This document shows, piece after piece, positions 1-64,000 of a stretch of 64,000 nucleotides of DNA. The notes below the pieces were generated by a model. It saw only the letters and a list, made by a program, of their open reading frames with translations. It made no database searches and was not told the DNA's origin. This stretch comes from Sphingomonas swuensis (GTDB taxonomy: Bacteria > Pseudomonadota > Alphaproteobacteria > Sphingomonadales > Sphingomonadaceae). The stretch lies in contig NZ_BAABBQ010000001.1 of NCBI RefSeq assembly GCF_039538045.1, positions 2,130,001 through 2,194,000 of the forward strand, written 5' to 3'. Positions within the stretch are counted from its first letter, which is position 1. The number at the start of each line of letters is the position of its first letter. The translations under genes and the position numbers were made by a program.

Positions 1-372
1 ACCACCGACCAGTGGGTTATCATCGGGCTGGTCTTCGTGCTCGGCCTGCTGATCGGCATGTGGCTGACCAGCGGCGGGCGCCGCAAGTGGAAGAACCGCT
101 ACAATGACGAGGTGACCACCCGCAAGGCGCTGGAGGATAAGCACAAGGAACGTGAAGCGCACTGGACCGCGCAGGAGAAGGACTGGCGCGACCAGGACGC
201 CCGCCGCGAGGCCGCGCTCCGCGACCGTCCGGCGATGCGCTCGGAGCCCTATGTCGAGGACCGGCTTCGTGATCGCCACCCCGACGACATCGGCGGCGAG
301 CGCCGCGATCTCGACCGCGACGGCGTTCCCGACAACTACGATCGCCGCCCGCTCGACGGCGACCGGCGGTAA
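1..372 (+). CDS. Membrane-anchored charged protein, 5' end cut by window
   Basis: The frame is open from base 1, so the start lies upstream of the window. About 20 hydrophobic residues (IIGLVFVLGLLIGMWL) form one membrane anchor, followed by a highly charged, probably coiled-coil segment rich in Lys, Glu, Arg and Asp. Near the C-terminus the motif DLDRDGVPDNYDRRP resembles a thrombospondin type-3 calcium-binding repeat. I do not recognise the family. Its stop is eight bases before a rho-independent terminator, so it ends a transcription unit. A GTG at 37 could be an internal start but would cut into the membrane segment. Confidence 0.6.
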   Translation, partial: TTDQWVIIGLVFVLGLLIGMWLTSGGRRKWKNRYNDEVTTRKALEDKHKEREAHWTAQEKDWRDQDARREAALRDRPAMRSEPYVEDRLRDRHPDDIGGERRDLDRDGVPDNYDRRPLDGDRR

Positions 373-380
373 GTGACTAA

Positions 381-411
381 CCCCCTTCCGCCTTGCGGGA
401 GGGGGTTTTTC
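381..411 (+). terminator. Rho-independent terminator
   Basis: An 11-bp GC-rich stem with one wobble pair (CCCCCTTCCGC paired with GCGGGAGGGGG), a three-base loop CTT, then TTTTTCT. It lies between the convergent first gene and glyS. The T-run follows on the + strand only, so it terminates the rightward unit. Confidence 0.85.
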
Positions 412-2586
412 TCAGCCTTCGATCTTCGAAAAGTCCGCCACGCCGTGCACCGCATTTTTGAAGCGGGCGAGGAGGTTGAGGCGGCGGCGGCGGACCTCGC
501 TATCGGGATCGTTGACCGTGACATCCTCGAAGAAGGCGTCGATCGGTCCGCGCAGGCTGGCGAGCGCCGCCATCGCCGCGGCGAAGTCCTCGTCCTCAAC
601 CGCCCGGGTCGCACGCGGCTCGGCTTCGTGGAGCACCATCACCAGCGCGCGCTCTGCCGCAGGGGCGTCGGCCGGCAAGTCGGAGCCCTGCGCCTGGCTC
701 GCGATCGAAGCGGCGAGCTCGGGTGCCTGATCGACCTCGACCAGCGGATCCTCCTCGCCGGTCTGCGGGATCGCCTGCTCGCCGGGTGAGGCGAGCACGC
801 GCGGCAGGTCCCAATTCTCCTTCTTGAGGATGTTCGCCGCGCGCTTGTAGCCGGCGAGGAGGTTGGCCCCGTCGGGCCCCTCGACGAAGGACTGGAGCGC
901 GGTGACCCGGGCGAGCAGGCGGACAAGGTCGTCCTCGCCGCCGAGCGCGAAGACCGCGTCGATCAGGTCGTGGCGAGCACCCGCCTCGCGCTGCTGGACC
1001 TTGAGCCGATCGGCGAAGAAGTCGAGCAACTCCCCTGACGCGATTGGCAGCCGGAGGGCATTCGCCGCGACGATCTGGATGACTCCGAGCGCCGCCCGGC
1101 GCAGCGCGAACGGATCCTTGCTGCCCGTCGGTGGCATGCCCGCGCCGAAGAATTGGCGCAGCGTGTCGAGCTTCTCCGCAAGCGCGACGGCGACAGTGAC
1201 CGGCGCGGTCGGCACCTCGTCGCCCTGCCCGACCGGCTTGTAATGGTCGCGGATCGCGTCGGCGACGGCCTTGGGTTCGCCCTGGGCTTCGGCGAGGTAG
1301 CCGCCGATCAGGCCCTGCAGTTCGGGGAATTCGCCGACCATGCCGGTGACGAGGTCGGCCTTGCAGAGCTCCGCCGCGCGGCGGGCGTGATCGGGATCGC
1401 AGTTCGGGACGACGGCCTCGATCGCCAGCCACTCGGCGAGGTCGGCGATGCGGGTCACGCGTTCGGCGACGGTGCCGAGCTTCTCGTGGAAGACGATGCC
1501 CGAGAGCTTCTGCGCCTGTTCGTCGAGCGGAATCTTGAGGTCCTGCTCCCAGAAGAAGCGGGCGTCGGAGAGGCGCGCGGCAAGCACGCGCTGGTTGCCG
1601 GCGACGATCGCCGCGCCGCCGTCGCTGGCCTCGATGTTGGCGGTGCAGATGAAGGCCGGAGCGAGCGCGCCGCTGTCGTCCTTGAGCACGAAATACTTCT
1701 GATTGGTCCGCGCGGTGAGCTGGATGACCTCGGGCGGGACATCTAGATAATCGGGATCGAAGCGGCCGAGCAGCGGCACCGGCCATTCGGTCAGGCCGGC
1801 ATTCTCGGCGACCAGCCCCTCGTCCTCGACCAGCGTCAGCCCGGCTTCGGCGGCGAGCGCCTGCGCGCGGTCGCGGATGATCGCTGCGCGCTCGTCGGGA
1901 TCGACGATGACATGGCAGGCACGCAGCTTCTCGGCATAGTCGGACGCGCCGCCGAGGGTGATCGGACCGGGATGATGGAAGCGGTGGCCGAGCGTGGTCG
2001 CACCCGCCGCGACGCCGTCGATCTCGACAGGAACGATCGCGTCGCCGAGCAAGGCGACGATGCCCTGCAGCGGTCGTACCCAGCGCAGCGAGGCGGTGCT
2101 CGCCGAAGCCGAGCCCCAGCGCATCGACTTGGGCCATGGGAAGGTGCGAACAATCCGCTCGACGATCGGGCCGAGCACCTCAGCGGTGGCCTGTCCCGGC
2201 TTGTCGATCACCGCGAAGAAGACGCCGTCGCGCTCGACGAGTTGCTCCCTGGCAAGGCCGGTCTTGCGGAGGAAGCCCTCGAGCGCTTGCGGCGGCGCGG
2301 ACGAGCGCGGGCCCTTCAACTCTTCGGACACGGCGGCAGTAGCGAGCGGAAGGCCGCGCGCGATCAGGCCGAGGCGGCGCGGGGTCGCGAACGTCTCAAT
2401 CGCGTCGGCCTCGAGGCCGGTCTTGGCAAGCTCCTCGGCGAACAATCGGGCGAGGTCGTTGCGAGCCTTGGCCTGCATCCGCGCCGGGATCTCCTCGGAG
2501 CGAAGTTCAAGGAGGAAGTCGGCGGCGGTGCGCTCGGTGGGCACGGCATCGAGCGGCGCATGCTCGCGGGTCGAGGGAGTGCTCAC
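412..2586 (-). CDS. glyS: Glycine--tRNA ligase beta subunit
   Basis: Beta subunit of the bacterial alpha2-beta2 glycyl-tRNA synthetase, which charges tRNA-Gly in the cytoplasm. The 724-aa product is of normal family length (about 690-720) and begins near [14 protein letters not shown], the typical GlyS N-terminus, with HD-like and anticodon-binding regions behind. The GTG start at 2586 has an AGGAGAAGG ribosome-binding site and overlaps the glyQ stop by four bases (GTGA). The frame stays open 86 codons further upstream, but that part only shadows glyQ. It is translationally coupled to glyQ. Confidence 0.95.
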
Positions 2587-3473
2587 GAAGCCTTCTCCTG
2601 GCGGTTCTCGAGCCAGGTCGCGCAGGACGCCTTGGCGAGGTCGCGGACCCGGCCGATGTAGGCCTGGCGCTCGGCGACCGAGATCACCCCGCGCGCCTGC
2701 AACGTGTTGAAGATGTGGCTGGCCTTGATCGCCTGCTCGTAGGCGGGAATGGCGAGCTTGGCGTCGAGGCTGTTCTGGCACTCCTCGGCGGCCTTGCGGA
2801 AGGCATCGAACAGCCGCTCGGTCCCGGCAACCTCGAAGTTCCACTCGCTCATCTGGCGTTCGTTCGAGAGGAAGACGTCGCCGTAGGTCACGCCTTCCTT
2901 ATTGAACTTGAGGTCGAAGACGTTGTCGACACCCTGGATATACATGGCGAGCCGCTCGAGCCCGTAGGTGAGCTCGCCCGCGACCGGGGTGCAGTCGAAG
3001 CCGCCGACCTGCTGGAAATAGGTGAACTGGGTCACCTCCATCCCGTCGCACCAGACTTCCCAGCCGAGGCCCCAGGCGCCGAGCGTCGGGCTTTCCCAAT
3101 CGTCCTCGACGAAGCGGATATCGTGCGCGCTCGTGTCGATCCCGATCGCGACCAGGCTGTCGAGATAGAGCTGCTGGAGGTCGGGCGGGCTCGGCTTGAG
3201 CATGACCTGATACTGGTAATAAGCGCCGAGCCGGTTGGGGTTCTCGCCATAGCGGCCGTCGGTCGGGCGGCGGCAGGGCTGCACATAGGCGCACTTCCAC
3301 GGATCGGGCCCGAGCGCGCGAAGCACCGTCGCCGGATGGAAGGTCCCCGCTCCCATCTCCATGTCATAGGGCTGGAGGATCAGGCAGCCGCGCTCCGACC
3401 AGTAATGGTGAAGGGTCAGGATCAGGTCCTGAAAGGCAAGCGGCGCGGCGCCGGCAGGAGGGGGGAAGCTCAT
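2583..3473 (-). CDS. glyQ: Glycine--tRNA ligase alpha subunit
   Basis: Catalytic alpha subunit of the tetrameric glycyl-tRNA synthetase, 296 aa, the usual length. The N-terminal part ([17 protein letters not shown], then [15 protein letters not shown]) is the hallmark class II active-site region of Gly[21 protein letters not shown] follows. It is first in the glyQ-glyS operon; the ATG at 3473 faces the divergent TraB-like gene at 3557, so the promoter lies in the 83-bp gap. Confidence 0.97.
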
Positions 3474-3556
3474 GCGCGCGGCTTTAAGCGCCGGGGTGGC
3501 AGGGGAGCAAGCCGCACCCTACATGCAGGAGAGCTGTGGACGAGTGGAGAATGTGA

Positions 3557-4453
3557 ATGGCGGTGGGCTGGTGGAAGAAGGGGCTTGCCGCGCTTGGCCT
3601 GCTCGGGTTTGGCGGAACCGCGGTCGAGGCCCGTGCACCGGCCAATCCCAAACCGGCGCTGTGGAAGGTCGCCGACAAGGACACGACCATCTATCTGTTC
3701 GGGACGATCCACCTCCTGCCGAAGGACTATGCCTGGCGCAGCCCCGCGTTCGACGCGGCGACCCAGCGCAGTCAGAGCCTGGTCGTCGAGACCCGGATCG
3801 ACGAGGCCAATCCGGGCGCGCTCGCCGGCACGATGATGCGGCTCGCGCTCAGCCCCAACCTGCCCCCAGTCGAGCAGCGGGTCGCTCCGGCAAAACGCGC
3901 GGCGCTTGCCACGGCGATCGCCAAGAGCGGCGTTCCGGCGGTTGCGCTCAATCGCATGGAGACTTGGGCAGCTGCCTTCACCCTGCTCGGAACCCAGTTC
4001 CGCGGCATGTCGCTGAGCCAGGAGGACGGGGTCGAGACGGTGCTCAAGAAGAGCTTCACGGCGGCGGGAAAGCCGATCGGCGAGCTTGAGACCAATGCCG
4101 AGCAGCTCGGCTTCTTCGACGTCCTGCCCGAGGCGGCGCAGCGCAGCCTTCTGGAAGGCGCGATCGAGCGGCCCGAGGCGGTCAAGGTCCAGTTCGACGC
4201 GATGCTCGCGGCCTGGGCACGCGGCGACGTCGATGCGATCGCGCGTACCTTCAACGCCGACATGGGGGCCGATCCGGCGCTTCGCGAGGTGCTCCTGAAG
4301 CGCCGCAACGCCAATTGGGCACGCTGGATCGAGCAGCGCATGAGCCAGCCGGGCGAAGTGATGGTGGCCGTCGGTGCCGGGCACCTGGCGGGCTCGGATT
4401 CGCTCCAGACCATGCTCATGAAGCGTGGCCTCAAGGTCACTCGCGTCCAGTAA
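3557..4453 (+). CDS. TraB/GumN family protein
   Basis: A 298-aa protein with an N-terminal signal-like hydrophobic stretch (residues about 8-25). TraB/GumN signatures are present: LFGTIHLLP near residue 47 and the C-terminal GAGHLAGSDSL with conserved Gly-His. The family has an EreA/ChaN-like fold with proposed hydrolase or protease activity; the substrate is unknown in bacteria. A paralogue follows directly at 4539, so this is a tandem duplication that has diverged. The function is inferred from family only. Confidence 0.85.
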   Translation: MAVGWWKKGLAALGLLGFGGTAVEARAPANPKPALWKVADKDTTIYLFGTIHLLPKDYAWRSPAFDAATQRSQSLVVETRIDEANPGALAGTMMRLALSPNLPPVEQRVAPAKRAALATAIAKSGVPAVALNRMETWAAAFTLLGTQFRGMSLSQEDGVETVLKKSFTAAGKPIGELETNAEQLGFFDVLPEAAQRSLLEGAIERPEAVKVQFDAMLAAWARGDVDAIARTFNADMGADPALREVLLKRRNANWARWIEQRMSQPGEVMVAVGAGHLAGSDSLQTMLMKRGLKVTRVQ

Positions 4454-4538
4454 GAGCTTTCCGCATTCCAGCTCGTTGACAGTGTCTTGCGGCTGACTCA
4501 CACTCCCTTCCGACAAAGGGCGGCTGGGGGGTCGCGAG

Positions 4539-5357
4539 ATGGTGAAGGGCCTGGCGGCGCGGTGCGTCCGCGGACTATCGGGCGCATGCGCGGCGCTGGC
4601 CTTGTGGCACGCGCCGCCGGCGAGCGCCGCCGCTTCGGACATGCCGGTGCATGACGAAGCCCATTGTGCCCGGCCGGCGCTGTGGGTGGTCGGAGACGCC
4701 GACACGACCATCTTCCTGTTCGGGACGATCCACACCCACGATGGGCGCGCCCACTGGTTCGACCACGCCGTGAGGCTGGCTTTCGAGCGCTCCGACGAGC
4801 TGGTACTCGAGACGATCGTCCCGACCGAGCTGCCGAGGGTGGCGGTGGCGCCGGGCAGCGGCCTTGCGGTCGCGCACAGGACGATCGACACGGCCCGGGC
4901 GGCGGGCCTCAGCGTTCAGCTCGGTGCCGACCTTGTGCTGGCGAGGGCCGCCGACGCTGCGGCGAAGCCGGTGATCGGCCTCGAGAGCTTCGACGAGCAG
5001 CTACGCATGTACCAGGCGCTTCCCGGACCAACTCGCCCCGCGATCCCGGCCGCGGCCGTGTCCAGCCCGCCGGCGAAGGACGCGCTTGCGCCATTCCTCC
5101 GGCACATGGTCGAGAGCTGGAACCGGGGCGACGCCGGCCCGGTCGAAACGGTGGTGGACACCGTCAAGATCCAGTCGCCCGAAGCCTATCGCCGCCTGTT
5201 CAGCGAGCGCAACGCGGCGTGGGCGCGCTGGATCGGGCGGAGGCTCGACCGGCCGGGCGTGGTCTTCGTCGCAGTGGGAACGGGACATCTGGTCGGCCCG
5301 GACAGCGTCCAGGCGCGGCTTTCGCAAGCCGGGATCCACAGCGCGCGGATCAACTGA
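4539..5357 (+). CDS. TraB/GumN family protein, second copy
   Basis: A 272-aa paralogue of the preceding gene with an N-terminal signal peptide (Ala-rich, ending near PPASAAA), the motif LFGTIHTHDG and the C-terminal GTGHLVGPDSV. It also shares the segment ERNAAWARWI with its neighbour (RNANWARWI there). A TTGACA sits at 4476 in the 85-bp gap, so it may have its own promoter. It is probably periplasmic; the catalytic role is not established for the family. Confidence 0.82.
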   Translation: MVKGLAARCVRGLSGACAALALWHAPPASAAASDMPVHDEAHCARPALWVVGDADTTIFLFGTIHTHDGRAHWFDHAVRLAFERSDELVLETIVPTELPRVAVAPGSGLAVAHRTIDTARAAGLSVQLGADLVLARAADAAAKPVIGLESFDEQLRMYQALPGPTRPAIPAAAVSSPPAKDALAPFLRHMVESWNRGDAGPVETVVDTVKIQSPEAYRRLFSERNAAWARWIGRRLDRPGVVFVAVGTGHLVGPDSVQARLSQAGIHSARIN

Positions 5358-5403
5358 CCGCTCACCTGCTGACCTTGCCGCTCGTCGCTGCTAGGCGACG
5401 CGC

Positions 5404-5943
5404 ATGAGGATCATCGCCGGCCAATGGCGGGGCCGCAGGCTGGAGGCGCCGCCGGGGCTCGGCACCCGCCCCACCGCCGACCGCACCCGTGAAACCCTGT
5501 TCTCGATGCTGGTGAGCCGGCTCGGAAGCTTCGAGGGCATGGAGGTCGCCGACCTCTTCGCCGGGAGCGGCGCGCTCGCGCTCGAGGCGATGTCGCGTGG
5601 CGCCGTCCAGGCGACGCTGGTCGAGACCGACCCCCAGGCGCGCAAGGTCATCGAGCGCAACGCCGCGCTGCTCGGCGCTGAGATCAGGCTCGCGGCGCAT
5701 TCGGCCCTGCGCCTGCCCGTGCCCTCCCGCCCGTTCGACCTGGTCCTTGCCGATCCACCCTACGAAAGCGGGTCGGGGACGAAGGTCCGGGAAGCTGTCG
5801 AAATGGCCGGTTGGCTGGCACCCGGCGGCTGGCTGGCGATCGAGACCGAGCGTGGCGATGCAGTCGCGCCGGGCGGGTTCGAGCTCGATGCCGAGCGCGA
5901 TGTCGGCCGGGCGCGGATCACGTTGCTCCGCGCGCCGGCCTGA
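5404..5943 (+). CDS. rsmD: 16S rRNA (guanine(966)-N(2))-methyltransferase RsmD
   Basis: SAM-dependent methylation of G966 of 16S rRNA. The 179-aa protein begins MRIIAGQWRGRRL and carries the RsmD signature RPTADRTRETLFSML, the SAM-binding motif DLFAGSGALALEAMSRGA and the catalytic DPPY motif (LADPPYES). The length is typical. It ends four bases before the convergent gene at 5947. Confidence 0.95.
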   Translation: MRIIAGQWRGRRLEAPPGLGTRPTADRTRETLFSMLVSRLGSFEGMEVADLFAGSGALALEAMSRGAVQATLVETDPQARKVIERNAALLGAEIRLAAHSALRLPVPSRPFDLVLADPPYESGSGTKVREAVEMAGWLAPGGWLAIETERGDAVAPGGFELDAERDVGRARITLLRAPA

Positions 5944-5946
5944 CCT

Positions 5947-6300
5947 CTACTTCTTCTCGACGACGGCCTTCGTGGTCGACTTTGCCGAGCTGAATTCCTT
6001 CAGCACTCGTGCCCCGATCGCGGCGGCGGCGGCCTTGCCGGCCTTCTTCACCGCCTCGGCCGACTTGACGGCGGTAGGGTCCCGGGTGCCCGCCTCGGCG
6101 ACCGCGGCGACTGCGGCGAGCGCTCCGACAGCGAGCAGTTCGGAGACCAGGGGGTGATCGGCAAGCTTGCCCAGCGCCTCGAGCGGATGTGCGCGCAGCT
6201 CGGAAGCCTTCTCGGCCTTGGCCTTCTTCGCCTTCTTGGGCTTGTCCGGATGCGGCTGATCGCCCTTGCGAGGCTTCTTTTCCTTCTTGTCCTTGGCCAT
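5947..6300 (-). CDS. Lys/Ala-rich basic protein, function unknown
   Basis: 117 aa. The first about 30 residues are a Lys/Pro-rich tail (KDKKEKKPRKG) and the rest is Ala-rich and helical ([15 protein letters not shown]), ending in a basic tail. The composition resembles histone-H1-like or nucleoid-associated alphaproteobacterial proteins, but no signature proves that. A good ribosome-binding site (AGGGGAATAAGCG) precedes the ATG at 6300. Confidence 0.7.
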   Translation of the reverse strand: MAKDKKEKKPRKGDQPHPDKPKKAKKAKAEKASELRAHPLEALGKLADHPLVSELLAVGALAAVAAVAEAGTRDPTAVKSAEAVKKAGKAAAAAIGARVLKEFSSAKSTTKAVVEKK

Positions 6301-6319
6301 CGCTTATTCCCCTGTTCCT

Positions 6320-6910
6320 CTAAGGCAGACGTCGCATATCGGCATCGGCGTAGGGCACTGCAAGTTCGCAAGCCGTGGCCGCCTCCGAGTCGAGCCAGCG
6401 CGGCACGTCGGTGGGGCGGAGCATGACCGGCATGGCCTTCGGATGGACCGCGCCGACCACGGAGTTGGGCTCGCAGGTGAGGAAGGCCATGTAGCCCACC
6501 CCCGCCTCGCCCGGACGCCAGAGGCCCGCGAATCCGAACAAAGGCTCCTGATGGTCGTGAAGGCCGAACCAGACCTTGCGCTTGGCGCCCTTCTCCCCCT
6601 CCCACTCGCAGAAGCGGGTGACCGGGACGACGCAGCGGCGGTCAGGCCGGTTGAGCGCGCTCCTCCAGAACGGGCTGGCGAGGTTGCGGATGTTGGTCAC
6701 CGGCCGGCCCTTGGCGGCAACCGGCCCCGGAAAGCCCCATTCCATGACGTCCATGCGCAAGCCGCCGCCTTCGTCGCGGCGGAGAATGGGCGCGGGCTTT
6801 CCCGGGTAGATCTCCTCAAAGGGAGGTAAATTGGCGGTATCACCGGCAAACGATCCGAATACCCGCCGGATTTCGTCGACGCTCGCCGTCATTGAGTAAA
6901 GATTGCACAT
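6320..6910 (-). CDS. SOS response-associated peptidase (SRAP/YedK, HMCES-like)
   Basis: A 196-aa SRAP-domain protein that forms a covalent thiazolidine crosslink with abasic sites in single-stranded DNA. The active-site Cys2 follows the initiator Met (MCNLYS). Other family landmarks are the Asn in TNIRNLASPFW, the Glu in RFCEWEGEK and the His in HPKAMPVML. The length is slightly shorter than E. coli YedK (222 aa). No LexA box was identified upstream. Confidence 0.92.
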   Translation of the reverse strand: MCNLYSMTASVDEIRRVFGSFAGDTANLPPFEEIYPGKPAPILRRDEGGGLRMDVMEWGFPGPVAAKGRPVTNIRNLASPFWRSALNRPDRRCVVPVTRFCEWEGEKGAKRKVWFGLHDHQEPLFGFAGLWRPGEAGVGYMAFLTCEPNSVVGAVHPKAMPVMLRPTDVPRWLDSEAATACELAVPYADADMRRLP

Positions 6911-7060
6911 CGAACTCAGCTCGCCTCACCAAAGCACGCCGAACGGTTCATCGTTAACGGGTTCATATCCGATTTACTCCGCGAAGCGTTGCGAGCCCGT
7001 TCAGGTTGTAACGCCCAAAGACATGGACAGCGATCCCGCAGACAAAAACAGGAGAAGACG

Positions 7061-7366
7061 ATGCGGAACATGATGCTGGCGCTTGCCGCCACGACGATGG
7101 TTGCAGCGGTGGCCATGCCGACCCAGGCGGAGGCCCGCCAGACCTATTACCAGGGCAAGACCTGGTACGACGGGCAGGGCCGCCTGCGCTGCAAGAAGCC
7201 CAATGGCACCACCGGCCTCATCGTCGGCGCTGCCGGCGGTGCGCTGATCGGCCGGGCGATCGACACCCGCGGAAGCCGCGTGACCGGCACGCTGGTCGGT
7301 GCCGCCGCCGGTGCGCTGATCGGCCGCGAGGTCGAGCGTAGCCGCAAGCGCTATCGCTGCCGCTAG
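7061..7366 (+). CDS. Glycine-zipper outer-membrane protein (17-kDa antigen-like)
   Basis: 101 aa with a signal peptide (MRNMMLALAATTMVAA, cleavage near AEA). Two glycine-zipper segments follow: GLIVGAAGGALIGRAID and LVGAAAGALIGREVE, as in the Rickettsia 17-kDa antigen family, then a basic C-terminus. The ATG at 7061 is chosen because AGGAGAA precedes it and the signal peptide begins there; 24 further upstream codons are open but poor. It is likely an envelope-integrity protein. Confidence 0.82.
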   Translation: MRNMMLALAATTMVAAVAMPTQAEARQTYYQGKTWYDGQGRLRCKKPNGTTGLIVGAAGGALIGRAIDTRGSRVTGTLVGAAAGALIGREVERSRKRYRCR

Positions 7367-7416
7367 GCGCTGATGCCCTCTCCGGAGGGTGCAGCTTAGT
7401 GTATTGACACAATAGG

Positions 7417-7453
7417 ACACCTCCCTGTAGCCTTCGCGGCAACAGGGAGGTGT
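7417..7453 (+). promoter_or_regulatory. Leader hairpin enclosing the ribosome-binding site
   Basis: ACACCTCCCTGT (7417-7428) is the exact reverse complement of ACAGGGAGGTGT (7442-7453), a 12-bp stem with a 13-base loop. The right arm contains the GGGAGG ribosome-binding site of the gene starting at 7458, so the folded RNA would hide it. A TTGACA (7404-7409) lies just upstream, within the related motif GTGTATTGACAC. As DNA the same repeat could be an operator. Confidence 0.7.
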
Positions 7454-7457
7454 TGTC

Positions 7458-8552
7458 ATGTACAGCCAGAATGATCTCGACGACGCGGTCGCGGCAGGGG
7501 CGATCACGCCCGAAGCCGCCACCGCCTTGCGCGGCTTCGTCGACAACCAGCGGAGCTCGCCCGCGGTCGACGAGGAGCAGTTCCGGCTCATCACCGGCTT
7601 CAACGACATCTTCGTTTCGATCGCCGCCGCCATCCTGCTCTTCGCGGTCGGCTGGATCGGGCAGAGCATCGGCTCGAACATCGGCTTCCAGATCGAAGGC
7701 GACGGCCCCTCGCCGCTTGCCCCCGCGCTGATCGCGGCGACGGCCTGGGGCCTCGCCCTCTTCTTCACCGCCCGGCGGCGGATGGCCCTGCCCTCGATCC
7801 TGCTCCTGCTCGCCTTCGTGCTCGGAGTGGTCTCGGCCACCGGCTTCACCATGGTCCTCGCAATCGGCGAGGCCCGCTTCGAGGGTGACGAGCCGGGCTG
7901 GCTGGCCGGAATGGTCGGTGCCGTCGCAGCCCTCGCGGGTGCGGTCGCGGCCTTCATCCACTGGCGCACGTTCCGCGTGCCGATCACCGTCGCCGCCGGT
8001 GCGGCCTCGGTCGCCGGGATCGTCGTCGCGCTGATCGCCAGCGCGGTCGGCAACACCGACGGGATCACCGACATCGTGCTCGGCACCGTGCTTCTGCTCG
8101 GAATCGGCGTGTTCCTCTACGCGATGCGCTGGGACAGCTCGGATCCGGCGCGGGTCACCCGCCGCTCGGACGTCGCCTTCTGGCTCCACCTGCTGGCGGC
8201 ACCGATGATCGTCCATCCGGTCTTCACGCTGCTCGGCCTCAACGATGGCGACGCGACGATCGGCGAGGGGCTGGTGGTCATCGCCATCTATATCGCACTC
8301 GGCATCACCGCGCTGGCGATCGACCGCCGTGCGCTGCTGGTCTCGGCCCTGGCGTACGTCCTCTACGCCTTGAACGAGCTGTTCGAGCAGTTCGGCGCGG
8401 TCAGCCTCAACATCGCGCTGACGGCGCTGGTGATCGGCTCGGCCCTGCTGCTGCTGTCGGCCTTCTGGCACCAGGCCCGGGCGGCGATCGTCGGCCGGCT
8501 TCCCGGCGGGCTTCGCGGCTACCTGCCGCAGCTCAGTCCGACACCAGCTTGA
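7458..8552 (+). CDS. Polytopic membrane protein, function unknown
   Basis: A 364-aa protein with a soluble N-terminus of about 50 residues followed by roughly ten hydrophobic segments (e.g. IFVSIAAAILLFAVGWI, LIAATAWGLALFFTA). It resembles the loosely defined DUF2157/DUF4401-type membrane proteins, which I cannot confirm. The ribosome-binding site lies within a perfect hairpin, suggesting translational control. Its last 20 bases overlap tail-to-tail with the DUF2794 gene on the other strand. Confidence 0.75.
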   Translation: MYSQNDLDDAVAAGAITPEAATALRGFVDNQRSSPAVDEEQFRLITGFNDIFVSIAAAILLFAVGWIGQSIGSNIGFQIEGDGPSPLAPALIAATAWGLALFFTARRRMALPSILLLLAFVLGVVSATGFTMVLAIGEARFEGDEPGWLAGMVGAVAALAGAVAAFIHWRTFRVPITVAAGAASVAGIVVALIASAVGNTDGITDIVLGTVLLLGIGVFLYAMRWDSSDPARVTRRSDVAFWLHLLAAPMIVHPVFTLLGLNDGDATIGEGLVVIAIYIALGITALAIDRRALLVSALAYVLYALNELFEQFGAVSLNIALTALVIGSALLLLSAFWHQARAAIVGRLPGGLRGYLPQLSPTPA

Positions 8553-8877
8553 TCAGTCGCCGCTCGAGCGGAGCCAGGACGCCCTGAAGCTCCTGGCCCC
8601 GCTTGAGGACGGCGCCATGTTCACCGACCAGTGCCCACGCCCCTTGCTTCTGCCGAAGCGAGGGGCGTTTTTCGATGCGGATCTCGGGCCGCTCGGCCGA
8701 GCGGCGGAAGGCCGCGAAGCTGGCAAGGTCGGGGGCGAACTGCATCGCATAGTCGCGCCAGTGACCGGCCGCGACCATTCGTCCGTAGAGGTCGAGGATG
8801 CGCTGCAGCTCCTGTCGGTCAAAGGCGGCGACGGCTTTCCGGTCGATACGCACCGGAAAAGGAGTGACACTGCTCAC
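8533..8877 (-). CDS. DUF2794 domain-containing protein
   Basis: A 114-aa soluble protein of the alphaproteobacterial DUF2794 family, with FDRQELQRILDLYGRMVAAG and the LRQKQGAWALV region. The GTG start at 8877 overlaps the cysE stop by four bases, giving a coupled cysE-DUF2794 pair as in many sphingomonads. The role is unknown. Confidence 0.85.
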   Translation of the reverse strand: MSSVTPFPVRIDRKAVAAFDRQELQRILDLYGRMVAAGHWRDYAMQFAPDLASFAAFRRSAERPEIRIEKRPSLRQKQGAWALVGEHGAVLKRGQELQGVLAPLERRLIKLVSD

Positions 8878-9560
8878 GCGCTGCGGCTCTCCGGACTTGG
8901 CTGCCCGCGCGACTTGAGCTGGCGAAGCTCGGCCCGAAGCTCGTCGAGCTCCTCCTCCAGCGTCGTGAGACGGGCACGCAGCGGATCGATATCCTCGCCG
9001 CACGGCGTGCCGTAGGGGATGAAGCCCGGGCTGTAGTGGACGAGGTCGACCGGGACCGGACGCGCCGGGATGCCGACCACGGTGGTCCTCGGAAGCACTT
9101 CCTTGGTGACCACCGAATTGGCCCCGACTCGGCCGCCCTCGCCGATGGTGATCGGGCCAAGAACCTGCGCCCCTGATCCGATCACGACATTGTCCTCGAG
9201 CGTCGGGTGGCGCTTGCCGCCGACCCCCGTAGATGGATTGGTCCCGCCGAGCGTCACATTCTGGTAGATGGTGACGTTGTCGCCGATCGTCGCGGTCTCG
9301 CCGATGACGGTGAAGCCATGGTCGATGAAGAAGTTCTTGCCGATCGTCGCGCCGGGATGGATGTCGATCCCGGTCAGGAAGCGGCTGATGTGGTTCACCA
9401 GCCGCGCCAGCCAGTAGAGCCGGCCGACCCAAAGCCAGTGCGCGACCTTGTGGTAGAGCAGCGCCCACGCGCCCGGATAGAGCACGACGTCCCAGCGGCT
9501 GCGCGCCGCGGGATCGCGCTCCTTCACGCTGTCGAGATAGTCGAGGAGGGCAAAAGCCAA
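8874..9560 (-). CDS. cysE: Serine O-acetyltransferase (EpsC/CysE type)
   Basis: Acetylates L-serine with acetyl-CoA, the first step of cysteine synthesis. The 228-aa protein has the N-terminal helical domain (ERDPAARSRWDVVLYPG), then left-handed beta-helix hexapeptide repeats (IHPGATIGKNFFIDHG, VTIYQNVTLGG, GVGGKRHPTLEDNV) and the IPARPV end. The start appears to be TTG at 9560. A TauE/SafE permease gene diverges from it, a plausible sulfur-metabolism partner. Confidence 0.93.
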   Translation of the reverse strand: MAFALLDYLDSVKERDPAARSRWDVVLYPGAWALLYHKVAHWLWVGRLYWLARLVNHISRFLTGIDIHPGATIGKNFFIDHGFTVIGETATIGDNVTIYQNVTLGGTNPSTGVGGKRHPTLEDNVVIGSGAQVLGPITIGEGGRVGANSVVTKEVLPRTTVVGIPARPVPVDLVHYSPGFIPYGTPCGEDIDPLRARLTTLEEELDELRAELRQLKSRGQPSPESRSA

Positions 9561-9672
9561 GCCCCCATCCCCTTTGTGCTATGTTGGCGACTGGGCACGA
9601 ATGTATGTCTTCCCGGCGTGGTTGCAAAGGAGGGGCGGACTTGCGCCCTTTCCTTGGACCGCCGGGCACGGC

Positions 9673-10473
9673 ATGGGGACGCGCCTGCAACCGGGGGAGC
9701 CGCACGCCATCATTGCCGAGCTAGCCGCCGATCCGTCGGTGCTCCTCCCCTTCATCCTGATCGGCTTTGCAGCGCAGCTGGTCGATGGCGCGCTCGGCAT
9801 GGCCTATGGCACGATCAGCTCGACCCTGCTGGTGGGACTGGGGGTCCCGCCTGCCGTGGCCAGCGCCGGCGTCCACACCGCCGAGACCTTCACGACCGGG
9901 ATCAGCGCGATCAGCCATGTCGCGCACCGCAACGTCGACTGGCGGCTGTTCGCCCGGATCGTGCTGCCCGGTGTGGTCGGTGGCGTGCTCGGCGCCTATG
10001 TGCTGAGCAACATCCATGCCGACGCGGCGCGGCCCTTCGTGCTCGGCTACCTGCTGCTTCTCGGCTTCTACCTGTTCTGGCGCGGCTGGACCCACCGGCA
10101 TGTCGTCAAGACCCCCAAGGTGGTCGCGCCACTGGGGCTCGTTGGCGGCTTCCTCGATGCGGCGGGCGGCGGCGGGTGGGGCCCGATCGTCACCTCCAAC
10201 CTGATGGTCCAGGGAAGCGAGCCGCGCTACACCATCGGCACCGTCAACACCGCCGAATTCTTCCTGACCCTGACCATCTCGGCGACCTTCCTGCTGACCC
10301 TCGGCTGGGAGGCGTTCAGCGTGGCCATCGTCGGCCTGCTGATCGGCGGCGTGGTCGCCGCGCCGCTGGGCGCCGTGGTCGCCAAGCGTGTCGAGGCGGA
10401 CAAGTTGCTGGTGTTGGTCGGTGGAGTGCTGACCGCGACCAGCGGCTGGGGATTGTGGCGCCTGCTCGGCTGA
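9673..10473 (+). CDS. Sulfite exporter TauE/SafE family permease
   Basis: An inner-membrane anion permease with paired repeats of about four helices. The N-terminal signature AAQLVDGALGMAYGTISST and the mirrored GFLDAAGGGGWGPI are typical of the family. I place the start at the ATG at 9673 (266 aa) because the earlier in-frame ATGs at 9574 and 9601 lack a ribosome-binding site and would leave only 13 bp to divergent cysE. Its neighbour cysE suggests sulfite or sulfonate handling. Confidence 0.82.
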   Translation: MGTRLQPGEPHAIIAELAADPSVLLPFILIGFAAQLVDGALGMAYGTISSTLLVGLGVPPAVASAGVHTAETFTTGISAISHVAHRNVDWRLFARIVLPGVVGGVLGAYVLSNIHADAARPFVLGYLLLLGFYLFWRGWTHRHVVKTPKVVAPLGLVGGFLDAAGGGGWGPIVTSNLMVQGSEPRYTIGTVNTAEFFLTLTISATFLLTLGWEAFSVAIVGLLIGGVVAAPLGAVVAKRVEADKLLVLVGGVLTATSGWGLWRLLG

Positions 10474-10549
10474 ACTGTCTCGGCACCGCGACGAACCGGC
10501 TTGTCCAACTCCTGCAGCCATCTAATTTCGCGGTGAGGAGCTGACACGC

Positions 10550-10957
10550 ATGTTCGAGCAGAGCCGCCGCCACCTCGACGAGGCCGGGGAGAGCTACTTC
10601 CAGCATATGAGGTTCGCGCTGACCGTCGCAGCCCTGGCGATCGGTGCCGGTCTTGGCTGTCTTGTCCATGCGATCGTCCCCGCCTTGTGCGAGAAGACCT
10701 GCAGCCGCACGGTCGCGATGCTCCAGGACCTGTTCCGCGATCGGAGCGCGCTTGCCGATGTGCAGCGCAAGGGTGAAGGCGTGCTGGTCTTCACCGGGCT
10801 GATGGGCGCCGCACTGGTCTTCGTTGGCGGCTTTTCGCTTGCCGGCGGTTCATCCCTCCCCACGCTGGTCGTTGCAGTGCTGCTCCTCGCCCTTCCGCTC
10901 GCCTATCTTCTGTCCGACCGCGAGCTTGCCGGATGGGAGGCGCTTGGCAGGTCCTAG
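10550..10957 (+). CDS. DUF6356-like membrane protein
   Basis: 135 aa. The N-terminal motif ESYFQHMRFALTVAALAIG followed by a short Cys-containing helix (LVHAIVPALCEKTC) is the pattern of the DUF6356 family seen in sphingomonads. Two more hydrophobic segments follow (LVFTGLMGAALVFVGGFSL and the next). GAGGAG precedes the ATG. The function is unknown; it sits just upstream of obgE in the same direction. Confidence 0.75.
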   Translation: MFEQSRRHLDEAGESYFQHMRFALTVAALAIGAGLGCLVHAIVPALCEKTCSRTVAMLQDLFRDRSALADVQRKGEGVLVFTGLMGAALVFVGGFSLAGGSSLPTLVVAVLLLALPLAYLLSDRELAGWEALGRS

Positions 10958-12959
<2,002 letters not shown>

Positions 12960-12963
<4 letters not shown>

Positions 12964-13109
12964 CCGTTGGCCTTGTAGCCGGCGACGGCGCCCAGCAGGA
13001 AGCAGGTCATCAGGGTGATCGAGATCTTCCCCGACGGATCGCTCCAACCGAAATAGGTCGGCCCCACCATGAAGAGGGCCACGAAGATACCTGTGGCTAG
13101 ATAGGACAT
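12960..13109 (-). CDS. Small two-helix membrane protein
   Basis: 49 aa: MSYLATGIFVALFMVGPTYF and a second hydrophobic segment ITLMTCFLLGAVAGYKANG. GGGAAGG sits eight bases before the ATG at 13109, which supports it as real. It is convergent with the SDR gene and shares four bases with it. Function unknown. Confidence 0.6.
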
Positions 13110-13233
13110 GCGACCTTCCCTTTTCGACGCTCGCCCGCATTGTCGCCCAGCATTGGTGAAGATGGGGTAAAGCTTGCCGCCGAGCCGCACTCGGGTCATA
13201 GGCCCGCCATCGACGGCAGCACGGGGTGAGATG

Positions 13234-13467
13234 ATGAAGGCGCGGGTGCTTGTGACCCTCAAGTCGGGCGTGCTCGACCCGCAGGGGAAGGCGATCCACC
13301 ATGCGCTGGAGGGGCTTGGCTTCCCGGGCATCAACGACGTCCGCGCGGGCAAGCTGATCGAACTCGACCTTGCCGACGGTGTCGAGGATTCGGCCATCGA
13401 GGAGATGTGCCGCAAGCTCCTCGCCAACACCGTCATCGAGAACTTCAAGATCGAGCGGCTCGGCTGA
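13234..13467 (+). CDS. purS: Phosphoribosylformylglycinamidine synthase subunit PurS
   Basis: Small bridging subunit of the FGAM synthase complex PurS-PurQ-PurL in purine synthesis. 77 aa, beginning [18 protein letters not shown] and including [11 protein letters not shown], both typical. An ATG also exists three bases earlier at 13231. The stop shares one base with the purQ start, so the pair is coupled. Confidence 0.95.
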
Positions 13468-14138
13468 TGCGGAGCGCGGTGCTGGTCTTCCCCGGATCGA
13501 ACTGCGACCGGGACCTCGCCGTCGCGCTGGAGCGGGTCACCGGCCAGGCGCCCGAGATGGTCTGGCATCGCGAGACCGCCCTCCCCGATGGCATCGACCT
13601 GATCGGAGTGCCCGGCGGCTTTTCCTACGGCGACTATCTCCGCTCGGGGGCGATGGCTGCGCGATCGCCGATCATGACCGCGGTGGTCGAGGCAGCGTCG
13701 CGCGGCACGCCGGTTCTCGGCATCTGCAACGGCTTCCAGGTGCTGACCGAGGCCGGTCTCCTGCCCGGCGCGCTGATGCGCAACGCCAACCTCACCTTCG
13801 TCTGCAAGGACGCCGATCTGACGGTGGTCAACAACCAGACCCTCTTCACCAGCGGCTATGAAGCGGGCGAGGCGATCACGATCCCGGTCGCGCACCATGA
13901 CGGCAACTATCAGGCCGACGCCGAGACGCTCGCCCGGCTCGAAGGCGAGGGTCGAGTCGCCTTCCGTTATGCCTGCACGGTCAACGGTTCGGCCAACGAC
14001 ATCGCCGGGATCGTCAACGCCGGCGGCAATGTGCTCGGAATGATGCCGCACCCCGAGCGGGCGGCCGAGGCGGCGCATGGCAATGAGGATGGACGGCGGC
14101 TGTTCGAAAGCCTGCTGGGCGCGCTCCAGAGCGCCTGA
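13467..14138 (+). CDS. purQ: Phosphoribosylformylglycinamidine synthase subunit PurQ
   Basis: Glutaminase subunit supplying ammonia to PurL. 223 aa of class I amidotransferase fold: FPGSNCDRD at the N-terminus, nucleophile Cys in [14 protein letters not shown], and catalytic His/Glu in MMPHPERA. PurL is not in the window. Confidence 0.96.
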
Positions 14139-14147
14139 GGAGTTCGT

Positions 14148-14354
14148 TCAGCGGCGACGCGGGGTCACGTCGCGGCAGCCGCTCATTGCCGGCGGCATGG
14201 CACAGAGCAGCACCCGGTCGGGTCCCTTGGTGTCGAGCACCATCGTCCTGCGCTCGAGCGTCATTGGATCGGTGATGATCACCACCGTCGCAGCCTGCGC
14301 CGTCGTTGCCGACAGCATCAGCAACAGTCCTGCACCCACCAAATGAACACGCAT
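14148..14354 (-). CDS. Small secreted protein, function unknown
   Basis: 68 aa with a clear signal peptide (MRVHLVGAGLLLMLSATTAQAA) and a mature part of about 45 residues with two cysteines (LLCAMPPAMSGC). AGGGG precedes the ATG at 14354. The gene is convergent with purQ. No family recognised. Confidence 0.6.
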   Translation of the reverse strand: MRVHLVGAGLLLMLSATTAQAATVVIITDPMTLERRTMVLDTKGPDRVLLCAMPPAMSGCRDVTPRRR

Positions 14355-14453
14355 CGTCGACACCCCTGTCTTGTGCGCATAACACACCCTTTCCGCCGTT
14401 AACAGCGGATGAATGCTTGAGCGTTGCGGCTCGCGGCACTAGCGCAGCAGCGG

Positions 14454-14530
14454 GCGCCCGTAGCTCAGCTGGATAGAGCACGTGCCTTCTAAGCTCGTGG
14501 TCGCAGGTTCGAGTCCTGCCGGGCGCGCCA
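14454..14530 (+). tRNA. tRNA-Arg (anticodon TCT)
   Basis: A full cloverleaf: acceptor GCGCCCG/CGGGCGC, D-stem GCTC/GAGC, anticodon loop CTTCTAA giving TCT (reads AGA), T-arm GCAGG-TTCGAGT-CCTGC, discriminator G and encoded CCA. The anticodon stem carries one U-U mismatch (CGTGC/GCTCG). It marks the switch from core genes to accessory genes and is a plausible integration site. Confidence 0.95.
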
Positions 14531-14600
14531 TTCACGTGTGAGGCTGCAGTATACTTGCGCCTCTGTTGCAAGCGCTTGCGCCTCTTTTAGCGGTGATCTC

Positions 14601-14693
14601 TGGTGGGAAACGGAACGGCAGGTCTTGGGTGAGGATTGCGGATAACGGACGTCCGTTAATGCGGGTCCAAGCGGCGGCTTCGCGCCCATGTGC
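14601..14693 (+). repeat. Dispersed intergenic repeat, copy A
   Basis: Begins TGGTGGGAAACGGAACGG and includes the perfect palindrome AACGGACGTCCGTT (14644-14657), ending near CGCGCCCA. It shares the TGGTGG(G/A)AA(A/G)CGGA start and GCGCCCA end with copies at 18796 and 33779. It fills most of the gap between the tRNA and the flavoprotein gene. Confidence 0.6.
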
Positions 14694-14806
14694 GACGTAG
14701 CAGAGGCTCTCGAACGCTCCTTTAAGCCGACGCTACCGAGGCGCGGCTTGAGTAAGCCTGAAACCCGTAGCCACTCCAGCTTCGTTCGGGTGCTGGAGGA
14801 TCTGAC

Positions 14807-16147
14807 ATGAACTTCGATCTCGTAATCATCGGCTCGGGGACCGCTGCCATGGTCGCCGCCTTTCGTGTCCGCGCTGCGGGGTGGAGCGTCGCGATCGTCG
14901 ATGAGAAGCCATTCGGCGGTACCTGCGCCTTACGAGGCTGTGACCCGAAGAAGATGCTCGTTGCCGGTGTCGAGGTGGTCGACGCGCAGCGGCGGGTGCA
15001 GGGACACGGCGTCGCCGGGAAGATACACATTGATTGGGCGGAGCTGATCCGCTTCAAACGGACGTTCACCGACCCGATCCCGGAGAAGCATCAGCAGCGG
15101 TACGACGATAAGGGTATCGCCACCTTTCGTAGCCGCGCGCGGTTCGTCGGTCCTAACACCCTCGCGATCAACGACACAGAGGTTCAAGCTCGCCACGTCG
15201 TGATCGCCTCGGGTGCAAAGCCAATGCATCTCGGAATATCAGGCGAAGAACATCTCATCGACAACGAGGGCTTCCTCCAGCTGGAGCGGCTGCCGGACCG
15301 TATCGTCCTCGTGGGCGGCGGCTACATTGCTGCCGAATTCTCCCACATCGCTGCTCGAGCAGGCGCCGCCGTCACCATCCTGCAGCGCGGTCCGCGTCTC
15401 CTGCCACAGTTCGAGCCGGAACTCGTCGGCTGGCTGATGGAAGCGTTCGAAACCATCGGCGTGAATGTGCGCACCAACACCGAAGTCATAGCTATCGAGG
15501 AGAACGGAGGATCGTTCATCGTACACACCCGGGTCGGAGACGAGAGCGGCGCCGTGCACGCTGACCTGGTGGTGCACGCGGCCGGCCGCACGCCTGCTTT
15601 GGAGCAGTTGGACCTCCCGGCCGGTGGAGTGGCGGCAGAGAGCGGCCGTCTCCTTTTGAACGAGTATCTGCAGAGCGTCAGCAATCCATCGGTGTACGCC
15701 GCCGGCGACGCCGCTCAGTGGGGCCCGCCGCTAACCCCCGTCTCGAGTCACGATGCGAAGGTGGTCGCGGCGAACCTCCTGGACGGCAACCACAGCACGC
15801 CCAACTACGCTGGCGTTCCGAGCGTCGCATTCACCCTGCCGCCGATCGCCTCCGTCGGCGTCACCGAAGCGCAAGCGCGTGAGGCGGGCCTGCGCTTCCA
15901 GCTGAAGACAGAGAGGACTTCGGATTGGTACACCGCGAGGCGTGTTGCGGAGCAAGTCTATGGCTACAAGGCGCTTGTCGAGGAAGGAACGGGGCGGATC
16001 TTGGGTGCACATTTGGTGGGGCCCCATGCCGATGAGGTAATCAACCTGTTCGGCCTCGCTATCCGACATGGGCTTACTGCCGACGACCTGAAGTCGACGA
16101 TGTTCGCCTACCCCACTGGGGCCTCAGACATCGGCTACATGCTCTGA
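14807..16147 (+). CDS. FAD/NAD(P) disulfide oxidoreductase, glutathione-reductase-like
   Basis: A 446-aa flavoprotein with an N-terminal FAD motif (VIIGSGTAAMVAA), the redox disulfide as GGTCALRGCDPKK, the NAD(P) Rossmann motif VLVGGGYIAAEF, and the second FAD motif YAAGDAA. The C-terminus reads FAYPTGASDIGYM where most class I enzymes have HPTxxE, so the catalytic His-Glu pair is absent. It also lacks the N-terminal HMA domain and C-terminal Cys pair of MerA. It sits beside a MerR/MerT-like set, so a metal or thiol role is likely, but it is not a standard mercuric reductase. Confidence 0.8.
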   Translation: MNFDLVIIGSGTAAMVAAFRVRAAGWSVAIVDEKPFGGTCALRGCDPKKMLVAGVEVVDAQRRVQGHGVAGKIHIDWAELIRFKRTFTDPIPEKHQQRYDDKGIATFRSRARFVGPNTLAINDTEVQARHVVIASGAKPMHLGISGEEHLIDNEGFLQLERLPDRIVLVGGGYIAAEFSHIAARAGAAVTILQRGPRLLPQFEPELVGWLMEAFETIGVNVRTNTEVIAIEENGGSFIVHTRVGDESGAVHADLVVHAAGRTPALEQLDLPAGGVAAESGRLLLNEYLQSVSNPSVYAAGDAAQWGPPLTPVSSHDAKVVAANLLDGNHSTPNYAGVPSVAFTLPPIASVGVTEAQAREAGLRFQLKTERTSDWYTARRVAEQVYGYKALVEEGTGRILGAHLVGPHADEVINLFGLAIRHGLTADDLKSTMFAYPTGASDIGYML

Positions 16148-16194
16148 CGCCCCAAGGGGAATGGACGTGACCGCGTCGCGCTACGTCCTGTGGA

Positions 16195-16602
16195 TCAACC
16201 CGCCGGCTCTTGCTCGATCATATCGATGACGGCGCAGTGGGGCACGTGATCGCCAGAGCAGCGGTTTATGGCCGAGGCGAGCAGCTCCTCCAAGCGCGCG
16301 AGATCCACCATTTTGCGGCGCACAATCGCAAGATGTTGCGAGGCGATCTCCCGCACCTCGTCGCAACATGCGTCAGTCGGGCCCCCAAGGGCGAGGATCC
16401 CGCGCACCTCGTCCGGAGTAAAACCAAGTTCGCGGGCTCGCCGGATGAACCCCAGCGCCCGCAGATGGTCGTCACCATAGATCCGGTGACCGCCCTCGGT
16501 GCGGGGCGGGGACGCCACCAGTCCCACCTTTTCGAAGTAGCGTATCGTCTCGATGTTCACGCCCGTCCTGCGGGAGAGCTGGCCGATCGTGAAACTCGCC
16601 AT
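16195..16602 (-). CDS. MerR family metal-responsive regulator
   Basis: 135 aa: winged helix-turn-helix FTIGQLSRRTGVNIETIRYF, dimer helix MVDLARLEELL, and metal-type cysteines C80, C115 and C123. The 35-residue C80-C115 spacing equals that of MerR and ZntR, and the RCSGDHVPHC loop is one residue shorter than in MerR. It diverges from the MerT-like gene over a shared operator at 16618-16634. Hg(II), or Pb/Cd/Zn, is the likely inducer. Confidence 0.88.
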   Translation of the reverse strand: MASFTIGQLSRRTGVNIETIRYFEKVGLVASPPRTEGGHRIYGDDHLRALGFIRRARELGFTPDEVRGILALGGPTDACCDEVREIASQHLAIVRRKMVDLARLEELLASAINRCSGDHVPHCAVIDMIEQEPAG

Positions 16603-16612
16603 CAGATGTCGC

Positions 16613-16643
16613 TTGATCCTGTAGTGACTACAGGATGCATATA
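16613..16643 (+). promoter_or_regulatory. MerR-type promoter/operator with 19-bp spacer
   Basis: -35 TTGATC (16613-16618), 19-bp spacer and -10 CATATA (16638-16643). The spacer holds the perfect palindrome CCTGTAG-TGA-CTACAGG (16618-16634). The over-long spacer with a centred dyad is diagnostic of MerR-controlled promoters, here driving the MerT-like gene and probably autoregulating merR. Confidence 0.85.
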
Positions 16644-16670
16644 GCAGGGAATCGGCTTGGAGAAGAAACC

Positions 16671-17087
16671 TTGAGTACGGAACACACGATGCGCCCGGGG
16701 GTCGATGACGGCTCGGCCATTAGGACGAACGCGGATCGGGGCGTGGCAGCGCTGGGGACCATGGCGAGCCTTGCAGCCCTGTTCTCAGCGGCTGCCTGTT
16801 GCATCCTGCCGCTCGGGCTTGCGGCAATCGGCGTCGGTTCGGCCGGCCTTTCGTCCTTCGTGCCATTCCACTGGCCTCTGACGATCGCCGCGATTGTCGC
16901 GGTCGCCGCAGGATGGATCGTGCATCTCCGCAAGCGCCAAGCGTGCGCGCGGGATGCCACCTGCATGACACCGCCGCCGGCGAAGAGCACCTTCATTCTC
17001 CTCTCCGTGGCGACCGTTTTCGTGACGATCTCGGCGTGCTGGGGTTTCATAGAGGCGCCGCTCATGCGGATGCTCGGAGGCGCGTGA
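16671..17087 (+). CDS. MerT-like mercuric/metal transport membrane protein
   Basis: 138 aa with three hydrophobic helices. The first contains the paired cysteines of MerT in AACCILPLGLAAIGVG; a cytoplasmic loop has two more cysteines (RQACARDATCM), as MerT does. A TTG start at 16671 fits GGAGAAG five bases upstream; ATG 16689 is the alternative. It imports Hg(II) in classical mer operons, but no merA or merP is adjacent. Confidence 0.78.
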   Translation: MSTEHTMRPGVDDGSAIRTNADRGVAALGTMASLAALFSAAACCILPLGLAAIGVGSAGLSSFVPFHWPLTIAAIVAVAAGWIVHLRKRQACARDATCMTPPPAKSTFILLSVATVFVTISACWGFIEAPLMRMLGGA

Positions 17088-17311
17088 TGCAGCTGAGCTC
17101 GACCCTCACCTGTCCGAAGTGCGGCGGAGTTTCCACGGAGACGATGCCCACAGACGCATGCCAATTTTTCTATGACTGCAAGCATTGTGGCGAGGTGCTC
17201 CGCCCGCTCAAAGGGGACTGTTGCGTCTTCTGTTCCTATGCAGACGTGCCTTGTCCCCCGATCCAGGAAGCTCGGGAGACGGGCGCCAGTTCTTCCTGCT
17301 GTTCAGGCTGA
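17087..17311 (+). CDS. Small Cys-rich protein (GDCCVFCSYG family)
   Basis: 74 aa with five cysteine clusters: CPKCGG, CKHCGEV, then GDCCVFCSYADVPCPPIQ, a signature of small proteins that accompany MerT-like genes, and a CC near the end. The N-terminal part looks like a zinc ribbon. The start overlaps the MerT-like stop by one base (TGATG). It probably binds the imported metal. Confidence 0.8.
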   Translation: MQLSSTLTCPKCGGVSTETMPTDACQFFYDCKHCGEVLRPLKGDCCVFCSYADVPCPPIQEARETGASSSCCSG

Positions 17312-17349
17312 GCCTCGGCAGGCGATTCTGACCGTGCGTAGCGACCTGA

Positions 17350-17481
17350 TCAGCTGCGGATGAACAGGTTCTTCAGCCAGAGCGGGCCGGCGCGGCCGGC
17401 GCGCCGATCGGCCTCCTCCTTGGCGGCCCTCCCGGTGTAGCCGCGAGGATCGAACAGCTTTATGCGCGCCTTCGCAGGCGT
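17350..17481 (-). pseudogene. C-terminal remnant of an unidentified gene
   Basis: A 43-codon open stretch ending at TGA (17350-17352) with protein-like composition: KLFDPRGYTGRAAKEEADRR then PLWLKNLFIRS. An in-frame TGA at 17482 and no start upstream mark it as a 3' fragment. It is the only coding trace I see in the 17312-17667 gap. The parent family is not recognised. Confidence 0.4.
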
Positions 17482-17667
17482 TCAGATCGCGGGGACGAGG
17501 GTCAGTCCTCACCTGAACAGGCTGTGCGCTGGGCGAAGGTGGTAGCGTATCTGAAAGGCGCGGAAGGCAAGGTCCGCTTTCGACTGCGCTCGCCAAGCGG
17601 AAGGACCGCTGACGGCCACAGACGGTCGTCAATGACGCGAGATGCCCTTCGCCGCTACATAGGAGCC

Positions 17668-17850
17668 ATGTCTGGCCGTTCCTTCGATCCTAATAAGCGC
17701 ATTCGCGATAAGCAGCTGGCCCGCGATCAGGATGAGCGTGACCTCGCAGAAGGCAAGGTAAGCGCCGCCGAACTGCAACGGCGGAATAGCCTTTTCAGCG
17801 GCTTCGATCTTAGCTTGGGTCGGTTCGAGATCCGCAATCACATGCGCTGA
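17668..17850 (+). CDS. Small basic hypothetical protein
   Basis: 60 aa, MSGRSFDPNKRIRDKQLARD followed by a charged helix and SLFSGFDLSLGRFEI. AGGAG lies just before the ATG, with tight spacing. The frame is open back to 17524, but the extra residues look non-coding. No family recognised. Confidence 0.45.
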   Translation: MSGRSFDPNKRIRDKQLARDQDERDLAEGKVSAAELQRRNSLFSGFDLSLGRFEIRNHMR

Positions 17851-17933
17851 GCATGCTTGCGGCGTAGCAGAATCGCTCGCACCCCCCCCCTTCCACTTTG
17901 CTTCTGTGTTGCCGTTGCTGACCAAATGCAGTT

Positions 17934-17985
17934 GCAAAAATGGCAGTTTTTTGCGGGGTTATCATGCAAATGGGCAAAAATGGCA
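17934..17985. repeat. Direct repeat pair GCAAAAATGGCA near the integrase
   Basis: Two exact 12-mers at 17934-17945 and 17974-17985, 40 bp apart, in an AT-richer patch that also holds a GGTTATC (17958-17964)/GATAACC inverted pair. The patch lies 120 bp past the integrase 3' end, where recombinase arm-type sites or an old attachment site could be. The 17851-18106 gap holds nothing else I recognise. Confidence 0.4.
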
Positions 17986-18106
17986 TTTTGCTGGATAACC
18001 GAGCGCAATGCAGCCTTCTTCCTGCGCGATTTCCGCTCTTCAACAGGATGCGTAGACGTTTCGATGCACCGAAACGGTGGGCTGGTGAACCAGCCCACCG
18101 TCCATC

Positions 18107-18739
18107 TCAGATCTCAGTTGCCTCAGAAAGCGCCAAAGCATCTTCGACTTCGACTCCAAGGTATCGGACAGTGGTTTCGATCTTAGTGTGCCCGAGTAGG
18201 ATCTGCACGGCGCGCAGATTGCCTGTCTGCTTGTAGATGAGAGCTGCGTTTGTGCGGCGGAGCGAGTGGGTGCCGTAGTCTTCCCGGCGCAAACCTATGG
18301 CTGTCACCCATTCGTCAACCAGGCGAGCATACTGGCGGGTGCTCATATGCGCGAGCCGATCAACGCGGCTGGGAAAGACGTACTCCTCGAGCGAGCCACC
18401 ACGTCGTTCAAGCCACTGGAGCAAGCTGGTCCGAGCAGGTTCCAAAAGCTCGAACTGCACTGGGCGACCAGTCTTCTGCTGGACAATGATTGCTCGCTGG
18501 CGAATGCGGGCTCCACTGACCAGCTCATCGATCTTGATCTTCACGAGGTCACAACCGCGAAGCTTGCTGTCGATCGCCAGGTCAAAGAGCGCGCGATCGC
18601 GTAGCCGGTGTTCCTGCTCAAGGAAGAAGCGCACTGCCCAGACCTGCTTGGGCAGGAGTGGGCGCTTTGCACCTAGCTTACGGCCAACATTCCACGCGGG
18701 GCGGTCTTCCTGACCGGGATCGTAGATTGCATGTCCCAT
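18107..18739 (-). CDS. Tyrosine-type site-specific recombinase/integrase
   Basis: 210 aa. It carries the complete catalytic set: Arg in KLRGCDLVKI, Lys in QQKTGRPVQ, H-x-x-R in THSLRRTNAA, the GH in LLGHTKIETT and the nucleophile Tyr in VRYLGVE. It lacks a large N-terminal arm-binding domain, as in the short integrase family widespread in Proteobacteria. It may mobilise island segments; no duplicated tRNA end was seen next to it. Confidence 0.9.
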   Translation of the reverse strand: MGHAIYDPGQEDRPAWNVGRKLGAKRPLLPKQVWAVRFFLEQEHRLRDRALFDLAIDSKLRGCDLVKIKIDELVSGARIRQRAIIVQQKTGRPVQFELLEPARTSLLQWLERRGGSLEEYVFPSRVDRLAHMSTRQYARLVDEWVTAIGLRREDYGTHSLRRTNAALIYKQTGNLRAVQILLGHTKIETTVRYLGVEVEDALALSEATEI

Positions 18740-18795
18740 GCTTCATCTCCTCTGGCCGACAATGGCCAAAGGGAAAACGAGCAAAGAGGCTGTGA

Positions 18796-18895
18796 CTGGT
18801 GGAAAGCGGAACGTCTGTTTTCGGGCCGGGGATAGCGAATTGCAGACGCTCGTTCATGCAGGGCGCCGGGTCAGCTAAGCGCCCATCTCGGTCCT
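18796..18895 (+). repeat. Dispersed intergenic repeat, copy B
   Basis: TGGTGGAAAGCGGAACG, then TTTTCGGGCCGG, GCAGACGCTCGTTCATGC and GGGCGCCGGGTCAGCTAAGCG. It aligns along about 95 bases with the copy at 33779-33875 and is the cleanest pair of the family. It fills the space between the integrase and the copper ATPase promoter. Confidence 0.7.
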
Positions 18896-18974
18896 TCGAG
18901 CAAACAGCTGGCCGTGCCGCAAGCCGACATTGCGAGCCCACCAAGGCGCGTCGTTCGTTCCAGATAAACCACTC

Positions 18975-19005
18975 TTGACCCTAACATGATGTCAGGGTGC
19001 ATCTG
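18975..19005 (+). promoter_or_regulatory. CueR-type promoter of the copper ATPase
   Basis: TTGACC (18975-18980), then the near-perfect dyad CTAACATGATGTCAG inside a 19-bp spacer, and a weak -10 (CATCTG). The dyad core matches the TGACAC-T-GTGTCA operator at 21905, so the regulator at 21491 probably controls both. Confidence 0.7.
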
Positions 19006-19014
19006 GAGTCGGCC

Positions 19015-21384
19015 ATGCAAAAACATTCTCACGCAACCGGCTCTGCCTGCGGCCACAATCATGGGTCCAATGCCTCTCACGAGCATGCGCCAGCAGGAAA
19101 GTTCATTGATCCCGTTTGCGGCATGACGGTCGATCCGGCGACGACCCCGCATCATGCTGAGCACGGCGGACAGAAATATCATTTCTGCTCAGTAAAGTGC
19201 CGGGAGCGCTTCGAGCTCAGGCCGGAGCTTTATCTCGATCCGGCGCAAGCAACCCCGGACGCGGCTTTGGTCGACGTCGAGTACACCTGCCCGATGCACC
19301 CAGAAATCGTGCAGATCGGACCTGGCACCTGCCCAATCTGCGGCATGGCCCTGGAACCGAAGGCGTTCGATCCAAACAACGGGCCTTCGGAAGAGTATCT
19401 CGATATGCGCCGGCGCTTCGTCGTGTCGGCCGCCTTGTCCGCGCCATTGTTTGTCCTCGTCATGCTTCGGCACTTCTGGCCAACGACAATCGAGTTTATT
19501 GGCGGTCGCACGCTGGACTGGGTCGAACTCGTCATGGCGACCCCGGTCGTGCTGTGGGGTGGCTGGCCGTTCTTCGTACGCGGCTGGCAGAGCCTCAAGA
19601 CCCTCCACCTCAATATGTTCACCCTGATCGCGATTGGGACCGGCATTGCCTGGGCTTACTCAATCGTGGGAGCCGTAGCCCCCCAACTCTTCCCACCTGC
19701 GTTCCGCACACACGATGGCGGCGTGGGCCTGTACTTTGAGGCGGCGGCAGTGATCGTGACCTTGGTGCTGCTCGGTCAGGTTCTGGAGCTGCGCGCCCGT
19801 GAACAGACCGGCTCAGCGATCCGAGCCTTGCTCGACCTTGCGCCTAAGACTGCGCACCTGATCCATGCTGGTAAGGAACGCGATGTTCCGCTCGATATGG
19901 TCAGGAGTGGCGACCAGCTCAGGGTCAAACCTGGCGAAGCAATCCCTGTCGACGGGGAAGTACTTGAAGGCGCGTCTTCTGTGGACGAGTCGATGTTGAC
20001 CGGAGAGCCGCTTCCGATTGCCAAGGAGACCGGATCTGCGGTCACTGGCGGTTCAATCAACGGCGACGGCAGCTTCGTCATGCGCGCCGACCGGGTCGGA
20101 TCAGAGACCATGCTCTCACGCATCGTGCAGATGGTTGCTGAGGCGCAGCGCAGCCAGGCGCCGATTCAGCGTAAGGTCGATCAAGTCTCAGCGTGGTTCG
20201 TACCAGCCGTGATTGCCGTTGCAGTGATTGCGTTCGCAATCTGGTCCTTCGCCGCGCCGGAGCCCCGTCTTGCCTTCGCGCTAGTTGCTGCGGTCAGCGT
20301 CCTCATCATTGCATGTCCATGCGCTCTGGGACTGGCCACGCCCATGTCGATCATGGTTGGCGTCGGGAAGGGCGCGCAATCAGGCGTGCTCATCAAGAAT
20401 GCCGAAGCTCTGGAGCGTTTTGCCAGCGTTGATACCCTGGTCGTCGACAAGACCGGCACGCTTACCGAAGGTAAGCCAGCTCTGGTGGCAGTTGAGCCTT
20501 CCACGACCTTGTCCCCGGAGGAGCTGCTGCGAATTGCGGCTTCGTTAGAGGCTTCCAGTGCTCACCCGCTTGCTCACGCAATCGTCAGGGGCGCTGAGGA
20601 GCGTGCCTTGTTCCCATCGCCAGTGACCGACTTCCAGTCGATCAGCGGCAAGGGACTGGTCGGGAAGATCGAGAACCGCAGGACAGCAATCGGCAATGGC
20701 GCGCTGATGCTGGCGGAAGGCGCAAATGCCCAGGAGCTAGAGGCCTCTGCCGGCAAGCACCGGGATGAAGGCGCGACCGTGATGTTTGTCGCGGTAGATG
20801 GGCAAGCCGCAGGGCTCATCGCAGTCGCCGATCCGGTCAAGCAAACCACCGAGGCGGCCATCGCCGGTCTTCATAGAGAGGGCCTGCGCATCATCATGCT
20901 GACCGGCGACAATCGCCGTACGGCTGAAGCAGTCGCTCGGAGGCTCGGGATCGACGAGGTAGTCGCCGACGTGCTGCCTGCCGACAAAGATGCAGCGATC
21001 GAGCGACTGAAGGAGCAGGGCCGAGTGGTCGCCATGGCCGGAGACGGGGTCAACGATGCTCCTGCTCTTGCCCGAGCCGATATCGGAATCGCGATGGGAA
21101 CGGGCGCAGACGTTGCGGTTGAGAGTGCGGGCGTAACTCTGGTGAGGGGTGATCTGACCGGCCTTGTGCGCGCGCGGCGGCTCAGCCGAGCGGTGACAGC
21201 CAACATTCGCCAGAACCTCATGTTTGCCTTCGGCTACAATGCGCTTGGGGTGCCCATCGCCGCCGGCGTGTTGTATCCCGTCTTCGGTATTCTACTCTCT
21301 CCTATGATCGCCGCCTTGGCCATGAGCCTCTCCTCCGTATCAGTGATCGGCAACGCCCTGCGGCTCCGGAGTTTGCAGCTGTGA
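19015..21384 (+). CDS. copA: Copper/silver-translocating P-type ATPase
   Basis: 789 aa, P1B-type. The N-terminus is His-rich, then a YHS-like metal domain ([17 protein letters not shown]) and a heavy-metal-binding domain ([19 protein letters not shown]), in place of the classical GMxCxxC HMA. The core has TGEP, the membrane CPC motif (IIACPCALG), DKTGTLT, the HP motif (SSAHPLAHA) and [10 protein letters not shown]. It exports Cu(I)/Ag(I) from the cytoplasm. GGAG six bases before 19015 decides the start. Confidence 0.93.
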
Positions 21385-21490
21385 GAAGACTTGAAAATGC
21401 GGGCTGTACGAGGAGTGGTGACGGGACTTCTCTCTCTGCCCGGTCCTTGTCTGCTGGCTCCTCGAAGAGCGTCGGAGCGAGTCCATTCGC

Positions 21491-21901
21491 ATGAAGATCG
21501 GTCAGATTTCATCAGCTAGTGGCGTCAGTCAGCGGATGATCCGACACTACGAGAAGATCGGCTTGATACCGCAGGCAGTCAGGCGCGAGTCCGGCTATCG
21601 CGATTACGACGAGCGTGACCTTCACACTCTTCACTTCATCGGCCGCGCGAGAGACCTCGGTTTCCCCATAGAAGACATCCGCCAGCTTCTCCAGCTCTGG
21701 CACGACCGGTCCCGTTCTAGCGCTGATGTGAAGGCACTGGCTCTCACCAGGGCAGAAGAACTCGGCCGTAAGGCCCGCCAGTTGGAGCAGATGCGCGCCA
21801 CTCTGCAGGGCCTTGCCGACGCTTGTAGCGGTGATGATCGGCCTGATTGCCCCATCTTGGCATGCCTTGAGTCTGAAGAGCGTACGCCAAAAGGAGCTTG
21901 A
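21491..21901 (+). CDS. cueR: Cu(I)-responsive MerR-family regulator (CueR-like)
   Basis: 136 aa: MKIGQISSASGVSQRMIRHYEKIGLIP winged helix (residues 1-27) and the C-terminal metal loop ACSGDDRPDCPIL, the two-cysteine pattern of Cu(I)/Ag(I)/Au(I) sensors. It lies between the copper ATPase and the rest of the copper cluster, with matching 19-bp-spacer operators on both sides. Confidence 0.9.
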   Translation: MKIGQISSASGVSQRMIRHYEKIGLIPQAVRRESGYRDYDERDLHTLHFIGRARDLGFPIEDIRQLLQLWHDRSRSSADVKALALTRAEELGRKARQLEQMRATLQGLADACSGDDRPDCPILACLESEERTPKGA

Positions 21902-21928
21902 CCCTGACACTGTGTCAAACCCTATATG
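21898..21928 (+). promoter_or_regulatory. CueR-type promoter of the cop cluster
   Basis: -35 TTGACC (21898-21903), exactly 19 bp, -10 TATATG (21923-21928), with the perfect dyad TGACAC-T-GTGTCA at 21905-21917. The -35 overlaps the end of the cueR reading frame. It would drive 22003 onward. Confidence 0.88.
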
Positions 21929-22002
21929 GGCTGTTCAGGATGGCTTTTGGCCCGGCAGGGAACGGAAGCGCCTAGAACGGATTGGGCCTACTAGCCGATA
22001 TT

Positions 22003-22362
22003 ATGCACTTGGTACGTCACATCACGAGCCTTCGAGGGCTTCTGCAAGCGCTTCTGGCGCTGGCCGTGCTTGTGGCCCCGGTGGCGGCGAACGCAATGGA
22101 GCAGCAGTCAGCTCCCACATCTTCGCACTACCAGCAGACGAGTGCATCCGCGCATTGCGATGGGGCATCTGATGAGGGCTCCAAGCCCGAGAAGGTGCCC
22201 GGCAAGAACTGCTGTGCATCGATGTGCATGGGTATTGCAGTGACACCGACAGCTCCCGCTGCGGACCACATGGTTATCCATGCGGACGTCACATCGTCGC
22301 CATCAATCGTCCTGATTGGCTCACCGCGCGAGCTTGCTACACCTCCTCCACGATCTGCGTGA
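22003..22362 (+). CDS. Secreted copper-cluster protein, function unknown
   Basis: 119 aa from ATG 22003; a TTG at 21982 is the alternative start and no clear ribosome-binding site is visible. It has a signal peptide (GLLQALLALAVLVAPVAANA), then a region with CDGAS and GKNCCASMCMGIAV, resembling DUF2946-type periplasmic proteins. It is first in the CueR-controlled cop cluster. The cysteine and methionine content suggests copper contact. Confidence 0.65.
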   Translation: MHLVRHITSLRGLLQALLALAVLVAPVAANAMEQQSAPTSSHYQQTSASAHCDGASDEGSKPEKVPGKNCCASMCMGIAVTPTAPAADHMVIHADVTSSPSIVLIGSPRELATPPPRSA

Positions 22363-22387
22363 AATCGAACAAATCCTCGATTTCACG
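22358..22387 (+). promoter_or_regulatory. Intercistronic hairpin at a ribosome-binding site
   Basis: CGTGAAATCGA (22358-22368) pairs exactly with TCGATTTCACG (22377-22387), an 11-bp stem and 8-base loop. It spans the stop of the upstream gene and abuts the GGAG of the gene at 22397, so it may tune translation or protect the mRNA. Confidence 0.65.
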
Positions 22388-22396
22388 GAGTTTCAC

Positions 22397-22666
22397 ATGA
22401 ACAAGATTCTGAGGGCGATCGCTCTGTCGATTGCTCTTCCGGCGGTTGCTCAGGCTCAGGTTGCTCCTGCGCCTGCTCCCAAGGCCACCTGCTGCGAGAA
22501 AATGGACAAGCCCTGCTGCAAGGACATGAAGTCCAACTGCTGCAAGGACATGGACCATTCCAAGATGGACCATTCCAAGATGGGCCATGACATGAAGGCT
22601 GGCACCGATCCGCACGCGGGCCACGACATGTCCAAGACTACCGCACCTGGCGGTCACCAGCACTAA
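22397..22666 (+). CDS. Cys/Met/His-rich periplasmic copper-binding protein
   Basis: 89 aa: signal peptide (MNKILRAIALSIALPAVAQA), then CCEKMDKPCC, KDMKSNCCKDM, repeated MDHSKM units and an HAGHDM/HQH tail. The pattern suits Cu(I) buffering in the periplasm. It lies directly before the multicopper oxidase. No named family fits. Confidence 0.82.
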   Translation: MNKILRAIALSIALPAVAQAQVAPAPAPKATCCEKMDKPCCKDMKSNCCKDMDHSKMDHSKMGHDMKAGTDPHAGHDMSKTTAPGGHQH

Positions 22667-22680
22667 GCCGCTCTGAGGAA

Positions 22681-22711
22681 GCCGGCGGTGCGCCTTAGGG
22701 CCGCCGCCGGC
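22681..22711 (+). other. GC-rich hairpin between copper genes
   Basis: GCCGGCGG pairs with CCGCCGGC across a 15-base loop. ACCCTTTCG follows rather than a T-run, so it is more likely an mRNA-stability or partial-termination element than a true terminator. Confidence 0.5.
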
Positions 22712-22745
22712 ACCCTTTCGCGCCATGACTCCGCAAGGATCCTAC

Positions 22746-24803
22746 ATGTTTGATAAGCTCGCTCTCGAGCGGCGCCAGTTTCTGCGCGCCGCCGCCCTTG
22801 GCGGTGCCGGCGTCGGCTTCGCTGCTGCTATGCCCGCCTGGGCACAGACCGTGTCTCGCGGGATCGCTCGGCCGCTACCTACCGTTAGCGGCTCTGATAT
22901 CGCTCTGACGATCGGCCAAGTCGCCGTGAAGGTGGACGGCAAGCTTAGCCGCGCCATCGGAGTGAACGGCACCGTGCCAGCTCCGCTTGTCCGCCTCAAG
23001 GAGGGTGAGCGTGTACGCCTGCGGGTGCAGAACACGCTTGATGAAGAGAGCTCGATCCACTGGCACGGGCTGCTCGTGCCTTTCCAGATGGACGGGGTTC
23101 CAGGCGTCAGCTTTCCAGGCATCATGCCTCGCTCGACCTTCACCTACGAGTTCGCGGTCCCTCACTACGGGACGTACTGGTACCATTCGCATTCGGCCTA
23201 CCAAGAGGAGGATGGCCTCTATGGCCCGATCGTGATCGATCCGGCTGGGCCTGATCCTGTCGCTTACGACCGCGAGCACGTGCTCGTCCTCTCCGATCAC
23301 ACGCCGCTGAGCGGCGCCACGGTCTACAAGAAGCTGAAGCAGATGGGCGGTGGCTACTTCAACCACCAGCGCCTGACCCTCTCGGGTGCGCTTGCCGGCC
23401 GCGACATGCCTGCCAAGGAGCGGCGTGAATGGGCCAAGATGCGGATGGACCCCGCCGACATCGCCGACGTCACTGGATCGACCTACAATTTTACGGTCAA
23501 TGGCCACGGACCTTACGACAACTGGACGGGCTTGTTTCGTGCCGGCGAACGCGTGCGGCTTCGCATCATCAACGCGTCGGCCCAGACGAACTTCAATGTC
23601 CGCATCCCTGACCTGCCGATGACGGTCGTCCAAGCGGATGGTCAGAATGTCCGTCCCGTTACCGTTGATGAGTTCCAGATCGGCGTCGCTGAAACGTTTG
23701 ATGTCGTCGTCACCCCCGGGGACCGCGCCTACAGCTTCGTCAGCGAGGCGATCGACCGGTCTGGAATGGGTCGAGCCACGCTTGCGCCGCGCGAAGGGAT
23801 GTTCGCGCCCGTTCCACCACTCCGCCCGCGTCCCCTGCTCACCATGAAAGACATGGGCATGGATATGAGCGGCATGGCGGGGATGGATCATGGCGGGATG
23901 GCCATGGATGGACCGAACGTGCCGAACGTTGCCGTTCGGCGAGGTGTCGATCCCTCGGCTGAGCAGAACGCGTCCCGCAATCTGTGGAAGCTGACGGGCT
24001 GGAAGGAGCCCACCGAACACGGCACGATCAAGGCTGCCGCCGGAGCGGCCGTAGCAGCCACGATGAGCGGCATGGGGCAAGGCTCTATGGCCGGCATGGA
24101 CCACGCAGCCATGGGTCATGGCGCGGCTGGACCCGCTGCGGCTGGCTCGATGGCAGGGATGGACCATTCGGCCATGGGACATGGCTCTCCGGCGCAGGGT
24201 GGCGCCATGCAGGGCATGGATCACGGATCCATGAGCATGCGTGATTTCAAGAACGCCCCTCAGGTCGACAAGAACCCTGGTGTCCAGTCGATCTCGCCGA
24301 TGCCGATGGATCGAACTGGCGAGCCACCGCAGGGCCTTGAGGGCATGGATCACAGGGTGCTCACCTATCGTGATCTAGTGGCCCTTCAGCGCAATCCCGA
24401 TGTCCGCGCACCGACCCGCCAGTTGGAGATCCACCTTACCGGAAACATGGAACGCTACATGTGGGGCTTTGATGGCAAGAAGCTCAGCGATCCCGCTGAT
24501 CCCATTCCGTTCCGGCTTAACGAACGGGTGCGTGTCACATTGGTGAATGACACGATGATGCCCCACCCGATCCACTTGCATGGGCATTTCTTCGAACTGG
24601 TCACTGGCCATGGTGCTTACGCCCCTCGCAAGCACACCGTGAACGTGCCGCCAGGAGGCAAAATGACGTTCGACGTGACCGCCGATGCGGCCGGCGACTG
24701 GGCGTTCCACTGCCACAACCTCTACCACATGACTGCCGGGATGATGCGGGTCGTGACCGTGCGCCCCTTGCAGGGAGACATGCAAAATGACCTCGCCTCT
24801 TAA
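22746..24803 (+). CDS. copA: Copper resistance multicopper oxidase CopA/PcoA
   Basis: 685 aa. A twin-arginine signal (ERRQFLRAAALGGAGVG) sends the folded enzyme to the periplasm, where it oxidises Cu(I). All copper sites are visible: HWHG, YWYHSHS, HPIHLHGHF and HCHNLYHMTAGMM. A Met/His-rich insert (MDMSGMAGMDHGGM and later MDH repeats) lies around residues 365-500. The start at ATG 22746 follows AAGGA. It overlaps copB by 17 bases. Confidence 0.95.
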   Translation: MFDKLALERRQFLRAAALGGAGVGFAAAMPAWAQTVSRGIARPLPTVSGSDIALTIGQVAVKVDGKLSRAIGVNGTVPAPLVRLKEGERVRLRVQNTLDEESSIHWHGLLVPFQMDGVPGVSFPGIMPRSTFTYEFAVPHYGTYWYHSHSAYQEEDGLYGPIVIDPAGPDPVAYDREHVLVLSDHTPLSGATVYKKLKQMGGGYFNHQRLTLSGALAGRDMPAKERREWAKMRMDPADIADVTGSTYNFTVNGHGPYDNWTGLFRAGERVRLRIINASAQTNFNVRIPDLPMTVVQADGQNVRPVTVDEFQIGVAETFDVVVTPGDRAYSFVSEAIDRSGMGRATLAPREGMFAPVPPLRPRPLLTMKDMGMDMSGMAGMDHGGMAMDGPNVPNVAVRRGVDPSAEQNASRNLWKLTGWKEPTEHGTIKAAAGAAVAATMSGMGQGSMAGMDHAAMGHGAAGPAAAGSMAGMDHSAMGHGSPAQGGAMQGMDHGSMSMRDFKNAPQVDKNPGVQSISPMPMDRTGEPPQGLEGMDHRVLTYRDLVALQRNPDVRAPTRQLEIHLTGNMERYMWGFDGKKLSDPADPIPFRLNERVRVTLVNDTMMPHPIHLHGHFFELVTGHGAYAPRKHTVNVPPGGKMTFDVTADAAGDWAFHCHNLYHMTAGMMRVVTVRPLQGDMQNDLAS

Positions 24804-26310
24804 GCTGGCTCTGCTTGGGGCCGCAGCGGCTGTCGTGCCGGCAGCACCTGCAGCAGCGCAACATGCAGGGCACAGCAATCAGCCTGCCGCAAGGACGTCA
24901 GCGCAGTCTGCTTGCCTTCCGGAGCATGCCGCCATGGGCCACTGCACGCCCGCGCCGGTTCGACCCGTGCAAAGACAGCAGCCCGGGGCAGGAACAAGGC
25001 CTGCGTCGACTTCAACCGCACAGTCTGCCTGTCCGCCCGAGCATGCAGCCATGGGCCATTGTACGCCGGCCCCCCAACCTCAGCCGACTCTGCCCCCGCA
25101 GCAACAGGCTTCGGGAGCTGCGCCGGCTCGATCGACGCCTCCGCAGGCGACCTGTGCGCCAGAACATGCCGCGATGGGACATTGCACACCCGCAGCTCCA
25201 ACAACGGTGCAGGCAGCGCCTGCTCGAACGACCCCAGCTGCTCCTGCAGCTGCAACGGGTCAGACCGCTTGTCCGCCCGAGCATGCGGCGATGGGTCACT
25301 GCACACCATTGGCGTCCCAGGCTCAGTCAGTGTCCGCCCCCAAAGCCCAGTCTGCACCAGCTCAGACGGCCTGTCCGCCCGAGCATGCAGCGATGGGGCA
25401 CTGCACGCCCTCGGCGCCACAGGCTCAGTCGGTGGCCAGCCCCAAGACCCAGTCTGCGCCAGCTCAGGCGGCCTGTCCGCCTGAGCATGCAGCCATGGGT
25501 CACTGCACGCCGAGTCCGGACCAAGGCTCGGGTCAATCCAGTGCTTCGCTCGAGGGCACCAACCTTCCGGCCGGAAACGCGCCACCGCCGCCTGTACCCA
25601 CCGCCAATGCAGCGGACGCATTCTACGGCCGGGCGGCCATGGACATGGGCCGTCACCACCTCGAAGAGTTTCATGGCGACCAGAAGTTCTTCCAAGTCTT
25701 GAACAACATCGCTGAATATCGAGCTGGGAAGGGCGCTGATGGCTACGGCTGGGAAAGCGAAGCCTGGTACGGCGGCGACATAAACCGATTTTGGCTCAAG
25801 ACCGAAGGTGAAGGCGTCTTCGGTGAGGGCATTGAGAGCGCCGAAGTCCAGGCCCTCTACAGTCACGCAATAGACCCATATTGGAATGTGCAAGGCGGGC
25901 TTCGCTATGACTTCAAGCCGAACCCATCGCGCGTGTACGCCACCGTGCAGTTGGAGGGACTTGCCCCCAGCTTCTTCGACGTTGAGGGCGCGCTCTTCCT
26001 GTCGAACAAGGGCGAGCTCTCCGCTCGCGTTGGTGGCTATTACGATCAGCGCATAACGCAGCGGCTCATCTTGCAGCCAAGGGTTGAGTTCGACTTTGCC
26101 GCTCAGAATAGCCGCGAGATCGGGGTTGGTGCTGGCCTGTCCAAGGCTGAGTTCGGTGCCCGCCTTCGATACGACATCAGGCGCGAGTTCGCTCCTTACA
26201 TCGGTGTTCAGTACGAGCGCGCTTTCGGCAGAACCGCCAGTTACAGGCGAGCCGAGGGCGAGAAGGCGGGCGCTCTCCAGCTGCTCATCGGCGTACGAAC
26301 CTGGTTCTGA
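24787..26310 (+). CDS. copB: Copper resistance protein B with Cys-His-Met repeats
   Basis: 507 aa: a signal peptide, then about 210 residues holding six copies of a C-x-PEHAAMGHC-TP unit separated by Pro/Ala/Gln linkers, then the outer-membrane CopB barrel domain from about residue 275 (HHLEEFHGD, WESEAWYGGD, to QLLIGVRTWF). Ordinary CopB has a Met-rich leader; the six-fold Cys-containing array is unusual. It probably sequesters copper with CopA. Confidence 0.9.
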   Translation: MTSPLKLALLGAAAAVVPAAPAAAQHAGHSNQPAARTSAQSACLPEHAAMGHCTPAPVRPVQRQQPGAGTRPASTSTAQSACPPEHAAMGHCTPAPQPQPTLPPQQQASGAAPARSTPPQATCAPEHAAMGHCTPAAPTTVQAAPARTTPAAPAAATGQTACPPEHAAMGHCTPLASQAQSVSAPKAQSAPAQTACPPEHAAMGHCTPSAPQAQSVASPKTQSAPAQAACPPEHAAMGHCTPSPDQGSGQSSASLEGTNLPAGNAPPPPVPTANAADAFYGRAAMDMGRHHLEEFHGDQKFFQVLNNIAEYRAGKGADGYGWESEAWYGGDINRFWLKTEGEGVFGEGIESAEVQALYSHAIDPYWNVQGGLRYDFKPNPSRVYATVQLEGLAPSFFDVEGALFLSNKGELSARVGGYYDQRITQRLILQPRVEFDFAAQNSREIGVGAGLSKAEFGARLRYDIRREFAPYIGVQYERAFGRTASYRRAEGEKAGALQLLIGVRTWF

Positions 26311-26321
26311 GGAGAGGCTAG

Positions 26322-26807
26322 ATGAAGCATGCATTTTTCCTCAGCGTCGCACTGCTCGTTGCATCCCCAGCGGTTGCTCAACCCAGTCAAGCGCTGCCGG
26401 CCGCAGCCCAGCGCGCTGAAATCGCGGCAATCAAGACCGTTCTTGCGCAGTACAAGGCTGCGATCGAGAAATTGGACGCGACAAACACCGAGCGCTTGTT
26501 CGCGAAGGACTCCACCATCTTCGAGACAGGTGGTGTGGAGGGTACATACGCCAACTACCTTGCGCATCACCTTGGTCCGGAGCTGCACGAGTTCAGGTTA
26601 TTTCGTTTCTCAGACTACAAGGTCGACGTTCACCTGATTGGACCAGCGGCAGCCCACGCCATTGAGACATACAACTATCGCATCGAGACAAAGAGCGGTG
26701 AAATTGCCGAGCGACGCGGTGTAGCAACGAGCGTGCTGAAGAAGATCGGTGGGCAGTGGAAGATTGTCTCCATGCACAACTCCGCTCGCAAGCCGAGGGC
26801 ATCATGA
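26322..26807 (+). CDS. NTF2-like (SnoaL/DUF4440) periplasmic protein
   Basis: 161 aa with a signal peptide (FFLSVALLVASPAVAQ) and an NTF2-like fold: AIKTVLAQYKAAIEKLD, then FETGGVEGTYANYLAHHL and the closing GGQWKIVSMHNSAR. Such proteins are frequent in copper islands; the ligand is unknown. GAGGAGAGG precedes the ATG. Confidence 0.8.
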   Translation: MKHAFFLSVALLVASPAVAQPSQALPAAAQRAEIAAIKTVLAQYKAAIEKLDATNTERLFAKDSTIFETGGVEGTYANYLAHHLGPELHEFRLFRFSDYKVDVHLIGPAAAHAIETYNYRIETKSGEIAERRGVATSVLKKIGGQWKIVSMHNSARKPRAS

Positions 26808-27487
26808 ACAACAAGCAACTTAGGCGCCTTGGCGTCCTGCTGCGCAGTTGGGTGGCTGCTATTCTAGTCCTTGTTGCGTTCGCAGCGTCGCCGCCCGCCC
26901 TCGCGCATAAAGGCGAGAAGCATGGGAATGCGACGCAAGCGCAACAGATGCAACCTGGACACCCGGGCGTCTTGAGCGGCGCTGGCAGCGTTCCAAAAGG
27001 TGCCGCTCAAGAGCCTTCTCACGGGATGATGGAGGGCATGGATATGGAGACCGACCGCTCCAACATGCCCTTTTTCCAGCGTCTTTACGAATGGATGGGG
27101 CGCTTTCATCCGCTCGTCGTTCACTTTCCGATCGCTTTCTTTCCCGCCGCTTTGTTCACCGCAATTGTCGGCCGCCGCCGGCCCGCCTTCTCCGCGCCCG
27201 TGCAATTCTTGGTCATCGCGGGAGGCATCTTCGCTCCCATCGCTGCCGCCGCAGGTTGGCTGGCTGGCATGGGATCAGAACCGGACCCTATCCTAAGCTA
27301 CCATCGTTGGCTCGGCGTTCTCGTTGGAGTTGGCGGCGCCGCTTTGGCCGTGTGGGCGTGGCGTCGTCCGTGGGAAGATCGGGGCGCTGGCATGATCCTG
27401 GCGCTCACCGTGATGACAATTGCAATCGCCGTTCAGGGCTTCCTGGGCGCGGGCATCACGCACGGCATCGAACACCTGATGTTCTGA
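26804..27487 (+). CDS. DUF2231 domain membrane protein
   Basis: 227 aa. A signal-like N-terminus, a Met/His-rich linker (GMMEGMDMETDRSNMP), then RFHPLVVHFPIAFFPAAL and four transmembrane helices as in DUF2231. The ATGA overlap with the preceding gene shows coupling. The fourth helix region carries HGIEHL, a possible haem or metal ligand set. Confidence 0.82.
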   Translation: MNNKQLRRLGVLLRSWVAAILVLVAFAASPPALAHKGEKHGNATQAQQMQPGHPGVLSGAGSVPKGAAQEPSHGMMEGMDMETDRSNMPFFQRLYEWMGRFHPLVVHFPIAFFPAALFTAIVGRRRPAFSAPVQFLVIAGGIFAPIAAAAGWLAGMGSEPDPILSYHRWLGVLVGVGGAALAVWAWRRPWEDRGAGMILALTVMTIAIAVQGFLGAGITHGIEHLMF

Positions 27488-27497
27488 GGAGAGAAGC

Positions 27498-28001
27498 ATG
27501 CAACAGGGACATGAGCACCATCAGACCGCCGGCAACTCGATGGACGACGCGGCCATGATGCGAAGCCACTACAGAATGCTGGCGCTGAACCTGACGATCA
27601 GTCTGGCCATCATGTACTTCGTCATGTTCGCTATGATCAACTCGCTTGGCGAGTTCATTCAGAACGTGAATTTCTTCTACATGGCTCTCACGATGTGGGC
27701 GCCAATGGGCTCGCTGATGCTGCTGATGATGAGCGGCATGTATAAGAACAAGCGCCTGAACATGGCGCTGCACGCCCTCTTTGCCCTTGTCCTCGTCCTA
27801 TCCTTCCTGGCGACACGTCAGCAATGGCTGGTTGGCGACAAGCAGTTCCTGCGCTCGATGATACCGCATCACTCTGGTGCGATCCTGATGTGCCGCGAGT
27901 CGAGCATCAGGGACGCCGAGATCAAGCGTTTGTGCGACGAGATCATTCCCGCTCAGCAGCGCGAGATCGACGAGATGAAGCAGATCATGGCGCGAATGTA
28001 A
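27498..28001 (+). CDS. DUF305 membrane protein
   Basis: 167 aa: His-rich N-terminus, three transmembrane helices, then the DUF305 signature MIPHHSGAILMC and DEIIPAQQREIDEMKQI. DUF305 proteins are ferritin-like helical bundles often found in copper or silver islands. AGGAGAG precedes the ATG. Confidence 0.83.
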   Translation: MQQGHEHHQTAGNSMDDAAMMRSHYRMLALNLTISLAIMYFVMFAMINSLGEFIQNVNFFYMALTMWAPMGSLMLLMMSGMYKNKRLNMALHALFALVLVLSFLATRQQWLVGDKQFLRSMIPHHSGAILMCRESSIRDAEIKRLCDEIIPAQQREIDEMKQIMARM

Positions 28002-28022
28002 GTAGGCTGATGGAGGTTCGTC

Positions 28023-28568
28023 ATGAAAGTTGAAGATGGAGCGCGGAGGCGCTGGAAGCTCCCCGCATCGTGCGCCCTGATGAGTGCCTTGCTTTCCAGT
28101 TGCGGCACTTCGGAGCCTGTCAACAACAAGGCGGCGACGGGTGAGCCGGCAGCTCCTCAAGTTCAAGCAGCTGCGCCGACGAAGGCTGAAGTCATCACCG
28201 TCTTCCGAGACCCGAACTGCGGCTGCTGTTCGCTCTGGGCCGAGCGAGCCCGCCAAGCCGGGTACGATGTGCGAGTGACGGATCGGCCAGACATGGCTTC
28301 GGTGAAGCAGCGCTATGGCGTGCCGACGGACCTAGCTTCCTGCCACACCAGCCTCGTTGGCGGCTACGTTATCGAAGGTCACGTTCCCGCTGAGGATGTC
28401 GACAGGCTGCTTCGCGAGCGTCCGAAGGACATCAAGGGGATTGCGGTAGCAGGAATGCCTTCTGGGTCACCTGGCATGGAAAGTCCGGATGGCACGAAGG
28501 AACCATTCAACGTGGTTGCATTCGGTGCAGACGGTCGAACTAGCCTCTACCGATCAGTGAAGGGCTGA
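28023..28568 (+). CDS. DUF411 metal-binding lipoprotein
   Basis: 181 aa with a lipobox (SALLSSCG) and the DUF411 signature FRDPNCGCCSLWAERARQAG, followed by LASCHTSLVGGYVIEGHVP. DUF411 proteins bind copper in the periplasm and occur with Cop/Cus genes. It is probably anchored to a membrane facing the periplasm. Confidence 0.87.
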   Translation: MKVEDGARRRWKLPASCALMSALLSSCGTSEPVNNKAATGEPAAPQVQAAAPTKAEVITVFRDPNCGCCSLWAERARQAGYDVRVTDRPDMASVKQRYGVPTDLASCHTSLVGGYVIEGHVPAEDVDRLLRERPKDIKGIAVAGMPSGSPGMESPDGTKEPFNVVAFGADGRTSLYRSVKG

Positions 28569-28619
28569 TCGGCCGAGACATACAAGACTTGAGCGGGGCG
28601 GCTCTCAAGGAGAACGAAC

Positions 28620-29480
28620 ATGAACAAGGTAACGAAATTCACGGCTCTGCTGATGGCTACGGCCGGGTTGGCAGCGTGCGGATCGCAAGCCGATAACCAG
28701 GTTGCTGCGAACGAGCCAGCGATGGATGCCAATATGGCGGCAGGTAACTCCATGCAGATGAGCGGGCCATTTGCGGAGGCCGAGATGCGCATGGACGAGC
28801 AGATGATGGCTGCGGTTGGCAGCGACGTCGGCCAGAATTGGCTCAAGAAGATGATCGTGCACCATCAGGGGGCGATCGACATGTCCCGCATCGTTCTGGA
28901 CCAGAACCCAACCGCCGATGTCGCAAAGATGGCGCGCGAGACCATCGCCAAGCAGGGTAAGGAGATCGAGGATCTCCAGAAACTGGTTCAGAAGGGTGCG
29001 CCCGACCAGCGCAGCGCTGAGCTGTACCGCCCGGCTATGATGGACATGCACCAGAAGATGATGGCGGCGTCGGGCTCGGACGTCTCGCAAACCTACATGC
29101 GCAAAATGCTGGAGCACCATAAGGGTGCTGTGGCGATGTCGGACGTGGCTCTTGCGAACGGAGTGACAGGCACGCTTCGCAGCCAGATCCAGAAGACTCG
29201 CGCGGATCAGCAGAAGGAAATCGCCATGGTTGAGGCCATGCTGCGGGGCGAACCGATGCAGAGCGCGATGCAGCAATCGGGAGCGAAGACCGCTGCGCAG
29301 GCCAAGGCAGAACCCGCACCGACAGATACGGCTAAGGCCGAACCGAAGGCTCAGCCGAAAGCCACATCAGCTGCCCGTCCGGCCGAGCCGAAGGCAAGCG
29401 CGGCGCCTCCCGCAAAGGCCGAACCTGCCCCTGCGGCATCGACTTGCGCTCCGGAGCATCGCGCAGCAGGGCACTGCTGA
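28620..29480 (+). CDS. Double-DUF305 lipoprotein with CopB-like C-terminal motif
   Basis: 286 aa, lipobox (AGLAACG), then two DUF305 units (MIVHHQGAIDMS and MLEHHKGAVAMS) in tandem, then about 70 residues of Lys/Ala/Pro linker. The last residues, STCAPEHRAAGHC, match the repeat unit of the CopB encoded 2.3 kb upstream. That suggests one metal-binding tag was copied between two unrelated proteins. Confidence 0.85.
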   Translation: MNKVTKFTALLMATAGLAACGSQADNQVAANEPAMDANMAAGNSMQMSGPFAEAEMRMDEQMMAAVGSDVGQNWLKKMIVHHQGAIDMSRIVLDQNPTADVAKMARETIAKQGKEIEDLQKLVQKGAPDQRSAELYRPAMMDMHQKMMAASGSDVSQTYMRKMLEHHKGAVAMSDVALANGVTGTLRSQIQKTRADQQKEIAMVEAMLRGEPMQSAMQQSGAKTAAQAKAEPAPTDTAKAEPKAQPKATSAARPAEPKASAAPPAKAEPAPAASTCAPEHRAAGHC

Positions 29481-29605
29481 TCGCATGAGGAGGTGATGGG
29501 GCTCGATTGGCGCGAGTTTATCCCTTCCGTCATCCTCAGAAGGAATGGGCTGGCAGTGACCTGCCGGCCCGCCACCAAACTCGCTGGGGGAGCGATCGTC
29601 AACTG

Positions 29606-30310
29606 ATGCGTAGCCGTGTGATTGCCCGAAAAACTCACAAGTGGCTTGGCCTCTTCCTCGGCCTGCAAGTGGTCGTTTGGTCGCTCAGCGGCCTTTACAT
29701 GACCTCGATCCACATCGACACGATCCATGGCGATCACTTCGTGCGCCATCAGCAGCCACCGGGCGTAGATGCGGCAACGCTGAGAGATCCGATCGCCCTT
29801 GCTTCGTCCTCCGGTGCCGAGAATGTCCGTTTGGCGTGGATTGATAGCCGACCGGTCTATGTCCTGACCGGTCAAGCTGGTGAGCAAGTTGTCGACGCTA
29901 GAAACGGGAAGGCTGTTGCCCGTCCAATGGAGCAGCAGGTCCGGGCGCTCGCCCGCTCATACTACACCGGCCCCGAGCCAATCTCGTCTGCGAGGCTGAT
30001 CACCGACATTCCGGGCGAGATAAGGGGCCGGAAGCCGCCGCTCTGGCGCGTGGAGTTCGCGCACTGGAACAAGCCGACGCTCTACCTCTCGCCGACGACC
30101 GGCGAATTGATTTCACGTCGTCATGAGCTTTGGCGTATCTTCGACTTCGTCTGGATGCTGCACATCATGGACTATGATGAGCGCGAGAACGTCAACAACC
30201 TGGTGCTGCGTGTTTTCACCTGGGGCACCGTCCTGCTCGCCCTCTCAGGTGCCTGGCTTCTGCTCTATGCCTTCCCGAGAAAAAAGAAGAAGGGAGCGGC
30301 ACGAGCATGA
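29606..30310 (+). CDS. PepSY-domain membrane protein, first of a pair
   Basis: 234 aa: RKTHKWLGLFLGLQVVVWSLSGLYM transmembrane helix (residues 8-32), PepSY-like periplasmic region (LWRVEF, YLSPTTGELISRR) and a second helix. WMLHIMDYDERENVNN is a repeated landmark shared with the next gene. The start is placed at ATG 29606 where homology to the pair begins. It may act in copper or ferric reduction; unproven. Confidence 0.8.
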   Translation: MRSRVIARKTHKWLGLFLGLQVVVWSLSGLYMTSIHIDTIHGDHFVRHQQPPGVDAATLRDPIALASSSGAENVRLAWIDSRPVYVLTGQAGEQVVDARNGKAVARPMEQQVRALARSYYTGPEPISSARLITDIPGEIRGRKPPLWRVEFAHWNKPTLYLSPTTGELISRRHELWRIFDFVWMLHIMDYDERENVNNLVLRVFTWGTVLLALSGAWLLLYAFPRKKKKGAARA

Positions 30311-31047
30311 CCATCAAGTCGATCTGGCTCCGTCGCATCCATAAGTGGGTTGGCCTGATCATCGGCGTTCAATTCCTGCTGTGGGCAATCAGTGGCACTG
30401 CCATGGCGTTGCTCAACATGGAGGAGGTCGCCGGGGGCAAGCGAGGCGGACAGAGCACGCCGGGGCTGCGAGCCACGCCAGTCGCGTGGCCACGGGTCCA
30501 GCAGGCGCTCGCTGGCCAGTCTGTAACCAAGGTGTCGCTCCAGCCGCTGCCTTGGGGCCAGCACCTACTGGTGACTTCCCCAAACGCGGGTGCCCGCCTG
30601 TTCAACGCTGCTACCGGCTTGCCAGTCCAGATAGGGGAGCGCGAGGCTCAGCTAATTGCTGCCGCTGCTCATCCGGATCGCGCAGTCGTTGCCCATGTGA
30701 CGCCGCTCACCGAATTGACGCTGGCTGTTCGAGAACACCAATTACCGATTTGGCAGGTCGCATTCCGCGACGACCGACACAGCAGTTACTATGTGTCAGG
30801 CACTACCGGCGCGGTCCTGGAACGCAGGAATGACACTTGGCGCTGGTGGGACTTCTTCTGGATGCTCCACAACATGGACTATGCCAAGCGCACCAGCTTC
30901 AACCACCCGCTCATAGTGACCGTTGGCATAGCTATGGCATGGTTGGCGGTGACAGGCTTTTGGCTGCTGTTCCGTACGATGTGGCGGCACGATCTCACAT
31001 GGCTGAAGTTTTCCAGGGGAACTCCTTCGGGCGCGGGCACTCGATAG
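30307..31047 (+). CDS. PepSY-domain membrane protein, second of a pair
   Basis: 246 aa, a diverged paralogue of its neighbour, with RIHKWVGLIIGVQFLLWAISG, YYVSGTTGAVLERR and WMLHNMDYAKRTSFNHP. ATGA overlap with the upstream gene. Two transmembrane helices flank a periplasmic PepSY part, so the two may heterodimerise. It ends the long copper transcription unit; a weak TTGGGCG/CGCCCAA hairpin follows at 31055-31082. Confidence 0.8.
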   Translation: MTIKSIWLRRIHKWVGLIIGVQFLLWAISGTAMALLNMEEVAGGKRGGQSTPGLRATPVAWPRVQQALAGQSVTKVSLQPLPWGQHLLVTSPNAGARLFNAATGLPVQIGEREAQLIAAAAHPDRAVVAHVTPLTELTLAVREHQLPIWQVAFRDDRHSSYYVSGTTGAVLERRNDTWRWWDFFWMLHNMDYAKRTSFNHPLIVTVGIAMAWLAVTGFWLLFRTMWRHDLTWLKFSRGTPSGAGTR

Positions 31048-31172
31048 TTTTGGTTTGGGCGGGCAGGTGATCCTTCGCCCAAGGTCCGTGATTGGCCAAG
31101 AACTGAAGGGAAGCAGACCGTCTGCGTTCGGCCACTTTCCGCCGCTAGGGTTAGGCCAGATCTCGCCGTCAA

Positions 31173-31250
31173 CTGGTGGTGGTTAGCCGACCGGCTGCTT
31201 TCGGGTGAACTGAGGCGGATAGCGGACGCTCGTTCATGCGGAGCGTGACG
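31173..31250 (+). repeat. Dispersed intergenic repeat, copy C
   Basis: TGGTGGTTAGCCGACCGG, CTTTCGGG, then ATAGCGGACGCTCGTTCATGC. It is the same family as the copies at 18796 and 33779. The 31048-31580 gap holds this repeat and the tRNA-like element, with no gene I can support. Confidence 0.6.
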
Positions 31251-31420
31251 ACTCGCTTGCGCCCGTTCCTGGCATATAGGGATCCGACGCTTCACCCGGT
31301 AAGCGGCCGCTGGGTGAATCAGATCCTAAATCGATAGCCGATGGCTGGTTCGTTGATGATGAGCCTTGGAAAGGCGGCATTCGCCTCGAGCGTTAGTCGA
31401 AGTCCAGATATTGAGGTTAG

Positions 31421-31489
31421 CCTCGCTCCGAGGGGCTCGAACTCCGGACCTTCGGCTGTAAAGCCCGAGGGTCTATTTAATTGAGCGAG
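31421..31489 (-). other. tRNA-like structured element or tRNA relic
   Basis: On the minus strand CTCGCTC and GAGCGAG close a 69-base element. Inside are GCTCAATTAAATAGA (like a D-arm GCTCAATTGGATAGA), an anticodon-arm-like hairpin around GGGCTTTACAGCC and a T-arm-like GGAGTTCGAGCCCCTC. The stems contain bulges, and no acceptor with CCA fits, so a functional tRNA is unlikely. Confidence 0.4.
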
Positions 31490-31580
31490 TAGTGGTCCGC
31501 TATTGCGGACGCATCGTTCTCACCCGCTCGCTCGTTATGTAACCGGCCGGGAGTTGGTCGTTTCTATCGAGGAGTCAAAG

Positions 31581-31874
31581 ATGCCGAAACTTGCGCTGTA
31601 CGTGCCGTTGAAGGCCAAACCCGGTAAGGAAAGCGATGTCGCCGCCTTTCTCACTTCCGCGCTACCCCTAGTTGAAGCCGAACCTGGGACCTTGACTTGG
31701 TATGCGATCCAAGAAGGCGATGGCGAATACGCGATCTTCGACACATTCGATACCGAGGGAGATCGGCAGACCCATCTGGATGGCAAGGTTGCTGCGGCGT
31801 TGATGGAGAAGGCGGAAGAACTCTTCGTCGAGCCCCCGCAGATCCATAGACTTACGCTCTTGGCAGCGAAGTAA
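31581..31874 (+). CDS. Antibiotic-biosynthesis-monooxygenase (ABM) domain protein
   Basis: 97 aa of dimeric ferredoxin-like fold, with LYVPLKAKPGKESDVAAFL, TWYAIQEGDGEYAIFDTF and the C-terminal helix VAAALMEKAEELF. Family members include quinol monooxygenases and haem-degrading proteins. GAGGAG nine bases before the ATG at 31581 decides the start. Confidence 0.82.
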   Translation: MPKLALYVPLKAKPGKESDVAAFLTSALPLVEAEPGTLTWYAIQEGDGEYAIFDTFDTEGDRQTHLDGKVAAALMEKAEELFVEPPQIHRLTLLAAK

Positions 31875-32071
31875 TGGCTGCTGAGCACCATCTCGATCAG
31901 CGCCGTGATGAATGGCAATTTTGAATCAAGAAAGCTGGTTCGCGACCACCGGTATCGGCGGCCGTAGCAGCCATCCGCCTGAGTGATGAGTGAGGAGCTG
32001 CTTTTGGAGAGCAGTTCCCCACAATCGCCTTGAACGTCTAGAAAACGAGAAACCTCGCAGAGACAAAGGTG

Positions 32072-32332
32072 TCAACGCAGCTGACTGTCCTTGCTGCCGC
32101 GTCGATTGAACACTGACGCCAGTGGTCGATCGCGACCGTTCTGGCATGTCACGCAGGTGCGGACTCCCGGCATTGCTCGGCGGCGACCCATGGGGATGTC
32201 ATCTCCGCACACAGTACAGAACGGCTCACTCTCGCCACTGGGCATGCTTGCCCGAGCGGCCAGCACCGCGTCCGCTACTGTATCATCAATCTGATCCTGA
32301 ACCGCGCCATCGCGCGTCCAACCGCCGGCCAT
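32072..32332 (-). CDS. DksA/TraR-type C4 zinc-finger protein
   Basis: 86 aa. The zinc finger reads FCTVCGDDIP and RTCVTCQ at the C-terminus, with a short N-terminal helix (QDQIDDTVADAVLAARA). It lacks the long coiled coil of DksA, like TraR and phage-borne members that bind the RNA polymerase secondary channel. AAGGAG precedes ATG 32332. Confidence 0.85.
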   Translation of the reverse strand: MAGGWTRDGAVQDQIDDTVADAVLAARASMPSGESEPFCTVCGDDIPMGRRRAMPGVRTCVTCQNGRDRPLASVFNRRGSKDSQLR

Positions 32333-32487
32333 GCGCCTCTCCTTCCTCAAGCATATGGGAAGGCGAGTGCGCCATTGCCATCCTGAGAGATAAGGTGCCC
32401 ACCTCGCCGGAGCCGTTCACCCCACGACGTCAACTGCTGATCTCAATCGATCGTAAGGAGAACAGCTGGGTTTTTGAATGTTCTGCC

Positions 32488-32520
32488 GAACGTCCGCAAT
32501 TGGTGGTAAGCGGACGTCGC
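32488..32520 (+). repeat. Dispersed repeat fragment with inverted arms
   Basis: CGTCCGC (32491-32497) and GCGGACG (32510-32516) flank AATTGGTGGTAA. A minimal, hairpin-forming copy of the island repeat family. Confidence 0.5.
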
Positions 32521-32536
32521 AGCAAGCCAGAGGGTG

Positions 32537-32731
32537 TCAATCGCGCTCGCTTCGCTTCTCATAGGCTTTGTGCAGAATGATGCCGAGGACGGGGCCAAAA
32601 ACAAGTCCGAGACCTACGTTTGAGGTCACGAGACCGAAGAGTAGCCCAAGGGACATTCCTAAGGCCATGGCGGCTCCGAGGCCATCTTTACGGCCGTCGT
32701 CAGGCTTGTCGGTTTCAGGCACATGCCCCAC
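32537..32731 (-). CDS. Small glycine-rich membrane protein
   Basis: 64 aa: charged N-terminus, then AAMALGMSLGLLFGLVTSNVG and LGLVFGPVLGIILHKA, two Gly-rich hydrophobic helices, and a basic tail. Function unknown; the glycine-zipper look suggests a small integral membrane protein. Confidence 0.55.
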   Translation of the reverse strand: MGHVPETDKPDDGRKDGLGAAMALGMSLGLLFGLVTSNVGLGLVFGPVLGIILHKAYEKRSERD

Positions 32732-32782
32732 AGAATAAATTTAAGCGCTATGGTGCTTCGATCCTATCAGGTGGAACGAACG

Positions 32783-32860
32783 TCCTCAATGGGTCGGTCT
32801 CAGACGTTCGGCAGGAACGTCGCATTTGGGTGGAAAGCGGACATCAGACCGCTATTATTC
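32783..32860 (+). repeat. Dispersed intergenic repeat, degenerate double copy
   Basis: AATGGGTCGGTCTCAGACG and TTTGGGTGGAAAGCGGACATC lie back to back, two partial units of the island repeat. A related single unit sits at 33306-33352 (CAATGTCCGCAATGGGTCGG). They flank the secreted-protein gene at 32902 on both sides. Confidence 0.5.
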
Positions 32861-32901
32861 AGTCCTTCTGTAACACACCGGGGACGGGAGACCTGCCAGT
32901 G

Positions 32902-33294
32902 ATGAACATGCGGCAAACTTGGGCTACTTTCGCGGGCCTCAGTGTGGGAGTGTTCGCGGTGCCAGCGGCAGCCGTACCGCCTCCGCCACCGGCGCAGGCC
33001 GGTTCCGAGGTCGGGACACACCAATGTGGTCGGCAGTCGCTGACCCTCGTTAAGAGTTGGGATTACAAGGTGGGGCGCAAGAAGGATTACGCCGTTCGCA
33101 TCGGCGGCAAACCGCTCTCGCAAGCTGATGCCCAGCGGCTGAACAGTGAGATTGAACTGCGAGGACCGTTCCAAGCTGCATCGGTCTACTGCGTCGACGG
33201 CGTTCCCTACGAGTTGGCGCTGCATCGGTACTCGCCGACCAGTGACAGACTGGGCATCTATTTTCGCGGGCGAGCAATAAGCAGCATCCGCTAA
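32902..33294 (+). CDS. Secreted hypothetical protein
   Basis: 130 aa with a signal peptide (WATFAGLSVGVFAVPAAAVP) and a short proline run, then a globular part with two cysteines (THQCGRQSL, SVYCVDGVP). No family recognised. An ATG six bases later (32908) is an alternative start. Confidence 0.55.
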   Translation: MNMRQTWATFAGLSVGVFAVPAAAVPPPPPAQAGSEVGTHQCGRQSLTLVKSWDYKVGRKKDYAVRIGGKPLSQADAQRLNSEIELRGPFQAASVYCVDGVPYELALHRYSPTSDRLGIYFRGRAISSIR

Positions 33295-33398
33295 ACCGCT
33301 CCGACACCAATGTCCGCAATGGGTCGGCAGACGCCGGAAGCAGACATTCGCATTGTTTCTAGACGAAGTGCAGCACTCATGCGGGAAAGGAAGCACAG

Positions 33399-33677
33399 AT
33401 GGCCGCAGAACAGCTGGGCGAGCTGCTGAGCGAGTTGAGGCTTCGGCACCAGAGGAGCGTCGATCAGCTTACGAGCCTGTTCGCGAGTGCCGAAGGACCG
33501 AGTCTTCTTGAGCTTGCCGCGAAGGTCATTGGTCCTGGGATCGCCGCAGCAGACTGGCTGACGAGCAGCCAGATCGGCTTGAACGGTGACGTCCCTGCCG
33601 TCATCGCTATAGACCCAGAAGGTTGTGAGAAGGTGAGGACCTATCTCAACCAGATTGAGCACGGCGTGTACGTCTGA
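33399..33677 (+). CDS. MbcA/ParS/Xre antitoxin-like domain protein, orphan
   Basis: 92 aa. After a helical N-terminus, AADWLTSSQIGLNGDVPAVI and DPEGCEKVRTYLNQIEHGVY follow the pattern of the toxin-binding domain of MbcA/ParS antitoxins (formerly DUF2384). No RES-domain toxin gene is adjacent. It may act in trans or be a domesticated regulator. The family match is by pattern only. Confidence 0.55.
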   Translation: MAAEQLGELLSELRLRHQRSVDQLTSLFASAEGPSLLELAAKVIGPGIAAADWLTSSQIGLNGDVPAVIAIDPEGCEKVRTYLNQIEHGVYV

Positions 33678-33778
33678 AGAATGGTTCTGCGCCTCCGTTC
33701 AGAGGGGACCGCCAAACCATCCGCCATCAACGCCGGTGCCCGAACGTGGACCTCGCCCAAGAAGGTCTTCGTCTATAA

Positions 33779-33890
33779 ATGGTGGGAAGCGGACCGGCCG
33801 GTTTCGGGCCGGCGATAGCGGTTGCAGACGCTCGTTCACGAAGGGCGCCGGGTCAGCTAGGCGCCCATAGCCGTCATCCGTCGTCGAACG
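33779..33890 (+). repeat. Dispersed intergenic repeat, copy D
   Basis: TGGTGGGAAGCGGACCGG, GTTTCGGGCCGGCGATAGCG, GCAGACGCTCGTTCACG, GGGCGCCGGGTCAGCTAGGCG. It is nearly collinear with 18796-18895. It separates the orphan antitoxin gene from the Dsb block. Confidence 0.7.
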
Positions 33891-33922
33891 GGCCGAGACC
33901 GAAAGCAGACGTGAATAGTCTC

Positions 33923-34564
33923 CTAGAGCTTCCTTGCATTCTCAAAGGCGGTTGCAAACTCGTCAGCTTGCAAAGCTCCGACGATCAGTAGACCGCCAAT
34001 GAGGTATCCGGGCGTGCCGGGCAAACGCATCCTCGCTGCATCGAGGCGATTACGGGATAAACGTTGGGAGATCAGGCTTGCGTGCGTTTCCAGATCAACG
34101 CCAAGCCGCTGCAGGTCGATGCCCACGCCAGCGGCGATCTGCATGATCGAGGCGGCGGTGAAGTCGGACCTGCTGGCCATCAAAGCCTTGTGCATAGCCA
34201 CGTAGCGGCCTTGAAGGTGCGTGGCGATGGCAACGCGCGCTGCTTCTTCTGACTGTGGGCCGAAGATCGGCCAGTCGCGATAAAGCAATCGCACTCTGCC
34301 ATCCTTCTCAACGGCCTCATCGAGACGGGGAGCCGCATAGAGGCAGGCCGGGCACCGATAGTCGGTGAAAGTGACCACGGTGAGATCAGCATCCTCGGGG
34401 CCAAAGGAGGGCCAATCATTGTCTTCCATAATGCTCTTGGCGGCGGCGTTGTCGCTGACATCCCGGCCCAGGGGCGCTGTACTCTGAAGGACAATGCTCG
34501 CCGCCGCGCCAGCCATGGCTACCCCAGCAAGGGAAAGCGTCTCTCTGCGGGTCAGGGTCACCAT
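33923..34564 (-). CDS. DsbA-family thiol oxidoreductase
   Basis: 213 aa, signal-anchored (RRETLSLAGVAMAGAAASIV, possibly twin-arginine) with a thioredoxin-like DsbA fold: active site CPAC in FTDYRCPACLYAAP, then LLYRDWPIFGPQSEEAARVA and the cis-Pro in LPGTPGYLIG. A closely related paralogue lies at 38598. It probably acts with the ScsB-like reductase as a copper-tolerance disulfide system. Confidence 0.88.
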   Translation of the reverse strand: MVTLTRRETLSLAGVAMAGAAASIVLQSTAPLGRDVSDNAAAKSIMEDNDWPSFGPEDADLTVVTFTDYRCPACLYAAPRLDEAVEKDGRVRLLYRDWPIFGPQSEEAARVAIATHLQGRYVAMHKALMASRSDFTAASIMQIAAGVGIDLQRLGVDLETHASLISQRLSRNRLDAARMRLPGTPGYLIGGLLIVGALQADEFATAFENARKL

Positions 34565-34594
34565 CAGGGCTTGGCACCGGCGTCAGTGGCGCCG

Positions 34595-35131
34595 TCAGTC
34601 CGTGACAATGGCCCAACCCTTGAGCTCGAGTGTCGTCAACGTCACCAGGGCTGAAAGGTCGACAAGAACTCCTGGCAAGATGCTGGAGCGCTCGATCTTC
34701 TGGCCGGCAAGGGCCTGCCCGCAAACATGGAGGCTCACACCAATCGCCCGCAGACTGGAAATCAGGGCGACGTTTGGGTTCGGACCGCCATACTTGCGGC
34801 TGTAAGCTTCGTTGGTCAGCAAGGATCCCGTTGCTGCGCCGTGGACGGCGACGACGATCGAGACTTGGCGGGCAGGTACACCTTCCGAGCGCAGCAGGTT
34901 CACATAGCGGGCGACTTTCTCAAGGCTCGGGTTGACCTGATCCGATTTAAGGGCGGCCTTGGTGACGCTGAACGCCACCCGGTAATCGAGCTTGCGGTCT
35001 GCCCGCGTTGCGGCTTCTGGGACGGCTACAATCGCGCCATAGCCCGGAACCGCTGGATGGCTCCGCTCCTTCGTCGCCGTCGTGTCCAAGCTGATCGCCG
35101 CGAGAATCGAGATAAAGGCTGACCCGATCAC
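34595..35131 (-). CDS. DsrE family periplasmic protein
   Basis: 178 aa with an N-terminal hydrophobic signal and a DsrE/DsrF-like domain: KVARYVNLLRSEGVP, IVVAVHGAATGSLL, and the conserved single Cys in VSLHVCGQALAG. DsrE proteins handle sulfur or thiols. The GTG start overlaps the upstream L,D-transpeptidase stop by four bases. Confidence 0.82.
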   Translation of the reverse strand: MIGSAFISILAAISLDTTATKERSHPAVPGYGAIVAVPEAATRADRKLDYRVAFSVTKAALKSDQVNPSLEKVARYVNLLRSEGVPARQVSIVVAVHGAATGSLLTNEAYSRKYGGPNPNVALISSLRAIGVSLHVCGQALAGQKIERSSILPGVLVDLSALVTLTTLELKGWAIVTD

Positions 35132-36408
35132 GAGGCTTTGCCTTCGGTCATCGCTGACGGCAGCTTGTCCTTGTTGTAGATGTCTCGCTGGTCGACGAGC
35201 TTCCCGTCGACCGGGTAAGCGGTCAGGTACGACAGGTAGACAGGGACGGGGCGGAGAAGCGGCACGTATTTGTCGGTTTCCGTCGCCGTGGGGTCGAGCA
35301 CATCACCAAGGATGAGCTTCGACAGGCCGTCGGGATTTTCGAGCCTGACACAGCCTGCGCTGGCCAGCCGATCATCCTGTTTGAAGAGCGACTTGCCTGG
35401 CGTGTCGTGAAGGTAGATTCCCATCTCGTTGGGGAACTTGAAGACGATCTTGCCCAAGCCGCTGGTGGGCCCAGGCTTCTGCCGCACGAAGGCTTCCACC
35501 CTGCCCTCGACGACGGCCTTCCAGTCGACCTTGGCGGGGTCGAGCACCTTCGGGGCCGGGCCGAAATCGGAAAGCACCTCATATTCCTTTGACCGGAGAT
35601 AGGCCGTGCCCTCCTTGAGCACTCGCGGCGCCACCTTATCGCGGGTGATGTCGGTTGGGATGTGCCACGACGGGTTCTGGATAGCGTAGCGTATCATGCC
35701 GGCCATCTCCGGTGTCTGGGTGTGCTTCATGCCCACCACGACCTTCATGCTTTCGAGGATGCGGGTTCCTTCTCGAACTTCCAGCCGGGCCGAGGGAACG
35801 TTGACGAGGATGTAGCGAGCCGGGCCTCTCGGCAGGGCACGGGCTCGCTTGAGGTTGAGGCTGAGCAACGCGCTTCGCCGAGGGTCATTCCCGCTGGCGA
35901 GAAGCTCGCGCCGGGTCTGGGCATAGATGGGGTTCATCCATGCCATCTCCTCGATGAAGGTCTCGACCGATCCACTCTCGCGCGCTCGGAGGAGTAGCAA
36001 GGTTGGCCGCACCGGGCGCGGCCGTGCTGCCGGATCGACATAGGTGACGCCGGTGTCTCCGGCCTGCGCCAATGCTGCCGCATAGCGAACAAAGGCCGCT
36101 GACAGGGCCAGGTCCATTGCGCGCCGGTCGCGGCGAGGGTCTGCCATCGTCTTGGCCGCTAGGTCGCGCAGCCTTGCGACCTGGTAACCTTGCGGCGCGA
36201 GACCATCTACCGCGCTGGTTTCGAGAAGTCGAAGCAACGCTTCCACGGCGGCCGGCGTCCAGAAGGGCTGGTCGAAGCGGTATTGGTGGAACGCCTCGAC
36301 TTCCGCAGAGATCTGCGCCGCAGAGGGCGAGGGTTGAGCCGATGCCGGGGTTCCCACTCCGAGCAAGGAAAGGGCTGCGACGGGCGCGAGGAAAGGTCGA
36401 AATTTCAT
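35128..36408 (-). CDS. L,D-transpeptidase (YkuD domain, YcbB-like)
   Basis: 426 aa with a signal peptide (ending near PASA), a long N-terminal scaffold (residues 30-230), and the YkuD domain: HIPTDIT, GIYLHDTP and the catalytic Cys in SAGCVRLENP. It makes 3-3 peptidoglycan crosslinks. Such enzymes are copper-sensitive in E. coli because of their active-site Cys, which may explain its place among Dsb and copper genes. A response-regulator-like box sits upstream at 36449. Confidence 0.92.
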   Translation of the reverse strand: MKFRPFLAPVAALSLLGVGTPASAQPSPSAAQISAEVEAFHQYRFDQPFWTPAAVEALLRLLETSAVDGLAPQGYQVARLRDLAAKTMADPRRDRRAMDLALSAAFVRYAAALAQAGDTGVTYVDPAARPRPVRPTLLLLRARESGSVETFIEEMAWMNPIYAQTRRELLASGNDPRRSALLSLNLKRARALPRGPARYILVNVPSARLEVREGTRILESMKVVVGMKHTQTPEMAGMIRYAIQNPSWHIPTDITRDKVAPRVLKEGTAYLRSKEYEVLSDFGPAPKVLDPAKVDWKAVVEGRVEAFVRQKPGPTSGLGKIVFKFPNEMGIYLHDTPGKSLFKQDDRLASAGCVRLENPDGLSKLILGDVLDPTATETDKYVPLLRPVPVYLSYLTAYPVDGKLVDQRDIYNKDKLPSAMTEGKAS

Positions 36409-36448
36409 GGCGTCGGGCTCCAAGGGAGCTGACGGGTGGAAGCCCAGC

Positions 36449-36465
36449 CTTAAGCCAAGCTTATG
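36449..36465 (-). promoter_or_regulatory. Candidate response-regulator box before the L,D-transpeptidase
   Basis: CTTAAG-N5-CTTATG, one base off the CTTAAG-N5-CTTAAG box in front of the response regulator gene. It lies at the end of the kinase gene, 40 bp upstream of the transpeptidase start. The 11-bp periodicity fits OmpR-family tandem half-sites. Confidence 0.6.
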
Positions 36466-37819
36466 GCTTTGCCCTGATCGCCTCGGAAGGAAGCTCCAGA
36501 CTTGCCTCCAGGCCGCTGCCGGGCCGATTGGTGAGCCGCAGCACGGCCTCGAAACGGGCGGCGACCAGCTCGACGATGGAGAGGCCAAGACCACTCCCCG
36601 GGCCTTTTGCGTGGCGGCCTCGAACGAAGCGATCACGGATTTGCGGTAGTTCGTCAGGCCGTATGCCGGGGCCTGTGTCCAGGACCTGGATCGCGGCAGA
36701 AGCGCCCCGATCTGTGACATTGACGAAGACACGCGACTGTTCTGGTGCGTGCTCCACAGCGTTGCGAATGAGATTCCGCAAGGCGAGAGTCAGTGATGCA
36801 TCATCCGCCCGCACTTCGGTGCTTGCCGCCTTCGGATCGAGTTCGAGACGCACCGCTCGCCGGTCGAGATCGATCCGCATCTCTTCCTCGACCATCCGAA
36901 CAACCGCGCCGAGAGAGCTCCACCTGTTACCCGTCGCCGACGCGCCGGCTTCCTCGCGGGCAAGGTCGAGCAACTGTTCAACCAGGCGTGATGTGCGGTC
37001 CACCGAAAGCTGAATGCTTCGCAACGACTTGTTTCGGAGGGTAGCGTCGTTGGCAGCGAGAGCGACTTGTGCATGGGCCTTCAGGCCAGCCAAGGGCGTT
37101 TGCAGTTCGTGAGCCGCGCTGGCGATAAAGTGGCGTTCGGTGGCGCGAAGCTCCTCCAGCCGTTCGAAGAGACCGTTGATCGCGTCGACCAACGGAAGCA
37201 ATTCACAACTTGGCTTCTCAACGGTCAGCGCGTTCGTGTCTCCGGGATCCCGCCGCGCCAGCTCCCCTGCGACCCTACGTAATGGCGACAGCCCCTTGCC
37301 TACGGCCGACCAGAGGAGGACAGCAAGGGCGAGAATGCCAGCCAGCGCAGGGAAAAGCAGGCCGGCCATGACATCGGCCGTCAGATTGCGGCGGACTTTG
37401 AGGTTGTCGCCGACCAGGATCCGCAGCCCGGCTTCGGGCTCGACCAGCGTGTAGACGCGCCATTCCTCGCCGTTGATGATCCGCTCGGAAAAGCCGTTGT
37501 CGCCCGCCGACAGAGGGACGGTCGGAGCGCTCCCCGAGCGACCCACCAGTCGTCCATCGAGAGTCCATATCTGGCAGGACAGCTGTCGTCCGACATGCGT
37601 TTCGACCGGCAACGTGCGTTCGTCGGGGGCCGCCTGCAGTGCTCTGGCACTGTTGCGCGCCAGGGAAGCAACCATGCCTGCGGCCTCGACAAGGCGATTA
37701 TCGAGGACCCGTTGAACGTCGCTCCGCGTGCTGACGTAAATCCATGCGGCGGCCGCAGACCATACAAGCACCGTGGCGGAAAGGAGAAGCGCGAAGAGGC
37801 GCCAGCGGATTGAGGTCAT
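36461..37819 (-). CDS. Sensor histidine kinase (QseC/PmrB type)
   Basis: 452 aa: transmembrane helix (LFALLLSATVLVWSAAAAWIY), periplasmic sensor region about residues 30-160, second helix (LLFPALAGILALAVLLW), HAMP-like linker, HisKA with phospho-acceptor His in FIASAAHELQTPLAGL, N-box RNLIRNAVEHA, G1 DTGPGIRPDE and G2 GSGLGLSIV. It is coupled by four bases to the regulator upstream. Confidence 0.93.
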   Translation of the reverse strand: MTSIRWRLFALLLSATVLVWSAAAAWIYVSTRSDVQRVLDNRLVEAAGMVASLARNSARALQAAPDERTLPVETHVGRQLSCQIWTLDGRLVGRSGSAPTVPLSAGDNGFSERIINGEEWRVYTLVEPEAGLRILVGDNLKVRRNLTADVMAGLLFPALAGILALAVLLWSAVGKGLSPLRRVAGELARRDPGDTNALTVEKPSCELLPLVDAINGLFERLEELRATERHFIASAAHELQTPLAGLKAHAQVALAANDATLRNKSLRSIQLSVDRTSRLVEQLLDLAREEAGASATGNRWSSLGAVVRMVEEEMRIDLDRRAVRLELDPKAASTEVRADDASLTLALRNLIRNAVEHAPEQSRVFVNVTDRGASAAIQVLDTGPGIRPDELPQIRDRFVRGRHAKGPGSGLGLSIVELVAARFEAVLRLTNRPGSGLEASLELPSEAIRAKP

Positions 37820-38475
37820 GCGCGGCCCATCCTGTAGCCTTCACCCCGGACGGTTTCGATGCAGCCGCGTCCGAGTTTGGCCCGGAGGTTGTGGATGTGC
37901 ACCTCGACCGCATTGCTCTCGACTTCTTCCTGCCAGCCGTAGAGCCGTTCCTCGAGTTGCGCCCTGGATGACAGTTTCTGAGGATGCTCCATCAGGGTCT
38001 CGAGGACCGTGAACTCGCGGCGGGAAAGGGTGAGGCTCTCCCCGGCCTTGGTCACCACGCGATTGGCAGGATCGAGGCTCAGGTCGGCCCATTCAAGCAC
38101 GGGAGTTGCACGTCCTTGGCCGCGACGGACGATGGCGCGAAGCCGTGCCGCAAGTTCGTCCAGGTCGAACGGCTTGCCGAGGTAATCGTCGGCCCCGCTA
38201 TCCAGGCCAGTGATCCTATCGAAGGTTGCGTTCCTGGCAGTGAGGAGCAGCACCGGCGTCGAACTTCCGGCCTTTCGCCACTCCTGCAAAAGTTCCAGCC
38301 CGAAGCCGTCTGGAAGGGCGAGATCGAGAACGATGGCGTCGTAGCTCCAGTCGGTCGCAGCCGCCTTCGCATCATGCAAATTGTCGACGGCATCGACGGT
38401 GAATCCGGCGAGCGCGAGCCCGGCTTCAACCGCCTCACGCAACACCTCATCATCTTCGACAACCAACACTCTCAT
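37816..38475 (-). CDS. OmpR-family response regulator
   Basis: 219 aa: receiver domain with VLVVEDDEVL, phospho-acceptor Asp in IVLDLALPDG, LLLTARN and the Lys in YLGKPFDLDEL, then the winged-helix output domain (LTLSRREFTVLETL, VEVHIHNLRAKLG). Closest in look to QseB/PmrA. The gene has a CTTAAG-N5-CTTAAG box upstream, suggesting autoregulation. Confidence 0.94.
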   Translation of the reverse strand: MRVLVVEDDEVLREAVEAGLALAGFTVDAVDNLHDAKAAATDWSYDAIVLDLALPDGFGLELLQEWRKAGSSTPVLLLTARNATFDRITGLDSGADDYLGKPFDLDELAARLRAIVRRGQGRATPVLEWADLSLDPANRVVTKAGESLTLSRREFTVLETLMEHPQKLSSRAQLEERLYGWQEEVESNAVEVHIHNLRAKLGRGCIETVRGEGYRMGRA

Positions 38476-38517
38476 CGCGTCTCGCTCACTTGCCAGGGCT
38501 GTCGCTGCGCCCCCCGA

Positions 38518-38534
38518 CTTAAGGCTGACTTAAG
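38518..38534. promoter_or_regulatory. Tandem CTTAAG box in a divergent promoter
   Basis: CTTAAG (38518-38523), five bases GCTGA, CTTAAG (38529-38534). This is the arrangement of PmrA/QseB operators. It lies between the response regulator (leftward) and the DsbA-ScsB genes (rightward), so it may control both. Confidence 0.7.
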
Positions 38535-38597
38535 CCTAAGCGTCTGGTTCCGCGAGGCTTGATGGCCTGCGCGCCATCTCCTTGTTGGAGAGAGACA

Positions 38598-39299
38598 TTG
38601 AAAAGCTTCCTTGCAGCCTTGGCCCTTGTTGGGGCTGGATCGGCGTCCGCCATCGCTTTCTCGAGCGGCGAGCCCGCCAAGGTTCCGCAGAGCCAGGCCG
38701 AGGTGGGCACCGAGGTTGAGCCTAGCGCCGAGGAAACCCGCAAATTCTTCCTCGAGGATGCCCTCGCGCCCACTGTGAAGCCGGCCGGCTACGACGTCAC
38801 GATCGTCGAATATACCGACTATCAATGCCCGGTATGCCGAACCTCGCACGATGCCCTGATGAAGCTGGTGGCAGCCGACAAGAAGGTTCGGATCATCTAT
38901 CGCGACTGGCCGATCTTCGGCCCGCAATCGCGACGAGCGGCACGCCTGGCAATCGCCAGCCAGTGGCAGAACAAACATGCTTCATTCCACGATGCCCTGA
39001 TGAAGTCGCCGCGTCCGCTTTCGGAGCAGTCGATCAAAGCTGCGGCCATCAAGGCGGGCGTGGACTGGGCAAAGCTTGAGAGCGATCTCAAAACGCGAGG
39101 GAGTGAAGTCGACAACCTGCTGGAGCGCAACGATGCGCAGGCGATACAGCTCGATCTCGCGGGGACGCCGGGCTTCATCGTCGAGGACACCCTCTACGCG
39201 GGCGGGCTGGACCTGAAAGACCTCAAGAAAGCGGTGGCGATCGCTCGCAAGTCGGCCAAGCCCAAGAACTTCATTCCTCCGCAGCCCGAAGGGATCTGA
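38598..39299 (+). CDS. DsbA-family thiol oxidoreductase (ScsC-like)
   Basis: 233 aa with a signal peptide (FLAALALVGAGSASA), active site CPVC in YTDYQCPVCRTSHD, IIYRDWPIFGPQSRRAARLA and LAGTPGFIVED. The start is a TTG at 38598 with GGAG seven bases before it. It lies seven bases before the ScsB/DsbD-like gene, a natural redox partner, and is paralogous to 33923. Confidence 0.88.
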   Translation: MKSFLAALALVGAGSASAIAFSSGEPAKVPQSQAEVGTEVEPSAEETRKFFLEDALAPTVKPAGYDVTIVEYTDYQCPVCRTSHDALMKLVAADKKVRIIYRDWPIFGPQSRRAARLAIASQWQNKHASFHDALMKSPRPLSEQSIKAAAIKAGVDWAKLESDLKTRGSEVDNLLERNDAQAIQLDLAGTPGFIVEDTLYAGGLDLKDLKKAVAIARKSAKPKNFIPPQPEGI

Positions 39300-39306
39300 G
39301 GCCGCC

Positions 39307-41457
39307 ATGCAGCTGGTTCTTGCTCTGCTGGCTCTGCTCTCCTGGTCCACTGCTGCCGAGGCGCGTGAGCAGCGCATTGCTGTTTCGCTCGTGGCCAGCA
39401 CAGCGAAGCCGGAGCCCGGCAGCACGATTACGCTGGGCCTCCGCTTTCAGCCGAAGGCCGGGTGGCACGGCTATTGGAGCAATCCCGGCGACAGCGGGTT
39501 GCCGCCGCAGGTGGAGTGGACCGCCCCAGGCGGCCTGACCTTCGGCCCCTTACGACATCCTGCGCCGACAATCCTGCGGGTGGCCGGGATCACCAGCAAC
39601 GTGCACGCGGGCGAGCACATCCTGCTCTCGACTGTTGGGGTGCCGGCGAGTGTGGCGCCGGGCACTAGACTCCGGGTCAAGGCAAACGTGAGTTGGCTGG
39701 CCTGCTCGGACAGCCTGTGCGTCCCAGAGCGCGCCACCGTCGAGGTCGAGCTCACGGCGGGCGACGGAGAAGCGAGCAGCGATGCTCCGGCGATCCGAAA
39801 GGCGCAGGCTGCCTTGCCGCGCGTGGTCGCTGCGGCGGGCAGTTACACGGTAGAGGGGCGCAAGCTGCTTCTCCTGTTGCCCAAGGGCGTGCGCCTGGGA
39901 TCGAGCCGACCTCGCTTTTTCCCGGACGAAAACGGCTACCTCGATGCATCAACGACGGGCCCGGTCGCCGGCAAGTTGACGGGCACACTTTCCGGTAAGC
40001 CCCCGGCGACGATCAGCGGGATTGTCGATGACGGAGCCGCGGCATTTCGGATGCGGTTCGTGCGGGCTGCGGCGGCGACGGAGACGGGCAGCGAGAGATC
40101 GCCTCTCGACGCAACGCCCAAGGGCGAAGAAGTTGCTGCCGATCCTGCTGCTCCGGAAAGTGCCGAGACGCCGGCGGAGGCACGCCAGCTGGCCTCCGTA
40201 CCTGCGTCGCCTACTGGTCCCATCATCGGCGCCTCCGACCAGCCCGTCTCCTTAACTCCCACAATTTCGCTGCTCCTGGCGGTCGCAGGCGCGATCCTTG
40301 GCGGTTTGCTGCTCAATCTCATGCCGTGTGTATTCCCCATCCTCAGCCTGAAGGCGCTCAGCCTTGCGCGGTCGGGAGGCTCGGAGCGCGGCGCCCGGCG
40401 TGATGCGCTCGGTTACACGGCGGGAGCGCTGCTCGGTACGGGTGCACTCGGCGTGATCATCCTCCTCCTGCGGCAGGCCGGGGTGGAGGTGGGCTGGTCC
40501 TTCCAGCTCCAGAACCCGGGGGTGATCTTCGGCCTTCTGCTTCTCAGCTTCGCGATTGCGCTCAATTTCGCCGGCCTGTTCGAGTTGCCCTCGCTGAGCG
40601 TGGGCAAGACCGGCGGTAAGGGTGTGACTGGATCCGTCGCCACCGGAGCGATGGCGGCCTTAATCGCCACGCCGTGCAGCGGCCCGTTCATGGCGACGGC
40701 TCTCGGAGCCGCAATGCTGCTGTCATCGATGGGCGCGATGACGATTTTCCTTGGACTAGGGCTTGGCCTCGCCTTGCCGTTCCTGATCCTCGCCTATGTT
40801 CCCGCGAGCCGTCGCTGGCTGCCCAAGCCTGGACCGTGGATGTTGACCTTCCGCCGCATCCTGGCGCTTCCGATGCTCCTGACGACTGTCGGGTTGCTGT
40901 GGCTGTTGGGCCGACAAGGCGGAACGGCCGCGATGACGGCAGGAGCGCTTGCCGCACTGTCGATCGCGGTTGGTTTGTGGTGGGTCGGCCTGCGCCAACA
41001 AGCTGGCCGATCGCGGAGCTGGCTTCCCCTTTCGGCGTCCGCTTTGGCGATCGGCCTGCTCATTGTGACAGCTCCACCGCGAACGGTCGCCGCCGCGCCT
41101 GCGCCTGCGATCGGCGGGATCGAGCCCTTTACCGAGAAGCGCCTTGCGGAGCTTCGTAGCGCGGGCACTCCCGTTTTCGTCGACTTCACCGCCGACTGGT
41201 GCCTGACCTGCAAGGTCAACGAGAAGGTCGCCATTGAGCGGCCGGAGACGAGAGCCGCGTTCGGTAAGGCTGGCGTAGTGACGCTGCGAGGGGATTGGAC
41301 CAACGGGGATCCCACGATCACCCGCTTCCTGGCCCGCCAGGGCCGCAACAGCATCCCCTTCTACCTCTTCGTGGCACCAGGGAAATCGCCCGAGATCATG
41401 CCGCAATTGCTGACATCTCGGATGCTCATTGAGCGGGCCGTGAACGCCAAGACTTGA
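39307..41457 (+). CDS. scsB: DsbD/ScsB-like protein-disulfide reductase
   Basis: 716 aa: signal peptide, N-terminal disulfide-interchange domain with Cys pair (SWLACSDSLCVPE), eight-helix electron-transfer core with cysteines in NLMPCVFPILSLKAL and IATPCSGPFMA, and a C-terminal thioredoxin domain with DWCLTCKVNE. It passes electrons from cytoplasmic thioredoxin to periplasmic thiols. The neighbouring DsbA/ScsC-like gene indicates a suppressor-of-copper-sensitivity role. Confidence 0.9.
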   Translation: MQLVLALLALLSWSTAAEAREQRIAVSLVASTAKPEPGSTITLGLRFQPKAGWHGYWSNPGDSGLPPQVEWTAPGGLTFGPLRHPAPTILRVAGITSNVHAGEHILLSTVGVPASVAPGTRLRVKANVSWLACSDSLCVPERATVEVELTAGDGEASSDAPAIRKAQAALPRVVAAAGSYTVEGRKLLLLLPKGVRLGSSRPRFFPDENGYLDASTTGPVAGKLTGTLSGKPPATISGIVDDGAAAFRMRFVRAAAATETGSERSPLDATPKGEEVAADPAAPESAETPAEARQLASVPASPTGPIIGASDQPVSLTPTISLLLAVAGAILGGLLLNLMPCVFPILSLKALSLARSGGSERGARRDALGYTAGALLGTGALGVIILLLRQAGVEVGWSFQLQNPGVIFGLLLLSFAIALNFAGLFELPSLSVGKTGGKGVTGSVATGAMAALIATPCSGPFMATALGAAMLLSSMGAMTIFLGLGLGLALPFLILAYVPASRRWLPKPGPWMLTFRRILALPMLLTTVGLLWLLGRQGGTAAMTAGALAALSIAVGLWWVGLRQQAGRSRSWLPLSASALAIGLLIVTAPPRTVAAAPAPAIGGIEPFTEKRLAELRSAGTPVFVDFTADWCLTCKVNEKVAIERPETRAAFGKAGVVTLRGDWTNGDPTITRFLARQGRNSIPFYLFVAPGKSPEIMPQLLTSRMLIERAVNAKT

Positions 41458-41481
41458 CACAACATTAGAACATCCTAAATA
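41454..41481 (+). promoter_or_regulatory. Promoter/operator of the sulfide operon
   Basis: TTGACA (41454-41459) overlaps the scsB stop; -10-like TAAATA (41476-41481) follows at 16 bp. Inside lies the inverted pair TTAG-N6-CTAA (41465-41478), a shape that suits an ArsR/BigR-type operator. Confidence 0.6.
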
Positions 41482-41504
41482 AGCGACGTCTTATGGAGAG
41501 CCGA

Positions 41505-41840
41505 ATGGATACGGAGCTTCTGGCTCAATTTGGCGCCCAGGCCGAAAAAGCTGTGGGTCTGCTTAAATCGATGGCCAACGAATGCCGGCTGCTGGTGCTC
41601 TGTCACCTCGCGGCGGAGGGCGAGCTGTCGGTCGGGCAATTGCAGGACCGCGTCGGCCTCGGCCAGTCGGCCCTGTCGCAGCACCTCGCCAAGCTGCGCG
41701 AGGAAGGCCTCGTCGCCACCCGCAAGGAGTCGCAGACGGTTTTCTACAGCGTCTGCGATCCCAAGGCGCAGCAGGTGCTCGCGCTTCTCCACGACCTTTT
41801 CTGCCCCGAGCTCGGGGCCTCCAATTCCAGCAGGAGCTAG
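41505..41840 (+). CDS. ArsR-family sulfide/persulfide-responsive regulator (BigR/SqrR-like)
   Basis: 111 aa with winged helix LSVGQLQDRVGLGQSALSQHLAKL. Cysteines lie in the first helix region (NECRLLVLC) and near the C-terminus (HDLFCPEL), 67 residues apart for the second and last, close to the spacing of the redox pair of BigR/SqrR persulfide sensors. The whole downstream operon is sulfide detoxification. GGAGAG before ATG 41505 favours it over ATG 41493. Confidence 0.85.
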   Translation: MDTELLAQFGAQAEKAVGLLKSMANECRLLVLCHLAAEGELSVGQLQDRVGLGQSALSQHLAKLREEGLVATRKESQTVFYSVCDPKAQQVLALLHDLFCPELGASNSSRS

Positions 41841-41844
41841 GCTG

Positions 41845-42786
41845 ATGACCACCGCTTCAACCAACGATCGCCACATCGAGCACGCCGTCGCGCAGGTCGC
41901 CGACGTGCTCCACGGCGAGCTTCGCGCCCCGCAGGTGAAGGCCTTTTTCGACGAGCCGACCTTCACCGTGAGCTACGTCGTCAGCGATGCCGCCACCAAG
42001 CGCGCGGCCATCATCGACAGCGTCTGGAACTTTGATCATGCGTCGGGTCGGACCAGCTTCGATAGCGCCGACAAGATCGTCGCCTATGTCGAGAAAGAAG
42101 GCCTGACGGTCGACTGGATCCTCGAGACCCACGCCCATGCCGATCACTTGTCGGCAGCGCCGTACCTTCAGCAGAAGCTGGGTGGGAAGATGGCGATCGG
42201 GCGCGAGATCGTGACCGTGCAGGGCGTGTTCGGAAAGATCTTCAACGAAGGCACCGAGTTTGCCCGTGATGGCTCGCAGTTCGACCGGCTGCTCGACGAT
42301 GGCGACGTGCTCGACATCGGCGGCATCCCGCTGATCGCGCTGCATGTGCCCGGGCACACCCCGGCGGACATGGCTTATGTCGTGGGCGACGCGCTGTTCA
42401 CCGGCGATACCATGTTCATGCCGGACTATGGCTCGGCCCGCGCCGACTTTCCGGGCGGCGATGCGCGCCAACTGTATCGCTCGGTTCGCCGGCTGATGAA
42501 ACTGCCGGACGAGACCCGCGTGTTCCTGTGCCACGACTATAAGGCGCCGAACCGTGACGAGTTTGTGTGGGAGACCACCATGCTCGCCGAGCGCACCGCC
42601 AACGTCCACATCCACGAGGGCGTGAGCGAGGAGGATTTCGTCGCCATGCGCACCCAGCGCGACGCGACCCTGTCGATGCCCAAGCTGATCCTGCCCTCGC
42701 TGCAGGTGAACATGCGCGGCGGGCACATGCCCGAGCCGGAAGACAATGGCGTCCGCTACCTCAAGCAGCCGATCGACCTGCTGTGA
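41845..42786 (+). CDS. MBL-fold persulfide dioxygenase-like hydrolase (Blh/ETHE1-like)
   Basis: 313 aa. Metallo-beta-lactamase motifs THAHADHLSA, HVPGHTPADM, FTGDTMFMPDYG and CHDYKAP. Family members oxidise glutathione persulfide to sulfite in sulfide detoxification. The separate DUF442 sulfurtransferase that is fused in Blh is encoded at 43670. AGGAG precedes ATG 41845. Confidence 0.9.
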   Translation: MTTASTNDRHIEHAVAQVADVLHGELRAPQVKAFFDEPTFTVSYVVSDAATKRAAIIDSVWNFDHASGRTSFDSADKIVAYVEKEGLTVDWILETHAHADHLSAAPYLQQKLGGKMAIGREIVTVQGVFGKIFNEGTEFARDGSQFDRLLDDGDVLDIGGIPLIALHVPGHTPADMAYVVGDALFTGDTMFMPDYGSARADFPGGDARQLYRSVRRLMKLPDETRVFLCHDYKAPNRDEFVWETTMLAERTANVHIHEGVSEEDFVAMRTQRDATLSMPKLILPSLQVNMRGGHMPEPEDNGVRYLKQPIDLL

Positions 42787-43220
42787 GCGCGCTGTTCGCC
42801 AACGCGCAGCCGCTGCACGGGCTGATCGGCGGCGTGATGATCGGCCTTGCCGCGGCGCTGATGCTGCTCGGGGCGGGCCGGATCGCCGGCGTGTCGGGCA
42901 TCATCGCGCGCGCCACGGGTCTTGCCGACAGCGGCATGTCGCGCAGTAGCGCGTGGATGTTTTTGATCGGGCTGCCGCTTGGGGCTTTGCTGGTCGCTTC
43001 GATCACCGGGCAGGGTGAGGCCGAGTTCGCCTCGAGGCCCGTCCTCGTCGCCGCTGGCCTGCTTGTCGGCATCGGCACCCGGATGGGAAGCGGTTGCACC
43101 AGCGGACACGGCGTGTGCGGCGTCAGCCGGCTGTCACAACGCTCCATGATCGCCACCGCCACCTTCATGGCTGCGGGCATCGCGACCGTTGCCGTCATCA
43201 ATCTCATCGGAGGCCTGTGA
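42783..43220 (+). CDS. YeeE/YedE family sulfur transporter, half 1
   Basis: 145 aa, four hydrophobic helices, with the signature GSGCTSGHGVCGVSRLS whose cysteines relay sulfur in thiosulfate/persulfide transporters. GTG start inside the preceding stop. Together with the next gene it makes a full transporter (PmpA/PmpB type). Confidence 0.88.
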   Translation: MSALFANAQPLHGLIGGVMIGLAAALMLLGAGRIAGVSGIIARATGLADSGMSRSSAWMFLIGLPLGALLVASITGQGEAEFASRPVLVAAGLLVGIGTRMGSGCTSGHGVCGVSRLSQRSMIATATFMAAGIATVAVINLIGGL

Positions 43221-43666
43221 TGAGTGTCGCACGACGCTTCTTTCCGCCGCTATTGTCCGGCGCGCTATTCGGCGGCGGTCTCAGCATCGGCGGGATGACC
43301 GACCCCGCGCGGGTACGAGGCTTCCTCGACCTGTTCGGCGCGTGGGACCCGACCCTCGCCTTCGTCATGGGCGGTGCGGTGATCGTCATGGCGATCGCCT
43401 GGCGGCTGCAGGCGAGGATGGCCCGGCCGCTGTTCGGCGAGCGCTTCGCCTTGCCGGATCGGACCGACCTCGATGGCAAGCTGATCGTCGGCTCCGCGCT
43501 GTTCGGCATCGGGTGGGGCATCGCGGGCCTGTGCCCCGGACCGGCCGTCGCCTCGCTCGCACTGGCGCCCACGGCCGTCCTTCCTTTCGTCGCAGCCATG
43601 CTCGTCGGCATGGCCGCTCATCGCCTCATCCCCGAGCGCCGTGCGCTCGCTGCTCAAGGAGCCTGA
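43220..43666 (+). CDS. YeeE/YedE family sulfur transporter, half 2 (DUF6691-like)
   Basis: 148 aa, four helices, with GGLSIGGMTDPARVRGFLD and the Cys motif IAGLCPGPAVASL. The ATG shares one base with the preceding stop. It pairs with half 1. Confidence 0.88.
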   Translation: MSVARRFFPPLLSGALFGGGLSIGGMTDPARVRGFLDLFGAWDPTLAFVMGGAVIVMAIAWRLQARMARPLFGERFALPDRTDLDGKLIVGSALFGIGWGIAGLCPGPAVASLALAPTAVLPFVAAMLVGMAAHRLIPERRALAAQGA

Positions 43667-43669
43667 ACC

Positions 43670-44080
43670 ATGAAGCTCGCCGTCCTCACCCCAAACGTGA
43701 CCGCCTTGGCCCAGCCGTCGGCCCACGACATCGCCGACCTGGCCCAGCGCGGCTATCGTTCGGTCATCTGCAATCGCCCTGACGGCGAAAGCGATGACCA
43801 GCCGTCATGGGCCGAGCTCGAAGCCGCCGCAGCGCAGCAGGGCCTCGAATCGCGCCACATCCCCGTCGTCATGGGTCAGATCACCGACGAGCAGGTCGCC
43901 GAGTTCCGTGAAGCCTTAGAAACGCTGCCGAAGCCGATCGCCGTCTTCTGCCGTACCGGTACCCGCGCCGCCCTGCTGTGGGCTCTGGCCAACCAGGCCA
44001 ATCTCACCGTCGATGAGCGGATCGCGATTGCCGCCAAGGAAGGCTACGATCTCGAGCCCTTCCGCCAACGCCTGTCTTAG
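43670..44080 (+). CDS. TIGR01244/DUF442 sulfurtransferase
   Basis: 136 aa, tyrosine-phosphatase-like fold with the catalytic loop VFCRTGTRAA and an N-terminal AQPSAHDIADLAQRGYRSV. In Blh-type proteins this domain is fused ahead of the MBL domain and moves sulfur to or from glutathione; here it is free-standing. Confidence 0.88.
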   Translation: MKLAVLTPNVTALAQPSAHDIADLAQRGYRSVICNRPDGESDDQPSWAELEAAAAQQGLESRHIPVVMGQITDEQVAEFREALETLPKPIAVFCRTGTRAALLWALANQANLTVDERIAIAAKEGYDLEPFRQRLS

Positions 44081-44090
44081 GGTACCGACG

Positions 44091-45314
44091 ATGCTCAAGC
44101 ATGACGTCGTCATCGTCGGCGGCGGTGCCGGCGGCCTCGCTGCGGCGGCGTCGCTGCTGCGCCGCCAGCCTAGCCTCGACATCGCGGTGGTCGAGCCGCG
44201 CGAAACCCACGACTATCAGCCGGGCTACACCCTGATCGGCGCTGGCGTCTTCACCATCGGTGATGTTCGCAGGCCAATGGCCAAGGTCATGCCAAAGGGA
44301 GTGACATGGCTGAAAACATCGGTGCAGGCCTTTGACCCGGGCAAGGACGAGATCATTCTCGCTGATGGTCAGATCCTGTCCTACCGTGTCCTTATCGTCG
44401 CCACTGGCAACCGGCTCGACTTCGAGGCCATTGATGGCCTGAAGGAGACGCTCGGTCGCAATGGCGTGACTTCGAACTATCGCCCCGACCTTGCGCCTTA
44501 CACGTGGGATCTGGTTCGCAATCTCCGGTCGGGTGCGGCCCTGTTCACCCAGCCGCCCATGCCGATCAAATGCGCTGGGGCGCCGCAGAAAGCGATGTAT
44601 CTGTCGGCCAACCATTGGGAGCGCGAAGGCGTCCTCGGCAACGTCCAGGTCACTTTCCACAGCGCTGCGCCTACGCTCTTCGGCGTCAAGGAGTACGTCC
44701 CGGCACTCGAGCAGACGATCGATCGCTACGGCATCGAGACCCATTTCGGGAACAACCTCATCGCCGTCGATGGTGAAGCGCGCCTTGCTACCTTCAAGTC
44801 CGGCGACACGGTGGAAACTCGCAGTTTCGATATGCTGCATGTGACCCCGCCGCAGAAGGCGGTGGAAGTGGTTGCGAACAGCTTCCTGTCGGACAAGGGC
44901 GGGTACGTCGACGTCGATCAGCAGACGCTCCAGCATCGCCTGTTCGCAAACGTCTTTGCCATCGGCGACATCGGCAACATGCCCAACGCCAAGACGGCTG
45001 CGGCGGTGCGCAAGCAGGCGCCGGTTGTCGCGGGCAATGTCCTTGCTGTTTTGGCCAAAAGGCCGCTCAAGGCCGCCTACGATGGTTATGGCAGCTGCCC
45101 GCTCACCGTCGAGAATGGCAAGATCCTGCTGGCCGAATTCGGTTACGGTGGCGCGCTCCTGCCGAGTTTTCCGAAGTTCGTGATCGACGGCACGAAGCCC
45201 TCGCGACTCGCCTGGCACCTCAAGAAGGACCTGCTTCCTGCCATCTACTGGGACGCCACGCTGAAGGGCCGGGAGTGGTTGGCCGCGCCCGCCGAGCTGA
45301 AGAAGGCCGCATGA
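44091..45314 (+). CDS. sqr: Sulfide:quinone oxidoreductase
   Basis: 407 aa flavoprotein: FAD motif VVIVGGGAGGLAAAASL, catalytic cysteines in MPIKCAGAPQKAMYL and GYGSCPLTV, second FAD motif FAIGDIGNMPNAKTAAA. It oxidises H2S at the membrane, passing electrons to quinone and forming persulfide for the dioxygenase. ATGA overlap with the next gene. Confidence 0.93.
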   Translation: MLKHDVVIVGGGAGGLAAAASLLRRQPSLDIAVVEPRETHDYQPGYTLIGAGVFTIGDVRRPMAKVMPKGVTWLKTSVQAFDPGKDEIILADGQILSYRVLIVATGNRLDFEAIDGLKETLGRNGVTSNYRPDLAPYTWDLVRNLRSGAALFTQPPMPIKCAGAPQKAMYLSANHWEREGVLGNVQVTFHSAAPTLFGVKEYVPALEQTIDRYGIETHFGNNLIAVDGEARLATFKSGDTVETRSFDMLHVTPPQKAVEVVANSFLSDKGGYVDVDQQTLQHRLFANVFAIGDIGNMPNAKTAAAVRKQAPVVAGNVLAVLAKRPLKAAYDGYGSCPLTVENGKILLAEFGYGGALLPSFPKFVIDGTKPSRLAWHLKKDLLPAIYWDATLKGREWLAAPAELKKAA

Positions 45315-46093
45315 TGCTCGATACCGTCCAATACATCCTCGGCCTTCTGTCGGGCAGCCTCGTCGGCTTCACGCTCGGCCTGGTCGGCGGCGGCGGATCA
45401 ATCCTCGCCGTGCCGCTGATGGTCTATCTGGTCGGCGTCCAGAGCCCGCATGTCGCGATCGGCACCAGTGCCCTCGCGGTGGCCGCCAATGCCGCGACCG
45501 GTCTCGCCAATCACGCCCGCGCGGACACGGTGAAATGGCGCTGCGGCTTGATGTATGCCGGGGCCGGCGTCATCGGCGCGTTCTTCGGCTCGACCGCCGG
45601 CAAAGCGTTCGATGGGCAGAAGCTGCTGTTCCTCTTTGCCATCGTGATGATTGTGGTCGGCATCCTGATGCTCCGCCGCCGCAAGCACGAAGGCGAGGCG
45701 GGGGCCCAGTGCGACCGCAGCAACGCCGGAAAGGTGCTCGGGGCTGGTCTTGGCACCGGCGGCTTTTCGGGCTTCTTCGGGATCGGCGGCGGCTTCCTCA
45801 TCGTGCCCGGCCTGATCGCGTCGACCGGCATGCCGATGATCAATGCAGTCGGCACCAGCCTTGTGGCAGTGACCGCCTTTGGCCTCACGACCGCCGCCAA
45901 CTATGCTTTCTCGGGTCTCGTCGACTGGCTGCTCGCGGGTGTGTTCATTGCGGGCGGTGTCATCGGCTCCTTCGCAGGCACGCGCGCCGCCAAGCGTCTG
46001 TCAAGCTCGGGTCAGCTGACCAACATCTTCGCGGTCCTGATCTTCGTCGTCGCCGCCTACATGCTATGGAAAAGCGCGGGAGCGGCATTCTAG
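45311..46093 (+). CDS. TauE/SafE family sulfite exporter
   Basis: 260 aa with two repeats: LGLVGGGGSILAVPLMVYLVG and FFGIGGGFLIVPGLI, each with Asn/Ser-rich half-helices (IGTSALAVAANAATG, VGTSLVAVTAFGL). It likely exports sulfite formed by the persulfide dioxygenase. Confidence 0.88.
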   Translation: MMLDTVQYILGLLSGSLVGFTLGLVGGGGSILAVPLMVYLVGVQSPHVAIGTSALAVAANAATGLANHARADTVKWRCGLMYAGAGVIGAFFGSTAGKAFDGQKLLFLFAIVMIVVGILMLRRRKHEGEAGAQCDRSNAGKVLGAGLGTGGFSGFFGIGGGFLIVPGLIASTGMPMINAVGTSLVAVTAFGLTTAANYAFSGLVDWLLAGVFIAGGVIGSFAGTRAAKRLSSSGQLTNIFAVLIFVVAAYMLWKSAGAAF

Positions 46094-46096
46094 CTC

Positions 46097-46909
46097 ATGT
46101 CGCTTCCGCAAGCCGTACAGATCGGCCCCCTCTTGCTGGCAGCCGATCGAGCACTGGCGCTCGTTCTCGTCTCGGTCTTCCTCGTCATCGCCGCCATCTT
46201 GGCCAGGAAATACGATGCGTCCGCAGAGCGTGCGGGCTGGTGGGCGCTGGTAGTCGGGCTCGTGGCCGCGAGGATCGGCTATGTCGTCGGCAATTGGGAA
46301 GCCTTCGCGATCGAGCCCGCATCCATTCTCGCGATCTGGCAGGGAGGCTTCTCGCTGCCGGCCGGAGTGGCGGCTGCCGTCCTCGTCACTCTGCGGTTCT
46401 TGCGCCTGCGCACTTCGTCACTGGTTATGGTGGGTGCGATACTCGGCGTGACGAGCGCCTACATCGGCGCTTCTCACCTTCTGAGACCCGCACCAAGACC
46501 GCTGCCGGCCGGCCTCGCTGTGCAGACACTGACCGGTAAGCACGTCAATCTCTCCGCATGGCGTGGCCGGCCACTGGTAATCAATCTTTGGGCGAGCTGG
46601 TGTCTGCCATGTCGCCGAGAGATGCCGATGTTGATCGACACGGCGTTACGCTCACCAGTCCCCATCTTGCTCGTCAACAGCGGCGAAGAGCGGGCGGTTG
46701 CCGAGCGATTCCTAGTTGCAAACCGCCTGCCCGACGATTTGGTTTACCTCGACGACACTGCCTCTCTTGCCACCGTCATCGGCGCCGCCGGGTATCCCGC
46801 CACGATCTTCATCGACGCAGCTGGGAAGGTTAAGTCGGTGCATGTGGGCGAGCTGTCGCGGGCGATGCTGGCTGAAGAGATAAAGGCTGTGCGGCACGAA
46901 CGTCGCTGA
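46097..46909 (+). CDS. TlpA-like thioredoxin with N-terminal membrane domain
   Basis: 270 aa. Residues 1-130 hold four hydrophobic helices resembling a truncated prolipoprotein diacylglyceryl transferase (ILARKYDASAERAGWW, GYVVGNWEAF). Residues 140-270 are TlpA with LWASWCLPCRREMP and the cis-Pro in GAAGYPATIF. It is last in the sulfide operon and reduces or exchanges disulfides in the periplasm. Confidence 0.87.
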   Translation: MSLPQAVQIGPLLLAADRALALVLVSVFLVIAAILARKYDASAERAGWWALVVGLVAARIGYVVGNWEAFAIEPASILAIWQGGFSLPAGVAAAVLVTLRFLRLRTSSLVMVGAILGVTSAYIGASHLLRPAPRPLPAGLAVQTLTGKHVNLSAWRGRPLVINLWASWCLPCRREMPMLIDTALRSPVPILLVNSGEERAVAERFLVANRLPDDLVYLDDTASLATVIGAAGYPATIFIDAAGKVKSVHVGELSRAMLAEEIKAVRHERR

Positions 46910-47020
46910 GCTCGCAGCGTTCGAATGAATGTCCGAGTTTGCGATCCATGCTTTCTTTTGCGGACCGGCAGCTACCGGCCATTGCCAGTCGTATTAAGTG
47001 GCTGTCTGAAAGTCGGTTGG

Positions 47021-47084
47021 TGGTGGAAAGCGGAACGGCGGCTTCCGGGCGGGCAGAGGCGGAAAGAAGACATTCGCCTACGCC
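47021..47084 (+). repeat. Dispersed intergenic repeat, copy E
   Basis: TGGTGGAAAGCGGAACGG, CTTCCGGGCGGGC, then GCGGAAAGAAGACATTCG. It begins exactly like copy B. The 46910-47233 gap has this repeat and otherwise nothing I can identify; it separates the sulfide operon from the defence-like operon. Confidence 0.6.
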
Positions 47085-47233
47085 ATCCATACTTCGGCTA
47101 ACCTAGAAATCATTCAAACCAGAGGTGGCCGGGCCATAATGGCAGAAGATTAGGAACAAGCCGCTGGTAAGCTATGGCAGCCGCATCGATCGCTGGATAC
47201 AACTGAGACAAAGCCACGGTTAGGGGTTCCGAA

Positions 47234-48487
47234 TTGCGTGTGTTTCGTGTCGTACAAGTAGGCGACATCCACTACTCTGACTCGGAAAACTTTCAGTCTC
47301 CCGTGGACAACAAGGATCCCGGTTTTCCGGCCGCTCTGCGTGAGTCAATTGGAACGGCCCCGCTTCAGGCCGTCTTCCGTAGCCTTAGTCACGTCCTCGA
47401 AACGGGGGGCATCGACTTCGTCACCTTTATGGGTGATTTCACGACCCGAGGCGACAGCACGGCACTTAACGAATGTGCGCGGTACATTCGCGGACTGTTT
47501 GCCGAGACTTGGCCTGGCGAAGGTCCCGATTGTAAGCTGATAATTGGTAACCACGACATTGATCGGCGCTTAGATCCTGATAGCGATGATCGCTTTGAGC
47601 GCATCAATGCGGTGCTAACCGGAGCAGGCTTCAAGGCCGCCAGCATTCTTGCCCCCTGCGAGTCCGTTATCCCTAGTGACGATGCCGCTGAGGTGCGGGT
47701 GTTTGGCATCAATAGCTGTCGAGGGTGCGGTCAGCTTCGCCTGCTTGGTAGCATTCTCGAGAAGCATGCAGGCCCTGCAATCCGCAAGCTTCTCGTAGAG
47801 GGCGGCAGCGGTGCCGAACTCGACGAGTTATACGAGCAAATCGATACCCCCGCGATTGACGAACACACCATAGCTCTACTCGCAAATAGCCTCTCGCACG
47901 TCGGCGAAACAGTGATGCCCGTAATCTGCGCGCACCATAATCTGTTGCCGCAAGCCATGCCTCGCATCGCGCCCTACTCAGAGCTGATCAATGGCGGTGC
48001 AATCCGCGCTGCGCTCCTCAACCTGAATCGGCCACTTCTCTACCTCCATGGTCATCTCCACACTAGTCCGATCGAGGTTGTGCGGGTGCCGGAGCACACC
48101 CGCTCAGCGATCATCTCCATCTCGGCACCGCTCCTCCGCGAGGGCTTCAATGTGATCGAGATCGCCTTCAACCAAGAAGCGGTGCCGCTCGGTTGCCGTG
48201 TCATTGCTCACAGGCTGGATGGAAGTCAGTGCCGCATAGCGAGCTCAAATATCATTCCAGCCTGGACCGCTGCCGAAGGTCTTCGCCTCACTACTTTTCG
48301 CGCGCGAGAGCTGATGAAGGTGCTGGAACCCGACGCTGTTGTGCCGCGGAGTGACCTCCTTGCGCGGCTCAGTTGGCCCGAGATGGTTCTTGACGACGCG
48401 CTTACGGAGCTGCGCTGGCTCGGTGCTGTCGAGATACCCAACCACGATCGGCCTGCAATTCATTGGCGTGTCACGAGGAGTATCTGA
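47234..48487 (+). CDS. Metallophosphoesterase, first gene of a coupled trio
   Basis: 417 aa. All calcineurin-like motifs are present: QVGDIHYSD, FMGDFTTRGD, LIIGNHDID, ICAHHNLL and LHGHLHTS, so it is probably an active phosphodiesterase or nuclease. About 100 C-terminal residues (ARELMKVLEPDAV, LLARLSWPEMVLDDAL) look like a winged-helix domain. TTG start with AGGGG seven bases before it. Codon use is less GC-rich than in neighbouring modules. The specific substrate is unknown. Confidence 0.8.
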   Translation: MRVFRVVQVGDIHYSDSENFQSPVDNKDPGFPAALRESIGTAPLQAVFRSLSHVLETGGIDFVTFMGDFTTRGDSTALNECARYIRGLFAETWPGEGPDCKLIIGNHDIDRRLDPDSDDRFERINAVLTGAGFKAASILAPCESVIPSDDAAEVRVFGINSCRGCGQLRLLGSILEKHAGPAIRKLLVEGGSGAELDELYEQIDTPAIDEHTIALLANSLSHVGETVMPVICAHHNLLPQAMPRIAPYSELINGGAIRAALLNLNRPLLYLHGHLHTSPIEVVRVPEHTRSAIISISAPLLREGFNVIEIAFNQEAVPLGCRVIAHRLDGSQCRIASSNIIPAWTAAEGLRLTTFRARELMKVLEPDAVVPRSDLLARLSWPEMVLDDALTELRWLGAVEIPNHDRPAIHWRVTRSI

Positions 48488-50454
48488 TGACGCCCACCAA
48501 TCCCTTCAGGCCGACACGATTTGAGCACCACGATCACCCGCTGATCTGGCTGTCGCCCAACGTGCGGCTGCTTGAAGGCCTCAAGTCCGTCTACGTTGCC
48601 GGAACTCGAGGCAGTGGCAAGACCAGCTTGTTGAAGGCCATCAACTGGCGCGAGCGCCTCTATAACCCGACTGTGCGAGATCAGCTCGGAGCCAACCCGC
48701 CTGACTATGTCGCAGTCTACTTTCGGCTACCGGACTTTCTAACGTCAGCAATCGGGCTGATTAACTGGGAGCATTGTTTTCCGGACAGCCCGACCCCTGA
48801 TTTAGTGGGCTACGAGATCTTCAGCCAGCTGATAGAGTTCGTTGGTGCGCAACTTATTTGCGAAGCAATAAGCTCTCTCCGGGCTGCACAGCGGTTTTCT
48901 TATTCGACCAACGACGAGGATGCGCTAGTCGCTGCTGTCCTCGCCCGTTATCCAGCACTTGCTGAAGCCGTTGGGCAGGATGGTTGCGAGGGCCTGGATG
49001 GATTGTCGCTGATCTTTCGCCGTTTGCACCAGCGCCTCAACGTTCTCATTACGAGAGGCCAAGTTCACGATGCGTTAGCGCTCTCGCTCGAGGCGCAGCC
49101 CGGCGTCTTCATAAACGAGCTGGCAGCGCGGCTTCGCGATCTTGCCTGCGCCGCCGAAGGAAGCTGTTCCACCAGCTTTCATCTAAAAATCTGTATTGAC
49201 GATTGTGAGACGCTGCAGCCTGTTCAACAGAAATTCCTGAACTCGCTAGTTCGAAGCACTCAAAACCCACTCTTTTGGGTCGTGAGCTACGTTTCAGTAG
49301 ATTATGACTCGACCAATACAGTTCACTTCAATCAGACTCTAAGTGACGCAGACCGCACCCAACTGCTTCTCGACGACATGGGGAACTCGGATTTCTACCG
49401 ACTTTGTGAAGGCGTTAGTCTGCTGCGCGTTTACTACTCCGATCCCGGCCTCCGCGACACGCCCCTCAACGCTCTTCCGCGGGATTTCTTTGAGCTAGAG
49501 TCGCTGCTCGGAAAGGTGTCGATCAACGCACTTCTTGCAAATCAGGCGCAGCACTCACTGTCCGCCGAGTTCACTCAGCTAGTTGAGCGCGCCAAGGCTA
49601 GAGACAAGCGTCGCGGGAGCAACCGCGTGCCTTCCATCTTTGAAACCTATGTACTCGAGAAATTAGGCCATAGGCTTGCGGATGACCGAGAAGCCAATTT
49701 GGGTGCCTATCTCCGTCGGAAAAACGTTGCAGCCTTGCTAGCTATCTGTGCCGAGTTCAGGATCACAAACATCCCCTACGTTGGCGCAACGACTATCGTG
49801 TCGCTGAGTAATGGCTGCATTCGAGACTATCTCGAACTCATAGGGTCTATCTTTGATGAGGCTCTACGCCGCAGGGAGATTCGTAGCGTTGCTGACCTAC
49901 GCCAGCGCGAGGTTCCTTTGTCTCTCGACGCTCAGCGCGTTGGGGTGCGGGCTTCCAGCAGGGCCAAACTAGACGGTATTCGCAACATAATTGAGCGCGA
50001 CTGGGCCGAGGCCACTCGGACCGTCGAGTTTATCGGGAAGCTAACGGCCCTGCTCCAATCTAATCCCAACGTCGAGTCCACCCTAGCGACACCCGAACGA
50101 GGCAACTTCATCTTCGACCTGTCGCTCCTCGACGATGACAATGGAGATCATCCAGGCCGCCGAGCCTTCGTCACTCGCGTGCTGCGCCGGTGCGAAGCTG
50201 ATGGCCTTCTCCGGCCCGCCCGCAGCGACCAGAATGATGATGATGAGGCGCATGAACTCGCCTTCCACTTGCATCGTCGCTTCGCGCCTGAGTTCGGCTT
50301 TTCCTATCGTGGACCATACGGCTTGCTGCGCATGCCGATGGGGGAGTTTGCCGAGATGTGCGTGGGCTCTAGCGAAACGCTCGATGCGCTCGTTGACCGC
50401 GCTTACCAACGCATCTCGCGAGACACACCTTTAGACCACCCCAAGCTGTTGTGA
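48487..50454 (+). CDS. P-loop ATPase, second gene of the trio
   Basis: 655 aa. Walker A GTRGSGKTSL at residues 39-48 and a Walker B-like LKICIDDCETLQP near residue 240, the layout of ORC/STAND-type AAA ATPases. A long helical middle follows, and a C-terminal region near residues 540-620 (RRAFVTRVLRRCEADGLLRP) could be a winged helix. The start overlaps the phosphoesterase stop by one base and the end overlaps the third gene by four. No family name can be assigned with confidence. Confidence 0.75.
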   Translation: MTPTNPFRPTRFEHHDHPLIWLSPNVRLLEGLKSVYVAGTRGSGKTSLLKAINWRERLYNPTVRDQLGANPPDYVAVYFRLPDFLTSAIGLINWEHCFPDSPTPDLVGYEIFSQLIEFVGAQLICEAISSLRAAQRFSYSTNDEDALVAAVLARYPALAEAVGQDGCEGLDGLSLIFRRLHQRLNVLITRGQVHDALALSLEAQPGVFINELAARLRDLACAAEGSCSTSFHLKICIDDCETLQPVQQKFLNSLVRSTQNPLFWVVSYVSVDYDSTNTVHFNQTLSDADRTQLLLDDMGNSDFYRLCEGVSLLRVYYSDPGLRDTPLNALPRDFFELESLLGKVSINALLANQAQHSLSAEFTQLVERAKARDKRRGSNRVPSIFETYVLEKLGHRLADDREANLGAYLRRKNVAALLAICAEFRITNIPYVGATTIVSLSNGCIRDYLELIGSIFDEALRRREIRSVADLRQREVPLSLDAQRVGVRASSRAKLDGIRNIIERDWAEATRTVEFIGKLTALLQSNPNVESTLATPERGNFIFDLSLLDDDNGDHPGRRAFVTRVLRRCEADGLLRPARSDQNDDDEAHELAFHLHRRFAPEFGFSYRGPYGLLRMPMGEFAEMCVGSSETLDALVDRAYQRISRDTPLDHPKLL

Positions 50455-51527
50455 GCGCCGACATGAATTCGTCGAGTATTTCGGCCGGCCGCTACGGCCA
50501 CCTCGCGATCACAGAAGCTTGCGCTCCCACCGTCGAGCATTCGTTGCGCGGCGATGCACTAATATGTGTTTCGAGTTGGGAGCGACGGTGTACGGAGATC
50601 CGGACTGCAAAAATGGATACGTTCGACTCTGCAGCAGTCGTCCGCTTTGTTGAAGCCGGCAAATCGGGACGTCGCGCGGAGCACGATGCGGTTCTTATCG
50701 AGCACGCACGCAGCCATACCAACAACTATATCGACCTTCCCAGCCTCACCGTGCACGATTTTTTCGGCTGGCGGGATGCGTTCGGCAAATTTATTGTCGC
50801 CGTTAAGGCGCGACTTGAACGACCGATTGACTTAGTTGTCGATATGACGTGCTTGCCGAAATACTATCTGCTCTTAATTCTCGGATTTTCGGTGAAGGCG
50901 GGCGCCGTTCGGTCGATCACTTTCTTCTACGCCGAAGGCCAGTATGCACCGGTAGGGGCAAACAGCACGCTCGCGGCAGATCATGCTTTCACCCAAGGCG
51001 AATGGACGTCTTTTCCGGTCCCCTATCTAGAGGGGGAGCTTAATCCTGACCGCAAGATCCGCATTATTGCATCTGTCGGATTCGAGACTTTCCAAGCTCG
51101 CAAGTTCATCCGGTCATACGAGGCGGAGCGCCACATCCTCGTCACTCCTAAACCTGGCTTCACCGTCGAATATGAAGAGCGTAGTGAAGCTGAGTCACAG
51201 GCACTGGCGAGCAATTTGGATGTCCCAATCGAGGATGTGATCCAGTGTTCAGCTGGAGGTGTTGTTGCCACGAGCGCTGCTGTGATCTCAGTGCTTGATA
51301 GCGACAAACGCTTCAACGAGGTCGGTCTATGCCTTGGCACCAAGCCTCAGGCGCTCGGCTTTGGCATAGCGGCGCAGTTACGATCTCACTTCACGCTCGT
51401 ATGCCGCGTGCCCGGCTCCTATGTAGAGACCGACACACCCCCACTCGGTAGGAGCTGGACCTACACCATCAATGATCTCAGCGCGGCTCCAACGCGTTAT
51501 GAGCAAGCTGGGGTTTTGACGGCCTGA
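50451..51527 (+). CDS. Unknown protein, third gene of the trio
   Basis: 358 aa, GTG start overlapping the ATPase stop. Two Rossmann-like halves are suggested: residues 30-180 with ALICVSSWERRCTEI and LVVDMTCLPKYYLLLILGF, and residues 195-350 with IIASVGFETFQARKFI and EVGLCLGTKPQALGF. The shape recalls nucleotide-sensing (CARF/SAVED-like) or small-molecule-binding domains, but I see no decisive motif. Not recognised. Confidence 0.7.
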   Translation: MSADMNSSSISAGRYGHLAITEACAPTVEHSLRGDALICVSSWERRCTEIRTAKMDTFDSAAVVRFVEAGKSGRRAEHDAVLIEHARSHTNNYIDLPSLTVHDFFGWRDAFGKFIVAVKARLERPIDLVVDMTCLPKYYLLLILGFSVKAGAVRSITFFYAEGQYAPVGANSTLAADHAFTQGEWTSFPVPYLEGELNPDRKIRIIASVGFETFQARKFIRSYEAERHILVTPKPGFTVEYEERSEAESQALASNLDVPIEDVIQCSAGGVVATSAAVISVLDSDKRFNEVGLCLGTKPQALGFGIAAQLRSHFTLVCRVPGSYVETDTPPLGRSWTYTINDLSAAPTRYEQAGVLTA

Positions 51528-51633
51528 GTGAGGCGAGTGCGGCGCCAGCATCGCAGGAACGCGGGTAACAATCGTTCGCATGAACTGGTGAGATTGTCTT
51601 TGGCACCAAGCCCTTGCGACCTGACTGCCAATG

Positions 51634-51894
51634 TCACTTGATGATCGCAATTGCCAGGGCGCCGAAAGCTATCAATACTGACACGATCGAAATCCAGAAC
51701 GCTCGTCCAGCTGGCGCACGCCAGGCCTCCCGACGCCGAAGCTCAGCCTCCGCAATTGCTTGAACGTGGTACTGCCCACGGTCAGACAACCTAATCGCCT
51801 CGTGCAGGCGGTAGTCGGTCAACAACCGCGCGCCTTCGGGAGTGGGGTTCATGGCAAAGTGTATCATGCCACTCTCCGTGTCATCCTTAGCCAC
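51634..51894 (-). CDS. Small protein with C-terminal membrane anchor
   Basis: 86 aa from a GTG at 51894 with the strong ribosome-binding site GGAGGGA. Charged helical N-terminus (LHEAIRLSDRGQYHVQAIAE) and one C-terminal helix (WISIVSVLIAFGALAIAIIK). It is convergent with the trio. Function unknown. Confidence 0.6.
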   Translation of the reverse strand: MAKDDTESGMIHFAMNPTPEGARLLTDYRLHEAIRLSDRGQYHVQAIAEAELRRREAWRAPAGRAFWISIVSVLIAFGALAIAIIK

Positions 51895-52026
51895 TGAATG
51901 CTCCCTCCACACCAGCCTCAACTATCCGTCAGATTGCGGGAGAGCAGCGCGACTGCAACAGCGCACTTAGGTGGATTTGGACGAATTAGCGTATTTCCGC
52001 TTACAGGACGCGGCGAAGCCTCTCCG

Positions 52027-52293
52027 GACGTCAACTTGTGGGTCTCAGCGGCCGCAGCTCGCCTCAATGAACAGGCGTCCGCTTATGAGCGGTCCCGATA
52101 GGAGCCTGAGCGTCCGAGCGTGGGTCTTTCGGGCCGTAGCCCGCTTGAATGAACGATCGTCCGCTTACGGGTATGAGGCGGGCAGCCCTGAACGTCAGTT
52201 TCTGGGTCTTTGCGGCCGAAGCCGCCTCGATGAACGAACGTCCGCTCGCGGGCAGCGTCGATTAAGGCCTGAACGTCTGAAAGTGGGTCAACC
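52027..52293. repeat. Tandem array of about 82-bp repeats (3.3 units)
   Basis: Units begin at about 52027, 52110 and 52192, with a partial fourth at 52273. Each reads (G/A)CGTC...GTGGGTCT...CGGCCG(C/T)AGC...CTTGAATGAAC...CGTCCGCT, then ends near GCCTGA. The core AATGAACGATCGTCCGC is the reverse complement of the GACGCTCGTTCATG core of the dispersed island repeats. It fills most of the 51895-52385 gap; no gene is apparent there. Confidence 0.75.
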
Positions 52294-52385
52294 CTGCCCT
52301 TTCGCCTTCAAGTCCACTCGGCGCCGTCTGGCACACGTCGCACGAACCTCCCAGTGTAGATAGACGCATCTTTGCACTCGGAATC

Positions 52386-54350
52386 CTACTGGGTCACAAG
52401 TCTTCTCAGATCCTCAATCTTTGTCTCAATCTCTGCGTCCGAGACATCCACCTGCAGCTTCTCCTGCACGAAGTGCAGTCTAGCCTCATTCTCGCGGACG
52501 ATCTCTGCCCAGGTCTTGACCCAGAACTTGAAGTTATCGCCGTAGAGGAACAGCCCTGGTGGGCGATCGGCTTGGTGAATCCTCCCAGCGACTTCTGGCT
52601 CGTACTCGCTGGCCACCAAGAAGAAGTTCCACGTGGTGTCAGTGTGGAGAAACTCGGGCTCCGACCTAATTGCGGTGACGTAATCCTCGACTTGATCGAG
52701 TTCCTTGCGACCGAGCTTCAGCGACGGGCGCTTGAGCTCGATGAGCAGGAATTCGCGCTTGCCAGCGTCGGAGTGTGGCACTGACCTGCCGAGGAACACG
52801 TCAACTCGCGCCACTGAGCCGTTCTTCTTCGTGACCTTCCTCCCATTGCGTTTTTGGCCGAGATCCTCCGCCACGCGGTTCATGACCTTGCTCAGGCCGG
52901 ACTCGCCCATGGTGATGTGAAATCGCTCGCCGAAGAGCCATGTATGGTCGCGAATCAGCGCGTCGAGTTCGCCCCGTTCCCTCACCTTCTGCCGGTGCCT
53001 CGGGTCGAAGATGATACCTTTCAGAACTTCGAGCGCGGTAACCCGGTCCGAGATCAGGCTCGATGCACCGATGATGTTGCCCAGCTCGGTCTTCTTGAGA
53101 AGCGAGGAGAATTCCGACTGCTTGCCCTTTGGCAGGTTCACAACGGCCTTCAGGATGGTCGAAAGGTCGTCGGGATTACGCTTGATAGCCTCCTTGAGCA
53201 GCGTCAGCGTCATCTTCTTCAGCGACGCTTCCGCCTTGGAAAAATCGCGGGAATGTGAATTGATGGCATAGGTGGCGATGTCGAAGACCTGACGCTCTCG
53301 CCGTTCGATCTGGTCACGCGGCTCGCCCTCATAGGGGTATGCGCCCTGGTCCTTCAGATCTTGAATAATGCCGAGGGATTGTTCGCTGAGCCGAGCGCGG
53401 AAATACTCGGACAAAGCCTCCCGAATATGTGACAGGACGACAACGAAATCTGGCTCGTTGAGGTCGTCGAGCTCCAGCAAGTTATGGTCGGCGACTTCTT
53501 GGAAATAGGCGCTGTACGCATAAGCCGAAAACTCAAAACCGGGCGCGGTGACATGCGCCGGCTGCGATCCCAGCACGATACCGTCTTCGCCCCCGAAATG
53601 GATCTGACGGGTGTCCGTGGCCGCCTTCCACTCGATGACCTTCACCTTGAGGTCGTTGATCGTCCGATCTGAAAGCTGGACGATTAAGGCCGGAAGGTCC
53701 TCGCACCGCCGGATGGTCAGGTTCGGATCGACCTTGAAGCCGTTGTACCAGATCTCGACGTTTGGGTACTGCAGCACGTAGGGCGCAAATAGCGTGCTGA
53801 ACCTGCTGAATGCCTCGGTGCTGGATAGCTCGTCGAACGTGCTCTTCAACATTGTAAGCACTACGCTTGTGCCGGGCGTTTCGGCAAATGGGCTCTCTGC
53901 CTCGCTCACCTCGCAGCGCTCTAGGGATTTCGAGTGTATCTCGATCGCTCGCGACGTTAGCGGCCCCTCTTCCGCACCCGGCACGATCTCCCTCGTGGTG
54001 GAGAACCACCGGGCGCGCTGCGCAAGCGAGAAGAAGCGAAGGCGTCCCCGCCCTTCCTTACCGTGTATGGCTCGGCCTAGGTTTGACGTACGGTGTGCAT
54101 CCCGTTTCCAGCTTGCGCCGAGATTGCCGAAGTCGACTTCTGCATGCTGAGCGCTGATGCCGGTTCCGTCGTCGACAATGCGGATCGCTGCCAGACCACC
54201 TAGATCGTTGCGCTCAAGCTGGATCTCGACCTTGCTGGCGTCGGCATCAAGGGCATTCCAAACGAACTCAGAAAGCGCCCGGAGCGGATCGCGGGTCGCC
54301 GCGTCCCGTTCCAAGAAATCTTGCTTCGCTTGAAGGTTGAGGGTCGTCAT
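52386..54350 (-). CDS. GHKL ATPase fused to PD-(D/E)XK nuclease
   Basis: 654 aa. N-terminal GHKL (Hsp90/MORC-like) ATPase: N-box LSEFVWNALDADASKV, G1 VDDGTGIS and G2 GKEGRGRLRFF. The C-terminal about 170 residues carry a nuclease core with Asp in ARVDVFLG and E-x-K in FLLIELKRPSLKLG, as in Shedu-type (DUF4263) proteins. The architecture suggests ATP-gated DNA cleavage in phage or plasmid defence. An ATG at 54350 starts the ATPase; a TTG at 54374 is the alternative. Confidence 0.82.
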   Translation of the reverse strand: MTTLNLQAKQDFLERDAATRDPLRALSEFVWNALDADASKVEIQLERNDLGGLAAIRIVDDGTGISAQHAEVDFGNLGASWKRDAHRTSNLGRAIHGKEGRGRLRFFSLAQRARWFSTTREIVPGAEEGPLTSRAIEIHSKSLERCEVSEAESPFAETPGTSVVLTMLKSTFDELSSTEAFSRFSTLFAPYVLQYPNVEIWYNGFKVDPNLTIRRCEDLPALIVQLSDRTINDLKVKVIEWKAATDTRQIHFGGEDGIVLGSQPAHVTAPGFEFSAYAYSAYFQEVADHNLLELDDLNEPDFVVVLSHIREALSEYFRARLSEQSLGIIQDLKDQGAYPYEGEPRDQIERRERQVFDIATYAINSHSRDFSKAEASLKKMTLTLLKEAIKRNPDDLSTILKAVVNLPKGKQSEFSSLLKKTELGNIIGASSLISDRVTALEVLKGIIFDPRHRQKVRERGELDALIRDHTWLFGERFHITMGESGLSKVMNRVAEDLGQKRNGRKVTKKNGSVARVDVFLGRSVPHSDAGKREFLLIELKRPSLKLGRKELDQVEDYVTAIRSEPEFLHTDTTWNFFLVASEYEPEVAGRIHQADRPPGLFLYGDNFKFWVKTWAEIVRENEARLHFVQEKLQVDVSDAEIETKIEDLRRLVTQ

Positions 54351-54413
54351 GGACTCTGGCCGCTGTTTCACCAAGAAACCTAGCCCCGAGGCCTGCGGAA
54401 AGCGATACGCACT

Positions 54414-55123
54414 TCAGCCTTGCAGAAGATCTCGCAAGGTTTGCTGAAGGCGTTCCCCAAGCCGAAGGTGTCGAGCTTGCAACCCGGCGGCTTCGGCTGC
54501 GACAACGTCGTTCTTCAGCGAGTTCCCCACCATCAGGACCTCCGAAGGTTCTACAGCTAAGCGCTTGCATGTCTCTTCATAGAAGAGGGCTGATGGCTTG
54601 GCCGAGCCTACCTCAAAGGAAAGAATCTGGACGTCGACCAGACTGCCCAGCCAGTTTTTGAGTGGCTCGGAGTACGGCAGGGCGAGGTGGATGCGACCGC
54701 AAGGCGATATCCCAGGTCACGCAAATGCTGCAGCGCTTCGATTGCACCTGGCAAAGGCTGAACGGAGGCGAGTTCATTCAGCAGATCGGCTTCGAGTTTT
54801 TCCAGTATGCCAGCCCGAAGTTCAATCCGAGGCATGTTGCGCTCGACAACATCCCTAAGCGACATGGGCAAAGTCATCGGTGACGGGTCCAAGCGGCCGC
54901 CAGCAAGTGCCGCGAGCTGCTGATAGGGCCCTCTCCTGTTCGTGATCGTCAGCAGCGTGTCGTAGCAGTCGAATGCAATTGCTTGTGGCCGCCAGTCGAG
55001 GGTTCGCCGTTGGGCGATTGGCGGTCTGTCAGTTGAGTTCGGTATAGGGATTTCGAAGATGTCCTTCCGGGCGAGGTATTGCCCATTGGCAGCTTGCGCG
55101 TCGACCGTCTGCCTTCCCCTCAC
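54414..55123 (-). pseudogene. HAD-family hydrolase broken by a one-base frameshift
   Basis: The first part encodes IAFDCYDTLLTITNRRG (HAD motif I) to ALQHLRDLGYRLAVAS. The frame then breaks near 54688, and the sequence continues in another frame as ALPYSEPLKNWLGSLV, VGSAKPSALFYEETC and VLMVGNSLKNDVVAAEAAGL (motifs III/IV). One inserted A would restore ASNLALPY, so a single-base deletion or an assembly error is the likely cause. The GTG at 55123 is the furthest start; the true one is uncertain. Confidence 0.75.
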
Positions 55124-55169
55124 AGGAGCAGTCGCAATCGATCAGCGCGCAAGCTGCCGGGCTCAGCAG

Positions 55170-55937
55170 CTATTGATCGAAACGGTGTTCAATCAGGACG
55201 TTGAAGCCAGCCGCGAGCGCTGAGTTCGGCTCATGTGTGATTTGGGCCAGCAAGTACGCCATTGCCTCGGAGAGCAGGGAAATGGCCACAGGCTGAGAGG
55301 GGTCGAATCCAGCCCGGACGGTGGCGATGCTCGACACCCGCCCCCCGAGCCGTTCCCGCAACTGCTCTCTTGCAGCACCTTCGTCGGTTGCCATCGTTGC
55401 GAAGAATACGTGAAGAACCCCGTCCTGACCCTGCTCAGCGTACGTCGCCGTGAAGAGTGTCGGTCCCCACTGCATCAGCGCAATGTCATCCCGTTTGAGG
55501 CTGCGGTCAGCATGTCGGATCACGATCGGAGCTTCGTCATCGCAGTCCGAAGAGGAAAGCAGCTCAGACATGTCCTGCGGCGCCATGTCATAAACAGCTG
55601 TTGCTCCATGCAGAACGATCGCCCGCATGAACATGGTGCGATCCACGCACGCAGTCAGTGCGTTGCGACCACCGAACAGGCTCCTGGGTGCCGCCATCCA
55701 GGCGGCGGGGTCATAGGACGAACGTTCCCGAGCGAAGCGTGAGCCGGTCTCCGCCGCAACGAATACCAGTCGACCGAGCTGGCGATGCGTCAGGGTAATC
55801 CTGATGTCGCTGGGGGAATCTGGCTCGAGCGGATCGCAGAAAGAGATGCTTTGGACATCGCTCTCATGATGCTGACGCACTCGCGCTGGATCAAAAGGCG
55901 CCATCGCCGAGGCCGGGCAATCAATCCAATCTTGCAT
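55170..55937 (-). CDS. Unknown protein under a MerR-type box
   Basis: 255 aa, soluble, acidic; no signal peptide. The N-terminus has MQDWIDCPASAMAPFDPARV and the middle ITLTHRQLGRLVFVAAETG; the C-terminal third (ISLLSEAMAYLLAQITHEPN) looks helical. No family recognised. A near-palindromic MerR-type operator lies 53 bp upstream, shared in type with the antitoxin-like gene behind it. Confidence 0.65.
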   Translation of the reverse strand: MQDWIDCPASAMAPFDPARVRQHHESDVQSISFCDPLEPDSPSDIRITLTHRQLGRLVFVAAETGSRFARERSSYDPAAWMAAPRSLFGGRNALTACVDRTMFMRAIVLHGATAVYDMAPQDMSELLSSSDCDDEAPIVIRHADRSLKRDDIALMQWGPTLFTATYAEQGQDGVLHVFFATMATDEGAAREQLRERLGGRVSSIATVRAGFDPSQPVAISLLSEAMAYLLAQITHEPNSALAAGFNVLIEHRFDQ

Positions 55938-55989
55938 CCTATGCTCCCTGTCTGACCGCAATCGAACGGCCGCAGACGAAGGTAGGTTA

Positions 55990-56010
55990 ACCTTAAAGTA
56001 ACTACAAGGT
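55990..56010 (-). promoter_or_regulatory. MerR-type operator 1
   Basis: On the minus strand ACCTTGTAGTTACTTTAAGGT, a 21-base dyad with two mismatched pairs. It follows TAAACC in the -35 position. The 13-mer TAAACCTTGTAGT is identical in operator 2 at 56464-56490. No strong -10 is visible (TAACCT at 18 bp). Confidence 0.6.
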
Positions 56011-56047
56011 TTACAGGGTGAGCATTATGAGCGCCACCATCATGGTC

Positions 56048-56428
56048 TTATTGGCATTGGGCTTCGAGGTACTCGGCTAGCATGCGCAGGACGTCTAAAT
56101 GGCCGGTTGTAAGGGTTTCGATTGCCGAGCGCCCCTCGAACATCGGCACCTTCCCCGGCGAACGCATCCACTGGGCCGCGCGACCTTCGGCAGGTAAGAG
56201 CGTGTTTATCGCCCGGTAGATCCGGAATATGTATGAAAGTCTGAGAAGAGTGTCCTCGCTGAGCGGAGGGACATGATCTGCGGCCGATACAACCGATCTA
56301 TCATTCAGATTCAGGCTCAAAATGGCTGTCTGCTCAGCCTCGTTCAAACCCCAACCTTCAGCGATTCGGCCGAATGTTCGCAGTCCGGCTCCACTGAGAT
56401 CGCGGTGTGTCCCTCGCTTGATCACCAT
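56048..56428 (-). CDS. MbcA/ParS/Xre antitoxin family protein, orphan
   Basis: 126 aa: N-terminal Xre-like helical region (GLRTFGRIAEGWGLNEAEQT), then the toxin-binding domain AAQWMRSPGKVPMFEGRSAIETL and VLRMLAEYLEAQC. Such antitoxins normally sit beside a RES NAD-degrading toxin; none is adjacent. The gene lies directly downstream of a metal-type MerR operator, which is unexpected for an antitoxin. Confidence 0.78.
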   Translation of the reverse strand: MVIKRGTHRDLSGAGLRTFGRIAEGWGLNEAEQTAILSLNLNDRSVVSAADHVPPLSEDTLLRLSYIFRIYRAINTLLPAEGRAAQWMRSPGKVPMFEGRSAIETLTTGHLDVLRMLAEYLEAQCQ

Positions 56429-56463
56429 GTCCCTGCTCGATGAATGGAGCTGCGAAACATAGA

Positions 56464-56490
56464 AAAGGTTATAGCGACTACAAGGTTTAA
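56464..56490 (-). promoter_or_regulatory. MerR-type operator 2
   Basis: Minus strand TAAACCTTGTAGTCGCTATAACC: the dyad TTGTAG-TCG-CTATAA has one mismatched pair and follows a TAAACC -35-like hexamer; TTCTAT at 19 bp could be the -10. It ends 36 bp before the antitoxin-like start. Confidence 0.6.
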
Positions 56491-56493
56491 GTG

Positions 56494-56913
56494 CTAAGCG
56501 TGGTCATCCATGCATTGCTCGTGATCAGCCAATGAAAGCATGATCCGGCAATCTGAAATCTGCCCACCTCTACACTGCGAGATCATGCGCTTGAGCTCGG
56601 CCTGTAGCTTAGTGAGCTGCCCAATCTTTCGTTTGACGGCCGTAAGTTGCTGGCTTGCGATCCGGTCGGCCTCACTGCAATCTTGGTCCGGGGATTCCGA
56701 TAACTCGAGCAGCGACCGAATATCTGCGATCTCAAAACCGAGGCCTCTCGCGTGGCGAATGAACGTCAGGCGTTCAACGTCTCGGACATCGTAGTTACGG
56801 TAGTTTCCGTCTGTCCGCCCGGCCTTCGGAAGAAGGCCAATTCGTTCGTAATAGCGGATGGTTTCCGTGTTCGTCCCGGTCGCCTTTCCGAGCTGACCGA
56901 TTTTCAATGCCAT
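56494..56913 (-). CDS. MerR-family Cd/Zn/Pb-responsive regulator (CadR/ZntR-like)
   Basis: 139 aa: LKIGQLGKATGTNTETIRYYERIGLLP winged helix (residues 3-29) and metal cysteines in DQDCSEAD and SQCRGGQISDC. The three-cysteine pattern with an extended C-terminal loop (DHEQCMDDH) fits CadR/PbrR/ZntR. It diverges from the cation-efflux gene at 57138 with a matching operator, and two more similar sites lie downstream. Confidence 0.88.
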   Translation of the reverse strand: MALKIGQLGKATGTNTETIRYYERIGLLPKAGRTDGNYRNYDVRDVERLTFIRHARGLGFEIADIRSLLELSESPDQDCSEADRIASQQLTAVKRKIGQLTKLQAELKRMISQCRGGQISDCRIMLSLADHEQCMDDHA

Positions 56914-57076
56914 GTCAGTGTCCCCTCGGACCGGCGATAAAACGCCCAGCCCAAGTCCGTCGACTCATTCCTTGCTGAATCTTGGCTTCAGGGTTTCACG
57001 ATCTCCAACGCATCATCGAAATGCCCGAGTGTCAGCCTTGGCGTTGATGAAGCGGTGCCGACGTTCGGATCGGCGC

Positions 57077-57107
57077 TTGACCCTGTACTTGCTACAAGGT
57101 CCATAAA
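57077..57107 (+). promoter_or_regulatory. MerR-type promoter of the cation-efflux gene
   Basis: TTGACC (57077-57082), 19-bp spacer with the dyad CCTGTACTTGCTACAAGG (one mismatch in the arms), -10 CATAAA (57102-57107). A standard MerR-type over-spaced promoter 30 bp before the start codon. Confidence 0.8.
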
Positions 57108-57137
57108 CCTATCACACCGATTCGGTCGAGGTGACAA

Positions 57138-57776
57138 ATGGCTTGCAATCACTGTCCGTCGGAGGTGTCCAACGCGGCGACCGATGCGCTCTGGCGTCAA
57201 GCGCTGTGGATTGCACTGGCGGTAAATGGCGGGATGTTTGCCATCGAGCTTATCGCCGGCGTCATGGCCGACAGCAAGTCGCTTCAGGCCGATGCGCTCG
57301 ACTTCTTTTCGGACGCCGCCAATTACGCCATATCGCTCGGCGTTGCGGGTATGGCGCTCGCCTGGCGCGCGCGTGCCGCCCTCTTCAAGGGCATCACCCT
57401 CCTTCTGCTCGGCGCTTACGTGGTCACCGCCGTCGTCGTTGCTGCCTTGCAGGGGTCCAGTCCCGAACCATTCGTCATGGGCGGCGTCGGCATCGCGGCG
57501 CTCGTGGCCAACATCGCTGTCGCTGTGATGCTGTTCCGCTGGCGTTCGGGTGATGCCAACATGCAGTCCGTCTGGATCTGCAGCCGCAACGACGCGATCG
57601 CGAATATAGCGGTTGTGGCCGCCGCAGTGGGGGTATTCGGAAGCGGCACGCGGTGGCCTGATCTGATCGTGGCTGGCTTGATGGCGGCCCTCAGTTTTGC
57701 CGGCGGCTGGAAGATCGTGCGGCTCGCAATGGCGGAGCTTCGAACGGCTTCGACCCAAGCTGCAGTGCACCCGTAA
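57138..57776 (+). CDS. Cation diffusion facilitator-type metal efflux transporter
   Basis: 212 aa: Cys/His N-terminus (MACNHCPSEV), six hydrophobic helices with the conserved DALDFFSDAANY (metal-binding Asp pair) and SRNDAIANIAVV. It lacks the usual cytoplasmic C-terminal domain, as in the short MerR-linked CDF family. It exports Zn/Cd/Co. GAGGTG precedes the ATG. Confidence 0.9.
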   Translation: MACNHCPSEVSNAATDALWRQALWIALAVNGGMFAIELIAGVMADSKSLQADALDFFSDAANYAISLGVAGMALAWRARAALFKGITLLLLGAYVVTAVVVAALQGSSPEPFVMGGVGIAALVANIAVAVMLFRWRSGDANMQSVWICSRNDAIANIAVVAAAVGVFGSGTRWPDLIVAGLMAALSFAGGWKIVRLAMAELRTASTQAAVHP

Positions 57777-57826
57777 AGGCATGGGCTTTCCCTTTTCCAA
57801 GCATCGCTGGTAGAGGCCGGCTCACG

Positions 57827-58159
57827 ATGCGTCGCATTCTACCCTTGGTCAGTGCCCTGATGCTGATGCTTGTCCTTTGGACGGGCAGCGTAGCGCATGC
57901 GGCCGAGGCGTTTGGCTGCGCCGAGTTGTCGGCGAGCGCCGAGGGCCACTTCGACGGGGACAGCGATGAGGTCCCTGCAGACGGCGACAAGGCGACACCG
58001 CATCATCACAGTGCCTGCCATGGTCACTGTGTGGGCACACCGTTGGAAGACACCAGCGACGCTCTTCCAAACGTTGCCGCCGCGAATGTGATCGCGCCCA
58101 CGGCCGCGTTCCACTTCGGCAACGACCCCGGGACCGCATTGCGCCCCCCGATCGCCTGA
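57827..58159 (+). CDS. His-rich periplasmic protein of the czc locus
   Basis: 110 aa with a signal peptide (LPLVSALMLMLVLWTGSVAHA), an acidic region and the metal-binding-like THHHSACHGHC-type cluster (HHHSACHGHCVG). Proteins of this form commonly precede czcC. Likely a periplasmic Zn/Cd/Co chaperone or buffer; no named family. Confidence 0.7.
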   Translation: MRRILPLVSALMLMLVLWTGSVAHAAEAFGCAELSASAEGHFDGDSDEVPADGDKATPHHHSACHGHCVGTPLEDTSDALPNVAAANVIAPTAAFHFGNDPGTALRPPIA

Positions 58160-58225
58160 CGACACGCTGACGCTGGCTGGATGCGGTCCGGCTGGCTCTT
58201 TCAGTGCCGTCAGGAGTCCTTCTAC

Positions 58226-59563
58226 ATGTCTCGTTTTCTCGCTGCGGCTATCGCCGTAGCCTTCGTACCCGTGGCGGGTGCCGGTGCGCAGGTGAGTACG
58301 CCTGCTACGCCGCGCGTCGGCTCGCCCACTGCTACACCCCGCGCTGGGCCTCCAGCGCCCTTACCTTCTGCGAACCTTCCCGTGCTGGTGCCGCGAAGCG
58401 GACCGCTTCCATCGTCGCTGACGCTTGTTCAAGCATTGGAGGAAGCCGAAGCCCGATCACCGGCAGTGCTTGCTGCCCGCGCTCGCGTCGAGGCGGCATC
58501 CGCCCGCATCGGACAGGCCGGTCTTCGGTCCAACCCGGAGCTCAGCGTCGAGGTCGAGAACTTTCTCGGGACCGGCGATCTGGCCGGGTTGCGGGCGACC
58601 GAGACTACGGTCGCAGTGAACCAGCGCCTCGATCTCGGCGGGCGCCGGCGAGCCCGCGTTACGGCGGCGCAAGCCGCGCTGACGGCCGAACGCATCCGGC
58701 TCAGCATCGCCCGCGCAGACCTCGCCCAATCGGTGAGGGAACAGTTCGCTCGCGCCATCGTGGCTCGCGACCGTCTCCGCTTGGCGGAAGACAACAATGA
58801 GCGCGCCCGAGAACTCGCACGCATCGCCCAGATCTTGGTCGACAATGGCCGTGAGCCTCCCCTTCGCGCCCTCCGCGCGAGATCGGCGGCGACACAAGCT
58901 GCCGCAGACCTTGAGGCAGCGCGTGCCGAGGAGCGGTCTTCCCGAGCGACCTTGGTTTCGCTCTTTGGCGTTACCGATCCGGTCCAGAGCCTGAGCGGGG
59001 GTCTCATCGATCTCACGCCGAGGCTCGTAAACCCCGGGATCAGCCTCGAGGTGCGCCTAGCCGAGGCCGAACGCCTCGTTGCCGAAGCGACGCTGAGACA
59101 AGAGCAGGCCGCCAGCCGGCTCGACCCCGCCGTAGGATTGGGTATCCGCCATGTGCGAGAGGCGGGCGCCGTGGCGCTCGTGGGCGGAGTGTCGCTACCA
59201 CTGCCGGTTTTCGACCGCAACCGGGGCAATATCGAAGCCGCTCGGGCCGGCATCCGCTCTGCTGAAGCCAATCTCGCCAACATTCGCGCGTCGGTGCAGG
59301 TCAGAGCTGCGAATGCTGTGACCAACGTTCAGTCGGCCACGACACGGGTGGAAGCGCTCGAGCGGTCCGCCATTCCGGAGGCCACCGAGGCGCTTCGGCT
59401 GTCGCGCCTAGCCTACATTCAAGGCCGGGCTTCGCTGGTCGAATTGCTCGATGCCCAGTCGGCGTACCGCGAAGCTCAAGCAGCCCTCATCGATGCCCGC
59501 CTCGCGCAGGCTCTCGCGACCGCCGAACTCGGCCGGGTCGCAGCACAACAGGATCCCCAATGA
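58226..59563 (+). CDS. czcC: TolC-family outer-membrane efflux protein CzcC
   Basis: 445 aa with a signal peptide (SRFLAAAIAVAFVPVAGAGAQ), a Pro/Thr-rich linker, and two TolC coiled-coil repeats (LTLVQALEEAEARSPAVLAA ... RLSRLAYIQGRASLVELLDA). It forms the outer-membrane duct of the CzcCBA pump. AGGAG precedes ATG 58226; ATGA overlap with czcB. Confidence 0.92.
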   Translation: MSRFLAAAIAVAFVPVAGAGAQVSTPATPRVGSPTATPRAGPPAPLPSANLPVLVPRSGPLPSSLTLVQALEEAEARSPAVLAARARVEAASARIGQAGLRSNPELSVEVENFLGTGDLAGLRATETTVAVNQRLDLGGRRRARVTAAQAALTAERIRLSIARADLAQSVREQFARAIVARDRLRLAEDNNERARELARIAQILVDNGREPPLRALRARSAATQAAADLEAARAEERSSRATLVSLFGVTDPVQSLSGGLIDLTPRLVNPGISLEVRLAEAERLVAEATLRQEQAASRLDPAVGLGIRHVREAGAVALVGGVSLPLPVFDRNRGNIEAARAGIRSAEANLANIRASVQVRAANAVTNVQSATTRVEALERSAIPEATEALRLSRLAYIQGRASLVELLDAQSAYREAQAALIDARLAQALATAELGRVAAQQDPQ

Positions 59564-60771
59564 CCGTGATCGAACGCGCAACCACCGCCATCCGTATCCG
59601 TGATGGCCGCTCCAAGTTCATGGCTGGCGGAGCCGCGCTCGCCCTACTCGCCGGCCTGGGCGGCGTGCTGATTGGCAGGAGCATGGCACCCGAACCCGTC
59701 GCGAGGAGCGCCGAAGCCCCTGCTGCCGAAGCGGAAGAAGGCGAGGAGCACGGTCCCGAGGGCTTTATTCCCATGACGCCGGTTCAGCTGGCGACAAACG
59801 GCATTGCCGTCGAGCGGGTCTCCTCGGGCTCCATCCTCTCAGAAGTCATCTCGCAGGCAATCGTGACCGCGCCACCCGAAGGGCAAGCGCTAGTCACTGC
59901 CAGGGCCGACGGCGCTATCACCCGCATCAACAAGCGGCTTGGCGATCCTGTCGGCGCCGGTGAGACGATCGCCCTGCTGGAAAGCCGTGAAGCGGCAGCC
60001 TTCGTCGCCGAGCGCAACGCTGCCGCAGCCCGGGCTCAGGCAGCGCGAGCTGCTGCGGCCCGCGAGCAACGGCTATTCAACGCAAAGGTGACCGCCCGGC
60101 AAGACCTGGAAGCCGCCGTCGCCGTTCGGCAGACGGCCGAAGCCGAACTGCAACGTGCCGAAGCAGCCGTCAGGACAGCCGGCGTTACCGGCGACGGCCG
60201 CTACCTTGCAGTACGGTCACCGATTGGCGGCAGGATCACCGAGGTGGACACGCAGCTCGGCGCCTATGTGGCTGCTGGCGCGGAGCTCTTCAACGTCTCC
60301 AATCCCAATAGCATCCAGGTTGAGGCGGCTGTTCCCGTGCCCGAAGCGCAGCGGCTCCAACCGGGCGATCGAGCGGTCGTGGAGCTTCCCGGAGGCGGCA
60401 TCGTCGAGGCTCGGGTTCGCTCGATCACTCCATCGGCCGACGCGCAGAGCCGGGCGGTAGGAGTCGTCCTGCAACTTTCCGGTGCTCCTGGCGGTCTGCG
60501 CCAGGGCCAGGCGGTCCGTACCCGCATCACACCGAGCAACAGCGAGGTCACCGGCATCATCCTTCCCGAAGATGCCATCCAGCAGATCGAGGGCCGCGAC
60601 ACCGTGTTTGTCCAGGTGAAGGGCGGCTTCCAAGCCGTTCCGGTCCAGATCGGCCAACGCAGCGGCGGCCGGGTCGAGATCCTGAAAGGCCTTCAGCCCG
60701 GTCAGGCAGTCGTCTCGCGCGGTGCCTTCGCCCTCAAGTCGCAGCTTGGAGCGAGTGAAGCGGAACACTGA
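59560..60771 (+). CDS. czcB: RND efflux periplasmic adaptor CzcB
   Basis: 403 aa: membrane anchor near residues 22-42, His/Glu-rich stretch (EAEEGEEHGPEG), lipoyl-like domain (GAGETIALLESREAAAFVAE), alpha-hairpin and beta-barrel (VRSPIGGRITEVDTQLG). It joins CzcA to CzcC. The start overlaps the czcC stop. Confidence 0.93.
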   Translation: MTVIERATTAIRIRDGRSKFMAGGAALALLAGLGGVLIGRSMAPEPVARSAEAPAAEAEEGEEHGPEGFIPMTPVQLATNGIAVERVSSGSILSEVISQAIVTAPPEGQALVTARADGAITRINKRLGDPVGAGETIALLESREAAAFVAERNAAAARAQAARAAAAREQRLFNAKVTARQDLEAAVAVRQTAEAELQRAEAAVRTAGVTGDGRYLAVRSPIGGRITEVDTQLGAYVAAGAELFNVSNPNSIQVEAAVPVPEAQRLQPGDRAVVELPGGGIVEARVRSITPSADAQSRAVGVVLQLSGAPGGLRQGQAVRTRITPSNSEVTGIILPEDAIQQIEGRDTVFVQVKGGFQAVPVQIGQRSGGRVEILKGLQPGQAVVSRGAFALKSQLGASEAEH

Positions 60772-60816
60772 TCGTGTTGCCCGCTCCTCGCCCCATCTCA
60801 TCAGGATTGATCCCAC

Positions 60817-63800
60817 ATGATTGAGCGTATTCTCGACGCTGCGATCCGCTTCCGCTGGGCCACAATAGGCCTGACCTTGGTGATCGCGCTGTATGGCGCC
60901 TTCCAGCTTTTCAAGCTGCCCATCGACGCCGTTCCCGACATCACTAACAAGCAGGTGCAGGTCAACGTCTCTGCCCCGCAGTTCAGCCCGCTCGACATGG
61001 AGCGGCTTGTCACCTTCCCGATGGAAACCACGCTCGCTGGCATTCCTGGCCTCGATTATACGAGGTCGATCTCGCGCAATGGCTTCGCGCAGGTGACAGC
61101 GGTGTTCGACGAGAAGGTCGACATCTACTTCGCCCGGCAACAGGTCGCGGAACGGCTGGCCCAGGCGAGCGAAAGCCTGCCGGATGGCGTTCAGCCGCAG
61201 ATGGGGCCGGTGTCCACCGGTCTTGGCGAGGTGCTGATGTGGTCGGTCGATTACGAGCCGACCGCCACAGCGAAAAATCCGAAGATCGCCGGCCGCCCCG
61301 GCTTTCAGCCCGATGGATCCTACCTCACCATCGAAGGGGAGAGGCTCACAGACGAGGTTTCGAAGCTTGCCTACCTGCGGACCATCCAGGATTGGGTGAT
61401 CCGCCCGCAACTGCGCAACGTGGCCGGCCTGGCCGGCGTCGACAGCATCGGCGGATATGAGAAGCAGTTCGTCGTCCAGCCGGACCCGGCTCGCCTGGCA
61501 TCCTACGGGGTATCGTTCACCGAGCTTGCCGACGCCCTCGAAGGCTCGAACATCTCGGTTGGCGCCAACTTCATCCAGCGGGCCGGTGAAGCCTTCCTGG
61601 TGCGCGCCGATGCCCGCATCCGGCATATCGACGAGATCGGCGGCACGGTTATCGCCAATCGCAACGGGGTTGCAGTCCGCGTGTCGGACGTGGCGACGGT
61701 TCGATTGGGCGGTGAGCTGCGCACGGGTGCAGCATCTACCAATGGCAAGGAAGTCATCGTCGGAACGGCGTTGATGCTGGCTGGCTCGAATAGCCGGATC
61801 GTTGCCGAGGCCGTCGCCGAGCGCCTTCAGGAAGTAGCCAAATCGCTCCCTCCCGGCGTTAAGGTGACACCCCTCTACGATCGCTCAGCACTCGTGGATG
61901 CGACGATCTCGACGGTCGAGAAGAACCTGATCGAGGGCGCCCTTCTCGTCATCGCCGTTCTCTTCTGGCTGCTCGGTAATATCCGCGCCGCCATCATCGC
62001 GGCGCTGGTGATCCCGCTGTCATTCCTGATGATGGCGATCGGCATGACCCGCTACGGGGTGTCGGGCAACTTGATGAGCCTCGGCGCGCTCGACTTTGGT
62101 CTCATTGTCGACGGCTCGATCATCATCATCGAGAACTGCCTGCGAAGGTTAGCAGAACGGCAGCACCGCGAAGGTCGCCTTCTTCAACTCTCGGAGCGGC
62201 TGCACGAGGTCTTCGAGGCCGCCAAGGAGATGGTCCGCCCGACCCTTTACGGGCAGGCAATTATTCTTCTCGTGTTCGCGCCCTTGCTCACCTTTACGGG
62301 TGTCGAAGGTAAGATGTTCACGCCGATGGCGATCACCGTCATCTTCGCTCTCGTTGGTGCCTTCATCCTCTCGCTGACCTTCGTGCCGGCGATGGTCGCC
62401 GTGCTGATTAAGGGCAAGGTTGCGGAGAAGGATGTCGCGGTCATCCGCTGGACCAAGGAACGGTATGAGCCGCTCCTCGGCAAGGTGCTCTCGCGGCCGA
62501 AGCCGTGGATTGGCACAGGTTTGGGGGTCTTCGCCCTCGCTGGTGTTCTCTTCACGACCCTGGGTCAGGAGTTCATTCCGCAACTCGACGAAGGCGACGC
62601 CTCGGTTCAGGCAATCCGCATTCCCTCAACATCGCTCGATCAATCCCTGGCCATGCAGCTGAGGGTTGAGCGGGCGATCTCCTCGCTTCCCGAGGTTGCC
62701 TTCATCTACTCGAAGACGGGCACGGCTGAGGTCGCCACAGACCCCATGCCGCAAAACATCTCGGATTCTTTCGTCATCCTGAAGCCGAGCAAGGAGTGGC
62801 CGGAAGGCGTCGACACCAAGGACGAGGTGGTCGAGCGCATCGAGGAGAAGATGGGTTCGCTCACCGGCAATGCCTTCGAGGTCAGTCAGCCCATCGAGAT
62901 GCGCTTCAACGAGCTCATTGCGGGCGTTCGGGGGGACGTAGCTATCAAGGTCTTCGGCGACGACCTCGCCAAGCTTGAGACCGTTGCGGCACAGGTCGCA
63001 TCGTCGATCGGCAAGGTTCAAGGCACGGCGGATCTTCGCTCCGAACAGACGGCTGGCTTCCCGACCTTGGAGGTGCTGTTCAACCGCCCCGCCATCGCGA
63101 GCTATGGGCTGACGGTCGACGAGGTTGCGAACACGGTCGCGGCAGCCCTTGGCGGCCGTGAGGCCGGCATCGTCTTCGAGGGCGACCGTCGGTTTGATAT
63201 CGTGGTGCGGCTCGACAACCCGACGCGCGACAATCTCGAAGCCATCGGCGCCCTCCCAGTGATGCTGGAGAACAGCGGTGCCGGAGCTCGGACCTCGGTT
63301 CCTCTTCGCGAGGTCGCCAGCTTCCGCTTCGCTGACGGCGTGAACCAGGTCAGCCGGGAAAACGGACAACGGCGCGTGGTCGTTCAGGCCAACGTCCGTG
63401 GTCGCGACCTCGGCTCCTATGTCGAGGCCGCGCGCGCTGCGGTCGAGCGTGACGTGAAGCTGCCACCCGGCGTCTTCATCGAGTGGGGTGGCCAGTACGA
63501 AAATCTCCAGGCCGCCTCGGCGAGGCTCTCGCTGGTCATCCCGGCGGTGTTCCTTCTGATCTTCGGCATCCTCTACATGGCTCTGCGAAGCTTCAGCTCG
63601 GCGCTCGCCGTCTACTCGGCCGTGCCGCTAGGGCTTGCCGGAGGCGTCTTCGGCCTAGTGCTGTCCGGCTTCCCTTTCTCCATCTCGGCCGCCGTCGGCT
63701 TCATTGTGCTGTCGGGGGTCACCGTTCTGAACGGCCTGGTCGTGATGACCAGTATCCAGCAGCGAATCGGCGCGGGCGAAAGCATCGATGCCAGCATCCG

Positions 63801-64000
63801 GGGAGGAATGATGGAACGGGTTCGGGCCGTCCTGATGACGGGTGTCGTCCCGGCAATCGGGTTCGTGCCGATGGCCTTGGCCATGGGCCGTGGTGCCGAA
63901 GTGCAAAAGCCGCTGGCGGTCGTGGTGATTGCCGGTCTGATCGTGGCGACATTCCTCACGCTCTTCGTGCTGCCAGCGATCAGCCACTTCCTTCTGCACA
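60817..64000 (+). CDS. czcA: Heavy-metal RND efflux pump CzcA, 3' end cut by window
   Basis: Open for 1061 codons to the window end. MIERILDAAIRFRWATI start, porter domain, then ALDFGLIVDGSIIIIENCLRR, the proton-relay and metal signature of HME-RND proteins (DFG-x-x-VDG), and GQEFIPQLDEGDASVQ in the second half. The second membrane repeat (SAAVGFIVLSGVTVLNGLV) is present near the end. It is an inner-membrane Zn/Cd/Co (or Cu/Ag) antiporter. About 1,030-1,080 aa is usual, so nearly all is here. Confidence 0.95.
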   Translation, partial: MIERILDAAIRFRWATIGLTLVIALYGAFQLFKLPIDAVPDITNKQVQVNVSAPQFSPLDMERLVTFPMETTLAGIPGLDYTRSISRNGFAQVTAVFDEKVDIYFARQQVAERLAQASESLPDGVQPQMGPVSTGLGEVLMWSVDYEPTATAKNPKIAGRPGFQPDGSYLTIEGERLTDEVSKLAYLRTIQDWVIRPQLRNVAGLAGVDSIGGYEKQFVVQPDPARLASYGVSFTELADALEGSNISVGANFIQRAGEAFLVRADARIRHIDEIGGTVIANRNGVAVRVSDVATVRLGGELRTGAASTNGKEVIVGTALMLAGSNSRIVAEAVAERLQEVAKSLPPGVKVTPLYDRSALVDATISTVEKNLIEGALLVIAVLFWLLGNIRAAIIAALVIPLSFLMMAIGMTRYGVSGNLMSLGALDFGLIVDGSIIIIENCLRRLAERQHREGRLLQLSERLHEVFEAAKEMVRPTLYGQAIILLVFAPLLTFTGVEGKMFTPMAITVIFALVGAFILSLTFVPAMVAVLIKGKVAEKDVAVIRWTKERYEPLLGKVLSRPKPWIGTGLGVFALAGVLFTTLGQEFIPQLDEGDASVQAIRIPSTSLDQSLAMQLRVERAISSLPEVAFIYSKTGTAEVATDPMPQNISDSFVILKPSKEWPEGVDTKDEVVERIEEKMGSLTGNAFEVSQPIEMRFNELIAGVRGDVAIKVFGDDLAKLETVAAQVASSIGKVQGTADLRSEQTAGFPTLEVLFNRPAIASYGLTVDEVANTVAAALGGREAGIVFEGDRRFDIVVRLDNPTRDNLEAIGALPVMLENSGAGARTSVPLREVASFRFADGVNQVSRENGQRRVVVQANVRGRDLGSYVEAARAAVERDVKLPPGVFIEWGGQYENLQAASARLSLVIPAVFLLIFGILYMALRSFSSALAVYSAVPLGLAGGVFGLVLSGFPFSISAAVGFIVLSGVTVLNGLVVMTSIQQRIGAGESIDASIRGGMMERVRAVLMTGVVPAIGFVPMALAMGRGAEVQKPLAVVVIAGLIVATFLTLFVLPAISHFLLH

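Follow-up and report, generated by a model that had tools for sequence, protein, structure and literature searches.

A CadR-like metal sensor very probably reads predicted boxes before two antitoxin-like genes in Sphingomonas swuensis

The usual picture of a MerR metal regulon is a pump together with its regulator. A 64,000-nucleotide stretch of the 2.79-Mb one-contig chromosome of Sphingomonas swuensis (the window) raises the question of whether such a regulon can extend to antitoxin-like genes. The original prediction placed sites of one MerR-like shape before a cation exporter (57077–57107), before an antitoxin-domain gene (56464–56490) and before a gene for a 255-aa protein, here termed U255 (55990–56010), and all three sites were found at these positions.

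Gene content of the block

The block comprises, from left to right on the minus strand, an ATPase-domain gene, a HAD-like open reading frame (ORF), the U255 gene, a ParS-like gene and a merR gene, followed on the plus strand by a CDF gene and czc-like genes (czc names assigned by eye). The CDF cation-efflux protein (57138–57776, plus strand; 212 aa) matches PF01545 (E 2.3e-15) and scores 63.2 bits against TIGR01297, under the cut-off of 82.35; a His-rich ORF and then the czcC/czcB-like genes, likewise named by eye, lie downstream. The MerR protein (56494–56913, minus strand; 139 aa) matches PF13411, PF09278 and PF00376, and its best solved match is CadR (6jgv_A, E 2.3e-27), with alignment of three cysteines that we take to be the metal site. 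Its scores stay below the cut-offs of the CadR-PbrR equivalog TIGR02047 (117.6 bits, cut-off 151.45) and the CueR equivalog (117.9 bits, cut-off 147.4), and the ZntR cut-off is likewise missed. The CadR/ZntR-like regulator predicted in the middle of the block is, judged by its sequence and the match to 6jgv_A, CadR-like, and is not filed as CadR.

The ParS-like protein (56048–56428, minus strand; 126 aa) is an orphan of Xre/MbcA/ParS antitoxin-like type that matches the fold of the RES antitoxins NatR, P. putida Xre, MbcA and VPA0769 along its length. U255 (55170–55937, minus strand) has no Pfam or NCBIfam match, but its residues ~48–122 match the same antitoxins in fold, as a putative MbcA/ParS-like domain of toxin-binding type, and its N-terminal half looks antitoxin-like, which strengthens the original reading. 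Unlike the known RES antitoxins, the ParS-like gene has no RES neighbour and has a metal-sensor-type box upstream, and U255 shows no helix-turn-helix in its model and carries an extra C-terminal alpha/beta domain (residues ~155–255). Named relatives of U255 are mostly from Sphingomonas, with others from Sphingosinicella, Novosphingobium and Qipengyuania. Many relatives match the N-terminal half only, and in some genomes the two halves are separate genes (L063, L064, G273:C23). The adjoining HAD-hydrolase-like ORF (54608–55123, minus strand) departs in its C-terminal part from a 191-aa S. humi relative; as the copy in the same-genus genome G316 does likewise, the gene appears to be in decay. 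Further left lies the ATPase-domain gene (52386–54374), whose 662-aa product has a GHKL-ATPase domain and a stretch weakly resembling HSDR_N; it is kept beside the block in G316 (95% amino-acid identity over the part compared).

A RES family search found none beside the ParS-like gene, which bears out the original prediction on this point. The one RES gene that this search found in the genome (C1:1769706) lies near a different ParS-like match (C1:1770477). We rejected the idea that the genome retains the ParS-like gene as antitoxin of this RES toxin, because the RES family search had no match in G315, where the 4.6-kb block shows 99.98% identity. Among ten scanned genes near ParS homologues, six, picked for size and position, were RES and four had no family match. 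In G599, a gene whose start overlaps the CDF-linked merR (L123:4760-5575) gave a weak match to HEPN_RES_NTD1 (E 5.2e-4, below cut-off), which was set aside.

Three palindromes and one MerR-type promoter

Within the 64-kb window, ACCTTGTAGTNNCTNNAANGT matched six times at up to three mismatches, compared with 0.08 expected from 100 shuffles; these matches represent operator C (57080–57100, plus strand) before the CDF gene, operator P (56466–56486, minus strand) before the ParS-like gene and operator U (55990–56010, minus strand) before the U255 gene, two of them on both strands, together with a three-mismatch place at 26603–26623. The exact 13-mer predicted to be common to the two leftward sites was confirmed at 56001–56013 and 56477–56489, and nowhere else in the 64 kb. 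Scoring with a matrix derived from 11 CDF-promoter boxes outside this genome gave p-values of 3.6e-10 at 57080, 3.2e-9 at 55990, 4.8e-9 at 16616 and 2.4e-8 at 56466, with the best remaining place in the window at 3.5e-5. Across the whole genome, ACCNTGTAGNNNCTACANGGT occurs within three mismatches at five places (U, P, C, 16616 and C1:232808), versus four for the reversed control, and the genome-wide count alone therefore proves little at this threshold; the weight is borne by position and matrix score. The fourth CadR/MerR-type box of the window, at 16616–16636, is of the ordinary type, with TTG before the box and a CATATA element, and lies between a second merR gene (16195–16602, minus strand) and a gene for a small membrane-protein-like product (16635–17087, plus strand) that has, by eye, the look of a mercury transporter.

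The 3.3-kb query was matched in 17 of 71 same-genus genomes, the window genome included, and at full length besides it in G315 and G316 only. The near-identical G315 adds little, whereas in G316, with 76.6% DNA identity across 4.6 kb, gene order and boxes are conserved, and protein identities are 86% (CDF), 91% (MerR), 51% (ParS) and 79% (U255); its U255 is identical to P0002, named Sphingomonas kaistensis. In G316 the U box is a perfect palindrome, the C box has one mismatch and the P box has two, with U and P at the same places as in the window. The U site of G316 differs at two positions from the published P. aeruginosa CadR optimum AACCCTGTAGTTACTACAGGGTT (PMC12301328). Between the window and G316, the U palindrome (55985–56015) is 83.9% identical versus 64.7% for its gap, and the P box 68.6% versus 61.2%, a small contrast; U is thus clearly better kept than its gap and P only slightly.

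According to a review, MerR-type promoters require a spacing of 19–20 bp (PMC9909328). Operator C lies within such a promoter, in which TTGACC (57077–57082) is separated by a 19-bp spacer from CATAAA. For comparison, a search of 298 family genomes found the box within one mismatch in 89, and the reversed control in one, as read from the table. Among the matches listed there are 30 loci, 29 of them new (L163-L191) and the thirtieth being the U255 site of G229 (L127). Among these listed 29, all have a MerR relative, 23 have a CDF relative and none has a U255 or ParS relative; by eye, two boxes precede a 500-aa gene and one an ATPase-like gene, so the comparison boxes are not all CDF promoters. 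With the hexamer placed so that its last three letters are the ACC of the box, we find the -35 TTG in one orientation at 42/42 comparison boxes (13/13 CDF and, among the matches listed, 29/29 census), but in neither orientation at any of nine U/P boxes (0/7 U, 0/2 P). Because these sites share descent, the contrast should not be read as a plain probability. The -10 of CATA type is less strictly kept, occurring in 33 of the 42 (10 CDF and, among the matches listed, 23 census), and both window sites, U and P, lack it as well. No MerR-type activated promoter with -35 and -10 elements 19–20 bp apart was found at U or P; of the predicted common MerR-like shape, the palindrome is shared by all three sites and the MerR-type promoter occurs at 57080 alone. 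In the window, P also overlaps a sigma70-like promoter with 18-bp spacing (9/12 positions), which was dropped because G316 lacks it.

These observations bear on the original proposal that CadR with metal activates the ParS-like and U255 genes as it does the pump, here from degenerate promoters, which we regard as doubtful. The box-to-start distance is 38 nt for both the ParS-like and the CDF gene in the window, as such activation might lead one to expect, and in P. aeruginosa the CadR box of zrd likewise yields no promoter prediction in its native form, yet it was shown to drive the gene's induction by Cd/Zn through CadR (PMC12301328). The distances differ in G316, however (43 and 38 nt, the ParS start codon being not certain), and the TTG missing at all nine U/P boxes, both leftward sites included, means that promoter shape lends no support to the predicted induction by heavy metal.

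Recurrence of the box before U255

Searches of 298 family genomes, 396 order genomes and a named genome collection yielded relatives of U255 in 20 genomes, in 28 genomes and at 13 loci, respectively. Removal of duplicates left 50 distinct loci, with fragments and half-length forms kept and one locus having only 128 bp upstream. A box within three mismatches lies upstream at seven of these 50 (the window, G316, G229, G575/LY.26, G606/Leaf33, G563 and G599); at the other 43 the best box has at least five mismatches, and none has four. Thus, U255 is not always under a CadR box, and the same-genus genomes G344 and G362 have U255 relatives without one. At nine further MerR-CDF loci from the genus (L068-L076), neither U255 nor ParS was matched inside the locus; at one of them, in G311, a second TTG-type box (L075:2561-2581) sits just behind the MerR ORF, where the window has the P box. 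Half-length U255 relatives without a box occur in G006, G146 and G248; a CadR-type box ~10–20 kb away on each of these contigs hints that the two may share a metal island.

In a tree of 29 full-length rows, the seven box-bearers form two starred clades (100/99 and 99/98), both wholly box-bearing (3/3 and 4/4 members). The box label requires two changes compared with 6.4 in shuffles (0/500 as low), and this clustering, together with the distribution over the 50 loci, led us to reject a chance origin of the U boxes. A single change sufficed in 0/200 bootstrap trees, although the starred branches alone are still compatible with one origin. The operator search in relatives that the original prediction proposed thus finds the box before this antitoxin-like gene in other genera.

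All seven U-box genomes encode a CadR-CDF pair (the CDF neighbours of five by eye), with a CDF-linked MerR protein 91% identical to that of the window in G316 and 45–49% in the other five. Each of these five genomes also has a TTG-type box at the MerR-CDF promoter itself (one mismatch in G229, two in G563, three in G599, four in G606 and two in G575), and in six U-box genomes 10 of the 11 places within two mismatches sit at CadR-CDF, U255 or ParS, with two places for the reversed control. The U255 neighbours in the window, G316 and S. humi (G229) are ParS and HAD. In the other clade (G563, G599, LY.26 and Leaf33), U255 faces arsR-type genes and is followed downstream by an RNase_T/DEDDh exonuclease gene, which was looked for in G000 (the window genome), G316 and G229 and not found there.

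Could the leftward boxes be relics, that is, CadR-CDF promoters copied or left behind during rearrangement of the island and now functionless? The missing promoter elements, the decayed HAD ORF next to U255 and the metal-gene setting would fit, but the better conservation of the U palindrome (a contrast that is small for P), its perfection in G316 and the presence of the U box throughout two clades render relics improbable. It is very unlikely that another DNA-binding protein reads U and P, such as an ArsR protein in the clade where arsR-type genes and U255 face each other across the box, or one of the two further MerR relatives of the window genome, given that the palindrome is the same as the CDF-promoter box, that every U-box genome has a CDF-linked MerR and that no ORF picked from the window and S. 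humi resembles those ArsR proteins.

Proposed regulation and its meaning

The boxes, their conservation, the fold matches and the gene neighbourhoods are computed, and from them we infer binding, direction of control and partner. The neighbouring CadR-like MerR protein would bind U and P as well as C, so that one metal sensor would read the pump promoter, the ParS-like gene and U255; it very probably reads the predicted boxes before the two antitoxin-like genes, with U belonging to its predicted regulon in all likelihood and P quite likely. At C, the sensor would act as known for CadR, the metal-bound protein untwisting the 19-bp promoter. Since P and U have the box without that promoter, CadR may there be a repressor or roadblock rather than a classical activator, a role to which we assign slightly less than an even chance; classical activation at P and U appears rather unlikely, and what is left falls to a lack of functional effect or a decoy role. 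U255 would be a further protein of the antitoxin fold, extended by an alpha/beta domain. It and the ParS-like protein probably serve as adaptors for some partner that is not a RES enzyme encoded next door, a candidate in one U255 branch being the DEDDh/RNase_T-type exonuclease encoded just downstream. Taken as a whole, this explanation, with one CadR-like sensor, three sites and a non-classical mode at P and U, stands for us at an even chance.

Known systems offer partial parallels. The P. aeruginosa CadR regulon, cadA plus zrd, likewise has a CadR-type regulator, a near-identical 11-1-11 palindrome and a second, non-transporter target (PMC12301328); there, however, the extra target is a zinc-ribbon protein, whereas here the extra targets are predicted antitoxin-fold proteins and inspection shows no 19-bp promoter around the U and P boxes. 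A 2006 survey reports one strong CadR palindrome without a correctly spaced 19/20-bp promoter and proposes lost regulation or repression/derepression (PMC1526738); that case concerns the regulator's own divergon, whereas the boxes here stand at antitoxin-like genes apart from the regulator and occur in two clades of a single family. A title- and abstract-level search of the open-licence literature brought up no description of CadR boxes upstream of antitoxin-type genes.

Of the predicted new metal-stress regulon, the CadR-type operators before the ParS-like and 255-aa genes stand, both kept in G316, while metal induction finds no support in promoter shape; judged from sequence, metal may control these genes in some way other than the usual switch-on promoter. 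A MerR metal sensor may, apparently twice, have drawn a family of antitoxin-fold proteins without toxins (U255, joined in one branch by the orphan ParS-like protein) into its regulon through operators lacking the twist-activated promoter, activating the pump and setting the adaptor level by another mode, a scenario we put forward tentatively. The unannotated U255 family gains a candidate fold and a candidate regulator, and the boxes without a 19-bp promoter provide a direct way to ask whether a MerR protein is a plain repressor at some sites. If true, the recurrent antitoxin-fold target would tie metal sensing to proteins of the toxin-antitoxin type.
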